Shown here in pieces: positions 1-64,000 of a stretch of DNA of 64,000 nt. Position 1 is the first letter of the stretch; the number at the start of each line of letters is the position of its first letter. The notes below the pieces were generated by a model. It saw only the letters and a program-made list of their open reading frames with translations, was not told the DNA's origin and did no database searches. The stretch is taken from contig QCPZ01000004.1 of assembly GCA_003212345.1 (NCBI GenBank), forward strand, positions 1-64,000, read 5' to 3'. Made by a program: the position numbers and the translations under genes. The DNA comes from SAR116 cluster bacterium AG-447-A06. Its GTDB lineage: Bacteria; Pseudomonadota; Alphaproteobacteria; Puniceispirillales; Puniceispirillaceae.

Positions 1-6
1 ACCCAG

Positions 7-1311
7 CTATCTCAAATAATCAAATAAACTCTGTTGACCAATTTTGCTGAAAGCGGCCTGCGCGGCCTCCAAATTTGTCATCTGACCCTGCAACTTTGTG
101 ATCATCTCTGCGAGGTCAGTGTCACTTAAAGCCGAAACATCTTTTTCAATAGTCATCTTTCGGCTCTCGAGAATATTGCTTTGGATCTCATTCTTGCTCA
201 TCTGAGAAGCTACAATACTGCGTTGCTCTGAGATCGAGTCAATTGCATTCTTCATCGCGCCTGTATTATAGGCAACCAATTGATCTCTATCAGTTAGCTT
301 TATTGTCGGCCCTATTTTAGTCAACGATCCGTCAAGTTTTGTAAAAGCTACATAGGATGAGAGAGCGTTTGCAGCTCTATCCTGACCCTTTATGGAGATG
401 TCCTCCACAACAATCTCACCTTCAGTGACATCCGTTAAAATTAAATCACCTGTCGCAGCATCCTTTTCTGCAGAAACCGAAGTTTCAGCGGTTACGGCGT
501 TTATAGCCGTAACGAGGGCGTCGAGATTATCTTTTGCTATATCAGCGGTTATAACTTTAGATCCAGCGTTCCCAGATAAGGTAAAAGTCCAGCTTTCCAT
601 TTTTGATGGGAGGTTGAAATCTAATCTGGTTTTGTTTCCACCAGATGCTTTCCCTTTAATATCTGCAGCAGTTTCGATGGAATTCATTGCAGATTGCATG
701 ATATCAAAAACCGAACGCCTGCCCGTTGAAGCCCCCGCGGCATCAAATGTCTCAACCCTCATAAAAGCTGAACCACCATCAATACCCGTAGCTACATTTA
801 GGCTTTCAGAAATTTGAACAGTATGCTGGCCCCGGTCACCATGATATGAAACATTCCCATTAATATCTTTAACGAAAGGCATATCTACTGAACTACGCCC
901 AGCAAATAATGGTCTACCCAAGCTATCCGACGTGTTTGCTAGGCTTAGTGCAACTTCTGACAACTGCCTCATTTCGTTCAAGATTGCCTGGTGTCCAAAA
1001 CCATCATAAATACCATTGCCTGCAGTCGCTGTAAGCTCAGTCATCCGGGTCAATACTGTTGTTAACTCGTCAAGCGTCCTGTCACTCAAGTCCAACCGAG
1101 TATTCGCAACACCAGTGTTTCTCATAAATTGACTGATAACTTCTTTTTGTTCCTTGGCCACTGACAAATTTACGGCGCCTACAGGGTCGTCAGATGCTCT
1201 GTTTATATTTTTTCCAGAGGCTATCTTTTCCTGAATGCCTTGCATGTCAGATCGTATGTCTTGGAAACCTCTAACCTGTTGAGCATTAAAAAGTTTTGTA
1301 CTTACCCGCAT
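7..1311 (-). CDS. flgL: Flagellar hook-associated protein 3 (FlgL), 434 aa
   Basis: N-terminus MRVSTKLFNAQQ...KIASGKNINRASDDPVGAV is flagellin/FlgL-like; last gene of the flgB-L run, just after flgK. Confidence 0.9.
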   Translation of the reverse strand: MRVSTKLFNAQQVRGFQDIRSDMQGIQEKIASGKNINRASDDPVGAVNLSVAKEQKEVISQFMRNTGVANTRLDLSDRTLDELTTVLTRMTELTATAGNGIYDGFGHQAILNEMRQLSEVALSLANTSDSLGRPLFAGRSSVDMPFVKDINGNVSYHGDRGQHTVQISESLNVATGIDGGSAFMRVETFDAAGASTGRRSVFDIMQSAMNSIETAADIKGKASGGNKTRLDFNLPSKMESWTFTLSGNAGSKVITADIAKDNLDALVTAINAVTAETSVSAEKDAATGDLILTDVTEGEIVVEDISIKGQDRAANALSSYVAFTKLDGSLTKIGPTIKLTDRDQLVAYNTGAMKNAIDSISEQRSIVASQMSKNEIQSNILESRKMTIEKDVSALSDTDLAEMITKLQGQMTNLEAAQAAFSKIGQQSLFDYLR

Positions 1312-1321
1312 TTAAGATTCC

Positions 1322-4300
1322 TCAAACAACTTCAATTAAAGCTTGGAAGAGTTCCCGAGCGGTCGACAAAATACGAGCTGACGCTTGATATGCTTGTTGA
1401 AACTCCAACAGCGCTGCCGCCTCTTCATCAAGATTTACTCCTGAAAACTCAGCCTCTGCTTCCTCTGCCGCATTTCGAGCAGCCTCCGCAGACGCCAAAG
1501 TAATCTCGCCCGAACGAACACTCTCGCCTAGTTCAGCAACAATTGTGCCAAAAACCCTTTGAAACCCACCTGAATTAGCACCGCCAACATCAGAAAACTG
1601 CAAGTCCATTATTTTTTGAAGATTACTAGCGTCGCCGCCCCCATTTTTATTCTCTTTTAGGACGAACTCATCATTTAATTTTGCGTTACCTAAAACAGTA
1701 AATTCGGTATTATCGAAAGTCGTCTTTTTATTGTCTAAGGTTCGCGTCGCAATTGAATGCCCTGTAGCTAAGTCAAACATTTCCACAGTCGAACCATCAT
1801 CCAAAAACTGCAACTTGATTTCGTCAATACCAATTTTTGGAACAGGCTCATCAAATGTAGCGCCCAAAGATCTCGCTCCAGCGCCAGTAAAGATCACTAG
1901 TAGATCTTCATGCGCTAGATTTGACATTTCCACCACCGAACCAGCAATACTGGTTGCTGCTGCGTCTACTTTAAAGGGAGATCCGTCATTTGCCTTCACT
2001 CTAATTTCATTTTCAACAACACTGATTGAGTGGTCAGTTACTTTAAAACCAAGCCGATCAGAAGGCTTTGTGAAATCAAGAGTGTTTTCAATCGCATTGA
2101 ATTCTAACACTAAACGTCCCGTTGTTGAAGTGGCGCTTTCCCACCTGGCAGTCAAGCCTGATGTTGTAGGGGTTACCGTAACAGCACCAGTGTTTGACAA
2201 TGCGACCGCCACGTTTGCACCATTAAATTTCAAGTTTAAATTTGCCATGCCATTAGCTAGTGTTTGGGTTTGACCGGCAAATCTTGTGGTGGAGGCGTCA
2301 ATCCCGAACAGAGCCGCATTTGTGCTATTGCCTGCCACAATTGAGTCAGAAGTTACTGATATAGCCGCTCCAGAAAGTGTGCCGCCCCCATAAACTTGAA
2401 GTTTTTGATTAGCGTCAAAATAAGCGTTCAATCGCCCAGGCTCACCGCCAGTCACAACTATTTCGCTGTCTGCCATTGTCAACAAATACTGCTCACCATC
2501 AAACGTAAGTGAAACAGACTCCCCGTCTTCTGGTAATTTTTTGGATACTGAAGTTGAAACGAGAGCTAATGACCCTTGGGAACCAGAGTTTGCTGCGTCA
2601 GTGAAAGTCATTTCCTGAACAGTGAACGCTTCGCCTAATTGAGTTGAAGTAAGGATTATTTGTCGCGTCCCTCCAACAACTGCTTTGCTGGCTACCACGC
2701 CCAAACTAGCAGAGTTGACAGCATTCATAACAGCGGTAGTTACATCCTCGCCATTAGTCGCGGCAGTGCCACTGCCGTCAATATTAGTTAGATCAATCGG
2801 CACATTTGTGCCGTTAATCCTAACCGCTACAGTGTCTGCTCCCGAAACAACCGCCTCGGAACCCGCAAAACCATAAGTCGTGACTTGCTTTGATGCAGCT
2901 ACGTTACTTGCAGAGAGCGACGATAAAGGAGCTTGCTGGCGTAGTGCGCTTGTTAATGCGCTATTAACCTTCGACTTGCTTAGTGACCCCATAGACCTAG
3001 CGTCAACAGTTGCCGAAAATTTTACGTTAGAAGCACTGGAAGGAATACTTAGGTGATAAGTGGCAGCAGCTGCCGTTGCACCATTACCATCGTATGAAGA
3101 GTCGCTTTCGTCGATGTCACTATTAACCTCATAATCTATAGTTTTAATATCACCATTTAAATTAGTCTTAACATCAGCCATTCCACCAAGGTTTTCATCT
3201 TTAGCCGAAATTTTCGTAACGCCAAGAGTAGCCTGTTGAAGAGTAAAACTCTCTGATGCTGTGTAAAACAGTTGCCCGGAGAACCGTGCGCTTTTAACTC
3301 GCTCACCACCAATGACACTTCCCATTTCTATCGCCGAATTGTTGTCAAGACCTCCGACCGTTATTGTTAGATTGTTGGCTCCGTCCGTACCACCAAGTGC
3401 TGATCCAAGGATAGTAAATGTGTCACCGACTTTGTACCCATTGCCTTTGGCATTTATCGCAAGGGTGAGATTTCCATTGTTAAGTGTGACATCAGCCGTT
3501 GCACCCGCACCTTCACCAGAGCTATTGTTGAGAGCGAATGTTTTGGTTGCAAGGGTCAATGTTCCAAATGAACCAGCGCCGGTCAAAGCTCCAATTTGCG
3601 TGATGGCTGGCAAATTATCTTTGTCAATGATGCGCATTGAAAATGTTGTGCTAGCCTCACTTAACTCACTTAAGACAATATCTTCTCCCTCTGAGCTTTC
3701 CAATATCAAGCGGGCTTTATCAGTTGAAAGATACGCTGTCACACCTGTAGAATTTGATATTTGGTTAATGGACGATGCGAGGTTCGTCAAATTTGTACTG
3801 GTTACATCTGCGCTGACTTTAACTGGCATCCGGTTCTCAGACTCAATTTCAAACTCTACAGTTCCAGAGGCAAACCCATAAAGTTCGGTCACAAGTCTTG
3901 CCTCAACGCTGACTCCAAGTTTATTAAATTTTTTATTTGCGGTTGCAGCTACCGCCTTTGCCGAAGCTCCAGCAGTCACTGCAACACTAGCCGTCTCTGC
4001 ATTTGCCATGGTGATTTTTAAAGTATCTGCAGTCGCATTATTTGCTGGTATACCTGACGTTCCACCAACTGACCTAGCCAGAGAGCCATTACTCCCGCTC
4101 TCAACAAAATGCAAACCACCACTTCGACTGACGTTTAATGAAATATCTCTATACGCATTGTCCTCACGATTTAAGTAGTCTCCCCGATAGACAGCTTCCG
4201 GCGAGAAGCCGTTTGTAGTGCTTAATAGGTTGGTTACAATGTCTGCAGGTAATGCGGTACCAGCAATATGCCGACCTTCGCGCGTAAACACTTGAAAGTC

Positions 4301-6187
4301 AGATGCCACGACAGCATCACTTATAGCTGCTTGAACGGTTCCAACTCCTGCAGACACAGAAGCAACTCCACTTCCGGTAGAGACAAAATTTCCACTACCC
4401 GAAACAAGCGTAAAGTTCCCTTCCCTGCCAGAAACACGAATCCCTAAATCAGCCATTGAGAGATTTGCTGTGCTTTTGAGGACTCCACTATTTAAAAGAT
4501 TGGCCAGTTCGGCGCTATCAGTCCACTTTGCCGATGACGATGCGTTTGGATAGGCAGTGCCATACTTAATATCAAACGTGTGCGGACCATTGTTATCTGA
4601 TCCAGTGCGTTGAAACGACAGCTGCTGTAGGTTGTTAAGAACCAGCCCCTGAAGCTGGAACTTAGCTGAGGACTGTTTTTCAAATGATGCAATCTTGGCG
4701 CTAGGAGTTCCAGCAGGGATTACACTAACAAGCCCGCTAGACAAAAAATTGGTGGCTTCAATTGGTGAGAGTGAATTCTTTAATGTCTTGGAAATATCAA
4801 ATGGGTCTAATTTTTTAACATTGTTGAGACTTGTGGCAACAACAGATGCTTCACTTGTGTTTTTCACCGCAGCCTCGACGGTCAGTTTACCAGAGGCTGC
4901 AATTTCCTGGGGCTTAGAAAGCAGTAAACTAATATTGGAAGCCGCTGATGACCCACGTGTGACTTCAAAAAAATCATTGTCTCTCGGAGAGCCCGTTACC
5001 ACAATATTAAAACCCTGACCTTGAAGTTGTGTCCTACCCGTAATTGGTGTTGCCAACCCTTCGCCATTTAAAGTCCAGATATTTGATGCCTTATCATACC
5101 GAGCTGTTAGGGGACCAGATGGCAATGACATCGGATCGCTGACATCAATTTGAACTCTGAGGTCGTTGCTAGCTGAAGGACTTAGCTCTGCGCTTAGGCC
5201 AAATACAGAAAACATGGATTTACCTGTATTTCCATTGAGGTCTATTCCATTCTCGTGATGTTCGTTGACTGTGCTAGACATAAGAAACGCCAAATTATCA
5301 AGGTCGTTTTTCACCTCTTCGATAAGTGAATACGCGTCAACTGCTCCCGCTAAGGACCCAGCATCCACCTGACTGGTTGGGCGAAAAACCGATCCAGAAC
5401 CAATGGTCACTTGAAGTTTTCCAAATGCAATATTATGCCCCGCACTATTAAATGTGGTATTGTCCACCAAAACAGGGCCCATACCACTAGAGCCAATACT
5501 AACCTTCGCAGAGCCGACATCCGAATACTCTACGCTTAGAGAAGTCAAAGATGACATTTCACTAATTGTTTTGTCTCTCAAATCCAGCAAAGAGTTTGGC
5601 GTCTGCCCACTTTGCCCAGAAGATAATATTCTCGCATTTATAGATGCTAACTCTTTTGCTAGGATTGATAGTGAAGAAGTCCCAATTTTTGTTTGCTCCA
5701 GGGCACCATTTTGGAGTTGTTCAAGTTGCGCTGCGAGACCGTTAAATGATGATACCAGAGATTTACTGATCTCGATCGCCACAGATCTTGAGGCAATGTC
5801 GGTTGGGGCTGCTGCGACGTCGGACATAGCAGAAAAAAACCGTCCCAATTGTTCGTTTAAACCACCCTCAGATGGCAGCAGTGTATTTTCAAGCTGGCGT
5901 AAATTATCGAGGAATATATCCACCTTTTGATAACTTGCGTTAGTTGAATTAGTTCGGCCTAGTAAAAACCCATCAAAGGCCCGCCGAATATCGGCAACAC
6001 GCACACCCAATCCAGATTGATTTGCGAGACTGGTGATACCACCCTGGCTACCTGAAACTTCCTCGAGGTCGGCCTCGCGGCGCTTATAGCCATCTGTATT
6101 TATGTTGGCAATGTTTTGCCCGGTTACCGCCAAGGATTGGCGGTAACTCTGAACAGCACTTTTGCCTACATCAAATAAACTGGACAT
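1322..6187 (-). CDS. flgK: Flagellar hook-associated protein 1 (FlgK), unusually large, 1621 aa
   Basis: N-terminal MSSLFDVGKSAVQSYRQSLAVTGQNIANINTDGYKRREADL and C-terminal SGVNLDEEAAALLEFQQAYQASARILSTARELFQALI are FlgK hallmarks; large central insertion. Confidence 0.93.
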   Translation of the reverse strand: MSSLFDVGKSAVQSYRQSLAVTGQNIANINTDGYKRREADLEEVSGSQGGITSLANQSGLGVRVADIRRAFDGFLLGRTNSTNASYQKVDIFLDNLRQLENTLLPSEGGLNEQLGRFFSAMSDVAAAPTDIASRSVAIEISKSLVSSFNGLAAQLEQLQNGALEQTKIGTSSLSILAKELASINARILSSGQSGQTPNSLLDLRDKTISEMSSLTSLSVEYSDVGSAKVSIGSSGMGPVLVDNTTFNSAGHNIAFGKLQVTIGSGSVFRPTSQVDAGSLAGAVDAYSLIEEVKNDLDNLAFLMSSTVNEHHENGIDLNGNTGKSMFSVFGLSAELSPSASNDLRVQIDVSDPMSLPSGPLTARYDKASNIWTLNGEGLATPITGRTQLQGQGFNIVVTGSPRDNDFFEVTRGSSAASNISLLLSKPQEIAASGKLTVEAAVKNTSEASVVATSLNNVKKLDPFDISKTLKNSLSPIEATNFLSSGLVSVIPAGTPSAKIASFEKQSSAKFQLQGLVLNNLQQLSFQRTGSDNNGPHTFDIKYGTAYPNASSSAKWTDSAELANLLNSGVLKSTANLSMADLGIRVSGREGNFTLVSGSGNFVSTGSGVASVSAGVGTVQAAISDAVVASDFQVFTREGRHIAGTALPADIVTNLLSTTNGFSPEAVYRGDYLNREDNAYRDISLNVSRSGGLHFVESGSNGSLARSVGGTSGIPANNATADTLKITMANAETASVAVTAGASAKAVAATANKKFNKLGVSVEARLVTELYGFASGTVEFEIESENRMPVKVSADVTSTNLTNLASSINQISNSTGVTAYLSTDKARLILESSEGEDIVLSELSEASTTFSMRIIDKDNLPAITQIGALTGAGSFGTLTLATKTFALNNSSGEGAGATADVTLNNGNLTLAINAKGNGYKVGDTFTILGSALGGTDGANNLTITVGGLDNNSAIEMGSVIGGERVKSARFSGQLFYTASESFTLQQATLGVTKISAKDENLGGMADVKTNLNGDIKTIDYEVNSDIDESDSSYDGNGATAAAATYHLSIPSSASNVKFSATVDARSMGSLSKSKVNSALTSALRQQAPLSSLSASNVAASKQVTTYGFAGSEAVVSGADTVAVRINGTNVPIDLTNIDGSGTAATNGEDVTTAVMNAVNSASLGVVASKAVVGGTRQIILTSTQLGEAFTVQEMTFTDAANSGSQGSLALVSTSVSKKLPEDGESVSLTFDGEQYLLTMADSEIVVTGGEPGRLNAYFDANQKLQVYGGGTLSGAAISVTSDSIVAGNSTNAALFGIDASTTRFAGQTQTLANGMANLNLKFNGANVAVALSNTGAVTVTPTTSGLTARWESATSTTGRLVLEFNAIENTLDFTKPSDRLGFKVTDHSISVVENEIRVKANDGSPFKVDAAATSIAGSVVEMSNLAHEDLLVIFTGAGARSLGATFDEPVPKIGIDEIKLQFLDDGSTVEMFDLATGHSIATRTLDNKKTTFDNTEFTVLGNAKLNDEFVLKENKNGGGDASNLQKIMDLQFSDVGGANSGGFQRVFGTIVAELGESVRSGEITLASAEAARNAAEEAEAEFSGVNLDEEAAALLEFQQAYQASARILSTARELFQALIEVV

Positions 6188-6201
6188 TCTAAAATCACCA
6201 C

Positions 6202-6504
6202 TTAGTCAACAGACGGGTCTTTTGATACGTGTTCGAATTGCGCCACTAATGCTTCAGCAATCCCAAGATTGACATTTGAAGCCAATTTTTCAGCGCGCTC
6301 CTGATCAAGCATGCTCGTGTAAGTGTCGACGGCTTCGCCTCCGAGCAGATCATCGGCAAGTTTGGCCGAGCGAGCTTGTTTAAGAATCTGCTGAATAAAA
6401 AGGGCTTCAAAGCGCTCAGCAACCTGTTTTAGGCCGTCTAGCTTCTGCTGTTTTTGAAATAGTGAAACAGTTAATTCAGGGCTAATTGTTGAGAGTTTTT
6501 CCAA
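6202..6504 (-). CDS. flgJ: Rod-binding protein, FlgJ N-terminal-domain type, no muramidase domain
   Basis: FEALFIQQILKQARSAKLADDLLGGEAVDTYTSMLDQERAEKLA motif; located between flgI and flgK. Confidence 0.85.
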   Translation of the reverse strand: MEKLSTISPELTVSLFQKQQKLDGLKQVAERFEALFIQQILKQARSAKLADDLLGGEAVDTYTSMLDQERAEKLASNVNLGIAEALVAQFEHVSKDPSVD

Positions 6505-6513
6505 TTTTATCCC

Positions 6514-7692
6514 CTAGATAATGATTAGTTCGGCACGGAGTGAACCGGCTTCTCGTAAAGCTTCTAAAATCGCCACCAAATCTGAGGGGGTGCCTCCAAC
6601 TGCGTTCAATGCGTCGACAATGGACGACAACTCAACGCCTGGGTCAAAAACAAATGCCCTCGCCAATTCTTCCTCCGCCTGAATTTCAGTTTCAGGTGTC
6701 TCTACAGCCTCACCCTGCACGGTTGCGGCCACACCATCTGCAACAGCTATATTTTGGGCTTGTGTTATTTTTCTATCTTCTTTCACCCTAACGGTGAGAG
6801 AACCGTGAGTTACTGCTGCTGGCAAAACCCGAACATCCCCGCCGATTACGATCGTACCTGTTCGAGCATTCACGACGACCTTTGCACGTGGCCGATCAGG
6901 GTCAACTTGAATATTTTCCAGCAGGCTAACAAAAGATACTTTTTCCGCTGGGTTGACCGGTGCGCGCACCTTAACAGAAGTTGAGTCAAGCGCGGTAGCG
7001 ACCCCTTCGCCAAAAATTTCATTAATAGCCTCAGCAACCCTTGTACTTGTGCTAAAATCTCCCTGGTGCAAATTGAGCAAGAGGTTTTCGTTCTCCAAGA
7101 ACGTCGTTTCAATCATTCGCTCGACAGTACCACCACTCGGGATACGACCAACGGTTGGCACATTTACTGTCAAAGAAGACCCATCACCGCCGGCTACTCC
7201 GAGGCCGCCTACCATTAAATTACCCTGCGCAATAGCGTAGGTTTCACCATCTGCGCCTAGCATTGGCGTCATTAAAAGCGTTCCTCCGCGTAAGGACTTG
7301 GCCTGACCAACAGTCGAGACCACCACGTCTAATTTCTGTCCTGGTTTAACAAATGGTGGCAAATCGGCTGTAACGATAACCGAAGCCGCATTCTTACCAT
7401 TCATGTTCGCAGCATTTGTTACAACACCAAATTGACTTATCATTGACTGCATTGCCTGCTGTGTTAGGACCGCATTACCATCGCCAGTGCCTGCGAGACC
7501 CACGACGAGACCATAACCAACAAGCTGATTAGACCTCACACCTGCTATTGACGTCATGTCTTTCAAACGATCGGCGTTAGCTGTGGCTAATGAAATGAAC
7601 AAACAGGAAAAAACCAATGTCACGAAAATATATAGTCGACCTAACAAGTTCTGCACTCCTCTAAAACGGCGAAATGGTGCGCATAAGTTCAC
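6514..7692 (-). CDS. flgI: Flagellar P-ring protein FlgI
   Basis: [32 protein letters not shown] signature; position. Confidence 0.97.
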
Positions 7693-8362
7693 TGAGCCAC
7701 CCTTGTTTGGAAGAATCGGCGAGTTGACCTGATCCGGTGTATCTTATTTGGGCGTCCGCTAGACGGTTTGAGGACACAATGTTAGTTGCTGAGACATCCT
7801 CGGGGCGCACCACACCTCGAACACGAACGTATTCATTTCCATTATTCAGCATCAACTCTTTTTGCCCCGCAACTTCCATATTTCCATTTTCAAAAACCCG
7901 TACAACTGTCACCGATAGAAGCCCAGAAAAGGAGTTTGATTGAACGGCGTTTCCTGCACCGGCAAAACTGCGCGTTGTGCCAGCTGAGAGACCCGCGCCA
8001 TTGCCACCAGCATCCTTATCAAAACCGCCGGTCAAAATATTAGGGAGACCGGTTGGCAAGGTAACGGCAAAGTTATCAGCTTTAGTTGATGTTGCGGTTT
8101 GCGCTTTTGTCGCCGCATATGTCTCATTGAAACTAACCGTCAAAATGTCGCCCACTCTCCGTGCACGCTGGTCTGTTGCAAAGAGGCCATTCTGCGATGA
8201 TTGGAATATCGCGCCATTTGATGCCTCAGACAAGTTCAAGTTGACAGGCGGTTCAACTGGCATAAAAGCCTGACCCTCAATATTCGCAACGTAGGTTGAA
8301 CACCCAGTTGTGAGCAAACACACGAGAACTAGAGCTGGTTTTAAAAAATTAAGATTCATCAC
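7661..8362 (-). CDS. flgH: Flagellar L-ring lipoprotein FlgH
   Basis: Lipobox LLTTGC; ...[20 protein letters not shown]-type region; overlaps flgI start. Confidence 0.95.
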
Positions 8363-8388
8363 TGCACGCGCCTTATTTAATATTGGTG

Positions 8389-9177
8389 TTAAATATTCTG
8401 AGCAATAAAGCGCATCATTTCATCAACTGATGTGATGGTTTTTGAACTCACCTCGTAAGCACGCTGGGTTTCAATCATATCAACTAATTCTTGAACGACA
8501 TTCACGTTGGAGCTCTCGAGTGAACCTTGAACTAGTCGTCCCATACCCTCTTCGAAAGGATTTGCTACTATCGGCGCTCCGCTGGCAGGCGTCTCAATGA
8601 GCATACTTTCACCATTCGGCTGAAGGCCTTGTCTATTTGGAAAGTCAGCTAATGTGATCTGTCCAACTTCCTGCGCATCGACCGCTCCCGGCTGCTGAAC
8701 CGTGACAATACCGTCTGATGATACTGTAATAGTTGCAGCGTCTACTGGGATTTGTATTTCTGGCTGAAGCGCATATCCACTGGCCGTAACAACTGTTCCT
8801 TCTGCATTCCTCATAAAAGCGCCGTTTCGGGTGTAGCCAATTTGGCCATCAGGCATCAAGACCTGAAATAGCCCATCACCCTCAACTGACAAATCTAGAG
8901 AATTGCCCGTATTTATAAGGCTACCTTGAGAATGCAATTTTGTTGTGTTGAGTAGCCTTGTTCCTGTACCCACCGAAAGCCCTGAGGCAAGACTTGTATT
9001 TTCTGAGGTGTTTTCACCAGCGCCGCGCAAGACTTGGTAGAGAAGCGACTCAAAATTGGTTCTGTCTGATTTAAAACCAGTTGTATTAACGTTTGCAAGG
9101 TTGTTAGCGATAACCTGCATTTTAATTTGTTGCGAATTTAAGCCGGTTTTGGCGACATGCATTGCGAAAGTAGACAT
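8389..9177 (-). CDS. flgG: Distal rod protein FlgG
   Basis: MSTFAMHVAKTGLNSQQIKMQVIANNLANVNTTGFKSDR...; internal Met preferred over the ORF-track start because GTGGAG lies just upstream and a sigma-54-like promoter lies at 9218-9233. Confidence 0.93.
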   Translation of the reverse strand: MSTFAMHVAKTGLNSQQIKMQVIANNLANVNTTGFKSDRTNFESLLYQVLRGAGENTSENTSLASGLSVGTGTRLLNTTKLHSQGSLINTGNSLDLSVEGDGLFQVLMPDGQIGYTRNGAFMRNAEGTVVTASGYALQPEIQIPVDAATITVSSDGIVTVQQPGAVDAQEVGQITLADFPNRQGLQPNGESMLIETPASGAPIVANPFEEGMGRLVQGSLESSNVNVVQELVDMIETQRAYEVSSKTITSVDEMMRFIAQNI

Positions 9178-9239
9178 AAAAAAAAGCTCCACATTAAGCT
9201 GTTGGAGCTTCTATTCAGCAATATTCATGCCAACACGAT

Positions 9240-10010
9240 TTAGTTATTAGGTAACCGCATAAGGGCTGAACCTGCCTCATCCATTTCTTTCGCAAGTGCA
9301 ATCAACTTCACATTTAGCTGATATTGCTTCTGAATTTCAGTGTTATTGATTAATTCGTCAAAAACACTGACATTACTTGTCTCTAAATAGCCTTGCTTTA
9401 ATCTAACATTTTGATCAGCATTGAACTGCTCCCGTATAAATCCACCCTTAGGCCTAATGGTGCCATCAACGTCTTTTTCCAAGTCAAGGCCATCCCCAGA
9501 CGTCAGAGCGAGTTGGTTTACAAGAATACGAGTGCCGGCAGGGGTGCCAGCGGGTTGAATAAAAATTTGTCCACTTTCACTGACAAACAGTTTTTTAAAT
9601 GCTGGCATGGTGATCGGCGTCAAACTTGTATCCAATACAGGTACGTCGGCACCATTTCTGAGTGTTTTGTCCAAACCGACCGTCAAATCACCTCTACGGC
9701 TTAAGCCGAGTTCACCATTTTTTCCTTCAATGAGAAGATAACCTTTGCCGGTTATGGCAACATCAGTTTGCTCGCCAGTTTGTCGAAGCTCTCCCTGTAA
9801 GTCAGAAAACAAACCAGGTTCACTTTTCTTTGTAAAGACACGAGTGCTTAATGTCTCATCGGACTCGAGAAAGATTGATCCAAACCGCCCACCAATCTCA
9901 TCACCACGGAAACCTGGGACTTGAGCGTTGGCAAGGTTTTGTGAGCTAACATTTTGCCGAACACGTGCATTATTCAAGGAGTTCAATGCGGTATGTATCA
10001 ATTTATCCAT
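9240..10010 (-). CDS. flgF: Proximal rod protein FlgF
   Basis: MDKLIHTALNSLNNARVRQNVSSQNLANAQVPGFRGDEIGGRF; position between flgE and flgG. Confidence 0.88.
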   Translation of the reverse strand: MDKLIHTALNSLNNARVRQNVSSQNLANAQVPGFRGDEIGGRFGSIFLESDETLSTRVFTKKSEPGLFSDLQGELRQTGEQTDVAITGKGYLLIEGKNGELGLSRRGDLTVGLDKTLRNGADVPVLDTSLTPITMPAFKKLFVSESGQIFIQPAGTPAGTRILVNQLALTSGDGLDLEKDVDGTIRPKGGFIREQFNADQNVRLKQGYLETSNVSVFDELINNTEIQKQYQLNVKLIALAKEMDEAGSALMRLPNN

Positions 10011-10050
10011 ATTAACAGGGTCCTATATGAATTTAAGCAAACGGAAACAA

Positions 10051-13000
10051 TTACATACGAATGTTAATAATGGTTTGTGTTAGTGTAGTGGTAGTCTCAA
10101 TTGCTTTAGCCGAAGCTTGGAAGTTTCGCTGTGCTGTAATCAGGTTTACCAATTCTTCGGTGATATCAACATTTGACCGTTCCAACGAACCAGATAGGAT
10201 ATTTCCATAGCCCTCTGCTCCAGCCTCACCAACCTGGGCCTCACCTGAAACCGCAGTTTCAACGTAGGTAGCGTTACCAATTTGCTTCAGACCATTTTGG
10301 TTGTTGAAGTTAGCAAGAACGATTTTTCCTAATGGATTATTCTGACCGTTCGTATAGTTTGCTCGAATTGTGCCGGAGGAGTCAATTTCTAGACCGTCAA
10401 GGCGACCGGATGTGAAACCATCCTGATCAACATTCAAAACCGAGAATGGTTGGGCGAACTGCGTTGACTGGCCAAAATCAATGTCTAGAGCGATAGAGAA
10501 ACCTTCTTCTTGGCGCTCATAATGCACCAAATTTTTCGGGCTGATGATCTGACCACCATTACTGAATGTGAGTTCACCTTCATCAATATAAAGGGGGTAA
10601 TATCCGTCAACCAAATTTGCTGGCGGCGTGGTGACAACAGCTCCTTCAGAATTAACAAAAAGCGCCACACCGTCATCATTAGTAGCTTGAACAAGGTTGT
10701 AAATTTGAGGCACCGTGCCCACACCAAGATCTACATCATCGAGTCCAAACCTTGCGGCACCCTTCACTTTAATCGTGGACGTATTCCCTGTTGTTCCAGT
10801 TTGGAAACTAAAGTTATTCGTATCTGAATTATATTTCACAGTGACACCGCCAACGGTGTCGCCTGTAACTGGATCTTGGATTTGGTTAATTCGGTTCTGC
10901 AAAGCTTCAGCTAAAGTTGAACCAACATAAAAGCCTGTTGGAATTTCGATAACTCCGCTTATACCATTTACAGACACGTTAAAAACATTTTCTCCACCAG
11001 TATTTGTGAGCCGGAATACCGCGGTTAAATCTTCAATTGCGGCGTCACCGATTGAAACTGCGGGGCTAGAGGCAAGACCTTTACCTGCAGATATAACTGC
11101 ATCAGTCTTCGACACACCAACAGACATCAGGTGATTGTCACCGCTGAAGTGGTCAGTGGCATCGATCACGGAACCATCATCGGTTGATAATGAGTACCGC
11201 CCAACAGATATGGCAGACGCTTTCTGCTGAGACGTAACACCAAGTGCACCGTTGGCCTCAATTAGCTCTCCTGTAGAACCACTTGCAAAAGTAAAATTCT
11301 GAGTATCACTGTTATAGTTTACCGTTACACCATATCTCTTATCGTTAAGCTGGATTTCTTCACCATCGGAGACAAATGGTTCAGTTCTCAAGACTTCTCC
11401 ACCTCTGATCAATACAGTTGAAGCATCATCCTGGGTTGGCACGCCGAGATTATTTGTATCTGTGGCTAATGTCGAACCAAACACCGAGAATGAATTAAAG
11501 TTACTCTCTGTTCCAGTTCCCAGAATTGTACGGTCAACAGTAAATTCTAGTTTTTGCGTAGTTTCATTATAATTTATCTTGATGGGCGGGGCTTTTTCAT
11601 CAACCCAGTCGGTGGATGTCGTCATATCAGAGGTGTTGTTGGCTTTATGTAGACCAAGAACATCGAGTGAACTTTTAGTTGCACCCGCTACCACCTGATT
11701 AATTGTGAACTGTCCACTGTCAACTTTAATAATTCCACCTGCATAATTTCCGCCAAGGGCAGCAATTTGAGCGTTACTGTAAGAATGTTTATTTGCATCA
11801 CCAATTTCTCTAATGACTATCTTTTCACTACTAAAATTGACTTGAGCCCCCTCATAAACGTTTGAAGAGCCCTCAAAAAATGCCTCAATGGACTCAGATT
11901 CATCACTCATGACAAAAATATCAGCTTCGGTTAAATTGAAACCATCGTCCGGAAATGATAATCCAGTGGTATTTATTGTAATTATTTTGTTATTTGCGTC
12001 GGTTGTTGTGTCTACATTTGTAACTGTAAACTCCCGACCATTGATATGAGATGCCGCAATTGCGTCAGCGGGCAGGAACTGTCCACCAATACGGATTTTC
12101 TCGTTATTCGATATCGGCGGTGTCGTTGTTCCAAAATTAATCGTCATAGTATTTTGAGTTGCATCAAACTTGACAGTATAGGCTGGATTTGAATTTCCGG
12201 CATTAACCTGAGTTTTGTTATCATAAACGCTCACACTTGGCGTCTTGCCCTGGTACGAATAAACCATGTACTTATCAGATATTGTTGTATTATTTCCCGC
12301 CGGAGTCGATGATGACGAGACTGCATGCTTAAGATTTACAATCTGTGTCTGAGTTAATATCGCGTCCATCTTAGTGCCGACAGATCTCGCGAACATTTGA
12401 TTACTCACACCGAGTGCGCTTGCACCAGCCGCCGTGCTAGCATAGGTATTCAGAGCATTATTCGTTCGTGCTTGAGCGTGGGCAAGAAATTGATCACGGG
12501 TAAAATCCGGCGAAGCACCCGTCAAAGTAATACCTTCAACTGTCGAAACATAGCTGTCGGCTAGTAAATCAACAGAAACTGCCGTAGATAGGCCAGTGGA
12601 TGAACCATCAGCATTCAGCTTAAACAGGTTTACGCTGAGGGTGTCATCAATATTTTGAACGACTTGAATTTTACTATCATCGCCATAAGCTGCATTAATT
12701 GCCCGCTCAACTTCTGCCGCTAATTGTGTTGCATTGTACTTACCGGGCCTCAAATCAATGTTGACCGGTTGGTCACCGTTATCAACGTTTACTGTGAGAA
12801 AGTTTTTGCCCCAATAAACCCGGCTATCCGCATCACCACTCTCACGGGTCGCATTAAACTGAATCGGATCAGTGACGATTTCAACAAGCCTGTCACCCTC
12901 CTCACCAAAATCAAATTCTGTGGCCTCTCCCGTAAGTTTTGCGGGCTGTGAGTCAACTAAAGTTTGCAGGTTGTCTCTTTTATAAAGTGCGGAGCCCTTT

Positions 13001-13836
13001 CCCTCAATAAAATAGTTGTCATCTGGGACAGTAGTTGTCTGCATCCCAAATCTATCAATGAAAATCTGCTTTCCAGCGTCGTCAACAGAGGGAACTAAGT
13101 CAGGTGTAATGACGGTGTCATTAATAACAAGACGCGTGTCATATTTGTTAGTCGGGTCATCCGCTGATGCAGACTGGGTTTTGATGAAATACATGGTCGC
13201 GATGGTTGGGTTTCCCAAATCATCAAAGATTGTAATTGATGTCGAGTTAGTAAACGTATTTGGATCTGCTGGGTCAAACCTATACCCATCAGCGAAAGCG
13301 GGCCTGTCAGGAACCACATCAGCCGCGGCAGGAACGTTAACTCCAAGAGAAATATTACTTGTCGCTTGAGGATCACCGGAAGTGACTGGCAATTGCAAAG
13401 GTAGAGCACTATCGAGGTCTTTTGCCGTCACGGAACCATCATCGTTCACTGGGTAAACTAAAAGATACTGACCTGCCGAGTCCACAACGTAACGGTCATT
13501 GTCCACGTTCAAAGATCCATTTCGAGTGTAAACCTTTTGGTTGGAGGTCAAGGAAGGCTTCAAAGTAAAAAATCCCTGACCGGAGATCGCAAGATCGAGA
13601 GCATTCAACGACGAGGAAATATTACCCTGCGTAAACTGTTGTTTAATACCCTTCAAAATCGCACCCGAACCAATAGAAGACGACGCATTCTGCAAGGGTG
13701 AGGTCGCGAAAATATCACCAAACTCAGCTCGGCTGCGCTTAAAGCCAGTCGTTCCAACGTTCGCGATGTTGTTTGAGGTAGCAGAGATATCTGCACTAGA
13801 ACCATTCAAACCAGTCAATGCGGTATAAAAAGACAT
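10051..13836 (-). CDS. flgE: Flagellar hook protein FlgE, unusually large, 1261 aa
   Basis: MSFYTALTGLNGSSADISATSNNIANVGTTGFKRSRAEFGDIF N-term and SNVDITEELVNLITAQRNFQASAKAIETTTTLTQTIINIRM C-term. Confidence 0.93.
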   Translation of the reverse strand: MSFYTALTGLNGSSADISATSNNIANVGTTGFKRSRAEFGDIFATSPLQNASSSIGSGAILKGIKQQFTQGNISSSLNALDLAISGQGFFTLKPSLTSNQKVYTRNGSLNVDNDRYVVDSAGQYLLVYPVNDDGSVTAKDLDSALPLQLPVTSGDPQATSNISLGVNVPAAADVVPDRPAFADGYRFDPADPNTFTNSTSITIFDDLGNPTIATMYFIKTQSASADDPTNKYDTRLVINDTVITPDLVPSVDDAGKQIFIDRFGMQTTTVPDDNYFIEGKGSALYKRDNLQTLVDSQPAKLTGEATEFDFGEEGDRLVEIVTDPIQFNATRESGDADSRVYWGKNFLTVNVDNGDQPVNIDLRPGKYNATQLAAEVERAINAAYGDDSKIQVVQNIDDTLSVNLFKLNADGSSTGLSTAVSVDLLADSYVSTVEGITLTGASPDFTRDQFLAHAQARTNNALNTYASTAAGASALGVSNQMFARSVGTKMDAILTQTQIVNLKHAVSSSSTPAGNNTTISDKYMVYSYQGKTPSVSVYDNKTQVNAGNSNPAYTVKFDATQNTMTINFGTTTPPISNNEKIRIGGQFLPADAIAASHINGREFTVTNVDTTTDANNKIITINTTGLSFPDDGFNLTEADIFVMSDESESIEAFFEGSSNVYEGAQVNFSSEKIVIREIGDANKHSYSNAQIAALGGNYAGGIIKVDSGQFTINQVVAGATKSSLDVLGLHKANNTSDMTTSTDWVDEKAPPIKINYNETTQKLEFTVDRTILGTGTESNFNSFSVFGSTLATDTNNLGVPTQDDASTVLIRGGEVLRTEPFVSDGEEIQLNDKRYGVTVNYNSDTQNFTFASGSTGELIEANGALGVTSQQKASAISVGRYSLSTDDGSVIDATDHFSGDNHLMSVGVSKTDAVISAGKGLASSPAVSIGDAAIEDLTAVFRLTNTGGENVFNVSVNGISGVIEIPTGFYVGSTLAEALQNRINQIQDPVTGDTVGGVTVKYNSDTNNFSFQTGTTGNTSTIKVKGAARFGLDDVDLGVGTVPQIYNLVQATNDDGVALFVNSEGAVVTTPPANLVDGYYPLYIDEGELTFSNGGQIISPKNLVHYERQEEGFSIALDIDFGQSTQFAQPFSVLNVDQDGFTSGRLDGLEIDSSGTIRANYTNGQNNPLGKIVLANFNNQNGLKQIGNATYVETAVSGEAQVGEAGAEGYGNILSGSLERSNVDITEELVNLITAQRNFQASAKAIETTTTLTQTIINIRM

Positions 13837-13895
13837 TTAGTTAAACTCCTGATACGCAGCGTATTCTAAAAATTGTGTTTAATAGTCAAACAAGG

Positions 13896-14597
13896 TCACT
13901 TGCTAAATCGTTTCACATCACTTGCACTGATGTCACCATAACCGCGGACATCATAGACAACTCCATCAGACGAATTCCCTGCAGATGCTGCAAGAACCTC
14001 GCCAAAAACAGATGACCCAACTGACTTTAAGCCTGTTCCGGTATCAGCAAATGCCTCTACAGTAATATATTCATTATCATCGAGAACATTCTGCGGGATG
14101 TTTTCCCAGCGAAACCCGAGAAGCCCTGCCTTTTGCGGTCCTAGCTCCTCAGCATGAATAATGTCACCGTTCATTGACTTGTATAGAACGCTTGTGTTGG
14201 TTGAAGTGGAAGGGATGTCCAATGCACCTGAGATGGTTCCATCTGCATCTGGAAAGGCTCTGTTACCAGACACAAGAACTGAATGACCGAGCATATTCGC
14301 CGCTGTTGCAATCCGGAATTCAGATAATTGTCCAGAAATAGCCTTGATACTTTCGTTCATTTCAGTCTGCCCAGTCACCATAGAGAACTGCGCCATCTGT
14401 GCAATCATCTCCGTATTATCAGTAGGCTTGAAAGGATCTTGATTTTGTAACTGCGTTGTCATCAACTTCAGGAAATCATCTTGCCCCAATGTATCAGACG
14501 ACTTTTTCGCCTCCTTTGGCTGATTAATCCCAAGCTTATCCAGAATTGAATTCAATGAATTATTATTGTCAACGGAACTCATTACCCAGTCTCCCAA
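13896..14597 (-). CDS. flgD: Hook capping/scaffold protein FlgD
   Basis: LGQDDFLKLMTTQLQNQDPFKPTDNTEMIAQMAQFSMVTG motif. Confidence 0.93.
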   Translation of the reverse strand: MGDWVMSSVDNNNSLNSILDKLGINQPKEAKKSSDTLGQDDFLKLMTTQLQNQDPFKPTDNTEMIAQMAQFSMVTGQTEMNESIKAISGQLSEFRIATAANMLGHSVLVSGNRAFPDADGTISGALDIPSTSTNTSVLYKSMNGDIIHAEELGPQKAGLLGFRWENIPQNVLDDNEYITVEAFADTGTGLKSVGSSVFGEVLAASAGNSSDGVVYDVRGYGDISASDVKRFSK

Positions 14598-14604
14598 CTA
14601 ACCT

Positions 14605-15024
14605 CTATTTACCCATGTTGATGGTTCGCATCATCAGCCCACGCAACGTGGAAATTACTTCAATATTATTTTGGTATTGCCGACTTGCTTCAACCATCTC
14701 AATCATTTCTTCGTTTTCATCGACAGCAGCCCGGTAAACATAACCGTCACCATCAGCCGACGGATGATTCGGCATAAAAACACGCTCTGGATCACGCGTG
14801 ATAGCCTTAATTCCCACAACATCAACCGTTGACACACCATTGCTTTCAATAGCCTCAGAAAACTGGGTTTCAAACACAGGCTTCAGTGATTTGTAGGCCT
14901 CTTCCTTCGAGCCTGATATAGTGCCGGCATTTGCAAGATTACTGGCAACTGTATTCAAGCGCACCATCTGGGACGCCATTGCCCGTCCAGCGATGTCAAA
15001 TACATTTCTAATCTCTGCCATCAC
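14605..15024 (-). CDS. flgC: Proximal rod protein FlgC
   Basis: FDIAGRAMASQMVRLNTVASNLANAGT...; 4-nt overlap with flgB. Confidence 0.94.
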   Translation of the reverse strand: MMAEIRNVFDIAGRAMASQMVRLNTVASNLANAGTISGSKEEAYKSLKPVFETQFSEAIESNGVSTVDVVGIKAITRDPERVFMPNHPSADGDGYVYRAAVDENEEMIEMVEASRQYQNNIEVISTLRGLMMRTINMGK

Positions 15025-15410
15025 TCACCCCTAATCGCAGACATCAATCCAGAAATACGATTATTCAAAAATGTCAAAGTCGTCTGGTAGCGCGTCACAT
15101 TTTCAGAAAATTCCATCTGCTCGACGGCTAATTCCACCGTGTTTCCATCCATGGATGGATTAATTGGGTCGCGAAACAGGATACGGTCGCGCCCCACCGT
15201 GACTGCAGTATCAAGATGCTGGCCATGTGTTACTTTTAATGGGCCAGTTCCAGACGCGTGCTTTTGCATTTGTGCGTCAAAGCTCAAATCACGAGCCTTA
15301 AAATTAGGCGTTGCCGCATTCGCAATATTAGACGCCAAAATTTCATTACGACGCGATCGCAGCATCAACGCCTGTGCATGAAAGTCTAAATGTGAAGCAA
15401 TTTTATTCAT
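15021..15410 (-). CDS. flgB: Proximal rod protein FlgB
   Basis: LDFHAQALMLRSRRNEILASNIANAATPNFKARDLSF. Confidence 0.94.
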   Translation of the reverse strand: MNKIASHLDFHAQALMLRSRRNEILASNIANAATPNFKARDLSFDAQMQKHASGTGPLKVTHGQHLDTAVTVGRDRILFRDPINPSMDGNTVELAVEQMEFSENVTRYQTTLTFLNNRISGLMSAIRGE

Positions 15411-15464
15411 TAATTATAGCAATCCAAAAAAACGCTGGGGTTTCTGGCCAACAACGGTCAGACT

Positions 15465-15480
15465 TGGTGTGGAATTTGCA
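15465..15480 (+). promoter_or_regulatory. Candidate sigma-54 -24/-12 promoter (TTGGTGTGGAATTTGC) for the acidic-tail gene at 15514
   Basis: GG-N10-GC spacing with TTTGCA; weaker -24 than the other sites; overlaps the flgB promoter. Confidence 0.5.
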
Positions 15481-15493
15481 AATAGAATGCCAA
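15478..15493 (-). promoter_or_regulatory. Candidate sigma-54 -24/-12 promoter (TTGGCATTCTATTTGC) for flgBCDE...
   Basis: TTGGCA-N7-TGC; GG-N10-GC; upstream of flgB. Confidence 0.75.
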
Positions 15494-15513
15494 AACTAGA
15501 AAGAGGCAGAAAA

Positions 15514-16449
15514 ATGAATAATTCAATGGCTGAAGCTAAGGCAGGCACCTTATCGCCGTCCAAATTAGCGCCGGAAACAATCAGAATTCGAAACGCCTTA
15601 ATCGAAAAATATGCAGATCAGCCAATTGAAGAGCTAAATATCTTTCTTCAACATGCTCTCGAAGCTGAAAAGGACGAATTGAAACGGTTGGGGCTATTGG
15701 CAGCTCGTGTTTATATTCTTCGCCAGAAAGTATTAAGTCTTAAAGCCTTTATTCGTGATGAGCGTATGAACAGCATCCCCACTCCCAACCTTGCACTGAG
15801 CGAGCAAATTTTGCTGGATGAGACCGCCCATAGTGATATTGACATTAAAAGCGAAACCGTCGCGGCGGGCGAATGGCATTCGCTTCAGATGATTGAACCA
15901 GGAGAGGTTCACGGGGTAAGATTTTTTGAGGGTACTATTATTAACGCAAAAGCCGAAGATGCTGAAAAGCTGATTTCTTCAGGCAAAGCAATAGTGATAG
16001 ATGATAAGGGCAATCCAGTTGAGAACAATAAGGACGATAACGGCGATAGCAGTGATACTATTGACCAGGAGGTTGATACAGCTGATATCGGCATTCCATC
16101 AGATGATGAAAATTTAAAGGACACCAATTCTTTAGACGCCACCGTGGGCGTGGATGACAATGATAACAGTAATACGATTGATCCAAAAGCTGGCGTCATT
16201 GATAAGGTAGCGGTCGTTGACGCTGATGATGACAGCAGTTTGTTAGATGATGAAAATGCTGATTACTCCAATTCCTCAGACTCTGCGGTAGGAGGAGATG
16301 ACACCGGTGATGACAATATGGCTGACTCAAACGCTGACGTCATGGATGAGCCCGCATCAGCTAATGCCACTGATGAAGACATTGTGTCAGAGGATAAAAA
16401 TGCTGACGACAGCCAAGGCGAAGACGGTTCAGAAGAGAAAAAAGACTGA
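15514..16449 (+). CDS. Uncharacterised protein with long Asp/Ser-rich acidic C-terminal tail
   Basis: Start at ATG 15514 with AGAGGCAG upstream preferred over the GTG at 15469, which lies inside the candidate promoter; tail ...DDDSSLLDDENADYSNSSDSAVGGDDTGDDN... Confidence 0.75.
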   Translation: MNNSMAEAKAGTLSPSKLAPETIRIRNALIEKYADQPIEELNIFLQHALEAEKDELKRLGLLAARVYILRQKVLSLKAFIRDERMNSIPTPNLALSEQILLDETAHSDIDIKSETVAAGEWHSLQMIEPGEVHGVRFFEGTIINAKAEDAEKLISSGKAIVIDDKGNPVENNKDDNGDSSDTIDQEVDTADIGIPSDDENLKDTNSLDATVGVDDNDNSNTIDPKAGVIDKVAVVDADDDSSLLDDENADYSNSSDSAVGGDDTGDDNMADSNADVMDEPASANATDEDIVSEDKNADDSQGEDGSEEKKD

Positions 16450-16478
16450 AAGTGCTGATCACTAAACCGGAGAAACGC

Positions 16479-16838
16479 ATGATCCGCAGAGCGAAGCAAG
16501 ATTCGGGTAAAATAAAAGCAGCAACCCATCTGCTATTCTTAATATGCCTTTGTTCCTGCCTGCCGGAACGTTTCAGACATGAAAAATATGATTGCTCAGG
16601 CAGCCTGCAAACCATCAACACCATTGTTATAAATAAGGCCAAGACCGGCAATCACGCCAAAGTCGTCAGCCCGACAAGCGAGACGGAGGCTAATATTACC
16701 CAGATTGATGAGCAAACAGCTTGGTTGACGTATAAAAACATGCAAATGAAAATAAACAGGAAAACCGGTACAATGACAATGGTTCAGGGAACCCAATATA
16801 GAAAAGTAAGTTGCAAGAAAACAGTCTTCACAATGTAG
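16479..16838 (+). CDS. Putative small lipoprotein/secreted protein, unknown
   Basis: MIRRAKQDSGKIKAATHLLFLICLCSC: basic n-region, hydrophobic core, lipobox-like LCSC. Confidence 0.55.
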   Translation: MIRRAKQDSGKIKAATHLLFLICLCSCLPERFRHEKYDCSGSLQTINTIVINKAKTGNHAKVVSPTSETEANITQIDEQTAWLTYKNMQMKINRKTGTMTMVQGTQYRKVSCKKTVFTM

Positions 16839-16907
16839 GTTCCGCTGGCACTGACGGAGCTTCACTGAAATAACTTTGACTTTACAGAGTCTTTCGGTCT
16901 GGTCGAA

Positions 16908-17351
16908 TTAACCAGAGTCGTTGGGGCCATGAAACCTTGCAACAGCTTTAGCTTCATCAACACTAATCCCAGCCTTTTTAACTATTTCATCAACGCTTAA
17001 TCCGCCTCGAGCAAATTCTATTGCTTTTGACAATTTATTATCGCTACCGACAGTTTTTGTCAAAAGCTCCTGTTCAAAGCGTACTTGCTCAACCATGGCT
17101 ATAATTTGATTGTGCCTACTTTCGAACTTTTCAAAATTTTCAATACATTCATTCCAGCTGATGCTTAGCTTCGAGAGCCCATCAAGAGCATTGGCGACGT
17201 CAAACCTGATCTTCTTGATATCAGTCTCTAATCGTGCAACCTTTTTCAAAAGATGAAAACCCACAAAACCAATAAACAACAGCAAAAGCGAAACGCCAGT
17301 TGCTATCGTTATAAATGAAGGATTTTCTGATAGTAAGACTAGGTTTGACAT
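16908..17351 (-). CDS. DUF2802-like membrane-anchored protein
   Basis: N-terminal TM helix, coiled coil, C-terminal KAIEFARGGLSVDEIVKKAGISVDEAKAVARFHG resembles the DUF2802 helix-turn-helix. Confidence 0.65.
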   Translation of the reverse strand: MSNLVLLSENPSFITIATGVSLLLLFIGFVGFHLLKKVARLETDIKKIRFDVANALDGLSKLSISWNECIENFEKFESRHNQIIAMVEQVRFEQELLTKTVGSDNKLSKAIEFARGGLSVDEIVKKAGISVDEAKAVARFHGPNDSG

Positions 17352-17456
17352 CTGGTCACCGGATACAATTTACAATCTTGCAGGGTAAATGATCTGCCTT
17401 TTTATAGTCGCCTACGAAATATTAATTAAACAGCGCCATTCTTAGCACGGTTCCGT

Positions 17457-17756
17457 TCATTTGTCAGCGTCGACAATATATTTTTGCAGTTTTGAAGTGA
17501 TATCAGTTTGCTTGGTAGAATAAATTTCTAGCATTTCTATCCGACTGATAATGCGCTCAAGACGATTTTTCAAGTCGCTGCTTACATCAACCAATTGGTT
17601 GAACGAGGTTTTTTGGGCTGAAACCGTTTCCATACATGTTTGAAGTTTTGAACATAACGCAAGAAATTCTGTTGAGTTTTTTCCACGCGTTTCAAGCGCA
17701 TCGAGTAAGCCCTCAATACGCGATAAAAACCCAGCATCCAAAGGATTATGGGACAC
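17457..17756 (-). CDS. Small coiled-coil protein next to flgM, possible FlgN-type export chaperone
   Basis: 99 aa helical; position immediately downstream of flgM; no clear motif. Confidence 0.5.
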   Translation of the reverse strand: MSHNPLDAGFLSRIEGLLDALETRGKNSTEFLALCSKLQTCMETVSAQKTSFNQLVDVSSDLKNRLERIISRIEMLEIYSTKQTDITSKLQKYIVDADK

Positions 17757-17773
17757 CTGGTAGCCTCCAGCAG

Positions 17774-18070
17774 CTAGCTCTTCATTTCCCGATATGCCTC
17801 CATCAGCGCATCAGAAACCCGATCAAGATCAATAGGGTACTCGCCACGCTTGATGGCGTCCTTGATTCGATTGACATTTTCTTTGTCAACCGGCGCTGCC
17901 GATGCCATATCTTTTACTGCAGACTGGCTTTCAAGTGAATTCAACTTGACACTTGAGCTAACATTCTCAACGGACCCTTTACTTTTCAGGGGCTTAGCTT
18001 CTTGCGAAACGTTGTTCCCAGCTTTTCGCATCTCCAGTCTGGTAACTGTATTCTTTACAATCTCAACCAT
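17774..18070 (-). CDS. flgM: Anti-sigma-28 factor FlgM
   Basis: C-terminal NVNRIKDAIKRGEYPIDLDRVSDALMEAYREM is FlgM-like. Confidence 0.85.
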   Translation of the reverse strand: MVEIVKNTVTRLEMRKAGNNVSQEAKPLKSKGSVENVSSSVKLNSLESQSAVKDMASAAPVDKENVNRIKDAIKRGEYPIDLDRVSDALMEAYREMKS

Positions 18071-18113
18071 TGTATTAGACCTCCGATATCTATGTTACGA
18101 CACGTTATTTGAT

Positions 18114-18923
18114 TTATTTAGTCAAAACCTTAATTTTTTTGCGAGAAACAACAATTCCTTCAACAAGTTTCCCACTATGCTGATTTTGAGCCTGCAACAA
18201 CTCCCCAATCTGGGCATTACCAGCAGAAATTCCACTGCTTACAACAACCACTGGTCCAGATGTTGATTGGATTATAATTTTTTGGCCCTTTCGTATATCC
18301 CAATCAATTTCAAGATGTCGGCTTAAAATCATCTGGTTAACACCCAAATTTTTTTTCAACTTCCGACCGACAACATCGCTGACGTTGGCAAAATAGCCCG
18401 TGCGATTTTTTGTCCTAGCCACTCTCAAAACAACATCATCATGGGACAGAATACGTCCTTTCTGAACACTTCTGGCCATAGCTAAATACTTTTCTACAGC
18501 ATTCTTCGGAAAATCTTCTACAAAAGTTTGATTTTCTACTTTGGTCGATGACGCTGACTCAGCGGTAATTTGATCTGCCTCACTAGTCAAAGATCCGATT
18601 TTACCTTTACTAACAGCATTGGTCCGCACCGCAATTTTAAACCCACCTGGATCCGGACAAAACAGTTCAACTGTTTTCATTCCCCCAAACATCGGGCGTA
18701 TTAACACATCGGACTCACAAGCCGGAAATAATCTTTTTTCTGAAATCGCTGGTTTCCCGCTTAAATTCTGCGCAGCCAGAAAGGAATTGATTCTCTGTTT
18801 CATCTGGGTGCCACTAATCATTTCGCTCGCGACCGCAGCAAATGCATGAGGCGATCCGCAAACGGCCAAAACCACCATAAAAAACATCATATATTTCTTA
18901 GCCACCAAAGAAAAAGATCTCAT
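18114..18923 (-). CDS. flgA: Flagellar P-ring assembly chaperone FlgA (SAF domain)
   Basis: LSHDDVVLRVARTKNRTGYFANVSDVVGRKLKKNLGVNQMILSRHLE...KGQKIIIQSTSGPVVVVSSGISAGNAQIGE. Confidence 0.9.
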   Translation of the reverse strand: MRSFSLVAKKYMMFFMVVLAVCGSPHAFAAVASEMISGTQMKQRINSFLAAQNLSGKPAISEKRLFPACESDVLIRPMFGGMKTVELFCPDPGGFKIAVRTNAVSKGKIGSLTSEADQITAESASSTKVENQTFVEDFPKNAVEKYLAMARSVQKGRILSHDDVVLRVARTKNRTGYFANVSDVVGRKLKKNLGVNQMILSRHLEIDWDIRKGQKIIIQSTSGPVVVVSSGISAGNAQIGELLQAQNQHSGKLVEGIVVSRKKIKVLTK

Positions 18924-19338
18924 TACGTGTCCCATTTTCAGATGCGTTTCTATTTTCTAATTTTTCCTTCGTGATTAGCGCCCGTATCTGATTCACTGAC
19001 GGCAAATGAAGGGTTTTCCCTGCATAAAGAAAGTTTGGGTTGCCTCTAACAAAGGCAGAACGATTAAATTGTAAAATCGCAATTTGGACAAATGCCATAT
19101 TAAGTCCACTGCCACCATAATAGTCAGACATTATATGACCAAGAGTTTCCGCTTCCAGAACTTCATGTTTTTTGAATTCATCAGGGTTTACCCGCATAGG
19201 ATGCGAGCTATATTCATCCGACATTGTTCCGTAATCAGCCCGATTTTCACCATAGGTCAGAACAACAATTGGTTCGGCTGCCTGCGCGGCCACTATGTGC
19301 AACATCGCGAAAACAAATGTAAGTAGAAATACACGCAT
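18898..19338 (-). CDS. Secreted small protein with LysM/FimV-N-like segment
   Basis: Signal peptide MRVFLLTFVFAMLHIVAAQAAEP; QIAILQFNRSAFVRGNPNFLYAGKTLHLPSV resembles FimV/LysM; TGATG coupling to flgT. Confidence 0.65.
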   Translation of the reverse strand: MRVFLLTFVFAMLHIVAAQAAEPIVVLTYGENRADYGTMSDEYSSHPMRVNPDEFKKHEVLEAETLGHIMSDYYGGSGLNMAFVQIAILQFNRSAFVRGNPNFLYAGKTLHLPSVNQIRALITKEKLENRNASENGTRNEIFFFGG

Positions 19339-20468
19339 CAGTTAAACTCCAAAAAAGAAACTTTTTGCCCACTGAGCTGCGAAAGCGAACGCTTGCGGTT
19401 TAGCGGCTTTAAAACCGCGCTATTCATCGTAGTCTTTACCACCCTTAAGATAGTCCACGGTGTTGTTTTATTTGCGACAACCGCTAGCCGATTGTCCCGC
19501 AGTCCCTGTTGTGCTCCGATTGGGATATGCAACCCGTCTTCTCGCGCAACCATAATGGCGGCAAGCGGGGTGCACTGCATTGCAACTGTAACCTCAGCAA
19601 CGTGTTCCAAAACAAGATTAGAAAATCTATTACGAACTTTTGACCGATTAGGAGATGTCACATTGCCTATAAATTTGAGTGCCGTTATATTTCGGAGCGG
19701 TATCCTAGCCTCATTAGTTACAGTTTGCGTTTCCTTAAAATCGCTATCAATGAAAACTTTGGTCTCAATAATAGCGTCAACAAAATGATTCTCTTGAAAG
19801 TTCTCTTTTTGAACTATTTTGTTCATCATTATATTTGTTGAAAATGCAAAATCACCATCCCGAATTTTAGTAACACCTGATGTGAGGGCTTTATAGCTGT
19901 AGCGTGAATCTTTTGTGAGACTCTGCGGGTCTAGGGGCACATCGGTTTTATTTATCATTTCGACATCGGATCTTTTCGCCATCTGGTCATAAAAATTTTT
20001 CACAAGACCAGTTGGTATATGGGACACCCAAGCTGGAACCTCATTATCAATGGTGATAACGGGTGCGAACATTGTTACATTATTTACTGGACGGTTTTGA
20101 CATTCCGTTTTTCTTACCTCTCCAACCGCAGCCTCGATTGTGATTGCGTAATGCAAATCATCAGATTGCTCATTCAAAATATCATAATCAACAATTTTAC
20201 TTGATGGCCTGACCACAAAATGATCATCGAGCTGAGTGCCAGCCTGAATCGAACTAAAGCCTTCAATTTTTGCGCCGCCAAGGAGCGCAGCACTATATAA
20301 CGCGTCTTCAAGAGCACGAGACCGTGTTTCCTGAAGTTGCTCATCAGAAAGGATCGCCGCACGGCCTGTTGACGTAACAAGTTTTAAATTTTCCTCATTG
20401 GCCTCGGCGAATGGCAGTTGCGAGAAAAATAAACTTAGAAAAGTTATAAGGCAGTTGGACTTAACCAT
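19338..20468 (-). CDS. flgT: FlgT-like flagellar assembly (H-ring) protein
   Basis: Signal peptide; STGRAAILSDEQLQETRSRALEDALYSAALLGGAKIEGFSSI resembles FlgT N-terminal domain; directly downstream of flgP. Confidence 0.75.
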   Translation of the reverse strand: MVKSNCLITFLSLFFSQLPFAEANEENLKLVTSTGRAAILSDEQLQETRSRALEDALYSAALLGGAKIEGFSSIQAGTQLDDHFVVRPSSKIVDYDILNEQSDDLHYAITIEAAVGEVRKTECQNRPVNNVTMFAPVITIDNEVPAWVSHIPTGLVKNFYDQMAKRSDVEMINKTDVPLDPQSLTKDSRYSYKALTSGVTKIRDGDFAFSTNIMMNKIVQKENFQENHFVDAIIETKVFIDSDFKETQTVTNEARIPLRNITALKFIGNVTSPNRSKVRNRFSNLVLEHVAEVTVAMQCTPLAAIMVAREDGLHIPIGAQQGLRDNRLAVVANKTTPWTILRVVKTTMNSAVLKPLNRKRSLSQLSGQKVSFLEFN

Positions 20469-20472
20469 GGAG

Positions 20473-20979
20473 TTAGGCCGTTTTCCGTGCGGTTGTCAAA
20501 AGATAGCCGATAGTTTCCCGATCAATTTCCAACACGACCTCGTAAGTATCAGTTCCCGTGGGGTTGATCCTGACAGTGCGTGCACCCCTAATGGTCCCAT
20601 TTACCATGCCTCGAAAAGTGTCATTTTGAACAATCAAATCGATAACAGTTGTACTTGAGTCCACCTTCAATCCATGAATTTGTTCAGCCAAATCACGCAT
20701 TGCAGCCATCCGCGCGGACCTAATAGCCATCAAACGTTTTTGTGCTTCATTGCGGCCCGGTTGAGTGGATGTAACAGCATAACCAACCGCGGTGAGTGTT
20801 GGGATGTTTTCAGCACCTGCATTAAAAACGTCTTTAATGTTGACCAATGTTTGCGTTTGTGACGCTTCCACACTGGCAATTTTATCCACTACAACCGGCT
20901 CTTTTGTGACATGTTGGCAACCAGTAAGAAGAACCAGACCGATACTCATACTCACTGCTGTTGAAAATACCTTATTCAT
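20473..20979 (-). CDS. flgP: FlgP/LPP20-family outer-membrane lipoprotein
   Basis: Lipobox VLLTGC; AVGYAVTSTQPGRNEAQKRLMAIRSARMAAMRDLAEQIHGLKVDSSTTV LPP20/FlgP signature. Confidence 0.82.
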   Translation of the reverse strand: MNKVFSTAVSMSIGLVLLTGCQHVTKEPVVVDKIASVEASQTQTLVNIKDVFNAGAENIPTLTAVGYAVTSTQPGRNEAQKRLMAIRSARMAAMRDLAEQIHGLKVDSSTTVIDLIVQNDTFRGMVNGTIRGARTVRINPTGTDTYEVVLEIDRETIGYLLTTARKTA

Positions 20980-21031
20980 AAAAAGCTCCTGACGTGCTTA
21001 CGCGTCTTGTTCATTAACCCTCATTCGCCAT

Positions 21032-21047
21032 GCATCTTCCGTGCCAA
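21032..21047 (-). promoter_or_regulatory. Candidate sigma-54 promoter (TTGGCACGGAAGATGC) for flgP-flgT operon
   Basis: Perfect TTGGCACG -24 block; GG-N10-GC; 53 nt upstream of flgP ATG. Confidence 0.78.
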
Positions 21048-21183
21048 CTGAATTTTCAGACAATAATCACGAAAAAACACTCAATCCCATTCATCGGAAT
21101 TCCGGGGAGTCTGACAAAATTTCTTTAACGGTTACATAAAATTGACCGTCGGTTCGTGCGCCCTATCACCTAATTGGTGTCAT

Positions 21184-21199
21184 TGGCATGGAAATTGCC
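21184..21199 (+). promoter_or_regulatory. Candidate sigma-54 promoter (TTGGCATGGAAATTGC) for flhA operon
   Basis: TTGGCA-N7-TGC, GG-N10-GC; upstream of flhA. Confidence 0.78.
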
Positions 21200-21360
21200 T
21201 TTTTCTCAGGGTGTATGCGCTTATTCGCTAAGCAAAAAGACAATAGATCACGGATACAAGTTGCTGATATTTCGATATTTAAAAAAAAACCAGCACCAAT
21301 AAAATGAAACAAAATTGCACTGGGTTTTAAGAAACAAAGCACAAGGATGAAGTAAACGTC

Positions 21361-23481
21361 ATGATTATGACACTACAAAAATTTGGCGGGGCTGGCCTGA
21401 GTTCAACGGTTTCTGCATTAATACTGTCAACCGGTATTTTAGTCCTAGTTGCAATGATGGTACTGCCATTACCAACCTTCTTGCTTGATACATTTTTTGT
21501 ATCGAATATTTTACTGTCGATTTTGGTATTGATGGTCGCCCTCCACGCCTACCGTCCCCTAGACTTTTCAAGCTTTCCAAGTCTGCTATTAATCGCAACC
21601 GTACTTAGGCTTGGTCTTAATGTTGCCTCAACGCGGGTAATACTTGGTAAAGGTCAAGATGGACCTGAGGCAGCTGGGCAGGTCATAAATGCATTCGGTC
21701 AATTTGTAATTGCCGGTAACTATGCAGTCGGTATTTTCGTTTTCGTCATTTTAGTCATCATAAATCTTGTTGTCATCACCAAGGGCGCTGGTCGTGTTTC
21801 AGAAGTTTCAGCACGCTTCACCCTTGATGCAATGCCAGGAAAACAGATGGCCATTGATGCTGATTTAAATGCCGGCGTCCTAACTAGTGAAGAAGCAAAA
21901 GAACGTCGCGAGGAGATTTCACGCGAAGCAGATTTTTATGGGGCCATGGATGGCGCATCAAAATTTGTGAAAGGTGATGCCATTGCCGGTATTCTCATTC
22001 TCGCGATCAACATCATTGGAGGGTTGATTATTGGCGTAACGCAGCATGACCTTGATATTGGTCAGGCCTCAGAAACCTATATTCTCTTGTCAGTTGGTGA
22101 TGGCCTTGTTGCACAAATACCATCATTAATGCTCGCAATCGCTACCGCAATTATAGTCACCCGTGTTTCCTCAACCGAGAATATGGCAGCTCATATCGGG
22201 ACACAAATTTCTTTGTCAAGAGCTTGGATACCTGTTTCCGCCGTTCTACTTTTAATGGGTCTCGTCCCAGGCATGCCCAATGCACTATTCCTAGTTGCCG
22301 CTGCTATTGCAGGTAGTGCCGGTCTGGTGATGCGTCGCAAAGAAAAAACAACCGAAATTGACCTTGGTGAAGCTGGGTTAGCTACCGAAGAAGCCACAGA
22401 AAAAAAGCCTGACCAGATTGACCTTACTGACGTTACAGATAATTCCGCCCTGTCAGTTCAACTCGGTTATGGGTTAATAGAAATGGTTGACGAAGATACA
22501 GGTGGACCGCTTGTCAATCGTATTACCAGCATCCGCAAGCAGGTGTCAAAATCATTAGGCTTTGTGATGCCAGCAGTTCGTGTTCGAGATGATATGTCAC
22601 TAAGTGCAAATGAATATCGTGTAAAGGTAGGTCAAACCATTGTTGGGGAGGATGTTATTTATCCAAACTGTAAAATGGCAATCCCGGGCGACAACACAAA
22701 TGTCAAAATTTCTGGAATTGAGGTAAAGGACCCAAGCTTCAACATGGATGCTGTCTGGATTGAGCGCCACAAAGAAGCTGAAGCCGAGAGTAATGGATAT
22801 GTAGTGATTGAGCCTGAGTCGGTTTTAGCGACCCATCTGTCACAAATAATGTATAAATTTGCGGCCGAGTTGGTTGGCCAGGACGATGTCCAAAAACTGC
22901 TCGACAACCTCTCTCAATCCTCGCCCAGCCTAGTGGAGTCAGTTGTGCCAAAATTGGTACCTCTGCACACGTTAACCGGCATTTTGTGTGAATTACTGAA
23001 AGAAAGGGTGCCTATTAGCGATCTCCGAAAAATCTTAGAAGCTTTAGCGAATATGTCGGGACAGAACCTTAATGTAATTGAAGTTGCTGAGGCGCTAAGG
23101 CCAAGCCTAGCTGGCCTACTGATTCAGCAGATTGCGCCCTTAAATCAGCCCTTGCCAGTCATAACCCTCAGTTCAGAGTTGGAGCATATGCTTATCTCCA
23201 TTTCCAATCAGAGTAATGATGGCAACTTGTTGTTGGATGCAGATCTGGCTCAACGCCTGATTAAATCCATTTCCGAGGCCAGTGAGAAATCGATGGCCGA
23301 CGGGCGCCAAGCAGTGATGATCGTTGCCCCCCAAGTTAGACGGCAGTTATCGCTGCTTTTGAGACACCATATCGACGATTTATTTGTCTTTGGTTTTACG
23401 GAATTACCAGACAATCGCAAAATTAACGTTATTGCCACCATCAGCAATGACAGTGAAGCCAAACTAGAGACCACGGAATAA
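21361..23481 (+). CDS. flhA: Flagellar type III export protein FlhA
   Basis: Multi-TM N-terminal half; AMPGKQMAIDADLNAG and YGAMDGASKFVKGDAIAGI FHIPEP motifs. Confidence 0.97.
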   Translation: MIMTLQKFGGAGLSSTVSALILSTGILVLVAMMVLPLPTFLLDTFFVSNILLSILVLMVALHAYRPLDFSSFPSLLLIATVLRLGLNVASTRVILGKGQDGPEAAGQVINAFGQFVIAGNYAVGIFVFVILVIINLVVITKGAGRVSEVSARFTLDAMPGKQMAIDADLNAGVLTSEEAKERREEISREADFYGAMDGASKFVKGDAIAGILILAINIIGGLIIGVTQHDLDIGQASETYILLSVGDGLVAQIPSLMLAIATAIIVTRVSSTENMAAHIGTQISLSRAWIPVSAVLLLMGLVPGMPNALFLVAAAIAGSAGLVMRRKEKTTEIDLGEAGLATEEATEKKPDQIDLTDVTDNSALSVQLGYGLIEMVDEDTGGPLVNRITSIRKQVSKSLGFVMPAVRVRDDMSLSANEYRVKVGQTIVGEDVIYPNCKMAIPGDNTNVKISGIEVKDPSFNMDAVWIERHKEAEAESNGYVVIEPESVLATHLSQIMYKFAAELVGQDDVQKLLDNLSQSSPSLVESVVPKLVPLHTLTGILCELLKERVPISDLRKILEALANMSGQNLNVIEVAEALRPSLAGLLIQQIAPLNQPLPVITLSSELEHMLISISNQSNDGNLLLDADLAQRLIKSISEASEKSMADGRQAVMIVAPQVRRQLSLLLRHHIDDLFVFGFTELPDNRKINVIATISNDSEAKLETTE

Positions 23482-23522
23482 TTCAGCATTTCATGCTGCG
23501 TTTGAAAAAAGGATCGTAACCA

Positions 23523-24713
23523 ATGCCAAAATTAACAGTTCAAGCTATGGATAGCGCCGCCGCTATGGACGAGATTGTTAGCAAGCTCGGACCTGATGCC
23601 GTCATTTTATCGACAACCAAATTGAATGGAAAAGTCGTAATGGAAGCCGCATCAGGTACAATCCCCAATCCAGCGCCAACTAAGGATGAGAAAAAATTTA
23701 CTAATATTTTCTCTGAACAAATGATTAAAACACCCCACCGCAGATTAGCAAACGGTAAAAAGCTGGATCAAAATGTGTCCAACAATCACAACGATGAGGT
23801 TGTCGGCGAGCATATGGTAGCACGTAATAGTGAAGTGGATAATCTCCGAAAACAGTTAAGCGGTATTCAAAAGATGATGGACGGGCTTTTTGTAACGGAT
23901 ATTGATGGCCTTAATCAAAATTTATCGTCAAATAGCCGTGTCACTCTTCAGCAAGCTGGGTTTTCGCACCAAATTCTGAATGATTTCAGAAATTCATATT
24001 TAGGACAAAGCTACAGCAATGGTTGCAATGCATTTCTGACTGACCTCTCATGCCATCTGACCCATTCAAATAGCGAAAGCCTTTTAACCAAAAAATTTAT
24101 ATTTGTGGCAGGGCAATCTGGAACTGGCCGCACGACCATGGTCGGTAAATTGACTGCTACGCTGAAGGAGGCTCTCCCCCATAAAGAGATCATGACTGTA
24201 GAAATGGTGCCAGAGGGTCAGCGCCCCAATACCCAACTACAAGATTTTTGTCGATTACTAAATAGTCAGGTATATACGATTAGCCTTGACGCCCCCACTC
24301 CAGACTTGACCAAGATCAAACAAAATGAGGTCATGGTTGTTGATCTGGCAGTACCGATTAGCTATGCCGCGACAAAACTAGGAGACATGGTGGGAGAACT
24401 GGGCGCTAAAAATATTGAGGTTCTCGCGACAATTCCTGCAAGCACCAGTTCAAACATGATTACGTTGACAATGAATGAACTTGAAAATTTTGTGTCTATG
24501 GTTGCACTCACAAAACTGGACGAATGCGACATCACCACCTCTGAATTTTCCTCTCTTGCAACAGCAGACGCAAAAATTGGCTTATTTTCAGCATCAAAAT
24601 CGATCATGGACGCCCCAATATTTGCATCGCAGAATGTCTTGATGCAGTATTTGAGGGAGAATCTTGAGTCCGTGGTGAAACAAGACCCCATTAGTGATAG
24701 GATAGACATTTAA
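23523..24713 (+). CDS. flhF: FlhF-like SRP-type GTPase homologue with degenerate nucleotide-binding motifs
   Basis: N-terminal AMDEIVSKLGPDAVILSTTKLNGKVVMEAA FlhF-like; GQSGTGRTTMVGKL P-loop position; TKLDE retained; between flhA and flhG. Confidence 0.85.
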   Translation: MPKLTVQAMDSAAAMDEIVSKLGPDAVILSTTKLNGKVVMEAASGTIPNPAPTKDEKKFTNIFSEQMIKTPHRRLANGKKLDQNVSNNHNDEVVGEHMVARNSEVDNLRKQLSGIQKMMDGLFVTDIDGLNQNLSSNSRVTLQQAGFSHQILNDFRNSYLGQSYSNGCNAFLTDLSCHLTHSNSESLLTKKFIFVAGQSGTGRTTMVGKLTATLKEALPHKEIMTVEMVPEGQRPNTQLQDFCRLLNSQVYTISLDAPTPDLTKIKQNEVMVVDLAVPISYAATKLGDMVGELGAKNIEVLATIPASTSSNMITLTMNELENFVSMVALTKLDECDITTSEFSSLATADAKIGLFSASKSIMDAPIFASQNVLMQYLRENLESVVKQDPISDRIDI

Positions 24714-24715
24714 CA

Positions 24716-25504
24716 ATGACCCTCTCAATTGCAGTAACAAGTGGCAAAGGTGGGGTTGGCAAAACCAACACCGCAGTTAACCTTGCAATCTCACTTGGAC
24801 AAACAGGGAAAAAGGTTCTTTTGTTTGATGCGGATTTTGGCCTTGCCAACGTGCATGTTTTGTTGGGAACAAAGCCCGCAAAATCAGTTGCCGATTTCCT
24901 TGATAAGAAATGCTCGATGGAAGAAAGCATAACCACATTCAATAACAATTTAAAAATTATATCGGGTGGTTCAGGGCTTACTGAACTTTTAAATCTGGAC
25001 AATCACCGCCGCCATCAAATTTTATCTGGCATTTCCCATCTTGACCAAAACATCGACTATTTGATTGTAGATTGCCCCGCTGGTGCGGCGGATAGCACCC
25101 TATTTTTTGCCAGCGCATCAGATCTTGTTGTTGTTGTTTTAGTTGAAGAGCCGACCAGCTTCCTTGATGCTTACGCATTGATTAAGGCAGCAAATATGGA
25201 AACAGGTGTGAAAAATTTTGCAGTTGTAGTCAATATGGCTGACAATAAAAGTGTTGCGAAAAGCAGCTTTGAAAAATTTCGTGAAATCGCAATGCGGTTT
25301 TTGGACGTAAATTTGCATTACGCGGGAATGATACCGCACTCAAAAGAAATAAAGCATGCTGTTGCTCGGCGAAGACCCGTTACAATTGACAAGCCAAACG
25401 CATTAGTATCAACGTCCTTTGGTGAGGTCGCCAAGAGATTGCTGAAGGTGCCTACAGCGAAAATTGAAGGTCTAAAATTTTTTGACAATGCAGGTGGAAA
25501 ATGA
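24716..25504 (+). CDS. flhG: MinD-family ATPase FlhG (FleN)
   Basis: SGKGGVGKTNTAVNLA deviant Walker A; DADFGLANVHVLLG; between flhF and fliA. Confidence 0.92.
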   Translation: MTLSIAVTSGKGGVGKTNTAVNLAISLGQTGKKVLLFDADFGLANVHVLLGTKPAKSVADFLDKKCSMEESITTFNNNLKIISGGSGLTELLNLDNHRRHQILSGISHLDQNIDYLIVDCPAGAADSTLFFASASDLVVVVLVEEPTSFLDAYALIKAANMETGVKNFAVVVNMADNKSVAKSSFEKFREIAMRFLDVNLHYAGMIPHSKEIKHAVARRRPVTIDKPNALVSTSFGEVAKRLLKVPTAKIEGLKFFDNAGGK

Positions 25505-26223
25505 GTCCAACAAAACGAGACCATTACGCTGATCAGAAAATAGATGTTGATGAGGTCATCAAGTTAAACACCAATCTGGTCAAAAAAATCGCCTGGCACA
25601 TTTATGGTCGGGCTAGTCACGCGATAGAGATTGAGGACCTAATGCAAATTGGTTTTGCCGCACTTGTCAATGCAGCACAGCAATATACCCGGAAAGAAGG
25701 GGCAACCTTTGCTACCTATGCGTCTATAAGAATTAAGGGCGATATCATCGACCACCTCCGCAAGGCATCCAACCTTTGCCGAACAACAATATCAATGAAA
25801 AAGCGTTATAACAAGGTACTTACGGATCTTCAAAGTAAACTATTTCGCGAGCCAACATCTGAAGAGATCAGTACGGCGATGGGCATAACTGAGGTCGAAT
25901 TCAGGGAATGGGAGCGCGCATTTCAGGCAAACTCTCATGAGTCACTGGATAGTGTTTACGACCAATATTCTGTTTGGTTTGCATCAGCCGAAGACTCACC
26001 TGAGGAGCTGTTAAACGACAAAGACCTCAAAGAAGTTTTAAAACAGGCATTAAAGCAACTTTCGGGAAATGAGGCGATGGTCATCCAACTTTATTATGTA
26101 GAAGAACTTAACGTTATGGAAATTGCTGAGGTTCTCGATGTATCAAGTGGCCGCGTATCCCAAATCAAGAAATCAGCGATAGCAAACCTCCGTGATGGAA
26201 TGAAAAACCTGCAAGCGATTTAG
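25501..26223 (+). CDS. fliA: Flagellar sigma factor sigma-28 FliA
   Basis: EIEDLMQIGFAALVNAAQQY...FATYASIRIKGDIIDHLRK; C-terminal VMEIAEVLDVSSGRVSQIKKSAI. Confidence 0.93.
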   Translation: MSPTKRDHYADQKIDVDEVIKLNTNLVKKIAWHIYGRASHAIEIEDLMQIGFAALVNAAQQYTRKEGATFATYASIRIKGDIIDHLRKASNLCRTTISMKKRYNKVLTDLQSKLFREPTSEEISTAMGITEVEFREWERAFQANSHESLDSVYDQYSVWFASAEDSPEELLNDKDLKEVLKQALKQLSGNEAMVIQLYYVEELNVMEIAEVLDVSSGRVSQIKKSAIANLRDGMKNLQAI

Positions 26224-26226
26224 CCG

Positions 26227-26640
26227 ATGAACAAGCCGCAGTTTTTTGAGAGCATTAATGACATTGAAATGCGCGTCCATAGCGCTGAACACCAGATTCA
26301 GTCTATTGGAAATGCTGAGTGTCTGGCTCTAAAATTATCGTTAATTACGATTGCACGAGGGTCCTGTTCCATGGTCATATCACCCGGGCAGCCCAAAAAG
26401 GGACATTTTGCGAAATTACATATTCCGTCAGATCGGAATGTAATTGAAGCGGTGCTTACGCTACCGCAAGAGCATTTTGACAAACTTACTAAGCATATGT
26501 CACAAATCGCAGACCGTGTTGTAACCGCAAAAATTACTTTGGATAAAACGCTTGTTCTAGACCATCAAGGATGCTTGATTATCGAGGACTCAACTGATGC
26601 GCTGATAACTAATCTCGTCTGGACGTTTTCTTTAAAATAG
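26227..26640 (+). CDS. Uncharacterised protein downstream of fliA
   Basis: ORF starting 4 nt after fliA stop; no recognised motif. Confidence 0.6.
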   Translation: MNKPQFFESINDIEMRVHSAEHQIQSIGNAECLALKLSLITIARGSCSMVISPGQPKKGHFAKLHIPSDRNVIEAVLTLPQEHFDKLTKHMSQIADRVVTAKITLDKTLVLDHQGCLIIEDSTDALITNLVWTFSLK

Positions 26641-26655
26641 CAGCTTTATTTCAGC

Positions 26656-27459
26656 CTAAATGAGCTTTTTCACCATTTCCGCCTCAGATTGGAGCAGTCG
26701 CGATGATCCGGAAAAAGCTTGTTGCGCACGTATCATGTTTGATAATTCTTCAGTGATATCAGTATTGGCCATTTCCAATGCACCAGAATGGATTTTACCG
26801 CGACCAGTAGCTGCCGGCACGCCCAAAATACCGAGACCTGACTCCTTGCTGTGTCGGAAGAGATTGGCTCCAACAGGAGTAAGTTTGTTAGGGTCACTAA
26901 AGGACGCCAACCCAACCTTGCCAACCGAAACAATATTGTTTCCACCATAGGTAGCCTGAATATTCCCATTTTCGGTTATCAGAATGGAGGTTATATTCTT
27001 CTCTTCTTCAAACGCGCGAAACCCATCTGCAGTCCGTATACCGTTGGCCTTTAAGGGTATATTGATGGGTTCGTTATTCGATGACATCAGGTTATAACCA
27101 TCACGACTTACTACATTCCCCTCCTTGGTGAGGGTGAAAGAACCGTCGCGTGTGTATACATTAGCACTTGGATTTGCGATATCACGTAGGGCAAAAAGCC
27201 CCTCCCCCTCAATAGCCAAATCCATCACGGTATTGGTTTTTTGTAAATTACCCTGCTTTTGGCTCGCTCGGATCTCCGGCATTTGCACACCAATCCCTAA
27301 TCGATCACCAGTCGCTGTTGCAATCTTCGTACTGTACATATCAGTGAAAGTTGCTTGACGCTTTTTATAACCCGTTGTCCGGGCATTAGCGATATTGTTT
27401 GATGTAACATCCAGATTTTGGATTGCTGCATCCAGACCGCTTCGAATTACTGACATCAT
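26656..27459 (-). CDS. Short FlgE/FlgF/FlgG-family hook-rod protein (additional paralogue)
   Basis: MMSVIRSGLDAAIQNLDVTSNNIANARTTGYKKRQATFTDMY and ANTDITEELSNMIRAQQAFSGSSRLLQSEAEMVKKLI; start placed downstream of promoter 27496-27511. Confidence 0.88.
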   Translation of the reverse strand: MMSVIRSGLDAAIQNLDVTSNNIANARTTGYKKRQATFTDMYSTKIATATGDRLGIGVQMPEIRASQKQGNLQKTNTVMDLAIEGEGLFALRDIANPSANVYTRDGSFTLTKEGNVVSRDGYNLMSSNNEPINIPLKANGIRTADGFRAFEEEKNITSILITENGNIQATYGGNNIVSVGKVGLASFSDPNKLTPVGANLFRHSKESGLGILGVPAATGRGKIHSGALEMANTDITEELSNMIRAQQAFSGSSRLLQSEAEMVKKLI

Positions 27460-27495
27460 GACATTGGAGCCCGCTTTGTTAAACATGATATTATA

Positions 27496-27511
27496 GCAAA
27501 TTTTGTGCCAA
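27496..27511 (-). promoter_or_regulatory. Candidate sigma-54 promoter (TTGGCACAAAATTTGC) for short hook-rod gene
   Basis: TTGGCAC block, GG-N10-GC; lies inside the spurious N-terminal extension of the ORF-track call. Confidence 0.78.
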
Positions 27512-27653
27512 AGAGTTGGCATTATTGCGGAACAAAAAAATTATCAAAACAAACTGCAAAGTAAGAAATTTACGGCAAGCTTTACTTAAAGATTCGGCTT
27601 GTTTAGACGTTGCTAATACATCATATTATGACGCTGAGAGACAAAGGCAGACG

Positions 27654-28040
27654 ATGGCACAGAAACAAAGCACATCACTGGTACCGATCAAAAAGAAACT
27701 ACCGGCGGTAAAAAGCACGGATAAAGGTGCCCAACCCTTTACCCTTTTTGATGGTGAACGCCACTTCACCGACCGTGAGGATGTTCGCGAGTTTTTACCT
27801 GATATATTGGGTAAAGCATTGGCAAGGACTTGGATTGATCCAGAATTCCACCAAGCTTTTGATAATGACCCATGTGGAACATTGGAAGCACACAGCATTT
27901 TTCTACCCGAAAATATGTCTATCGAATTTCAACGGCAAAATGCTGACCGGCCACGGATCGTTGTTTATGAGCAACGCCCAAATTCAAAATTCAAAATGCG
28001 AATACTGTACCTTCAACTTGTAATGATGGCAGGACGCTGA
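27654..28040 (+). CDS. Small protein with nitrile hydratase alpha/NHLP-like segment
   Basis: KALARTWIDPEFHQAFDNDPCGTLEAHSIFLPENMSIEFQRQNADRPRIVVYEQRP matches the W-DP-F...DP...L...LPE pattern of that family. Confidence 0.65.
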   Translation: MAQKQSTSLVPIKKKLPAVKSTDKGAQPFTLFDGERHFTDREDVREFLPDILGKALARTWIDPEFHQAFDNDPCGTLEAHSIFLPENMSIEFQRQNADRPRIVVYEQRPNSKFKMRILYLQLVMMAGR

Positions 28041-28720
28041 TGGCCAACTTGTTAAGGACCTGCTATTGGGTATTCGGCGCTCTAATGATTGCAATCTACC
28101 TATATACTGGTCCGGCAAAGGCAAGCGACGAACAGACAAAGATGGAGAATGCGGCATTCAAGGAAGCCGTGCAAGCGGTTAAAGATAAAAACTATGCCCA
28201 CGCTATCACATTATTTGAGGAGCAAGCCAAACTTCCGCGTCATGACGCTCAGTATAATCTCGCTGTCCTTCTGAATGCTGGCAAAGGGCGGCCACGCAAT
28301 TACGTTGACGCACTCTATTGGTCATGGCAAGCACAGCTTGGAGACATAGAAGATGCTGAAGACCTTGCCAGTGACATTGTTGATTTACTGCCGCCAAAGA
28401 TCGCTGATGAGGTGCGCAGCCGCGTTGGGAAAACATTGGAAGCCCGTATTGAGGCCAATGATGTATTGGCGATACCACAATTTGCTAATTTTCACCTAAA
28501 AATTCTAGCTGAACCTGATTACGGCAACGCCTACATTTGGCATTCTATCGCAGCAGCCCTAAGCCTACCAGGTAGTGGCGATGCTCGTGACGATGCCGAA
28601 TCCCAACTAGATAGCAAAGACCTTGTCACGCTTCAGACTAAGACACAGAAAATATTCGAAAAACACAATTTTAAGCCAACACCAAGCATTGGCAAAGTAG
28701 GTACGGGAGGCGCAAAATGA
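28040..28720 (+). CDS. Secreted/membrane-anchored TPR/Sel1-like protein
   Basis: N-terminal hydrophobic segment; NYAHAITLFEEQAKLPRHDAQYNLAVLLNAGKGRPRNYVDALYWSWQA. Confidence 0.65.
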   Translation: MANLLRTCYWVFGALMIAIYLYTGPAKASDEQTKMENAAFKEAVQAVKDKNYAHAITLFEEQAKLPRHDAQYNLAVLLNAGKGRPRNYVDALYWSWQAQLGDIEDAEDLASDIVDLLPPKIADEVRSRVGKTLEARIEANDVLAIPQFANFHLKILAEPDYGNAYIWHSIAAALSLPGSGDARDDAESQLDSKDLVTLQTKTQKIFEKHNFKPTPSIGKVGTGGAK

Positions 28721-28902
28721 AGTTTAAAGTTCAATGGATTATTGACGGCGTAATGGAAGTAGACGCAGAATCCGATGAAGCGGCCGAAGCTCTCGTTGAT
28801 GAGAAGTTACGTGGCTTTATTGTTGCAAACGCCGAGTTAACTGACGTTTTAGGGGCATCAGCGATTCAGGGCCATGCTATTACCGACGATGAAGCAGACT
28901 AA
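28717..28902 (+). CDS. Small uncharacterised protein (61 aa)
   Basis: ATGA overlap with preceding gene. Confidence 0.55.
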   Translation: MKFKVQWIIDGVMEVDAESDEAAEALVDEKLRGFIVANAELTDVLGASAIQGHAITDDEAD

Positions 28903-28908
28903 TCGAGC

Positions 28909-29097
28909 TTAACCGAAACTGTCCAGCAACTCAGAGATGGTCTTTTCTAAATCGTCATTGTCATTTTCAATTTCGGTTATTTCCTGGCGTAGCTCTTCAA
29001 TGCGTTGCTTACGCTTTTCCATAACGTCCCGAATTTCCTCAAGAACGGTCGCCAGGCGACCACTGAGATCGGCCTCGCTGGCCTCATCTTCTGCCAT
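28909..29097 (-). CDS. Small acidic coiled-coil protein (62 aa)
   Basis: ATVLEEIRDVMEKRKQRIEELRQEITEIENDNDDLEKTISELLDSFG; candidate sigma-54 promoter upstream. Confidence 0.55.
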   Translation of the reverse strand: MAEDEASEADLSGRLATVLEEIRDVMEKRKQRIEELRQEITEIENDNDDLEKTISELLDSFG

Positions 29098-29214
29098 TGA
29101 ATTCTTTCCTTTTCAAACAAGGCAATGTCTCACCAGAATATAAAGGAGACAAACCTAGATCATTTCAACAACTTTTGTTAAAATTTGGCAACTGCGTTAC
29201 ATAACATCACGCTT

Positions 29215-29230
29215 GCAGATATTGTGCCAA
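29215..29230 (-). promoter_or_regulatory. Candidate sigma-54 promoter (TTGGCACAATATCTGC) for the 28909-29097 gene
   Basis: TTGGCAC block, GG-N10-GC. Confidence 0.7.
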
Positions 29231-29251
29231 TAACAAAAGTGATTCTCCATA

Positions 29252-29758
29252 ATGTTTTTATTTCGTTTGGCCTTAATCCCTTTCTCAAGCACCCAAAGCT
29301 GTAAGTTCGGTTTTGCTACCCTAATTTTGGCAGTGCTGGTGGCACATTGTGCCCCCCTTTATGCGGCAGAGAAATCCAATACTGTTCCATGCAATATAAA
29401 ACTGGTGTTTGACATCGATGATAGTGGCATGTCCGTTGTATCCTATGATCTTGAAATGCAGATAAACAATAAACAAGGCCGCACTATTCATGGTGTGTCG
29501 GTGCATTGGCTGAACGCGCAAGCTGAAATTATTGGTAACAGTGATGCGGCTTGCGGGACCGAACATACTGGAGTCGAACTAGAACAATCTGGTTCATGCC
29601 GCCGCACGATTCAAAAAATTGGTGGGCGTTTGCTTGAACAGCTTGGACGAGAAACATGGACCAGCATAATTAATTCCCAGATGTATAATTTCCAGGACGT
29701 AAGATACTGTACCATCATCGGTTATCGATTTGGTAAGCCAGCGGTCAACCGCTACTGA
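29252..29758 (+). CDS. Uncharacterised exported protein
   Basis: N-terminal signal-like segment ...FATLILAVLVAHCAPLYAAE; four Cys in mature part; no recognised family. Confidence 0.55.
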   Translation: MFLFRLALIPFSSTQSCKFGFATLILAVLVAHCAPLYAAEKSNTVPCNIKLVFDIDDSGMSVVSYDLEMQINNKQGRTIHGVSVHWLNAQAEIIGNSDAACGTEHTGVELEQSGSCRRTIQKIGGRLLEQLGRETWTSIINSQMYNFQDVRYCTIIGYRFGKPAVNRY

Positions 29759-29805
29759 TGACGTGTACATCACTTTGTGTCCCATTTGTTATCAAAATCG
29801 CCTAT

Positions 29806-29821
29806 TGGCATTAAAAATGCT
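29806..29821 (+). promoter_or_regulatory. Candidate sigma-54 promoter (TTGGCATTAAAAATGC) for the 29906 gene and fliL
   Basis: TTGGCA-N7-TGC, GG-N10-GC. Confidence 0.72.
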
Positions 29822-29905
29822 TAGTGAAATTCGGTTAGCGGCAAAAACCAGCCTTCAACATGTAAGGCGTTACAAAATGGTGGCTTTAAAAAGGCATAAA
29901 CTTAA

Positions 29906-30439
29906 ATGGCAAACCCTAGTTTAAAAGCGAAAATCGAAGCAGCAAAGTCTGCTCTCAAAGAAGACCAACATAACACGCCACTTGATCGAAAGCGTGACGA
30001 TACGATCGCACCAAAAACTGTTCTGAACTCTTCGCCTGATTCCGAAGCAACTAGCCCAGCCACAGCCGAAACACCAACCAAATTTGAACCAGATGCCGCT
30101 ACACTTGATGCGCGCATCACCCGCCTTGAGAGTAAACTGGCGGAAAATCAACGTGATTTATACACGCTACTTGGTAAAATCCGGGAAGTCAGCCGCCTTC
30201 AAAACGACGCTCCAAAGAAAAATGGACCAAAAATTACTAGACCAAACGAAATCAGCCCGGACGAACAGAAGGTAAACAGGCGCCAAAGTCGCAAAATAGC
30301 CATCACACTTGCCGTACTTACCGGTATTATTTTAGGCGCTAGCTTTTTCCTCGCCTCCGATTTCATTGATCAGCATTTGATGCATCTCCGCACTTGGGCT
30401 ATGCGATTTGCTGATTTTATCAGCGACATTATCAGGTAA
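29906..30439 (+). CDS. Uncharacterised single-TM coiled-coil protein, paralogue of 31551-32198
   Basis: LKAKIEAAKSAL N-term, RLESKLAENQRDLYTLLGKIREVSRL, basic stretch, C-terminal TM. Confidence 0.65.
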   Translation: MANPSLKAKIEAAKSALKEDQHNTPLDRKRDDTIAPKTVLNSSPDSEATSPATAETPTKFEPDAATLDARITRLESKLAENQRDLYTLLGKIREVSRLQNDAPKKNGPKITRPNEISPDEQKVNRRQSRKIAITLAVLTGIILGASFFLASDFIDQHLMHLRTWAMRFADFISDIIR

Positions 30440-30445
30440 ATTGTC

Positions 30446-31060
30446 ATGGACGATGAAGAACTGAGACCTCCACAATTTAGAAAATTGCAACGCTTTTTGT
30501 TACCGCTCACCATCCTTGGGGGCGTAACTATTGTTTTAATATTGTTTGCAGTTGGTTATTTGACATTAACAACACCCGAAACGCCGCCGGAAGACATCAG
30601 TACAATAATAGGAAAAGTTACAACTGAGCCAAATGAAAAAACCATTAGTGATGAAGCCGTTGAAGACGGTGAGACAGAACAAACAACTCAGTTGAGTGAC
30701 GGTCAGTTTGACTTTGACAGGCATCGTTACTATAGCTTTCCTCTTCCGTTCGTCAGTAACCTTGCCAGTGGAAAAGGCATGCTAACAGTTGAAATTGCCA
30801 TCGCAACTTATGGCAATACACTTACCGGCGAGGCCGTCATCAAAGAATTGGAATCATTCAATCCTAAAATTAGATCGGCAATTAATCTAAGACTGGCTCA
30901 GCAAAACTTAACCGACATTGATAGCGTTGAAAAACGCAAAAAACTTACTTCGCTATTGCTTGATGATATCAAACTAATTGTTGATAAGCCTAATACTAAA
31001 CAGCCATCAGCCATCACTGATGTTCACTTTGTAAAATTTGTGATCAGTGAGGCATATTAG
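30446..31060 (+). CDS. fliL: Flagellar basal body-associated protein FliL
   Basis: Single TM then FPLPFVSNLASGKGMLTVEIAIATYG...FNPKIRSAINLRLAQQNLTDI...KKLTSLLLDDIKLIVD...DVHFVKFVIS. Confidence 0.8.
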   Translation: MDDEELRPPQFRKLQRFLLPLTILGGVTIVLILFAVGYLTLTTPETPPEDISTIIGKVTTEPNEKTISDEAVEDGETEQTTQLSDGQFDFDRHRYYSFPLPFVSNLASGKGMLTVEIAIATYGNTLTGEAVIKELESFNPKIRSAINLRLAQQNLTDIDSVEKRKKLTSLLLDDIKLIVDKPNTKQPSAITDVHFVKFVISEAY

Positions 31061-31072
31061 AAAATAAGGCTC

Positions 31073-31438
31073 TTAATGACTCGCGCCAGAAAATGAAAGA
31101 ATTAGCGTTTCAAACGCGGCGCTTTCTTCTCGTGAGATTTCAGCCCGCCGCCTTGTCTCTTTTTGATTATAATGAACCGCCTCTCGTGGAAATGACCAAC
31201 GCATTTCAAGCCGGTTATGCCGCGTTTTTCGAAACTCAATATTGATGTTTAGCGGGTCAAACAGTTGAGAAACTTGTCGTTGAAATTCTGGAACATTAAA
31301 AATTTGGATATTTTTAGGAAAAATAACGGATCGTTTTACCTCGCCGCCTTCCACGGCTTTTGGGCCAGCGTCTTCCAAATCCAAATCAAGTGATAACTGA
31401 TGAGGAAACGGTAATGTGTTTAACGACTTATATGGCAT
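31073..31438 (-). CDS. Uncharacterised protein
   Basis: 121-aa ORF; no recognised family. Confidence 0.5.
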   Translation of the reverse strand: MPYKSLNTLPFPHQLSLDLDLEDAGPKAVEGGEVKRSVIFPKNIQIFNVPEFQRQVSQLFDPLNINIEFRKTRHNRLEMRWSFPREAVHYNQKETRRRAEISREESAAFETLILSFSGASH

Positions 31439-31550
31439 ACAACTTTCACTATTTTTTGTAAGATAGATGTCTGTGGAAAACTTACATTAATAATGAAAAT
31501 TAGTCAATTTGAATAGATAGTTAAGCGCAATTATAGGTTGTGGATAAACA

Positions 31551-32198
31551 TTACATGAGAGTTAGAAAATGCCTAACAGCGATATGGCCTGATGGAGTAA
31601 GCCCAAACCAACCCACCGCTAAAAAACCAATTACAAGCCAGAAAATATAACGCCGATTAAGGCGCTGTGATGGTTTCGGTTTTCTATTTATAGGTTTTTG
31701 ACGCAAATCTAACTTGGACAAAAGATTTATCAGTTCAAGGATATATTGGCGATTTTGCTCCACATCACCTTCAAGGATAGCGAGCCTGCGGCCAAGCCGT
31801 TCAAACAACAAGGTCTCAGATTCAACATTATTGGCCTCTTCCAAGGATACGCCCAGCGCAAGCCCATCGATGCTTTTTGGCTGCTTTTGTCGATGGAAAA
31901 ATTGAAATTCGTCGGCAGATACTTTCGCTGCTTTTTCGAGGGTATGATCGGCGCTTGGAGTGTCACATAGAACTGGTTTAGACATCATATCAACCACTCT
32001 GGTATTAATCGAGTCACTGGGCGGCACATCACCAGGCTTTATTCTAATCGGTTTTGGCTCAACTATCTCGGGTGAGACAGAAGATGAAGGAGCAAGCGTA
32101 GAAACATCATCTATTTCAGTATTAGACATGTTTGTCAGGCCACGTTTTGCAGCTTCAATTTGTTCTTTTAACTTTTTAAACTGGGTTTGCTGAGCCAT
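31551..32198 (-). CDS. Uncharacterised single-TM coiled-coil protein, paralogue of 29906-30439
   Basis: LKEQIEAAKRGL N-term, RLAILEGDVEQNRQYILELINLLSKL, basic stretch then TM FWLVIGFLAVGWFGL. Confidence 0.65.
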   Translation of the reverse strand: MAQQTQFKKLKEQIEAAKRGLTNMSNTEIDDVSTLAPSSSVSPEIVEPKPIRIKPGDVPPSDSINTRVVDMMSKPVLCDTPSADHTLEKAAKVSADEFQFFHRQKQPKSIDGLALGVSLEEANNVESETLLFERLGRRLAILEGDVEQNRQYILELINLLSKLDLRQKPINRKPKPSQRLNRRYIFWLVIGFLAVGWFGLTPSGHIAVRHFLTLM

Positions 32199-32240
32199 GG
32201 AACTCTACCTTTGTAAACGGCACCATCTCAACGATGATTT

Positions 32241-32256
32241 GCAAAAACCCTGCCAA
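32241..32256 (-). promoter_or_regulatory. Candidate sigma-54 promoter (TTGGCAGGGTTTTTGC) for the 31551-32198 gene
   Basis: TTGGCA-N7-TGC, GG-N10-GC. Confidence 0.7.
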
Positions 32257-32394
32257 GGGCAAAAGTTGTTAGAAACCGTGAAAAATATGATGCTAGATAA
32301 AATAGCGCCAGGCAGTTTCTACCGCAAGCATAGCGGTCAGCATGATTGACAGGCACATTGTTGATAAAAAACGGGAGGAATAAAAGGAAACCAA

Positions 32395-32604
32395 TCAGAT
32401 GGTTGCTTTAACAGCCCTAAATACCATTAGCCAATGGTTCGTGGTGTAACCCGTATGATAGGGACTATAATTAGTTGGGACGCCTAACCATTCACTCTGA
32501 TCATCAACATCCTCGTCGTAATCCAACTCATGATCTGCAAGAAGGGGACGTGACTGGCCCTGTGGCAAACCCATCTCATTTTGGATTTTAAGTAGATCGT
32601 TCAT
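32395..32604 (-). CDS. Small uncharacterised ORF
   Basis: MNDLLKIQNEMGLPQGQSRPLLADHELDYDEDVDDQSEW...; weak support. Confidence 0.35.
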   Translation of the reverse strand: MNDLLKIQNEMGLPQGQSRPLLADHELDYDEDVDDQSEWLGVPTNYSPYHTGYTTNHWLMVFRAVKATI

Positions 32605-32759
32605 CATGCTCAATAGAACGGCATGACACAAATAAATTTTAGGCCGCTAGCAAGAAGATAGGGGCCATCTTATTCATGGTTTCTTTAAACATTTTTCTGA
32701 GCGGGATCTCAATTTAATTTAGCAGCGGTAATATCGAGGATTGTGCTTAACTTTATTTT

Positions 32760-33971
32760 TTATTGATATTGTTTTAAAGCCATCAATGGCGCGCGCGAAA
32801 TCCAGCCTCCACCAAGCAATTGATTTGGGTTTGTGAATTCATATAAGGCAGCCGCTTGTCCAGTTGCAACACCAAACTCCGCCTGGTCCAACTGCAGCAC
32901 TAACGAACCTGAACCCGCCCTCTCCCAAAATACCTTAGCCGGCATTGCTACAGCGGTATTGCGCAAACGCGCCAAAACAGCCGCGCCATCATCAGGCACC
33001 GCGTTAATCCAGTTCACATCACTTAAATACACTTCTTGACAGGCAAGTGCATCTCGCGGGCCAACTATCACTCTATTGGCGTCAGCATCAATTTCCAGCA
33101 CATAAAGCGGGCCATCAGCCTCACCAACACCCATTCGTCCGCCAATGCCAAGTCCACGACGTTGTCCTATCGTATAATCAATAATCCCGCTATGACGCCC
33201 AAGCACACTTCCATCAATATGCACGATATCTCCAGCATCCACAGCACCCGGTCGCAATCGACGCACGACATCACCATACCGGCCGTTTGGCACAAAACAG
33301 ATATCCTGACTATCCGGCTTTTCAGCAACTGCAAGTCCAAATTTACGTGCTAATGCCCGGGTTGTGTCCTTATCCAACTCACCAAGTGGAAAGCGAAGAT
33401 ATTTCAACTGTTCGCTTGTTGTCGCGAACAGGAAATAAGACTGGTCTTTTGTCGGATCAACACCGCGAAGAAGAAGTGGACCATCATCACCAACGGCCCG
33501 TTGAACATAATGGCCAGTTGCCAAACAGTCAGCCTTAAGATCATGCACCATTTTTAAAAGGTCAGTAAATTTTACTGTTTGATTGCACCGCACACACGGG
33601 ATTGGCGTCTCACCACGCAGATAACTATCGGCAAAATCCTGCATTACCTGTTCATGAAAACGATTCTCATAATCAAGCACATAATGAGGTATTCCTATAC
33701 GCGCAGCGACGCTGCGGGCATCGTGAATATCAGCACCTGCGCAACAAGCTCCTTTGGTTTGCACAGCAACACCATGATCATAAAGCTGTAGGGTAATCCC
33801 AATCACGTCAAACCCCTGTTCATGTAACAAGGCAGCTGTAACCGATGAGTCCACTCCGCCAGACATCGCTACTACCACACGTGTTTTGGCAGGCGGCTTA
33901 GCAAAGCCAAGTGCATTTAAATCGCCCAAACCGTGTCCCTCGGCGCTGTTTTTTACCGCCCGTATCGTCAT
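32760..33971 (-). CDS. mnmA: tRNA-specific 2-thiouridylase MnmA
   Basis: VVVAMSGGVDSSVTAALL; GETPIPCVRCNQTVKFTDLL; DQSYFLF. Confidence 0.97.
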   Translation of the reverse strand: MTIRAVKNSAEGHGLGDLNALGFAKPPAKTRVVVAMSGGVDSSVTAALLHEQGFDVIGITLQLYDHGVAVQTKGACCAGADIHDARSVAARIGIPHYVLDYENRFHEQVMQDFADSYLRGETPIPCVRCNQTVKFTDLLKMVHDLKADCLATGHYVQRAVGDDGPLLLRGVDPTKDQSYFLFATTSEQLKYLRFPLGELDKDTTRALARKFGLAVAEKPDSQDICFVPNGRYGDVVRRLRPGAVDAGDIVHIDGSVLGRHSGIIDYTIGQRRGLGIGGRMGVGEADGPLYVLEIDADANRVIVGPRDALACQEVYLSDVNWINAVPDDGAAVLARLRNTAVAMPAKVFWERAGSGSLVLQLDQAEFGVATGQAAALYEFTNPNQLLGGGWISRAPLMALKQYQ

Positions 33972-33979
33972 GATCGACC

Positions 33980-34300
33980 TTACATATCCTCTGGGATTGC
34001 AACCCGCAAGCCATCAAGCGTTTCTGACATCTCAATCTGGCAGCCAAGGCGTGAAGTTTTTGTCAATCCAAAAGCTAGATCAAGCATATCAATTTCATCT
34101 TCGCCCGGAGCGCCAGTTTTGCTGAACCAGTCCTCATCAACGATCACATGACAGGTGGCACAGGATAAGCAACCACCACAAGTGCCTTCGATGCCAAGGC
34201 CAGCGTCACGCCCAGCTTCCATAACAGTAGCACCTGGTTCAACGGTGACATTATGTTCGCTGCCATCGGGCTTGATAAAAATAACGTGTGGCATCTTCAA
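33980..34300 (-). CDS. [2Fe-2S] ferredoxin
   Basis: EGTCGGCLSCATCHVIVDEDW cluster ligands; 106 aa. Confidence 0.92.
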   Translation of the reverse strand: MKMPHVIFIKPDGSEHNVTVEPGATVMEAGRDAGLGIEGTCGGCLSCATCHVIVDEDWFSKTGAPGEDEIDMLDLAFGLTKTSRLGCQIEMSETLDGLRVAIPEDM

Positions 34301-34373
34301 ATTGCCTCCTTGATCTATATAAGTTTCTCGACTGCTGTCAGCCAGTAAGATTTGTGTAACCCGCTAATTTAAT

Positions 34374-35480
34374 TTACGCGGGTTGCTTGTACAGTTGCAG
34401 GAACACATCTGCAAGCGTTTCAAAGTCGCTTTTTACCGTTGCCCAACCCCCTGAAATGCGAATAGCCTCCTTAGCGCGTTCACCCGCCCCCATCGCCTCC
34501 AGCACGTGGCTTGACTTCACCTTCCCGGATGAGCAAGCCGCACCGGCACTGATGGCAATACCGGCGAGGTCAAATGCAATGATCATAGCCTCTGCAGCCT
34601 TACCAGCAGCCGCAATACAGCTCGTGTTTCCAAGTCGTGGAGCAGATTTGCCAAACACCGCAATGCCATCGCGTTTATCTAGCATCCGGGCTTCAAAATC
34701 GTTACGCCATGCCGCCATTTCATTATAATGACCGATATCGCCAAGCGCGTCTGCCGCAGCTGCGCCAAAACCAGCGATCCCTATCAGATTTTCAGTGCCT
34801 GGTCTCCGTCCGTGCTCTTGCCCCCCGCCACGCAGCAAGCTCGCAAGTCTACATCCTGGGCGAACCAGCAAAGCTCCAACCCCTGCGGGACCACCGATTT
34901 TATGTGCTGAAAAACTAGCATAACTAATTCCTGAATTGGTAAAGTCAAGATGGTTTTTGCCAAACACCTGCACCATATCACTGTGAAAGGCGAGGTTCGA
35001 ACTGCGAGCCATTTCGGCAATCTGGTCAATTGGCTGTAACACCCCAGTCTCATTATTGGCCGCCATTACCGAAATAATTGTATTCGGTTTTACCGCATCA
35101 TCAATCATGGAAATAGTAGCCGCCAGTTGATCAAGGTCAATGACACCATTCTCATCAACGGCAATCATCTGGCAACGGTCATGCGCATAGCGAACGGAGT
35201 CATGCTCAATCGCACTGGTAATCACATGGTCGTATTGCGCCAGCACCAGATTATTGCTCTCGGTGCCACCGCTGGTAAAGACGACATTTGTTGGACTACA
35301 TCCGGCCAGCATCGCAACCGATTCACGCGCCGATTCAACAAGCGAACGTGCGTTGCGCCCAAAGCCATGAACTGATGATGGGTTTGCCGGCGGCCCCATC
35401 GCACCAAGCATCTCGGTCATTGCGGCGCTTCGCAACGGCGTTGTGGCATTATTATCAAGATAAACTTTCATGTCACGCAT
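34374..35480 (-). CDS. Cysteine desulfurase (NifS/IscS family)
   Basis: VYLDNNATTPLR; FSAHKIGGPAGVGALL; AISAGAACSSGKVKSSHVLEAMG. Confidence 0.93.
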   Translation of the reverse strand: MRDMKVYLDNNATTPLRSAAMTEMLGAMGPPANPSSVHGFGRNARSLVESARESVAMLAGCSPTNVVFTSGGTESNNLVLAQYDHVITSAIEHDSVRYAHDRCQMIAVDENGVIDLDQLAATISMIDDAVKPNTIISVMAANNETGVLQPIDQIAEMARSSNLAFHSDMVQVFGKNHLDFTNSGISYASFSAHKIGGPAGVGALLVRPGCRLASLLRGGGQEHGRRPGTENLIGIAGFGAAAADALGDIGHYNEMAAWRNDFEARMLDKRDGIAVFGKSAPRLGNTSCIAAAGKAAEAMIIAFDLAGIAISAGAACSSGKVKSSHVLEAMGAGERAKEAIRISGGWATVKSDFETLADVFLQLYKQPA

Positions 35481-35508
35481 CTTTGATTGTCAAAATTATA
35501 ATTGCCAA

Positions 35509-36258
35509 CTAGCTGCTCGATTTCGGTTTGGTTTTTTGTTTTTCTTTTTTTACTGCTGCGGGACGGGCTAAATCCTCCAGCTGTTTTTCGAGGTTGCTAA
35601 GGGCTAAGCGCTGCCTTTGCACTTCATCAACAAGCGCCCGGATTGTCCGTTCACGCGGGTCAGAGTCAAGGCCTGAATGAACCGCGTAAGGCATGAAACT
35701 TATCTCACCTGACGACTTTGCATCACCTTTGCTCATCTGGCGTGCAGGCACCCCTACAACTGTTGCGCCTTCGGGAACATCTTTGGTAACCACTGAATTA
35801 CCACCAACCCGCGCGCACCGACTTACCGTAATCGGGCCAAGAATTTGTGCCCCAGCTCCGACAACCACATAATCACCTAATGTAGGGTGTCTTTTGGCAT
35901 CCCGCTGTTTTTCCGAATCAATTGCCGGCATAACCCCGCCAAGAGTGACATCATGATAAAGCGTCACATCACGGCCAATTTCAGCAGTCTGCCCAATAAC
36001 CGTGCCCATGCCATGATCAACAAAGAAGCCCGGGCCAATTTTTGCCGCAGGATGAATTTCAATTCCTGTCAATATTCGCGCAATTTGCATTATCAACCGA
36101 GCAATAAAATGAAGTCCGATGCGCCAGAGACCATGTGACACCCGATAGGCAACCATGACTTGAAAACTGGGATACAAAAAGATCGCCGCCAGCCGGTGAC
36201 TTGCCGCCGGATCGCGTTCCATTATAGCTCTGAGATCCCGGCATAAATTTGCATACAT
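35509..36258 (-). CDS. cysE: Serine O-acetyltransferase
   Basis: LTGIEIHPAAKIGPGFFVDHGMGTVIGQTAEIGRDVTLYHDVTLGG left-handed beta-helix signature. Confidence 0.95.
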   Translation of the reverse strand: MYANLCRDLRAIMERDPAASHRLAAIFLYPSFQVMVAYRVSHGLWRIGLHFIARLIMQIARILTGIEIHPAAKIGPGFFVDHGMGTVIGQTAEIGRDVTLYHDVTLGGVMPAIDSEKQRDAKRHPTLGDYVVVGAGAQILGPITVSRCARVGGNSVVTKDVPEGATVVGVPARQMSKGDAKSSGEISFMPYAVHSGLDSDPRERTIRALVDEVQRQRLALSNLEKQLEDLARPAAVKKEKQKTKPKSSS

Positions 36259-36469
36259 ATGTCTAAATCCGATACTGGTTCTTTAAGCAAAACCTGTTTG
36301 ACACTACAATTTGCCAGATGGGTCAATGACAAGGAACAGCTTCCCCGGTAAACAATACTCAAATAAATCACCCATTGGAGCACTGTTAGATGGAAAACGC
36401 CACTTGGCGTGCTATACATAGTAAGATATAAGGCCCAATTACGATAGTGCAAGATGATCGGAAAAAGTT

Positions 36470-37132
36470 ATGCCAGAGGTGATTATTAACGGTCCGGATG
36501 GACGGCTGGAGTGTCGCTACATGCCGAGCGATGTAACAGATGCACCGACCGCCCTTATTCTTCACCCCGAACCCGATAAGGGCGGCACAATGAATAATCG
36601 TGTTACCTATGCACTATACAAACTTTTTCAGGCCCGCGGCTTTGCCGTGCTGCGTTTTAATTTTAGGGGTGTTGGGCGAAGTCAGGGTGAATATGATAAT
36701 GGAGAAGGCGAATTGTCGGATGCGGCAACAGCAATGGATTGGCTACAAGCACAAAACCCAGCATCGCGCGAATGCTGGATCGCTGGGTTTTCATTTGGGT
36801 CATGGATTGGCATGCAATTGATGATGAGGCGCCCTGAAATTCAAGGATTTATAGCAGCAACACCGCCAGCATTGACGCATGATTTTTCATTCCTTGCCCC
36901 TTGCCCCGCCTCGGGCTTGATCGTGCATGGCGAAGAGGATGAACAAGTTCCACCTGATGCCATTTACAAATTAGTTGAACGTTTATCGATTCAGAAAGGC
37001 GTAACGATCGATATTGATTTAGTTGCAGGTGCCAACCACTTCTTTACCGATCACCTTGACCCGATGATTGAGCAGGTATCAACCTATCTTGACAAGACGT
37101 TAAACGAGCCAAATTTCGACCCGCTTGCCTGA
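36470..37132 (+). CDS. Alpha/beta hydrolase family protein
   Basis: FAVLRFNFRGVGRSQGEYDNGEGELSDAATAMDWL; GFSFGSWIGMQL nucleophile elbow. Confidence 0.88.
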   Translation: MPEVIINGPDGRLECRYMPSDVTDAPTALILHPEPDKGGTMNNRVTYALYKLFQARGFAVLRFNFRGVGRSQGEYDNGEGELSDAATAMDWLQAQNPASRECWIAGFSFGSWIGMQLMMRRPEIQGFIAATPPALTHDFSFLAPCPASGLIVHGEEDEQVPPDAIYKLVERLSIQKGVTIDIDLVAGANHFFTDHLDPMIEQVSTYLDKTLNEPNFDPLA

Positions 37133-37205
37133 CTATACCCTATGGCTATAGATTTAACACAATAATCAGGGGCTTTTCTTGAAATTTCCATAACCTGGAT
37201 CAAAA

Positions 37206-38450
37206 ATGACCTACAAATCAAATCTCATCCAGCAATTTAGTGACCGTGGCTATATCCACCAGGCAACCAATATTGACGCCCTTGATGTGCTCGCGGCAAA
37301 TCATATCATTCCAACTTATATCGGGTTTGATTGCACTGCTGACAGCCTTCATGTTGGTTCACTCGTCCAAATCATGATGTTACGAATTTTACAGAAGAGC
37401 GGTCATAAACCGATTGTTTTGATGGGTGGTGGCACAACCAAGGTTGGTGACCCATCTGGTAGGGATGCCGCCCGCCCACTATTATCCAATCACGATATAG
37501 AAACCAATAAAAATGGAATTAAACGCGTCTTTGAAAAATATTTAACCTTTGGCGATGGAACATCTGATGCGTTAATGGTTGACAATGCTGATTGGCTAAA
37601 CAGCATCCAATATGTGAAGTTTTTGCGCGACTATGGTCCACATTTTTCAATTAACCGCATGATGGCAATGGAGTCGGTAAAACTTCGCCTTGACCGAGAA
37701 CAGCCCTTATCCTTTCTTGAATTTAACTATGCCATTCTGCAAGCTTATGATTTTCTCGAATTACGCCGCCGGTATGGTTGCCAATTGCAGATGGGCGGAT
37801 CAGACCAATGGGGGAATATTGTAGCCGGAATTGATCTAACACGGCGCGTTGACGGACAAGAAATTTTTGGACTGACCTCGCCATTAATCACCACGTCATC
37901 AGGCACTAAAATGGGAAAATCTGCCAGCGGAGCCATCTGGCTAAATGATGAAAAACTGTCCAGCTTTGATTTCTGGCAATTCTGGCGAAATACTGAAGAC
38001 TCTGATGTTGAGAGATTTCTTGGCCTGTTTACTGAATTGCCAATGGCGGAAGTCCGCAGGCTTGGGGCATTGAGGGGAGCCGACATTAATGATGCTAAGG
38101 TCATCCTTGCCGATGAAGCAACGCGTTTGTGCCACGGAAAAGAGGCTGCAGAAAAAGCCAAAGCAACGGCTCAAACAACTTTTAGCGACAAAGGAATGGC
38201 TGACGGATTGCATCAAGTATGCATCACAACTGAGTCAGCCGCAGCGCTTTCGGTCATTGCGGCGCTAACCATGGTCGGCTTTGCAAAATCAAATGGCGAC
38301 GCAAGGCGCTTAATCCGCGGTGGTGGGGCTCGTGTCAATGGCAGTTCTATCAGCGATGAAAACACTATAATTAGTCATGCAGATTTCAACCTGGGAAAAG
38401 TCAAAATCTCCGCAGGTAAAAAGCGGCACGCCCTAATCATTATTGAATAA
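37206..38450 (+). CDS. tyrS: Tyrosyl-tRNA synthetase
   Basis: YIGFDCTADSLHVGSLVQIMML; LTSPLITTSSGTKMGKSASGAIWL (KMSKS-like). Confidence 0.96.
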   Translation: MTYKSNLIQQFSDRGYIHQATNIDALDVLAANHIIPTYIGFDCTADSLHVGSLVQIMMLRILQKSGHKPIVLMGGGTTKVGDPSGRDAARPLLSNHDIETNKNGIKRVFEKYLTFGDGTSDALMVDNADWLNSIQYVKFLRDYGPHFSINRMMAMESVKLRLDREQPLSFLEFNYAILQAYDFLELRRRYGCQLQMGGSDQWGNIVAGIDLTRRVDGQEIFGLTSPLITTSSGTKMGKSASGAIWLNDEKLSSFDFWQFWRNTEDSDVERFLGLFTELPMAEVRRLGALRGADINDAKVILADEATRLCHGKEAAEKAKATAQTTFSDKGMADGLHQVCITTESAAALSVIAALTMVGFAKSNGDARRLIRGGGARVNGSSISDENTIISHADFNLGKVKISAGKKRHALIIIE

Positions 38451-38526
38451 CCACTCTTTTGAAATAGGCTGCCGATTTAAAAATTGAACTGTTAAGATCG
38501 ACAGCCAAATACTCTTCCACAATAGT

Positions 38527-41500
38527 CTAATCCCCAGCTTTGACCTTTTGTTTGCTACTGCCGGCTTTAATTTCAGCTTTGTCTGGACCAAATAAACGTT
38601 GCTCTTCACTGCCTAACCAGTTCGGTGAAAATAAATCACGGATCAATCCGGGTGCCACGCTGGTTACTGGATTTACTGACGTTTTCATATCATCAGATGT
38701 GCCAGTAACCTTGAACTGCGTAACAAAAATACCGCTCTTGTCAATGCCAGTAATTAAATCCCCCAAAAGGGGCAATCTACCAATAATTTTACTGATCTGA
38801 TTCACTGGTACCAGATTTCCACTAACATCAATTTTTTTTGTAGTACGATCAAAGACGCCAAGCATCGTAACGCCGACAGCTTCGCCACTAGCCCTCATGC
38901 TAGAAATTTTCACAATCGGACCTCGCGTTTCTAAAACAGCGTGACCTCGCTGGAAAGCAGTACCATCCCCCTCAACGAGAGAATATAAACCTGCCAGACT
39001 TAAAACCGAAAATGCCCTTAGTGCTCGCGGTGCCTCCACAACTCGAAATTTAGCCAATTCGATTGTCGTGTCATACGATCTAAAATTACCCTCCTTGAAC
39101 GTATTTGTCAGCCATAATTTTCCACCACGAACCGTATCCGTGACTTTAAGGCCGGAGAGAACTCGTCCGGCATTTTCAGATACAATCATCAGTTTGGGCG
39201 CGGCATTAGTTGACGTTTTGAAAGTCAGGCTTGCTTCGCCACCCCCAATCAAACCCGTACCAGTCATCATCTCTTCTCGCGAACCAAAGCGCATTTTCAT
39301 ATCGGCCTCGGTAATCAGAGGTTCCCCATGAACGGACAGCATTCCAAAAAATTCGGCATTACCAATACCGCTGCTGTCACGTTTGCCAGAAAGCTGGCCA
39401 GATAAAGTTATATCATCATCAACAACAATACGGTCGGCGGTGAAATCGAAAATCAACGTTTCACCGCCGCTAACACCCTCATTACGCCTCAGCGGCACCA
39501 GATTAACCAATTTGGCGGTTGCCCCTACTTTCCATGACTCTGCAGCATTTTGTTCAATGATTAGATCGCGCAAATCATTCCCAGGCCATGCTACGCGTTC
39601 AAAAAATGCTGCCTGAACTTGGCCATTTACACCAAAGGCTACTTGTCCCTGCGCAGACAAGCTGCCAGCAGCCATATCAATATTCTGCAACGACGTCATT
39701 TGACCGTTGCGAAGGGTGATTGTCATAATGGCTCGGCCATCTTCTGCCGGTAATTTTGCCCAGCCTATTTCTGGAACATTTATGGATGTTCCACGCAAAT
39801 CAGCGGTCAAACCAATGCGGGCCTCACGTAACAAGGGGTCGCCAGAATAGGCAATTTTGCCACCAATGGCTCCAGCAATATCAATGCCAGAGATTTGCCC
39901 AACCGCATCGGCAAGCAATTCAGAGGGTGGAGCTTGAGCAACTAGGTCGACATGGCCTTTAATATGATTCAGGCCTAGACTAAATTCACTGGGCGCCCCA
40001 TAAACATCTGCGGTCCCGGTAATCTGGCTATTTTCTTTTCCAACATTTACCACGAGCTCTGCATTTTTTATATTCATAAAGTTTGGCAGATTTCGGAAGA
40101 TCCCATTACTGACGGTAGCGTCCATTGTTTTTATGCACTGCGCCAATGCCACCTTTTTTCCCAACGGCATTATGGCTTCTAAGGAGAATTCAATTTCTCC
40201 GTCAGCCTCAATCTTATTGAAATCAAAGCTGCCATATTTTGACAGTCCAACTTGACGGGCAAGATCGAGCGTGTCACTCATACCACCTTTTGCGGTAAGC
40301 GTAACATGTGCATCTTTTTCCACTTTCGCCAAAACTGGGGCAATAACCACCCGACCACGTTTTAAAGACACACTCCCAATACGCCCCTTTAAAATACTTG
40401 CGGAAAATTCATCATTATTCCAATATAAATCAGCGTCGATATTGGTAAGGTTGTCAGCATTTTTGGACCATGTTAAATGGGCATCTCGAACTTTGACGTC
40501 TCCCTCTAAATCATAAACGTTTTGCACTCCTTCGGCCGCACCGAGGTCAGCAGAAATTGATAATTTTGAGGCACGAACCCGACCCGTCGCAATATTGCTG
40601 ACTACCCAGTCCCGGGTCTTTGTTGCCACCCAGTTTGGCCACAACGCCGAAAATAGCGGGGCATCCATGTCGGGTACATTTAAACGCAGCTTAAGATCGC
40701 GTGTTGCCAATGCATCATTCATTTCGAGAACGCCCTTGAGATCAAACCTGCCAGCACTTCCAAAGTTTAACTCCAAGTGCTCCAACTCCACTTTGCCATC
40801 GCGCAGCACTGATTTCATTTGTCCTGAAGGTACGTCAAGTCGTTCATATCCTGCCACCAACATTGACCCATCTTTAACATTAAGATCGACAAGCACTTGT
40901 TGAACGCCATCCTTGCCAACGCTCATGCCCAAATCACCGTCGATTGTAGCCACAAGTCGTTGATACTGACCATTCGACAAACTTATGCGCACAGCAGAAA
41001 ATTTGCTTTCGAGATCTAACTTTAACAGGTCAAGCGTACTGGTTTGAGACTGAAAGACCCCTTCAAATCCTACTTTGACAACTTTGAAATGGCCGCCATT
41101 AAAGCGCTTTTTTATTGCTGTATTTAAACGAGGGGCTACTGAGTCCGGCCAATCATCTAGCAAAGCTTGAACGGGCAAATTTTTTGCCTCAATCATACCA
41201 GTGACAATTGATGAGGGCGCGTGGAAGTTCTTGACCGTGCCAATGAATGACAGCGCCCGATTGTCTGTCATTTCCAATTCAGCCTTGCTAACGATCAAAT
41301 CATTACGCGCCATATCATAAGCAAAAATAAGATCAGCATTGTTAAAAGCAGCATTGCGGCGAATTCCAGGTACGTTCAAAATACCATTGATCAGGGTCAC
41401 ATCCGCACTTGCAGAAGACAAAATGCTATTTTCCATCTCAACAGCGACATGCCCGGACAAAACACCAACTCGGCTTAAGGAAGAAGGAAGGCCATCGATA

Positions 41501-42255
41501 TAATCAATAATTCCAGCAGTTTGTAATTCAGACGCACTCAGATCAATCTTAAGGCTCTTGCTTCCAGGCCAACCATCGAAAGACAAGGTAAAGCTGCCAG
41601 CAGCCTCACGAGCTTCGTTTATCCGGCTGGCGCGCATGCTTCCAGAAACTTCGCCACTATCACCGGATGTGACATCAATATAAATATTTTCAAAGACCAA
41701 ATTGGGGAACGCCCTATTTTCATAGGACAATGATAGGCGGTCAGTCTCGATTGCTATAAGTTTGACGCCACCAAGGTAACTTCTGGCGTTTTGCAACTGC
41801 ACCGAATTCGGCCGTGTTTGATTAGCATTTTTTGCAAGTCTATCAAGAAACAAAATTGCGGGAGAGCCTGACCATCCACTACTTTTTTTCACGAGGTCAA
41901 GCTTAACACCACGTAAAAAGATGGTTTCCGGGCGCCCTCCAAGGACGCTTGTCCATCCAAATCCCATATCCGCTCTCGGCAAGTTGATTTGTTCACTATC
42001 CAGAGTAATCACAAGATCGCTTGCAGTTAGCTGTATAGGTTGACGTGATAAGGAAACACTGATTCGTGCGTCGCCAACGGTAGCCGTGCCCGAGCCAACC
42101 ATCGTCGCGAGTTCAGTTTCGAGAATCCGACTGAGGCCCCCAACCTCGTTCACATATAGATACCCAGCCCCAACCACTGTTATAACCAGAGATGTGAAAG
42201 TAATGACTAAAGCCTTTAAAATACCCGTCACTGTAATTCTTTTTTGTGCAGACAC
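38527..42255 (-). CDS. AsmA/YhdP-like DUF3971-type protein, 1242 aa
   Basis: N-terminal TM, long beta-rich body, C-terminal GPIVKISSMRASGEAVGVTMLGVFDRTTKKIDVSGNLVPV. Confidence 0.8.
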   Translation of the reverse strand: MSAQKRITVTGILKALVITFTSLVITVVGAGYLYVNEVGGLSRILETELATMVGSGTATVGDARISVSLSRQPIQLTASDLVITLDSEQINLPRADMGFGWTSVLGGRPETIFLRGVKLDLVKKSSGWSGSPAILFLDRLAKNANQTRPNSVQLQNARSYLGGVKLIAIETDRLSLSYENRAFPNLVFENIYIDVTSGDSGEVSGSMRASRINEAREAAGSFTLSFDGWPGSKSLKIDLSASELQTAGIIDYIDGLPSSLSRVGVLSGHVAVEMENSILSSASADVTLINGILNVPGIRRNAAFNNADLIFAYDMARNDLIVSKAELEMTDNRALSFIGTVKNFHAPSSIVTGMIEAKNLPVQALLDDWPDSVAPRLNTAIKKRFNGGHFKVVKVGFEGVFQSQTSTLDLLKLDLESKFSAVRISLSNGQYQRLVATIDGDLGMSVGKDGVQQVLVDLNVKDGSMLVAGYERLDVPSGQMKSVLRDGKVELEHLELNFGSAGRFDLKGVLEMNDALATRDLKLRLNVPDMDAPLFSALWPNWVATKTRDWVVSNIATGRVRASKLSISADLGAAEGVQNVYDLEGDVKVRDAHLTWSKNADNLTNIDADLYWNNDEFSASILKGRIGSVSLKRGRVVIAPVLAKVEKDAHVTLTAKGGMSDTLDLARQVGLSKYGSFDFNKIEADGEIEFSLEAIMPLGKKVALAQCIKTMDATVSNGIFRNLPNFMNIKNAELVVNVGKENSQITGTADVYGAPSEFSLGLNHIKGHVDLVAQAPPSELLADAVGQISGIDIAGAIGGKIAYSGDPLLREARIGLTADLRGTSINVPEIGWAKLPAEDGRAIMTITLRNGQMTSLQNIDMAAGSLSAQGQVAFGVNGQVQAAFFERVAWPGNDLRDLIIEQNAAESWKVGATAKLVNLVPLRRNEGVSGGETLIFDFTADRIVVDDDITLSGQLSGKRDSSGIGNAEFFGMLSVHGEPLITEADMKMRFGSREEMMTGTGLIGGGEASLTFKTSTNAAPKLMIVSENAGRVLSGLKVTDTVRGGKLWLTNTFKEGNFRSYDTTIELAKFRVVEAPRALRAFSVLSLAGLYSLVEGDGTAFQRGHAVLETRGPIVKISSMRASGEAVGVTMLGVFDRTTKKIDVSGNLVPVNQISKIIGRLPLLGDLITGIDKSGIFVTQFKVTGTSDDMKTSVNPVTSVAPGLIRDLFSPNWLGSEEQRLFGPDKAEIKAGSSKQKVKAGD

Positions 42256-42303
42256 ACCGTGTCCTTTTTAGCTAGAAGACTGTCTTAACTTAACCATGTC
42301 CAA

Positions 42304-42319
42304 CGCAAGCTGGCTTGCG
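42304..42319. repeat. Perfect inverted repeat CGCAAGC-TG-GCTTGCG
   Basis: 7-bp arms, 2-nt spacer, no following T-run. Confidence 0.5.
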
Positions 42320-42418
42320 ATCTGAGAGGAACATATTATCTAGTACTATCTACAATTGAAACATTTTAAACGTCGCAATATCCTGTGGTGCGCGCTCCTG
42401 ATAAATAGGACTTACAAC

Positions 42419-42917
42419 ATGCTTAAAATCGGCAGCTCTGCACCGGAGCTATCAATTCAAACAGATTGCGGCTGGTTTTCTTTAACCGAACAATTTGACA
42501 AAAAAGTGGTCATATTTTTTTCCACGCGCTGACTCATCTGGCTGTATCAAAGAAGCCATACAATTTTCCGCATTAGGTGATGCTTTTGCCGAGGAAAACA
42601 CTGTCGTTATTGGCATTTCCAAAGATGGGCCAGCACGACTAGCAAAGTTCAGATTAAAGCATAATTTAACCTGCCTTCTGGGAGCCGACGATGAGACGGA
42701 TCTATGCGAACAGTTTGGCGTATGGGTCAAAAAATCAATGTATGGGAAAAATTTCATGGGTGTCCATAGATCAAGTTTTCTTATTGATATTGATAGAAAA
42801 ATAATTAGCATTTGGCCTAAAGTAAAGGTTGATGGCCACGCCTAAGACGTTTTGGCCTCAGTAAAGGCCCTCAGACCAAAACAGGATGAATGTGCTAGAC
42901 TTAAAAAAAGAGACTAA
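42419..42917 (+). pseudogene. bcp: Bcp/PrxQ-type peroxiredoxin pseudogene (frameshift plus nonsense)
   Basis: MLKIGSSAPELSIQTDCGWFSLTEQFDKKVVIFFSTR* then PRADSSGCIKEAIQFSALGDAFAEENTVVIGISKDG...IWPKVKVDGHA*DVLASVKALRPKQ. Confidence 0.85.
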
Positions 42918-43041
42918 AACGGTTTTACAAAACATATCTATTTTGAAAGGCACCAGAGCTTGGTTTTGTCTCACCCTTTTAAGCGGTCGTTTGTCGCCCC
43001 TCAAAAATCTGCAAAGGAACCCCCAAAGAAAATACAACAGC

Positions 43042-44148
43042 CTAGCGTCGATTACCGACACGAGCGGCAAGGCTGGCTTCGATGAAATCGTCCAAATCTC
43101 CATCGAGAACGCCTTGCGCATTACCTTTTTCAACATTGGTGCGCAAATCTTTAACCATTTGATAGGGGTGCAGCACATAAGATCGGATCTGATTTCCCCA
43201 ACCGATATCAGTTTTACTTGACGCTGCATCGTTTGCAGCATCCTCACGGCGCTGCAATTCTCGCTCATAAAGACGGGCTTTAAGCATATTAAAAGCAGTC
43301 GCGCGGTTGCGATGCTGTGAGCGATCATTCTGGCATTGCACAACAATATTGGTTGGTAAGTGCGTAATGCGAATGGCAGAGTCAGTTTTATTCACATGTT
43401 GACCACCCGCACCTGATGCACGGTAAGTATCGATACGAAGGTCTTTGTCTTCGATTTCTATCTCGATATTGTCGTCAACAACCGGGTAGACCCATACGCT
43501 GGCAAAACTTGTGTGGCGGCGAGCTGAACTATCATATGGAGAGATGCGGACCAACCGGTGAACACCTGATTCTGTTTTCATCCAGCCATAGGCATTTTCA
43601 CCTTCAACACGCATTGTCGTAGACTTAATGCCAGCCTCTTCACCCGCACTTTCCTCGATAAGTTGAATTTTGAAACCACGTGCCTCACTCCAACGGCTGT
43701 ACATCCGCACCAACATCAGGGCCCAGTCCTGTGCCTCAGTCCCACCAGCACCGGCATGAACCTCAATAAAGCAGTGATTTGCATCCGCTTCACCCGACAA
43801 CAGGCTCTCAAGCTGACGTTTTTCAGCAATACAAACCAAGGTGCTGAGCGATGCCTCAGCATCAGCTACGATCTCCTCATCATTTTCAGCAGCGCCAAGC
43901 TCCATCAATGCAACCAAATCATCCATTTCAAATTGCAGTGTATCGATAACTGATAATTGGCGCTCGAGCCGATTTTTTTCCCGCATCGTTTCCTGCGCAT
44001 TCACCTGATCATTCCAGAAATCCCCATTGGTAATTAGAGCCTCCAGATCTGCCAGTCGAGCTTTTGCATCATCATATTTGACATGCTTGCGCAGTAGATC
44101 AACTGCCGATTTGATAGTGTTGATTTTAGCTAAGGTTTCGGCTTGCAT
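43042..44148 (-). CDS. prfB: Peptide chain release factor 2 (no programmed frameshift visible)
   Basis: AGSGGTEAQDWA-like; YRASGAGGQHVNKTDSAIRITHLPT GGQ motif. Confidence 0.96.
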   Translation of the reverse strand: MQAETLAKINTIKSAVDLLRKHVKYDDAKARLADLEALITNGDFWNDQVNAQETMREKNRLERQLSVIDTLQFEMDDLVALMELGAAENDEEIVADAEASLSTLVCIAEKRQLESLLSGEADANHCFIEVHAGAGGTEAQDWALMLVRMYSRWSEARGFKIQLIEESAGEEAGIKSTTMRVEGENAYGWMKTESGVHRLVRISPYDSSARRHTSFASVWVYPVVDDNIEIEIEDKDLRIDTYRASGAGGQHVNKTDSAIRITHLPTNIVVQCQNDRSQHRNRATAFNMLKARLYERELQRREDAANDAASSKTDIGWGNQIRSYVLHPYQMVKDLRTNVEKGNAQGVLDGDLDDFIEASLAARVGNRR

Positions 44149-44256
44149 GAGCTAACAATCCATTATCGGGTCAAAAAATACTAACTACAGCGTGTAACTA
44201 CCGTGCCAGTGGGGGCTATGGCAAGTCATCACTTCACAGTTTCATGCCAGTAACTG

Positions 44257-46692
44257 TCAATAAAGGCCTTGCGTTGCGAGGCCGCCGTTTGGAGCCATCG
44301 ATTTATTACCCAAACCGGGTGCAACATCAATCAGCGCACCACCCGGCCGCTGACCGGGTTTAAAAATTTCAAGAATTGCTGCCTTGTCTTTAGGCAGAAC
44401 ACGCTCACCTGTCTCAGCGTGAACAGGAATAACATGAATGTCATTTGGCCGCCGGAAGGGAATACTGGGCTTGTCAATTTGTGAGCGCATCAAAAAATCT
44501 CCAAAAATAGGCACAGCAACCGTGGAACCTGTTTCACGCTTTCCAAGCGGTCGAGGCCTATCATATCCGATGAAAACACCAATTGCGAGATCAGGCGTAA
44601 AGCCAATAAACCAGCCATTTGTATTATCGTTGGTCGTACCAGTTTTGCCAGCAACAACGAGCCCCAATTTTTTTATTGACCTGCCCGTGCCACGTTTGAT
44701 GACGCCCTCCAGCATCGACACCATCTGAAAAGCAGACGCCGGATCAGTTAATTGTTCCCGCGAATCTGGTAATTTTGGGATTGCTTGGTTAGTCCAACCC
44801 CCGGGCGCCACACATGCCTCACAAACGCGTTTATCATGCCGAAAAATTGTTTTACCGTTGCGATCTTGAATCCGGTCAATGAGGCTTGGGGTGATTTTGC
44901 GTCCACCATTCACCAACATACCGTAGGCTGCCGTTAAACGTAGTAATGTTGTCTCGCCAGCCCCAAGTGACATTGATAACAGCGGTGGCAAATTTTCATT
45001 AAGGCCAAATCGTCTTGCGTAATCCTTCACACGGTCCATCCCAAGGGTCATGGCAAGGCGCGCTGTCATCAGATTGCGCGATTTTTCTATCCCAACACGC
45101 ATAATCGAAGGCCCGTAAAACCGCTTCGTGTAATTTGCTGGCTTCCATTTGGGTTTGCCAAGCCCCTGATCGACAACCAGCGGTGCATCAAGTATCCGGG
45201 TAGTCGGACTATAGCCGGCATCTAAGGCGGCGAGATAAACAAAAGGCTTAAAAGCCGAACCCGGTTGCCGCATCGCCTGTACCGCTCGGTTGAATTCAGA
45301 ATCAGCGTAATTGTAACCACCACTCATCGCCAACAACCGTCCAGTATGCGGATCAAGTGCAACTATGGCCCCTTCAACAGCTGGGCGTTGTCCGAGTGCA
45401 AAATGATTGGCTTCTGGTTTGAATCCATTGCGTATCAAATCCGGAGTAAAACCGGGCGGTTGCACGATTACAATATCATTTTTTGATAAGGCATTTCGAA
45501 GGTCACGCAATGGCGGAGGGCGAACTCCATCGTCGCGCCGCGGTGGATAGGCCCAAAATGCTAATTCGAATGGAATAATCGCCTGCCGACCCGCAACGTA
45601 TATTTCTGCACTACGCCGTCTGACCTTGGTCACCAGTGCGGCATAATGATTAGGACGCAGTTTTGCGGTGTGTTCAGCAAGCACCCTATCAACATCAGCT
45701 CCGTCTTTTAGGACGTCAACTGGTCCTCGCCAGCCCTGACGTCTGTCTAGTGCCTCGAGCCCATGTTCAAGTGCCTTGTCAGCAACCTGCTGCAGAAATG
45801 GGTCAAGCGTTGTGCGCACTGACAAACCACCATCATAAAGTGATGACTCACCAAATTGTCTTATGAGTTGGCGCCGCACTTCTTCCGTAAAATATGGCGC
45901 ATCGGCGCCGTCAAAACCACTTTGGCGGCTTATCTGCAGTGGTATGTTCTTCGCCAGATCCGCTTCGTCTTGGGAAATATAGCCATTTTCCTGCATTTCC
46001 CTCAATACCCAGTTACGCCGGACCGTGGCTGCACGCCGATTGTGGGTAGGATGGTAATTGTTTGGCGCCTTTGGCAAAGCTGCCAAGTACGCCATTTCCT
46101 GCAAATCCAGTTGATCAAGAGATTTATCAAAGTATTTCAGCGCAGCAGCAGCCACTCCATAACTGCCTCGACCAAGGTAAATTTCATTTAGATACAAAGC
46201 CAGAATCTGGTCCTTAGTAAAGGCCCTTTCCATACGTAGCGATAAGATCGCTTCCTTGATTTTACGATCAATCGACACCTCGTTTGTCAATAAAAAATTT
46301 TTTGTAACCTGCTGAGTAATTGTTGACGCCCCAACTGGACGACGGCCAGAACCATAATTCACAATATTAGTGATAACAGCGCGCGCCAACGCTCGAAGAT
46401 CAACGCCAAAATGACTATAAAATGCTTTATCCTCGGCAGAAATAAAGGCTTGAATTAGCCGCGGTGGAATGGCCTCCACTGGAACAAAAAGCCTCTTTTC
46501 ACTCGCATATTCAGCCAGCAACGCCCCATTTCCGGCATGTACTCGGGTGACTACAGGTGGTTCGTAATTAGCCAACTGCTGATAATCCGGCAATCCTTTT
46601 CCATAGGTCCAGAAAATCCACAATATGCTTGCTCCAGCAAGCATGGCCATGAGGACAGTAAGCGATAATGTTATTGAAATAAGCCTCAACAT
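44257..46692 (-). CDS. mrcA: Penicillin-binding protein 1A
   Basis: VGASTITQQVTKNFLLTNE transglycosylase; RQPGSAFKPFVYLAALDAG; GKTGTTNDNTNGWF. Confidence 0.95.
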   Translation of the reverse strand: MLRLISITLSLTVLMAMLAGASILWIFWTYGKGLPDYQQLANYEPPVVTRVHAGNGALLAEYASEKRLFVPVEAIPPRLIQAFISAEDKAFYSHFGVDLRALARAVITNIVNYGSGRRPVGASTITQQVTKNFLLTNEVSIDRKIKEAILSLRMERAFTKDQILALYLNEIYLGRGSYGVAAAALKYFDKSLDQLDLQEMAYLAALPKAPNNYHPTHNRRAATVRRNWVLREMQENGYISQDEADLAKNIPLQISRQSGFDGADAPYFTEEVRRQLIRQFGESSLYDGGLSVRTTLDPFLQQVADKALEHGLEALDRRQGWRGPVDVLKDGADVDRVLAEHTAKLRPNHYAALVTKVRRRSAEIYVAGRQAIIPFELAFWAYPPRRDDGVRPPPLRDLRNALSKNDIVIVQPPGFTPDLIRNGFKPEANHFALGQRPAVEGAIVALDPHTGRLLAMSGGYNYADSEFNRAVQAMRQPGSAFKPFVYLAALDAGYSPTTRILDAPLVVDQGLGKPKWKPANYTKRFYGPSIMRVGIEKSRNLMTARLAMTLGMDRVKDYARRFGLNENLPPLLSMSLGAGETTLLRLTAAYGMLVNGGRKITPSLIDRIQDRNGKTIFRHDKRVCEACVAPGGWTNQAIPKLPDSREQLTDPASAFQMVSMLEGVIKRGTGRSIKKLGLVVAGKTGTTNDNTNGWFIGFTPDLAIGVFIGYDRPRPLGKRETGSTVAVPIFGDFLMRSQIDKPSIPFRRPNDIHVIPVHAETGERVLPKDKAAILEIFKPGQRPGGALIDVAPGLGNKSMAPNGGLATQGLY

Positions 46693-46829
46693 AAGTCCGA
46701 CTTTATAACCAGAATTGGGCGCAGATAAGGCAAATATCAAAATTCTTCATCAGTTATTCAGCCCTCTGGCATTTTTGTAAGCTTGCCTTACCTAATTAAC
46801 AGCATGCTCCCGTCAACGCCAATAGCCAC

Positions 46830-48263
46830 CTATATCTTTGGGCCATACTCATTTAGGTATGAAACAATCGCCTTAGTTAGTCGACGCGATAAGTCCTGTC
46901 GATATGATTTCGATTTCAAATTGGCTTCATCTTTAAGATTTGACAAGAACCCCATCTCAACCAGCACTGATGGCATATCAGGAGCTTTCAAAACTGCAAA
47001 CCCTGCAAACCGATGACCTCGTTTGTCGCCACCGGGCAGGCCACGAATTTGCTTTAAGATGGCCGCAGCAAAACGTGCTGATTGGTTCATTGACTCCCGT
47101 TGGAACATCCGCAATAAGGCACCCGCAGCATCAGGGTCTTCTGCGGCTAAATCAGGCCCACCGATTAAATCAGCATCATTTTCCTTGCGCGCCAAAAGCG
47201 CTGCCTCTTTATCTGACGCCGTTTCCGATAAGGTAAAAACTGAAATGCCGTGGGCCATTGATGAATGCGCTGAGTCAGCATGCAGTGAAATAAATAAATC
47301 TGCTTGGCTTTGACGAGCCAGATTTATACGCTGGCGAAGTCGTAAATATCTATCATCATTACGTGCTAGGATTGGTATTATTTTATTAGTCGCTTTTAAT
47401 TGGCGCGCGAGCTCTTGAGCGGCAGCCAGTGTGATGATTTTTTCGTGTGTTCCTGCCTTGCCGATTGCACCGGGATCTTTGCCGCCATGACCTGCATCAA
47501 TAAAAACCACCCATTTTTGTTTCCTTTTTTCCGAGGTTGGCCTCTTTATGGGAACTGATTTCGACGATGCCGGCACTACCAAAAGGTATGATGGCTTTGA
47601 TTTAGGTAACGGCATTGATAAAGGTTTTGCAACATGCACCTGATCAGCGTTTCTAGCAAGCGCACCAGATGGCATCTGCGCCCCAAAATCTTTCTTCGGA
47701 TTTTTAGCTAAAGCCGCGGCCGCAACCAGAAATGCCGTTTTTCCACGATCAAGCAGATCGATCACGAACCGGTTACCACCGTCAGATGGCGGCAAAGAAA
47801 ATGCCCGTTCTGGTGCCGCCGGCTTTTCCAGTTCGAGGACCAAGCGGCCTACATTCGGGCGCGGGGTACCGAAACGATAGGCTGTACCTGGCTTCACCAG
47901 TAACTGACCACGCCGGGGTAATTTATCAACAGCCCAAATAGTTTCTGGCATATCGATCACCAACCGATATGGCGATTGAAGGAGTAGGAGACTAGCCTTT
48001 AAGGGGGATTGTGTCTCAACGACAAGACGAAACCCAGCACGCTCTTCAATTTGCACCACTCCAACCCGCATGCCGGTAACTTTATTTTTAGCAAAGACAT
48101 TGCCTGACGCAGTCGTTACAAGCAGCATGACCATGATTTTCAGACAACGACCAGAGAGAATTTTCATTACCCATAAGGCAATCACCAATAGCATATTCCT
48201 CATGGCTTCTTTATCCAACCTACTTGGTATTTTTACCATCCCTATCTTTCTTGACACGCACAC
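46830..48263 (-). CDS. amiC: N-acetylmuramoyl-L-alanine amidase with AMIN-like domain
   Basis: VVFIDAGHGGKDPGAIGKAGTHEKIITLAAAQ; SLHADSAHSSMAHGISVFTLS; PSVLVEMGFLSN. Confidence 0.93.
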   Translation of the reverse strand: MCVSRKIGMVKIPSRLDKEAMRNMLLVIALWVMKILSGRCLKIMVMLLVTTASGNVFAKNKVTGMRVGVVQIEERAGFRLVVETQSPLKASLLLLQSPYRLVIDMPETIWAVDKLPRRGQLLVKPGTAYRFGTPRPNVGRLVLELEKPAAPERAFSLPPSDGGNRFVIDLLDRGKTAFLVAAAALAKNPKKDFGAQMPSGALARNADQVHVAKPLSMPLPKSKPSYLLVVPASSKSVPIKRPTSEKRKQKWVVFIDAGHGGKDPGAIGKAGTHEKIITLAAAQELARQLKATNKIIPILARNDDRYLRLRQRINLARQSQADLFISLHADSAHSSMAHGISVFTLSETASDKEAALLARKENDADLIGGPDLAAEDPDAAGALLRMFQRESMNQSARFAAAILKQIRGLPGGDKRGHRFAGFAVLKAPDMPSVLVEMGFLSNLKDEANLKSKSYRQDLSRRLTKAIVSYLNEYGPKI

Positions 48264-48343
48264 ATAGCCAAACTGAAAACTAGCCCAAACTCAAGGTCGG
48301 GCAAAGTTAATTTCACCGTAATTTTCAAAACCGCATTACTTTG

Positions 48344-48373
48344 TTGGCAAAAAAGCTTTCAGCGGTATATAAG
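48344..48373 (+). promoter_or_regulatory. Candidate sigma-70 promoter for rne (TTGGCA, 16-18 nt, TATATA/TATAAG)
   Basis: -35/-10-like hexamers about 420 nt upstream of rne. Confidence 0.5.
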
Positions 48374-48411
48374 TATGGATGAGTGGATTTTGAAAGCGCC
48401 GTTTTTGTTTT

Positions 48412-48435
48412 CCTATGGGGCAGGTGCGCCGTAGG
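48412..48435 (+). other. Hairpin in predicted rne 5' UTR: CCTATGGGGC-AGGT-GCGCCGTAGG
   Basis: 10-nt arms, one G-G mismatch, one G-U pair, 4-nt loop. Confidence 0.5.
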
Positions 48436-48793
48436 CTAGACACACAGACTGATGCTTACCAAAACGAACGACAACTAAATTTTTTGCCTGATGGTGTTTG
48501 GCTCAAAAGCCTAATATGCAGCCGTAATTAGAGACTTTTTGATCACTTTGCTGCATTTGGGTTTTTTTCTTATCCATCGACACTCTTGGGCTTACATAAC
48601 GATATTTGAAACCTACGGACCTACCTTATGAATCACCCAAACAAACCGTATTATGAAAGCAGCTATCAAGGCCAGAGCTTTTCGATTAGCGGTGCGCGTG
48701 AAAATGGTCCCACCACAAAAAGCTTGTCATCCCTGATTGATCCACCATCGCATAATGATGTTGCAACAGGGCTGGCTGGGGAAAGACAAATAA

Positions 48794-51397
48794 ATGACAA
48801 AAAGGCTTTTGATCGACGGACGGCAGACCGAGGAAACTCGGGTTGTGCTGCTCAGCGGAACACGCATTGAAGATTTTGACTATGAAACAGAAAACCGTAA
48901 GCAATTAAAAGGAAATGTCTACCTAGCAAGGGTCACGCGTGTGGAACCGTCACTGCAGGCTGCGTTTGTTGAATATGGGGGCAATCGCCAGGGGTTCTTG
49001 GCCTTCAATGAAATTCATCCCGATTATTACCGGATTCCCGTCGAAGACCGTGAAGCCCTAATTGAGGCTGACGAAGTCGAAACTGATGATGAGGGTTTGG
49101 AAGCCAACGCCGATAACGTTCCCGAAACTCTTGGAGGCGAAGGTACCGATGAAGACGATATCCTGCCCAAACGCCAGGTCAAAAAATACAAAATACAAGA
49201 GGTAATTTCGCGCAAGCAAATCATGCTTGTACAGGTGGCAAAAGAAGAGCGAGGCAGCAAAGGTGCAGCGCTAACCACCTATTTGTCATTGGCCGGGCGC
49301 TATTGCGTTTTGATGCCAAACAACAACCGTGGTGGCGGCGTCAGTCGAAAAATCACGAACTTAGTGGATCGCAAGCGCCTAAAAACCGTGGTAGGTGGAC
49401 TTGATATTCAAGATGGTATGGCCGTAATTGTCCGAACTGCTGGCGCCAAACGCACTAAAACTGAAATCACCCGTGATTTTAACTATCTGTCAAAACTATG
49501 GGATGATATCCGAGCACGCACGTTAGAATCCCAGGCCCCCTGCATGATCCATGAAGAAGGCGATCTAATAAAACGGTCCATCCGTGATCTTTACACAAAC
49601 GAAGTTGACGAAGTGCTGGTTGAAGGGGAAGAAGCCTACAAGATTGCCCGTAACCAAATGAAGATGCTGATTCCAAGCCATCTAAAAAAGGTAAAAAAAT
49701 ATGAGGACAATCAGCCAATTTTCCAACATTTCGATGCGGAAAACCAGATGGATACAATCCACAGTCCGCAAGTCACTTTGAGGTCTGGTGGTTATCTTGT
49801 AATCAATCAGACGGAGGCACTTGTTGCCATTGACGTAAATTCAGGAAAGTCGACGCGTGAGCGAAATATTGAAGAGACCGCACTGAAAACCAACCTCGAG
49901 GCAGCGGAAGAACTAGGACGCCAACTGCGTCTTCGAGACCTTTCTGGCCTGATTGTTGTCGATTTCATTGATATGGAGGAAAACCGTAACCAGCATGCTG
50001 TTGAGCGACGCATGAAAGATGCCATGCGGAATGACCGCGCACGCATTCAAATCGGGTCTATCAGTCATTTTGGCTTGCTAGAGATGTCGCGCCAACGGCT
50101 TCGGCTTAGCATCAATGAATCAATCAGCAACCTTTGCCCACATTGCGAAGGCACGGGCCGCATTCGTTCGATCGACACGGCCGCCCTCCAACTTCTACGT
50201 TCCATTGAAGAAGAGGCACAAAAAGGCAAGATGGATGGGCTGCATATTACTGCTCACAGAGATGTGGTGCTTTTCATACTTAATCAAAAACGTAGTGCAA
50301 TTGCTGATATCGAAAACCGCTTTAACCTGATGGTTGTTTTATTGACGGATGACAGTCTAATAGCTCCTGAATACAAAGTTGATCGTGTTGGCTGGCAAGG
50401 ACGATCGCAATCAAAGCAATCATCACGCCAGGTACAGCAAAGAAATCAAGATAACAAAAATGTAGTAGCCGATGAGAATAATGCGAATGATGAAGAGACA
50501 AGTGTAAACATTGCAGAGTCCCACCCTGATGATAAAGAGGCAGGAAGCGAAGATGGCAATACGAAACGCCGGCGGCGTGGACGACGCGGCGGTCGGCGAA
50601 GGCGGCGGCGGAATGAAGAAGGCGGACAAGCTGATGAAAAAGTAAGCTCTTCAGCACAATCTAGCGATACCACCGCATCTCAATTGTCCAATCAAGTATC
50701 CTCTGAAACTGCAAATGTAGCTAATGACCAGTTGGATGAAGAGGTCGCGCAGGCCAAACCAACCCGTGGACGACGACATAGACGGAGGCCGGCAAAAGGT
50801 GATGCTGTAAATAGCGAGGCTGTGAACAGCGGTGCCCCGGACGGGTCAACCTTTGATCATGTCGAGGCTGCCAGTACCAATATCTCAACCTCCAATAGTT
50901 CTGAACTTGATGACGGTAAAACTGCGCGTGGCACAAATCCAGAGACCACACCGCCCAACAAAGCAGCGCGCAGTGGAAAAAAAATAGCGAAGAGTTCCAA
51001 AACTGGTGCAAAAATTCAGGATTCTGATAGCAATGTACCGAAAGCAGATGAAACCCAAAATGTGGCTGATCCTGCTAAGAAAGTAAAAAAGTCAGCAAAA
51101 AAGGCAGCACGCAGCCACAAGTCAAAGGGTGAGGTCGTTGCAGCCCCTGACCAGCCAGGCGATAGAAAAAGAGCAACTGCCAAAAAACCAGTACCAAAAG
51201 CCGCAAAAAAAGCTGCAAAAAAAGCCGCATCAAAATTGAATTCAAAAGCTGAAGCAAAAACCATCAAAGCAAGCGGTCCTGAAGTCAAAAAAACACAAAC
51301 AACACGAGAGCCAATTAGCTCAGCGCCCCAGGATGTAGTTGAAATTGGGAATGATGAACCGAAATCGCCACGTCGCGGATGGTGGTCACGGAACTAG
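48794..51397 (+). CDS. rne: Ribonuclease E
   Basis: MTKRLLIDGRQTEETRVVLLSGTRIEDFDYE; VTRVEPSLQAAFVEYGGNRQGFLAFNEI; LCPHCEGTGRIRS Zn-link; Arg- and Lys/Ala-rich C-terminal region. Confidence 0.96.
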   Translation: MTKRLLIDGRQTEETRVVLLSGTRIEDFDYETENRKQLKGNVYLARVTRVEPSLQAAFVEYGGNRQGFLAFNEIHPDYYRIPVEDREALIEADEVETDDEGLEANADNVPETLGGEGTDEDDILPKRQVKKYKIQEVISRKQIMLVQVAKEERGSKGAALTTYLSLAGRYCVLMPNNNRGGGVSRKITNLVDRKRLKTVVGGLDIQDGMAVIVRTAGAKRTKTEITRDFNYLSKLWDDIRARTLESQAPCMIHEEGDLIKRSIRDLYTNEVDEVLVEGEEAYKIARNQMKMLIPSHLKKVKKYEDNQPIFQHFDAENQMDTIHSPQVTLRSGGYLVINQTEALVAIDVNSGKSTRERNIEETALKTNLEAAEELGRQLRLRDLSGLIVVDFIDMEENRNQHAVERRMKDAMRNDRARIQIGSISHFGLLEMSRQRLRLSINESISNLCPHCEGTGRIRSIDTAALQLLRSIEEEAQKGKMDGLHITAHRDVVLFILNQKRSAIADIENRFNLMVVLLTDDSLIAPEYKVDRVGWQGRSQSKQSSRQVQQRNQDNKNVVADENNANDEETSVNIAESHPDDKEAGSEDGNTKRRRRGRRGGRRRRRRNEEGGQADEKVSSSAQSSDTTASQLSNQVSSETANVANDQLDEEVAQAKPTRGRRHRRRPAKGDAVNSEAVNSGAPDGSTFDHVEAASTNISTSNSSELDDGKTARGTNPETTPPNKAARSGKKIAKSSKTGAKIQDSDSNVPKADETQNVADPAKKVKKSAKKAARSHKSKGEVVAAPDQPGDRKRATAKKPVPKAAKKAAKKAASKLNSKAEAKTIKASGPEVKKTQTTREPISSAPQDVVEIGNDEPKSPRRGWWSRN

Positions 51398-51425
51398 GTA
51401 TGTCTTTTTAGGATGGCGAGGCCAG

Positions 51426-52583
51426 CTAGGTTTTTGCGAACCAGGCATTAATACGCTGAACCGCCTTTTTCATTTCCTCTGTGCTGCCAGCGTAAGAAAG
51501 CCGGACATGTGTGTTACCGTGGCATGAGTCAAAATCAACACCCGGCGTGATTGCAACACCGGTTTCTGCAAGTAACCGCCCAGCAAATTCAACAGAGTTG
51601 TTAGTTAAGGCGCTGACATCGGCATAGAGGTAAAAGGCACCTTCAGAGGGGGCATGGTCACCAAGAAATATCTTTGGCAGCCCGCGATAAAGAAGATCCC
51701 GATTTTCCTGATACCGCGGAATATGGGCATCAAGTTCGTCATAACAGTCAAAGGCGGCAATTGCCCCCATCTGGTTGATCGTTGGCGCTGAAATATAAAG
51801 ATTCTGCGCCAACCTTTCTGCTGTTTGCACCAGATCATCGGGAAGCACAACCCAGCCAAGACGCCACCCCGTCATACAAAAATATTTAGAAAAAGAATTG
51901 ACGATGATGGCCTTATCAGTATAGGCGAGCGCTGACTGCGCGCGTTCATTAAAACTCAGGCCATGATAAATTTCATCCATAATCAGCCGAACACCATGCT
52001 GATCGCACCAGCGGCATACAGCCTCTAGTTCAGCATCTCGCATTACAACGCCAGTTGGGTTGGCCGGGCTTGCCAACAATAGCCCATCAGGGATGTCACC
52101 ATCGGCAACCAGCGCTTCAAGGTTAGGCTTCCAGTTTTGCTTGGCGCGCGCGGGCAACAGCTGTGGGGTAATACCCAACGCTCGCATTGAATTGAAATAA
52201 GCGGGATATCCCGGGCTGGCAATGGCAATGCGATCGCCTTTATCAAAGGCAGATAAAAAGGCGATCACGAACCCAAGTGATGATCCAGGTGTTATTGCAA
52301 TTTTTTGCCAATCTGCAGATATTTGATACCAATCACGATAATGCTCAGCAATCCGCTGACGTAAGGCAGGGTTGCCCATGGCAACGGAATAACCATGTGA
52401 TGCAATGTGGCCAAGCGACGCCTCTAAGGCACTGCACACTGCTGCTGGTGGCGGTGATGATGGCTGGCCCACTTCAAGGTGAACCAGATCGCCTCCCGCT
52501 GCCTGCATCTGATTTGCTTGGTCCATAACCTGCATCGCAAGGAAGGCAGGGATTTCGCTTGATTGACTTATTTTAAAGACCAT
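51426..52583 (-). CDS. PLP-dependent class I/II aminotransferase
   Basis: HLEVGQPSSPPP; ASPANPTGVVM; IIVNSFSKYFCMTGWRLGW; start set at MVFKISQSS. Confidence 0.92.
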   Translation of the reverse strand: MVFKISQSSEIPAFLAMQVMDQANQMQAAGGDLVHLEVGQPSSPPPAAVCSALEASLGHIASHGYSVAMGNPALRQRIAEHYRDWYQISADWQKIAITPGSSLGFVIAFLSAFDKGDRIAIASPGYPAYFNSMRALGITPQLLPARAKQNWKPNLEALVADGDIPDGLLLASPANPTGVVMRDAELEAVCRWCDQHGVRLIMDEIYHGLSFNERAQSALAYTDKAIIVNSFSKYFCMTGWRLGWVVLPDDLVQTAERLAQNLYISAPTINQMGAIAAFDCYDELDAHIPRYQENRDLLYRGLPKIFLGDHAPSEGAFYLYADVSALTNNSVEFAGRLLAETGVAITPGVDFDSCHGNTHVRLSYAGSTEEMKKAVQRINAWFAKT

Positions 52584-52725
52584 TGTCCATCCCATTAAAT
52601 CCATGCCATTATCTAATCCGAACAAATGGATTAAAAGCACTGGACGAGCTGAAGGCATTGCTTGGACCAAAGGCTATAGCAGAGCGCTTATAAACAGGCC
52701 ATATATTTATCAGAAAAGCCACCCA

Positions 52726-54057
52726 ATGACCTATCTATTATCATTTTTTTTGACGCTATCACTACTATTTTTTGTTGTGATTTCGCAATCTGCGACGGCA
52801 GGTTTGATACGTGATACCGAGCTAGAAACAGGACTCCAAGAGCTCGCCGCTCCGCTAGTGAAAGCCGCTGGCTTTGCGCCGAAAAGTATTGATTTCCGCA
52901 TTATCATTGATAGCAGTTATAATGCGTTTGTTGCGGGGAAAATGGCGATTTATATGCATTCTGGCCTCTTGCTGGATGCAAAATCACCTGAAGAAATTCT
53001 GGGCGTTATTGCGCATGAGTTGGGCCATATAAAGGCAGGTCATGTACCGCGGCGAGATCAAGCCATACGTGATGCTAGCAGTGCTGGTTCATTGGCGGCT
53101 CTGGCGGCAATTGCACTGGCCGCGGGCGGCGCACCGAGTGATGCGGTGGTAGGGGTGGCGATTGGCGGCACTGATCGAGCACGCCGGTCAATGCTGCAAT
53201 CGTTCCGCTATGATGAAGCGGTTGCCGATGAGCTTGGGCTTGAGTACTTGGAAAAGGCGGGCATCACATCGGCTGGTCTGGAGCAGATGATGCGACGGTT
53301 GGCAAGCCAACGCGCCCTTCCCGAAAGTCATCAAAGCCAATATTACCAAACACATCCTGATGCTGCGCAGCGCCTTGCAATCTATCAGGATCACACCAAA
53401 CAAACCAGCCACAACACCGCCCCAATTGCAGAAGATAAACGACGACTCATCGAGCGACTTATCAATAAATTAAGAGCCTATAGTGAGCCGGCACAGAACA
53501 TTATTCGACACAACGATGACCCCGCCGCAGCCAGCACGCAGTATCGCAATGCCATTGCCCATTATAGGCGCGGCGACCTAGAGCTTGCCTATGGATTGAT
53601 GTACGGATTGTCCGAAGCAATGCCAGATGACCCGTTTTATCATGAATTTCGAGGCGATATTTTATTGTCAATGGCAAAGCCAGATGCCGCAGCCATGGCC
53701 TATGAAAAGGCGTTGGCATTGCGCCCAAACAGTCCACAAATACAGCTGAGTCTTGGGCGTTCACTGATCGCCACAAATAACAAAAAGCATCTCCCACGTG
53801 CCATTGAGGCCATGCTTGCAGCAAAAAAGAACGAACCAGATTGGGCGTTTATCCACCGGCAATTAGCCATTGCCTATGGGCGTGCCGGACACATTGCTGA
53901 AGCAAATTTGAACCTTGCTGAAGAAGCCATCTTGCTGGGCAACGAACAGCAGGCGGCGCGCATGGCCAAGCGGGTCCTGGCAAGTGCAAATCTTGCCGAT
54001 GATGTAAAAAATCGCGCGAACGATATTTTGTTTCGATTTGGGGTGCTCCAAAAATAG
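52726..54057 (+). CDS. M48-family metalloprotease with TPR repeats (BepA/YfgC-like)
   Basis: Signal-like N-term; GVIAHELGHIKAGHVPRR; C-terminal TPRs; start at ATG 52726. Confidence 0.9.
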   Translation: MTYLLSFFLTLSLLFFVVISQSATAGLIRDTELETGLQELAAPLVKAAGFAPKSIDFRIIIDSSYNAFVAGKMAIYMHSGLLLDAKSPEEILGVIAHELGHIKAGHVPRRDQAIRDASSAGSLAALAAIALAAGGAPSDAVVGVAIGGTDRARRSMLQSFRYDEAVADELGLEYLEKAGITSAGLEQMMRRLASQRALPESHQSQYYQTHPDAAQRLAIYQDHTKQTSHNTAPIAEDKRRLIERLINKLRAYSEPAQNIIRHNDDPAAASTQYRNAIAHYRRGDLELAYGLMYGLSEAMPDDPFYHEFRGDILLSMAKPDAAAMAYEKALALRPNSPQIQLSLGRSLIATNNKKHLPRAIEAMLAAKKNEPDWAFIHRQLAIAYGRAGHIAEANLNLAEEAILLGNEQQAARMAKRVLASANLADDVKNRANDILFRFGVLQK

Positions 54058-54261
54058 CGCCGGCCATTTGAATTTTTAATCACTATGCAAAAGCCCACGT
54101 TATCCGATACAAAGGTCCCTAGTGGGCATACAAAGGAACAGCTGTGCAAATAAGTCACCTGATTATAACCCGTGTTGGGGTCTCTCCTCATCTATTGATT
54201 ATTAACCTAAGTATTGGCCTGCCAACCCATACTTGTTTAACCTTTACAAGGACTAACATCG

Positions 54262-55047
54262 ATGTTACGTAACTCCATCCAAACCGTTTTTTCATTAAAT
54301 ATTCTGGCGCTTAAGTCAGATAAGGGGCTGAAAACACTCCTAATGCTTTTAGGGTTGCTGTTGGCTTTGGCCGGATTTAACAGGCCAGCCATCGCCGACC
54401 TTGACAAGGTTGATCGAGCCGCAATGCATCAAGTTATCAAACAATATATCATGGATAACCCCGAAGTGGTGCGTGATGCGTTAATTGAACTAGCCGCTCG
54501 GGAAAAACAAGCTATCATTACCGCGGGTCTGACAAAATTAAGGCGTGATGATGGTGACCCCGTTATGGGTAATGTTAATGGCAGTTTAGTGATCTATGAG
54601 TTTTCTGATTACAACTGCGGCTATTGCAAACGGATGTTCCCGACCATTCAGCAAGTTTTGGCCAGTAATGATGATGTCCGCCTGGTGGTAAAAGAATTTC
54701 CCATCCTAAGCCAATCATCACTAATCGCTGCACGGGCAGGAGTGGCCGCGCAGAAACAGGGAAAATTCCCAGCATTCCACAGGGAAATGATGATCTATCG
54801 TGGGCAAGTAAGTGAAGCGGCAATCATGACAGCAGCACGCACCGCTCAACTCGACCTTAACCAATTACGCCAGGACATGGACAGCCCCGCTACAAACGCT
54901 ATTATCGACCGCACACGAGCCGGTGCAGCAGCTCTGGATATAAACGGAACGCCCGCGCTGGTGGTCGGTGAAACGATCATTTCGGGCGCGGTTAGCACAG
55001 AGAAGCTGCAGAATGTTATCAACCTTGAGCGCGCAAAACAGGGCTAG
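54262..55047 (+). CDS. DsbA-family thioredoxin-like protein (Com1-like)
   Basis: VIYEFSDYNCGYCKRMFPTIQ; DINGTPALVVGETIISGAV. Confidence 0.92.
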   Translation: MLRNSIQTVFSLNILALKSDKGLKTLLMLLGLLLALAGFNRPAIADLDKVDRAAMHQVIKQYIMDNPEVVRDALIELAAREKQAIITAGLTKLRRDDGDPVMGNVNGSLVIYEFSDYNCGYCKRMFPTIQQVLASNDDVRLVVKEFPILSQSSLIAARAGVAAQKQGKFPAFHREMMIYRGQVSEAAIMTAARTAQLDLNQLRQDMDSPATNAIIDRTRAGAAALDINGTPALVVGETIISGAVSTEKLQNVINLERAKQG

Positions 55048-55089
55048 ACCATTTGCGTGACCCTCTAATAAGTGTAAAGTAATATTATT

Positions 55090-55539
55090 ATGATAAAAAC
55101 AATAAATATCTGCGTGATTAATGGCCCAAATCTCAACATGCTTGGTATGCGTGAGCCAGGAATCTACGGCAATGTCACCCTTGCCGACATTGAAACTAAG
55201 TGCCGTGAGCTGGCAAGCCGGCACAAAATGGGCATCGATTGGTTTCAATCAAATTCTGAGAGCGCGCTTATTGAGGAAATCCACCGCTGCGTTGGCAAGG
55301 CTGACTGGATTATTATAAACGCTGGTGGCTATACCCACACATCGGTTGCGCTTCGTGATGCGCTGTCATTGTTTCCGGGTGGTGTAATCGAGGTGCATAT
55401 ATCCAATATCCATACACGTGAAGAATTCAGACATTCATCATTAATTTCGGGCATTGCCAACGGTGTGATTGCTGGCTTTGGGCCAACCTCATATTACATG
55501 GCAGTTGATGCCATTCCCAACCTGACTTCGGAGGCATAA
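55090..55539 (+). CDS. aroQ: Type II 3-dehydroquinate dehydratase
   Basis: CVINGPNLNMLGMREPGIYG; INAGGYTHTSVALRDAL; HISNIHTREEFRHSSLIS. Confidence 0.97.
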   Translation: MIKTINICVINGPNLNMLGMREPGIYGNVTLADIETKCRELASRHKMGIDWFQSNSESALIEEIHRCVGKADWIIINAGGYTHTSVALRDALSLFPGGVIEVHISNIHTREEFRHSSLISGIANGVIAGFGPTSYYMAVDAIPNLTSEA

Positions 55540-55545
55540 TCAAAA

Positions 55546-56037
55546 ATGGCAACAGCATCGAAGAAACCCGCTGCCAAAAAAGCAGCATTGGATGATGAGA
55601 CAAGACTTGTCAAAGATCTCGCCGATATCTTGGATATGGCTGGCCTTGCCGAGCTTGAATATAAAACAGAAACCTTGGCTATTAGGCTATCACGCTCGAG
55701 TGGTGTTGCACCGGTTCCTGCTATTCAGGCTGTTGCCGCAGCTTCGGCCCCAGAAAGAGCTGGCGACCTCGCAGCAAATGCTCCGGGAAATCCGGCTGAT
55801 CATCCCGACGCTATCAAATCGCCTATGGTTGGCACCGTTTACACCGCTCCGGAACCAGACGCACCCACCTTTGTTAGTGAGGGAGACAGCGTCAGCCAAG
55901 GCCAGACCATTCTTATTGTCGAGGCGATGAAGGTAATGAACCCAATTACCGCGCCAAAAGCAGGGACAGTGGCGAAAATTTTTGTGCAGAACGCTCAGCC
56001 AGTGGAATTTGGTGAAGTGCTTGTTATTGTAGAATAA
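55546..56037 (+). CDS. accB: Acetyl-CoA carboxylase biotin carboxyl carrier protein
   Basis: IKSPMVGTVYTAPEPDAPTFVSEGDSVSQGQTILIVEAMKVMNPI biotinyl-Lys motif. Confidence 0.96.
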   Translation: MATASKKPAAKKAALDDETRLVKDLADILDMAGLAELEYKTETLAIRLSRSSGVAPVPAIQAVAAASAPERAGDLAANAPGNPADHPDAIKSPMVGTVYTAPEPDAPTFVSEGDSVSQGQTILIVEAMKVMNPITAPKAGTVAKIFVQNAQPVEFGEVLVIVE

Positions 56038-56042
56038 TTGTT

Positions 56043-57386
56043 ATGTTCAAAAAAATCCTTATAACCAACCGTGGTGATGTTGCATTAAGAGTATTGCGCG
56101 CCTGTAAGGAACTAAACATCCCCAGCGTTGTAGTGCATTCAACCGCTGATGCAGACTCAATGCCCGTGCGACTTGCCGATGAGTCGGTTTGTATTGGCCC
56201 ACCAAGCAGTGCCGACTCATATCTAAACATTCCAGCCATTCTTTCTGCCGTGGCGATCACCGGTGCCGATGCGGTGCATCCGGGCGTTGGGTTTTTATCT
56301 GAAAATGCCGATTTTGCAGAAATTGTCGCGGCGCATGGTCTGACGTTCATAGGGCCGGAACCGCATCACATCCGAGCAATGGGTGACAAGGTTGAGGCTA
56401 AAATTACCGCTGCCGGTGCCGGTTTGCCACTAGTTCCGGGCTCACCCGGTGCCGTTCACAACATTGCCGAAGCCCAGCGTATTGGCGCGGATGTTGGCTA
56501 CCCACTATTAGTAAAAGCAGCGTCAGGTGGAGGTGGACGCGGCATGAAAGTGGCTGAAACTGCCGATGATTTAAGCGACGCTTTTTCCGCTGCGCGCGCC
56601 GAAGCAAAGGCGGCCTTTGGGGATGATACCGTATATTTGGAACGTTATCTCGGCCAACCCCGCCACATCGAAGTGCAGGTGATAGCTGATCGTCACGGTA
56701 ATGTTGTACATCTTGGAGAGCGCGAATGTTCGGTTCAACGCCGCCATCAAAAGCTATTTGAAGAAGCCCCCTCACCCGCATTGGACGCCGAGCAACGCGC
56801 CCGTATTGGCGACATTGCAGCCGAAGCCACCCGTAAAATGGGCTACCTTGGCGTTGGCACAATGGAATTTCTTTATGAGGATGGCGAGTTTTTCTTTATC
56901 GAAATGAACACCCGCCTTCAGGTAGAACATCCAATCACCGAAGAAATCACCGGCGTGGATCTTGTGCGAGAACAAATCCGGATTGCGGCAGGGCTTCCCC
57001 TTTCCTTTACTCAAGAAGACGTGACCTTTACCGGCCATGCCATTGAGTGCCGAATTAATGCCGAACATCCTGAGACCTTCATGCCAACCCCGGGCCAAGT
57101 AACCGCATTTCATGCCGCTGGTGGCCCCGGCGTGCGTGTTGAGTCCTGCCTTTATTCGGGCTATTCGATCCCGCCCTATTATGACAGTTTGATTGCGAAG
57201 CTAATAATCCATGGTGATGATCGGGCGCACTGTCTATCTCGGTTACGGCGGGCCCTGGAAGAATTTGTTGTCGAGCCTATTCCAACAACACTAACCTTGC
57301 ACAAACGCCTTGTTGACGCCAGTGCAATCATGGATGGCACCTATAACATCCGCTGGCTGGAAGAAGTGTTTTTGAACGACCAGTGA
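56043..57386 (+). CDS. accC: Acetyl-CoA carboxylase biotin carboxylase
   Basis: KKILITNRGDVALRVLRACKELNI; ASGGGGRGMKV; FIEMNTRLQVEHPITEEITGVDLV. Confidence 0.97.
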   Translation: MFKKILITNRGDVALRVLRACKELNIPSVVVHSTADADSMPVRLADESVCIGPPSSADSYLNIPAILSAVAITGADAVHPGVGFLSENADFAEIVAAHGLTFIGPEPHHIRAMGDKVEAKITAAGAGLPLVPGSPGAVHNIAEAQRIGADVGYPLLVKAASGGGGRGMKVAETADDLSDAFSAARAEAKAAFGDDTVYLERYLGQPRHIEVQVIADRHGNVVHLGERECSVQRRHQKLFEEAPSPALDAEQRARIGDIAAEATRKMGYLGVGTMEFLYEDGEFFFIEMNTRLQVEHPITEEITGVDLVREQIRIAAGLPLSFTQEDVTFTGHAIECRINAEHPETFMPTPGQVTAFHAAGGPGVRVESCLYSGYSIPPYYDSLIAKLIIHGDDRAHCLSRLRRALEEFVVEPIPTTLTLHKRLVDASAIMDGTYNIRWLEEVFLNDQ

Positions 57387-57417
57387 CCCAGAACCTTTTT
57401 TCGCACGGACGCATTGA

Positions 57418-58164
57418 ATGGCTGAGCAGCATATTTATTCGCCCGAGACAATTATCAAAGCCTATTCACTTGGGTTATTTCCAATGGCAGATAGCCGCGA
57501 GAGCCCTGACATAAAGTTCTACGACCCAGATCAACGTGCCCTTATTCCCATCGATAATACGCTCGGCCGCGGCGTGCACATTCCTCGCCGTCTCCAACGT
57601 AGGGTGCGTCAAGCCCCTTATGCGGTGACAATAAATAAGGACTTCAACGCCGTCATCGACGCGTGCGCAGCCCCAACCGACCAGCGCGAGGACACATGGA
57701 TCAACCCAGATATTCGCCGACTTTATATCGCACTTCACAAAATGGGGTTTGCACATTCAGTCGAAGTCTGGCTGGGCAAAGCATTGGTGGGCGGACTTTA
57801 CGGCGTGGCCTTGCGGGCCGCCTTTTTTGGCGAGTCCATGTTCACAAGAAAAAGTGATGCGTCAAAAATCGCTCTTGTCCATCTCATGGCACGTCTGCAA
57901 CGTGGCCGGTTTTTGCTGCTTGATGCTCAGTTTACCAACGATCATCTGCAACAATTTGGCATTACCGAAATTGACCGAGCAGACTTTCAGGACAGACTGG
58001 CCAATGCGCTTCTTACCGAGGCTCATCTGGCCCTTGAAATACCGAGTGCACAACTGGTTATCCCGTTCCTGAACAGTCTTGCCGACAAACCAGCTAGTCA
58101 TCGACACAAGCAAGGAGCGTCAAATCATAAACCGGATGCTCAAGTGCCGATACTGCCGGACTAG
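57418..58164 (+). CDS. aat: Leucyl/phenylalanyl-tRNA-protein transferase
   Basis: AYSLGLFPMADSRESPDIKFYDPDQRALIPID; VGGLYGVALRAAFFGESMFTR. Confidence 0.95.
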   Translation: MAEQHIYSPETIIKAYSLGLFPMADSRESPDIKFYDPDQRALIPIDNTLGRGVHIPRRLQRRVRQAPYAVTINKDFNAVIDACAAPTDQREDTWINPDIRRLYIALHKMGFAHSVEVWLGKALVGGLYGVALRAAFFGESMFTRKSDASKIALVHLMARLQRGRFLLLDAQFTNDHLQQFGITEIDRADFQDRLANALLTEAHLALEIPSAQLVIPFLNSLADKPASHRHKQGASNHKPDAQVPILPD

Positions 58165-58528
58165 ATGAAAAAACCCAGCCTGAAAAAATCAGCTTTGGTT
58201 CCAGTCCGTTATAGCCACGATCGTGAATGGTTATGAATGCCGCATTTTCAGGTGGCTCTTCGGGCGGATGAAAGGCACAGCGATTTACCATCACTTCCAG
58301 CGTGCCAAAAAACCTTGACGCCCCGACGGGCGCTTCAACCGTTGAAATACGTGCAGTGATCTTATCAAGCGCTTGCAGACGGGCCTTACTGCCATCAATC
58401 CAAGTCACCGCAGAGGCACAGGCAGATCCAGCCCATACGTTCCAAAACAGAAAAAATACCGGCATGAATAACAGATATTGGCGCATTATTGCTTGGTGCA
58501 TAATCACAGCTTTGGTTCGGCTGAACAT
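58094..58528 (-). CDS. DUF2155 domain protein
   Basis: LDKITARISTVEAPVGASRFFGTLEVMVNRCAFHPPEEPPENAAFITI...IFSGWVFSSSPAVSALEHPVYDL. Confidence 0.85.
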   Translation of the reverse strand: MFSRTKAVIMHQAIMRQYLLFMPVFFLFWNVWAGSACASAVTWIDGSKARLQALDKITARISTVEAPVGASRFFGTLEVMVNRCAFHPPEEPPENAAFITIHDRGYNGLEPKLIFSGWVFSSSPAVSALEHPVYDLTLLACVDD

Positions 58529-58555
58529 GGTTTAATTCGCTGGGGAATACCCCGC

Positions 58556-59008
58556 TTAGTTAAGTCCAGACTCGGCTGAAAATACGGCCTTGCCAAGTAA
58601 ATCGTTTATACTGACGGGATCACGTGTGTCATATATTACCGCACCGGCAGCAAGCGTTTCGGTGGCTGCACCGGGCATTAATTCCAGATAATTGCCACCC
58701 AGCAAAGATGCCTGGGTGATACGGGCGCTACTATCGCTGGGGATTTTAATCGCTGGATCAATAGCCATGGATATTTTGGCAACATAGGTGATTGGGTCTA
58801 GCTGCTGTGCCGTAATCCGCCCTACCTTGATCCCCGAAACGCGAACATCATCGCCTATGGACAAGCCCCCGGTACTGCCAAATTCAGCGGCGATCTGATA
58901 GCCCTCATTACCCTTTATGTCCGCCGCCTCATAAGCTAGCGTCATAAAGCCAGCCGCAGCCAACAAAACGATGCCTCCCATGACGGTTTCCAAGGTATTG
59001 CGATGCAT
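58556..59008 (-). CDS. mlaD: MlaD-family phospholipid transport substrate-binding protein
   Basis: ETVMGGIVLLAAAGFMTLAYEA; GSTGGLSIGDDVRVSGIKVGRI; SLLGGNYLELMPG. Confidence 0.9.
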   Translation of the reverse strand: MHRNTLETVMGGIVLLAAAGFMTLAYEAADIKGNEGYQIAAEFGSTGGLSIGDDVRVSGIKVGRITAQQLDPITYVAKISMAIDPAIKIPSDSSARITQASLLGGNYLELMPGAATETLAAGAVIYDTRDPVSINDLLGKAVFSAESGLN

Positions 59009-59087
59009 TGCTTCGGCCTCCTGCTATTTTAATTTCCAAAATCATAACCCGCCAATGTTTCCATCATCAGCAAAAAGCAAACACTGA

Positions 59088-59444
59088 TCAAAATGGCTTC
59101 CACGGCTCGTAATCACCAGTTGAGGAACTACGTTTTCCACCCCTCAGAATATGGCCTTGCGGGCGATGGGCGTTGACTGTTCCGGTGACGTTGGGCTGAT
59201 GTTCCAGCTGCCACTCATACTTGTCATAGCCACCCTCTGGCGGCGGCAATGATTCGGTATGATGCAGCCAGCCATGCCAGTCAGCTGGTACTTTTGAAGC
59301 CTCGGCCATGCCGTTGTAGCGGACGTACCGGCGAGGCGGTTTTCCCCGACGGGCGCGACGTTCTTCATAATAGCGGTTTCCAAATCGGTCGGTGCCAACC
59401 TGCTGTGCCGTGAGTTTTAGCGTGATCAACGTTACCAAATCCAT
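59088..59444 (-). CDS. NADH:ubiquinone oxidoreductase NDUFA12-family subunit
   Basis: VGTDRFGNRYYEERRARRGKPPRRYVRYNGMAEASKVPADWHGWLHH. Confidence 0.92.
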   Translation of the reverse strand: MDLVTLITLKLTAQQVGTDRFGNRYYEERRARRGKPPRRYVRYNGMAEASKVPADWHGWLHHTESLPPPEGGYDKYEWQLEHQPNVTGTVNAHRPQGHILRGGKRSSSTGDYEPWKPF

Positions 59445-59957
59445 GAAACGCTTCCCTTACCTATGAACCATTGCTCTCGTTCCGCCTGACCATATCGGCT
59501 GACAATCCCAGTATAGGCGTAAGCAAGCCAACGCGTCCAGCCGTCAACAGGCCAAAACATCAAATTAATTTACAACCAACAGATGCCAGCGTTATTCCCG
59601 CACCGTCCTTCTCCCAAATAGGAGTTTTCTAGAAACACAGATATTTTTTCAAAAATTCTTGTCGGTAAGTTTCATGCCAGAGTGACAATGAAAACAACAT
59701 TTGTTCAATGGCTTGGTATCAGTAGTGATACTTAAATGACAAGAGTAAAGGCCCATATAACCGCAATTTAATCACAATTTTTCGGGCATACCGGCGTTTT
59801 CTCTATTGTCCCTGACCCGCTAGATAATGTAGGTTAGTCGCTTGGCGCCCGCTAGATGTTGTGACATCTCCATATCAGTCGCTGTTAAGATATAGAAATC
59901 AAACGAATTTCATAGCCGGAAGAGCTGTGAGTCAATTACATCAGAGGAATCAAATAA

Positions 59958-62900
59958 ATGCATTTTGAAAGACGGTTCACGACATCGGGGAAAGATGCCT
60001 ACGCGAGTATCGAATTCAGATCAGCGACCAGTGAAATTCGGAATCCAGATGGAACAATCGTGTTTCAAGCCAAGGACATTCAGGTTCCAGCGCAATTCTC
60101 GCAAGTCGCGACAGATATTCTAGCGCAGAAATATTTTCGCAAAGCTGGCGTGCCCACAGCCCTAAAACGAGTTGAAGAAACTTCGATCCCATCATGGCTA
60201 TGGCGCAGCGAGTCAGACACAAAGGCACTTGCCACGCTGCCAGAGGGTCAACGTTATTCAGGCGAGAAATCGGCCAAACAAGTGTTTGACCGACTTGCCG
60301 GCACGTGGACCTATTGGGGCTGGAAGGGTGGATATTTCACCAGCGAAGACGATGCCAGAACTTATTTTGACGAAATGCGCTACATGCTCGCTACCCAGAT
60401 GGCCGCGCCAAATTCACCGCAGTGGTTCAACACTGGCATGCACTGGGCCTACGGCATTGATGGGCCAAGTCAGGGACATTTTTATGTTGATTACAAAACT
60501 GGTAAATTAACCCGATCAACCGGCGCTTACGAACATCCACAGCCACATGCTTGCTTTATCCAGTCGGTTAGTGATGACCTGGTCAATGAAGGCGGAATCA
60601 TGGATTTGTGGGTGCGTGAAGCGCGTCTGTTCAAATATGGATCAGGTACCGGATCAAACTTCAGCCGGCTCCGCGGTGAGGGTGAAAGCCTGTCTGGCGG
60701 TGGCAAATCATCTGGCTTAATGAGCTTTTTACGAATTGGTGATCGGGCCGCAGGCGCCATCAAATCTGGCGGCACCACCCGCCGAGCGGCCAAAATGGTG
60801 ACGGTAGATATAGACCACCCCGATATTGAAGCCTATGTCGATTGGAAAGTTGTTGAAGAACAGAAAGTTGCTGCCCTTGTGGCCGGATCCAAATTAGCCC
60901 AAAAACACTTGAGCGAGGTTATGACCGCCTGTCAAATTACGGATGGTTTGGATGTTGACGAGAAGTTTGACCCGAAAGCGAATAAGGCTCTGAAAAAGGC
61001 TATCTTGTCCGCGCGTAAATCTATGATCCCAGAAAATTATATCCAGCGGGTGATCCAGTTTGCTCAGCAAGGCTATACAGATATTGAATTCAAAACATAC
61101 GATACAGACTGGGACTCAGAAGCCTACCTAACCGTTGCAGGACAAAACTCAAACAACTCGGTTCGAGTTAGCAACGAATATCTGCAAGCCGTCCTCGACG
61201 ATGGAGAATGGGAACTAATCCAACGCCGTGACGGCGGCGTCGCAAAACGTATTAAGGCAGCTGACCTTTGGGAAAAAATTGCCCACGCAGCATGGGCCTG
61301 TGCCGATCCGGGCCTGCAATATGACACCACCATCAATGAATGGCACACCTGCCCAGAAGGCGGTAGGATTAATGCCTCTAACCCGTGTTCGGAATACATG
61401 TTCCTTGATGATACCGCTTGCAACCTGGCATCACTGAACCTGATGCAATTCCGCAAGGATGATCTTAGCTTTGATATTCCTGCCTTTGAACATGCAGTTC
61501 GGTTCTGGACATTGACACTGGAAATTTCAGTTCTGATGGCACAATTTCCATCGAAGGAGATTGCCCAACTGTCATATGAGTACCGCACGCTTGGTCTGGG
61601 CTTTGCTAATATTGGCGGTCTATTGATGGCCGAAGGGTATTCTTATGACAGCGATGAAGGACGCGCGATCTGCGGGTCTATTTCGGCAATCATGACTGGT
61701 ATCGCATATGCTACATCGGCCGAGATCGCAAGCGAGGTTGGCGCCTTCAAGAATTACAAGAAAAACGCCAAAAACATGCTGCGTGTGTTGAACAACCACA
61801 GGCTCGCCGCGCATGGAAAAAGCGGTGGCTATGAAGGGCTAGAAATTCTGCCTGTGCCGCTTGACATTAAATCTTGCCCAGATAAATCGCTTACCGATGC
61901 AGCGAAAGCCGCATGGGATCTGGCGGTTAACCTGGGCAAAAAGCATGGCTATCGTAACGCACAAGCCACAGTCATAGCCCCAACCGGCACAATTGGTCTC
62001 GTAATGGATTGTGACACCACTGGTATCGAGCCTGATTTTGCCATTGTCAAATTCAAGAAGCTTGCTGGCGGTGGATATTTCAAAATCATCAACCGCGTTG
62101 TACCCGAAGCCCTTCAGCGTCTGGGGTATGGGAAAAACCAGATTGAAGACATTGTTAAATATGCAGTTGGGTCAGGTAGCTTGGAAAATTGTCAGTCAGT
62201 GTCACTGAACGCATTGAAAGATAAAGGCTTTGGCGACGAAGAAATAGCCAAAATTGAGGCCGGACTTAGCAGTGCTTTTGATGTGAAATTCGTTTTCAAT
62301 CACTTCACCCTTGGCACAGAGTTTTGTAAAAGCAAGCTTGGCGTAACTGACGCACAGTTGAATGATTTTGACTTCAATCTTCTTGAACACCTCGGCTTCA
62401 GCAAGGATGAAATCGAAGCAGCAAACCTGCATGTTTGTGGTGCGATGACTCTCGAAGGAGCGCCGCACCTAAAAGATGTCCATTTGCCGATTTTTGATTG
62501 TGCCAATGTGTGCGGCCGTATCGGAAAACGCTTTTTGTCAGTTGAAAGCCACATTACTATGATGGCGGCGTCACAGCCCTTTATTTCGGGCGCCATTTCA
62601 AAGACCATCAATATGCCAAATTCAGCAACGGTAAAAGAATGCGGTGAGGCTTACATGCAATCATGGCGCCTGGGCCTAAAAGCGAATGCACTTTACCGTG
62701 ATGGCTCCAAGCTCAGCCAACCACTGTCAGCCGGCCTTGTTGACGATGTTGATTTGGAAGACGAAAGTGATGACGCACCAATGGCAGCAGCCGCACCTCA
62801 AGTGATCGAAAAAGTGGTTGAGAGGATAATCCGCGCCGAACGTGAACGACTGCCTCATCGGCGGAAAGGCTATACCCAGAAGGCAACCGTTGGCGGTCAT

Positions 62901-63614
62901 AAGGTATATCTCCGAACCGGTGAATATGAAGATGGTCGTATTGGCGAGGTATTTATTGATATGCACAAGGAAGGCGCAGCCTTTCGCTCATTAATGAATA
63001 ATTTTGCCATCGCCGTCTCAATCGGCCTCCAGTATGGCGTGCCGTTGGAAGAGTTTGTTGAGGCTTATACCTTTACCCGGTTTGAGCCACAGGGCATCGT
63101 GACTGGAAATGACGCAATCAAAATGTCAACATCAATCCTGGATTATACATTCCGCGAATTGGCAATATCCTATCTTGATCGCAGTGATCTGGGTCATGTA
63201 AATGTCGATGATCTGGATGTAACGACAACGGGTGCGGGTGATAACCAGTCAGACGTGATGAACCGCGTCACAAGTCATGGTTTTATCCGCCGCCAAGGTT
63301 TAGTTGTCTATTCCAATGATGGTGGCGCAGCGGTTGCCGCTACTGGCGGAAGTGATAATGTGGAAACCTTGCGCGCAGGCGATAGAGAAGGAAGTACAAT
63401 TGCCGATTTCGGTCTTGCCAGCGACACCGCCGGTGAGGTCGCTAGCAGCGCAAACACCTCAAAAAGCACCCCAAAAGCCGCCGACCTTGTACAGCAAGCC
63501 CGTATGCAGGGCTACGAGGGTGAGGCCTGCCCGGAATGCCAGAATTTCACCCTTGTCCGCAATGGCACCTGTTTGAAATGTAACACGTGTGGGTCAACCA
63601 CAGGGTGCAGTTAA
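59958..63614 (+). CDS. nrdJ: Class II (adenosylcobalamin-dependent) ribonucleotide reductase
   Basis: Long RNR core ([50 protein letters not shown]); C-terminal [28 protein letters not shown]. Confidence 0.95.
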
Positions 63615-63643
63615 ACTCTCCCTGCAGCGCAATCTGCAGACCT

Positions 63644-63675
63644 GGCCCCACGCAATTTCGTGGGGCCTTTTTATT
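63644..63675 (+). terminator. Rho-independent terminator after nrdJ
   Basis: GGCCCCACG-CAATTT-CGTGGGGCC followed by TTTTTATTT. Confidence 0.93.
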
Positions 63676-63820
63676 TCGAAAACACCAGATTTATCAATCG
63701 ATCTAGCTTGCCATTCAAGAGTGATTATGCCAGCTTCGCAAAGGAGATTTCGTTAGTAGGTCGGCACGGCCATCGCGACAGGAAATGCCGCTTAACCGCA
63801 TATTTAAGAGGAGTGAGACC

Positions 63821-64000
63821 ATGACAAGCAAGGTAGAACACAGGCTGCGATCAGCCGGCGTTACAATTCCCGATGCACCCAGCCCGGCTGCAAATTACCT
63901 GCCTTTCACCCGCACCGGAAACCTTATTTTCGTGTCAGGTCAAGTTCCATTTGTTAATGGTAAACTGGAAGTTACCGGAACGGTTGGTAAAAATGCCAGT
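63821..64000 (+). CDS. RidA/YjgF-family protein (partial, runs off the window)
   Basis: MTSKVEHRLRSAGVTIPDAPSPAANYLPFTRTGNLIFVSGQVPFVNGKLEVTGTVG; AGAGGAG upstream. Confidence 0.85.
   Translation, partial: MTSKVEHRLRSAGVTIPDAPSPAANYLPFTRTGNLIFVSGQVPFVNGKLEVTGTVGKNAS

Follow-up and report, generated by a model that had tools for sequence, protein, structure and literature searches.

Does the intergenic region between flgB and the gene that diverges from it, in the 64,000-nucleotide stretch of DNA analyzed here (the window), hold one sigma-54 promoter that is read in both directions, and if so, does it switch between the two genes or serve them together? The original prediction held that a -24/-12 promoter can be read here on both strands, and this was borne out by our analysis (Table 1). 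Each site has the spacing GG-N10-GC with TTGC as its -12 element, the -24 element being TTGGCA toward flgB and TGG toward the divergent partner gene. The plus-strand site has its GG at 15466-15467 and its GC at 15478-15479, and the minus-strand site has its GG at 15491-15490 and its GC at 15479-15478; as had been claimed, a single GC within the palindrome ATTTGCAAAT is therefore common to both -12 elements. The full element comprises 30 bases, which read TTGGTGTGGAATTTGCAAATAGAATGCCAA. Following the usual sigma-54 geometry, in which transcription begins ~12 bases beyond the GC, the two predicted starts lie 25 bp apart, each within the -24 element of the opposite site. The minus-strand start falls at ~15466, where it had previously been placed, whereas the plus-strand start falls at ~15491 rather than ~15490 and the element begins at 15464 rather than 15465.

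Table 1. Features of the flgB/partner region in window coordinates. Scores are from a matrix derived from E. coli sites and applied to another organism's DNA.
Feature	Position	Strand	Basis or remark
flgB, first gene of the rod/hook operon	15021..15410	-	TIGR01396, E 1e-30
Probable bidirectional sigma-54 promoter core, TTGG-N8-TTGCAA-N8-CCAA	15464..15493	.	Sequence and conservation
-24/-12 site toward the acidic-tail gene, TTGGTGTGGAATTTGCA	15464..15480	+	Score 13.8
Ten-base palindrome ATTTGCAAAT with the single GC common to both -12 elements	15474..15483	.	Sequence
-24/-12 site toward flgB, TTGGCATTCTATTTGCA	15477..15493	-	Score 17.2
Likely ribosome-binding site of the acidic-tail gene, AGAGG	15502..15506	+	7 bases before ATG 15514
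Acidic-tail (partner) gene P0001, 311 aa, flagellum-associated	15514..16449	+	Sequence; relatives all with flgB
Small gene following the acidic-tail gene, lipoprotein-like, with an uncertain start codon	16452..16838	+	L140 and L142 have a similar gene at this position

For the scoring matrix, we used 50 intergenic sites bound by sigma-54 in E. coli ChIP data (PMC4591121). Scored with the same matrix, these reference sites themselves reach a median of 16.1, with 11.9 at the 10th percentile and 7.9 for the weakest bound site. Among the 127,968 positions scored in the window, the flgB site ranks 5th and the partner site ranks 14th by this E. coli matrix, and the E. coli bound site IS20 (TTGGTGTGGCTTTTGCA) differs from the partner site by two spacer bases. 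The compound motif TGG-N8-TTGCAA-N8-CCA occurs once in the window compared to no occurrence in 50 mononucleotide shuffles. When a restricted form of this motif was sought in 387 genomes of the class, 14 finds were obtained, nine of them at flgB/partner loci. Every other strong sigma-54-like site in the window lacked a mirror half, ruling out such halves as a general habit of its sigma-54 sites. Sigma-54-like sites also occur upstream of other flagellar-cluster genes, namely flgG (9233, minus strand), flhA (21183, plus strand), a flgF/flgG-like gene (27511, minus strand) and a membrane protein gene (32256, minus strand), all of them lacking a mirror half.

On the flgB side, the order of open reading frames (flgB-flgC-flgD-flgE-flgF-flgG and onward) corresponds to a rod/hook operon. 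Elsewhere in the window are two unusually long proteins, one FlgE-like hook protein of 1261 aa (10051-13836) and one FlgK-like protein of 1621 aa (1322-6187), and flgB itself contains a perfect 16-base palindrome, TCCATCCATGGATGGA, at 15144-15159. For the partner gene, we rejected the mechanical start at GTG 15469, a codon located within the promoter, in favor of the ATG at 15514, which is conserved. The layout of its product is an N-terminal helical hairpin, a DUF7210-like mini-domain and an acidic tail. The mini-domain (EVNGVRFPxGxxIDV..EDAxKLIxSGKA, residues ~120-160, in window 15514-15993) is a weak match to DUF7210/DUF7302. DUF7210 was also weakly matched in 11 of 22 relatives of the protein, and P0001 itself gave no match in Pfam or NCBIfam. 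Both DUFs are domains of phage proteins. An AlphaFold model of the first 160 residues had a mean pLDDT of 51, with only the helical hairpin (~residues 20-85) being usable. The fold was poorly predicted, and no convincing match was obtained among solved structures. The small lipoprotein-like gene downstream, whose likeness to the genes at L140 and L142 was judged by eye, is possibly co-transcribed with the acidic-tail gene.

To follow both genes across relatives, we searched 61 genomes from the organism's own and related genera, families and order, many of which are incomplete; order and family labels are as assigned by the genome search. Relatives of the partner gene were found in 35 genomes, all of which also contain flgB, and those examined are divergent from it. 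Neither gene was present in 25 genomes, and the only genome with flgB alone has it at a contig edge. For 70 loci of the order, we extracted flgB together with the sequence upstream of it, and the flgB site was present in every one. The original prediction had made conservation of the weaker plus-strand site one of its tests, and the mirror TGG was found in 43 of 43 loci in families f1, f2 and f3; among close relatives, it was missing only in family f4 (0/27). A class-wide search showed that two further orders have the partner gene, and in an enlarged sample of these both sites are present in 31 of 31 loci. Overall, both halves are kept in 74 of 74 flgB/partner loci, which represent five families (f1-f3, f12 and f22), three orders and 38 distinct site pairs. 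The flgB-side site is kept in all 101 loci of the clades examined. This retention in 74 gene pairs across three orders suggests that the two-way promoter is real and not a coincidence.

The pattern of conservation was also informative. Alignment of 48 double loci showed no variation in TGG, TTGCAA and TGCCAA (2.0 bits per base), compared to an average of 0.26 bits for the upstream flank. The distance from the shared GC core to the partner ATG in the aligned loci is 27-48 nt with a mode of 36, short and constant enough to fit a short leader. Over the 74 loci, scores from the E. coli matrix range from 10.8 to 17.3 for the plus-strand site and from 15.9 to 19.3 for the minus-strand site. All plus-strand sites exceed the weakest bound E. 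coli site, and 48 of 74 exceed the E. coli 10th percentile. The flgB side outscores the partner side in 72 of 74 loci, with a median difference of 3.8 bits. This is mirrored in the -24 elements, as that of flgB is always TTGGCA and that of the partner is TGGT in 69 of 74 loci, with T in place of C after TGG. A distant relative, L145 in family f108, has the flgB site only, and no recognizable partner promoter was found at this locus. At another locus (L105, on G118:C134), a second flgB and a tail-less partner gene have their own double sigma-54 site; this locus may derive from another organism, given that G118 is 7% contaminated. Since both sites are kept there beside a tail-less partner, we rejected the acidic tail as an explanation for the doubling.

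Family f4 provides a natural control. In its 27 loci (L030, L031 and L111-L135), the flgB site is kept throughout and the plus-strand half is consistently lost; the partner proteins, 139-158 aa in length, have no acidic tail. Instead of the sigma-54 half, the motif G[TC]CGT[AT] lies within 90 bases upstream of the partner start in 26 of 27 f4 loci, compared to only 4 of 42 double-promoter loci. The f4 flagellin genes have TAAAC-N13-GTCGTA(A/T) upstream, and because the -10 is of the same type, the partner motif is most simply read as a sigma-28 (FliA) promoter. Parsimony, applied without a tree, suggests that f4 lost its sigma-54 half, given that the double site persists in two other orders. 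This exchange of promoters is strong comparative evidence that the plus-strand half would be the promoter of the partner gene, and it indicates that the partner would belong to the flagellar regulon. Both FliA and FlgM are encoded in the window, where TAAA...GTGTCGTAAC upstream of flgM (~18101, minus strand) resembles the sigma-28 sites of flagellin genes in related genomes.

Judging from gene content, the organism is probably a marine alphaproteobacterium. The genome encodes RpoN as well as two sigma-54 activators, the latter side by side on one contig (L032 and L033, at G000:C31) as divergent genes. One of them adjoins fliF, and its best model is Caulobacter FlbD with a score below the model cut-off; no HTH_8 was detected in this protein. 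The other activator has HTH_8 and no N-terminal sensor domain, and the two are possibly a split activator pair. A search of the intergenic region for an enhancer site, using conserved windows and dyads, gave no clear conserved dyad.

Based on these results, we consider it probable that this element serves sigma-54 as a promoter in both directions and that flgB and its partner are co-expressed rather than switched. Sigma-54 polymerase would use the one palindromic -12 core in either orientation, each with its own -24 GG, firing leftward into the flgB rod/hook operon and rightward into the acidic-tail flagellar gene. Because the sites overlap fully, the geometry implies that the two closed complexes would be mutually exclusive, as originally predicted, with polymerase bound one way blocking the other orientation. 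A single flagellar activator of the FlbD/NtrC type may then open whichever complex is present, and we think that partner and flgB are probably opened by the same activator. The constant difference in -24 strength would set a fixed ratio in favor of flgB, and the conserved inequality of the sites does suggest a set ratio favoring the rod/hook operon. We give roughly even chances to the more specific proposal that a closed complex, stable and poised, occupies the element in either orientation and that the -24 inequality yields a hard-wired ratio with anti-correlated bursts when one activator opens whichever complex is present.

The original prediction went further and proposed a built-in switch that chooses either the rod/hook operon or an unknown gene. 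Here, regulated occupancy of one orientation would silence the other, and cells would express the rod/hook operon and the partner by turns. The complete overlap of the sites, and hence exclusive binding, is compatible with this, and at two-way sigma-70 promoters strong activation one way can repress the other (PMC12825309). Yet the partner is found only with flgB and is conserved with the flagellar cluster, so it is itself flagellum-associated; moreover, the same sigma factor would serve both sides, and the bias toward flgB is conserved (72 of 74 loci). A switch would also need orientation-specific control, and no operator or orientation-specific regulator site was found in the intergenic region. 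The switch is thus unsupported and, in our judgment, unlikely, and a biased, coupled output is the more likely behavior.

Slightly less likely again is that the plus-strand orientation acts as a poised decoy, bound by polymerase and rarely opened, which would limit flgB while the partner has another promoter. The plus-strand site is the weaker one at nearly all loci, and with T after TGG it could be occupied and still initiate weakly; in E. coli, sigma-54 binding without transcription is common (PMC4591121). However, the short and constant spacing to the partner ATG and the sigma-28-type site that replaces the plus-strand half in f4 both argue that this half drives the partner gene. It is very improbable that the dyad is the operator of a dimeric regulator overlapping a one-way flgB promoter. 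Although TTGG-N8-TTGCAA-N8-CCAA forms a near-perfect inverted repeat, its two halves differ throughout in the manner in which sigma-54 sites vary, the spacing is exactly GG-N10-GC both ways, the plus-strand half scores as a sigma-54 site, and the core lies at promoter distance from both genes. Finally, chance alone could have placed a GG at the mirror position of a palindromic -12, and because TTGCA-type -12 elements often form TTGCAA, a mirror site needs only this GG. Such a coincidence has a negligible probability and is ruled out by the conservation comparison (mirror TGG in every one of the 74 loci versus none in f4), and no mirror accompanies the remaining strong sigma-54-like sites in the window.

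The bidirectional sigma-54 promoter that we favor has well-known relatives among sigma-70 promoters. Two-way promoters built on one pseudo-symmetric -10 are a common arrangement for sigma-70, and studies have addressed the competition between their directions (PMC12825309, PMC10268837). Like these, the present element has one symmetric core for both strands, divergent starts and two polymerases that would exclude each other; the commonest start spacing at the sigma-70 promoters is 18 bp, compared to the 25 bp predicted here. Unlike these, it is a sigma-54 element with a shared -12. Since a sigma-54 promoter opens only with the help of an ATP-driven activator, competition would take place already before activation, between stable closed complexes. 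Neither PMC12825309 nor PMC10268837 mentions sigma-54 or RpoN, and we found no sigma-54 promoter pair with a common -12 in the open-access literature, which is weak evidence of absence.

Divergent promoters in other bacteria offer partial parallels. The flaN/flbG units of Caulobacter, reportedly described by Mullin and Newton in 1993 (cited in PMC3096577) as divergent sigma-54 units with ftr elements, are likewise flagellar and alphaproteobacterial. Their regulation operates through the ftr sites and is not known to involve one shared -12. Between the divergent E. coli genes hycA and hypA there are also two sigma-54 promoters facing apart, but their motif centers (2848502 and 2848630) are 128 bp apart and do not overlap (PMC4591121 Table 1). 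In Rhodobacter sphaeroides, flgB2/fliI2 and fliL2/fliF2 resemble our locus in having a short divergent flagellar intergenic region before flgB, and one regulator site can serve two promoters there; these promoters are CtrA-dependent, with RpoN uninvolved according to the authors (PMC6180460). The element described here, by contrast, is of the sigma-54 type.

At two-way sigma-70 promoters, basal occupancy is low and competition is consequently weak. Because sigma-54 polymerase already sits on its promoters, inactive, until it is activated, sharing a -12 would turn the choice of orientation into a control point. An element conserved over three orders, together with a sister family that lacks one half, is a ready test of such orientation control and links an unnamed gene family to flagellar assembly.

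Follow-up and report, generated by a model that had tools for sequence, protein, structure and literature searches.

Whether FlhF has to hydrolyse GTP is disputed, on the evidence of point mutants from a few model bacteria. In Vibrio alginolyticus the R334A substitution abolishes the GTPase activity of FlhF with polar localisation and flagella remaining normal, G380A has a mild phenotype, T306A, T436M, D439A and E440K abolish flagella, and K305A, D377A and K437A reduce them; the GTPase activity can be dispensable in this genus (PMC6092412). In Shewanella the FliG-interaction domain (FID) of FlhF binds FliG and the NG domain binds the polar landmark HubP (PMC11236974), and in Vibrio a second FlhF anchor, FipA, is needed for FlhF recruitment and for flagella (PMC11620751). 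Catalysis by SRP GTPases can be assisted in trans, by the SRP RNA or by the FlhG helix (PMC12826062), and FleN, the FlhG of Pseudomonas, is devoid of this DQAxxLR helix (PMC12713375).

We have analysed a window of 64,000 nucleotides from the SAR116 cluster bacterium AG-447-A06 (order Puniceispirillales; contig QCPZ01000004.1), which carries on the forward strand flhA (21361-23481, PF00771, 4.6e-240), flhF (23523-24713, 396 aa), flhG (24716-25504, 262 aa) and fliA, encoding sigma-28 (25501-26223, TIGR02479, 2.3e-59). The order flhA-flhF-flhG is conserved at the loci of relatives. An open reading frame of 137 aa lies 3' of fliA (26227-26640, +); it matches no NCBIfam family and reaches the cut-off of no Pfam family, and a similar-looking frame follows fliA in family f2 of the order (L236, 3054-3482). 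Elsewhere in the window (19338-20979, -, and 28040-28720, +) we observed an FlgT N-terminal domain, an LPP20 (FlgP-like) lipoprotein and a weak MotX/Sel1 similarity, that is, H/T-ring parts of the Vibrio type together with the flhA-flhF-flhG-fliA order in an alphaproteobacterial host.

The product of flhF is FlhF by descent, sharing with the described proteins (TIGR03499; 8r9r, 2px0, 9en1) the flhA-flhF-flhG-fliA locus, the FID, the linker and the fold of the N and G domains. Its match to TIGR03499 (9.4e-15) reaches 55.4 bits against a curated cut-off of 174 bits. A profile built from 20 SAR116 FlhF relatives (A1) retrieves as its two top PDB chains the FlhF of Shewanella (8r9r, 1.5e-17) and of Bacillus (2px0, 3e-13), and also matches the FID (B-domain) crystal structure 9en1 (7e-6). 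The AlphaFold model (pLDDT 79) is confident for the FID and the NG domain and disordered in the linker. The FID (aa 1-46, 23523-23660, +) is predicted as beta-alpha-beta-beta with pLDDT 85-91, the linker (aa 47-135, 23661-23927, +) stays below 50 across most of its length, and the N and G domains (aa 136-396, 23928-24710, +) adopt the SRP-type NG fold. In a Foldseek search 8r9r (TMt 0.76, E 2.2e-11) and 2px0 (TMt 0.72) rank second and third, and have the top target TM-scores among the 50 matches listed. A second, intact FlhF encoded elsewhere was ruled out, the other matches in the genomes searched being weak (E ~1e-6 to 1e-9) and having the length and position of FtsY/Ffh.

The active site departs from the described family. 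The G1 motif or P-loop reads GQSGTGRTT (aa 197-205, 24111-24137, +), with Arg203 encoded by CGC at 24129-24131; the G2 region (aa 227-239, 24201-24239, +) reads EMVPEGQRPNTQL in place of the canonical (T/S)xDTxRIGAxEQL; the G3 region reads VVDLAVP (24336-24356, +; VVDLAV corresponds to aa 272-277), keeping Asp274 and losing the Thr and Gly of DTxG; and the G4 motif TKLDE (aa 330-334, 24510-24524, +) is intact. Our alignment comprised 58 FlhFs of SAR116, 19 of Alphaproteobacteria outside this order and 41 of bacteria outside the class. The most telling loss, which the preliminary description of this locus had missed, is that of the SRP-GTPase motif DTxR(I/A)(G/A) at aa 229-234: Asp229 is kept in none of the 58 SAR116 proteins versus 59 of 60 elsewhere, and Arg232 likewise in 0/58, versus Arg or Lys in 60/60. 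Thr275 of DTxG is absent from all 58 and Gly277 is replaced in nearly all, whereas DTxR and the TxG of G3 are retained in 56-60 of the 60 FlhFs outside SAR116. No conserved substitute for the Asp and Arg of DTxR or for the Thr of G3 appears at those columns among the 58 proteins, and the G5 loop, GQxVPED, is rewritten. By contrast, G197, G200, G202, K209, D274, K331, D333 and E334 are kept in 58/58 and T204 in 57/58. In the alphaproteobacterial FlhFs outside SAR116 (L030-L052) G4 reads TRLD instead of TKLDE in 16 of 19, and the Arg after DTxG is usually missing, so that this class of FlhF is already somewhat atypical.

The replacement of the P-loop Lys by Arg, the degenerate G3 and the abrupt start of FlhG had been described previously from the letters of the window, and all three are present there. 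The Arg is found in all 10 genomes of the same genus that contain FlhF, with GxxGxGRTT encoded by CGC, CGT or AGA and DTxG in none, a shared state which rules out a sequencing artefact. It is however neither general nor primary, since 37 of the 58 SAR116 FlhFs keep the Lys and 21, including that of the window, have Arg. According to a tree of FlhA and FlhG, the whole order shares the G2/G3 loss, and the Arg arose at least two times, on the f1 branch that holds the genus of the window and in f3, where one genus shows both states. Relatives with canonical motifs would have contradicted the degenerate reading, and none was found within the order (58/58); conservation over 58 distinct proteins excludes chance. 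The statement that only TKLDE survives was too strong, as the P-loop glycines, Thr204, Lys209 and Asp274 are kept as well. Judged from its motifs, FlhF has a degenerate hydrolytic machinery throughout SAR116, and since the catalytic DTxR and DTxG motifs occur in none of the 58 proteins, this is FlhF by descent and not a canonical FlhF GTPase.

The pattern of kept and lost positions was mapped by alignment onto Vibrionaceae FlhF. The positions of Vibrio R334 (aa 232) and G380 (aa 277), where mutation spares the flagellum, are those lost in SAR116, and T306, D439, T436 and E440 (aa 204, 333, 330 and 334), needed for flagella, are those kept; K305, whose mutant is tolerated with reduced flagella, is the P-loop position that varies. 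The position of D470 in the G5 loop fits poorly, its mutant being listed as reduced and the residue being changed in SAR116. This agreement with the Vibrio phenotypes is the strongest argument that binding has been kept and hydrolysis has gone, and the conserved residues argue that GTP binding is still under selection, and against an independence from nucleotide. Our reading, which we regard as probable with some reserve, is that FlhF in SAR116 is an SRP-type GTPase defective in hydrolysis that tethers FliG to a membrane anchor.

Replacement of the P-loop Lys by Arg usually harms nucleotide binding, and its occurrence in 21 of the 58 proteins, the window included, counts against this explanation; with the G5 loop rewritten, binding may also be weak or altered. 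The same substitution, the rewriting of the G2, G3 and G5 loops and the ability of family f2 to drop the NG domain would suit a true pseudo-GTPase, in which the NG domain had lost nucleotide binding entirely and served purely for docking between proteins. We consider this unlikely, because proteins that are just 25-30% identical all, or nearly all, retain the P-loop glycines, Thr204, Asp274 and TKLDE; these are exactly the contacts to phosphate, Mg and guanine, and their conservation would be difficult to account for if nothing were bound. The retained GTP-binding residues would also suit a divergent mechanism of hydrolysis, in which other residues or a partner would give the catalytic groups, as the trans-acting help known for SRP GTPases allows. 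The Asp and Arg of DTxR and the Thr of G3 are gone in 58/58 from columns that hold no conserved substitute, and FlhG is devoid of the enhancer helix, which makes such a mechanism improbable.

The ATG of flhG (24716) lies two bases past the stop of flhF, and the frame is closed by a stop 5 codons before it, which makes an N-terminal helix impossible. FlhG has a MinD-type ATPase core with KGGVGKT and the second Asp motif, and its Walker residues are invariant (alignment A2). Its best PDB match and closest solved relative is Pseudomonas FleN (5j1j, 1.7e-54, 188 bits), which likewise combines complete MinD-type Walker motifs with the absence of the DQAxxLR helix. This helix is absent from all the SAR116 FlhGs examined and from every other alphaproteobacterial FlhG examined, including the neighbours of FlhFs with GKT and DTxG. 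The scan was able to see the motif, as it detected DQAxxLR in 28 of 80 named loci retrieved with the FlhG profile, from Firmicutes, spirochaetes, Vibrio-type gammaproteobacteria and some deltaproteobacteria. Being general in the sampled Alphaproteobacteria and shared with FleN, the absence of the helix is background and not half of a coupled change. The preliminary description had joined both features, which do occur together in SAR116, into a double loss, of catalysis in FlhF and of the activator in FlhG, that made a new GTPase-independent polarity system; this now appears very doubtful, given that Pseudomonas has no helix either and its FlhF keeps GKT and DTxG (PMC12713375).

Unlike FleN, SAR116 FlhG ends shortly after the conserved FF (GLKFF; 25400-25504, +) and has none of the xERL tail that gammaproteobacterial sequences show, so that its membrane targeting may be lost or changed. 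In the FlhG tree SAR116 falls outside the alphaproteobacterial clade, and the locus may have a gammaproteobacterial origin, but a constraint placing SAR116 with the Alphaproteobacteria is not rejected (AU p = 0.227).

The ratio dN/dS, computed for the window against the two relatives nearest to it, is 0.04-0.07 for the FID, 0.16-0.32 for the linker and 0.08-0.13 for the NG domain (aa 136-388), compared with 0.08-0.20 for FlhG and 0.05-0.08 for FlhA. With dN/dS ~0.1, purifying selection on the NG domain is strong, which rules out that flhF is a pseudogene. In one locus (L122, G392:C1) FlhF has 352 aa and a badly broken G domain (GPSLSGKTL, TQLDI), possibly a second, independent path of NG decay, in a bin with 7% contamination, and in one genome (L009/L028, G011:C8) a frameshift, either a real change or an assembly error, splits flhF in the middle of the G domain. 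These two cases and the loss of the NG domain in f2 might recall a decaying gene on its way out, which is extremely unlikely in view of the dN/dS values on the NG domain and the FID and because among the tested genomes FlhF is missing only where flhA is missing too (15 of the 15 without FlhF).

The window also encodes a FipA-like protein of 147 aa (16908-17351, -) with a single N-terminal TM helix, a coil and a C-terminal DUF2802 (PF10975, 1.3e-7, 33 bits, the curated cut-off being 33.5). In this architecture, in its length (~150 aa) and in its presence in the flagellar cluster of flagellates with an NG-type FlhF it resembles the described FipA. It differs in lying below the Pfam cut-off in 5 of the 6 genomes with a PF10975 match, and in position, the gene standing beside flgM-flgN and not downstream of the flhA-fliA-chemotaxis operon; it is placed after flgA and flgM-like and flgN-like genes, the latter two named from sequence reading and gene order. 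By hand alignment, an Ala occupies the expected place of L129, the FlhF-binding residue of Vibrio FipA. A SAR116 FipA profile (E below 1e-11) detected the protein in 34 of 40 genomes with an NG-type FlhF, in 0/8 of family f2 and in 0/10 aflagellate genomes. Many of the genomes are metagenome bins in fragments, and five of the six NG genomes in which it is missing (G009, G371, G029, G005, G019) carry flhF on a contig of 6-13 kb; fragmentation is likely to lie behind the absence in those five, and short contigs to account for the 6/40. A small, conserved putative lipoprotein gene (16452-16838, +) is convergent with fipA and marks the slot from which fipA is lost in f2.

The gene at 18898-19338 (-), beside flgA and flgT, encodes a small secreted protein whose domain is of the FimV/HubP-core (LysM-like) type (TIGR03505, 2.1e-7); it has counterparts in 8/8 SAR116 genomes tested and represents a mini-FimV without a TM or cytoplasmic part. 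Landmarks were searched in 8 SAR116 genomes: PopZ was found in 0/8, the FimV C-terminal domain in 0/8 by a search with no clear positive control, and FleQ gave weak matches in 2/8. The open-access literature searched yielded no data on SAR116 flagellation.

In family f2 the gene between flhA and flhG has retained the FID alone (~46 aa, 50-55% identical to that of the window); the NG domain is gone, and a coiled coil leads instead into one TM helix and then a DUF3426 domain. This arrangement is present in 8 genomes, one of them a single contig. AlphaFold models the f2 protein with little confidence overall (pLDDT 65.5), the usable parts being the FID and a beta-sandwich only. The order flgA-flgM-flgN is intact and fipA is cleanly absent, with ~30 bp (G028) or ~50 bp (G025) to the next gene. 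For its TM-DUF3426 half, a homologue is encoded in the f2 genome G025, a ZitP-like protein with a zinc ribbon (E 4e-12 to 7e-9). ZitP, a polar protein of Caulobacter, combines an MJ0042 zinc ribbon with a TM helix and DUF3426, and the f2 protein carries the FID and the coiled coil in place of the zinc ribbon; the motility defect of Caulobacter zitP is suppressed by a fliG mutation (PMC5182063). From gene content and domain organisation, f2 has lost the NG domain and FipA together and has fused a predicted membrane anchor to the FliG-binding domain. The co-loss being a single evolutionary event, the link between NG and FipA is suggestive and not statistical. The exchange of a GTPase domain for a membrane anchor suggests that FlhF works as a tether rather than as a clockwork switch.

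In the mechanism that we propose, by analogy with Shewanella, the N-terminal FID would capture FliG and hence FliF-FliG, and the NG domain, which probably still carries GTP or a different nucleotide to fold and dock, would hold this complex at a membrane anchor that includes FipA. With DTxR and DTxG gone and FlhG devoid of the enhancer helix, the hydrolysis and FlhG-stimulated release described for Shewanella and Bacillus cannot run as known, and release of FliG, which frees it to bind FliM/FliN, may proceed by another step, such as binding equilibrium, turnover or FlhG acting differently. Family f2 would have gone a step further by building the anchor into the protein through the coiled coil, the TM helix and the ZitP-like DUF3426. 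A Shewanella-like tether minus the hydrolysis step would be the simplest account of SAR116. More tentatively, it is possible that the GTP switch has disappeared altogether from the placement of flagella in SAR116, FlhF being a static tether from FliG to the pole in most families and a single membrane protein replacing NG and FipA in f2, so that the FID and a membrane anchor would be the irreducible core of FlhF.

Hydrolysis-independent placement is already known from Vibrio (PMC6092412), and what is new, within the sampled bacteria and the open-access literature searched, is its apparent natural fixation across an order, together with FipA in the window and the replacement of the NG domain in f2 with loss of FipA. 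As far as the motifs indicate, a seemingly hydrolysis-dead FlhF with its binding residues kept has become fixed throughout an abundant order of marine bacteria, and SAR116 and f2 offer natural variants for asking what the GTPase of FlhF does. The co-loss in f2 ties FipA to the NG domain, and the FID-TM-DUF3426 protein is a candidate flagellar placement factor. If FlhF is indeed a static tether, f2 would be the natural proof that a FliG-binding domain and a membrane anchor constitute its core.
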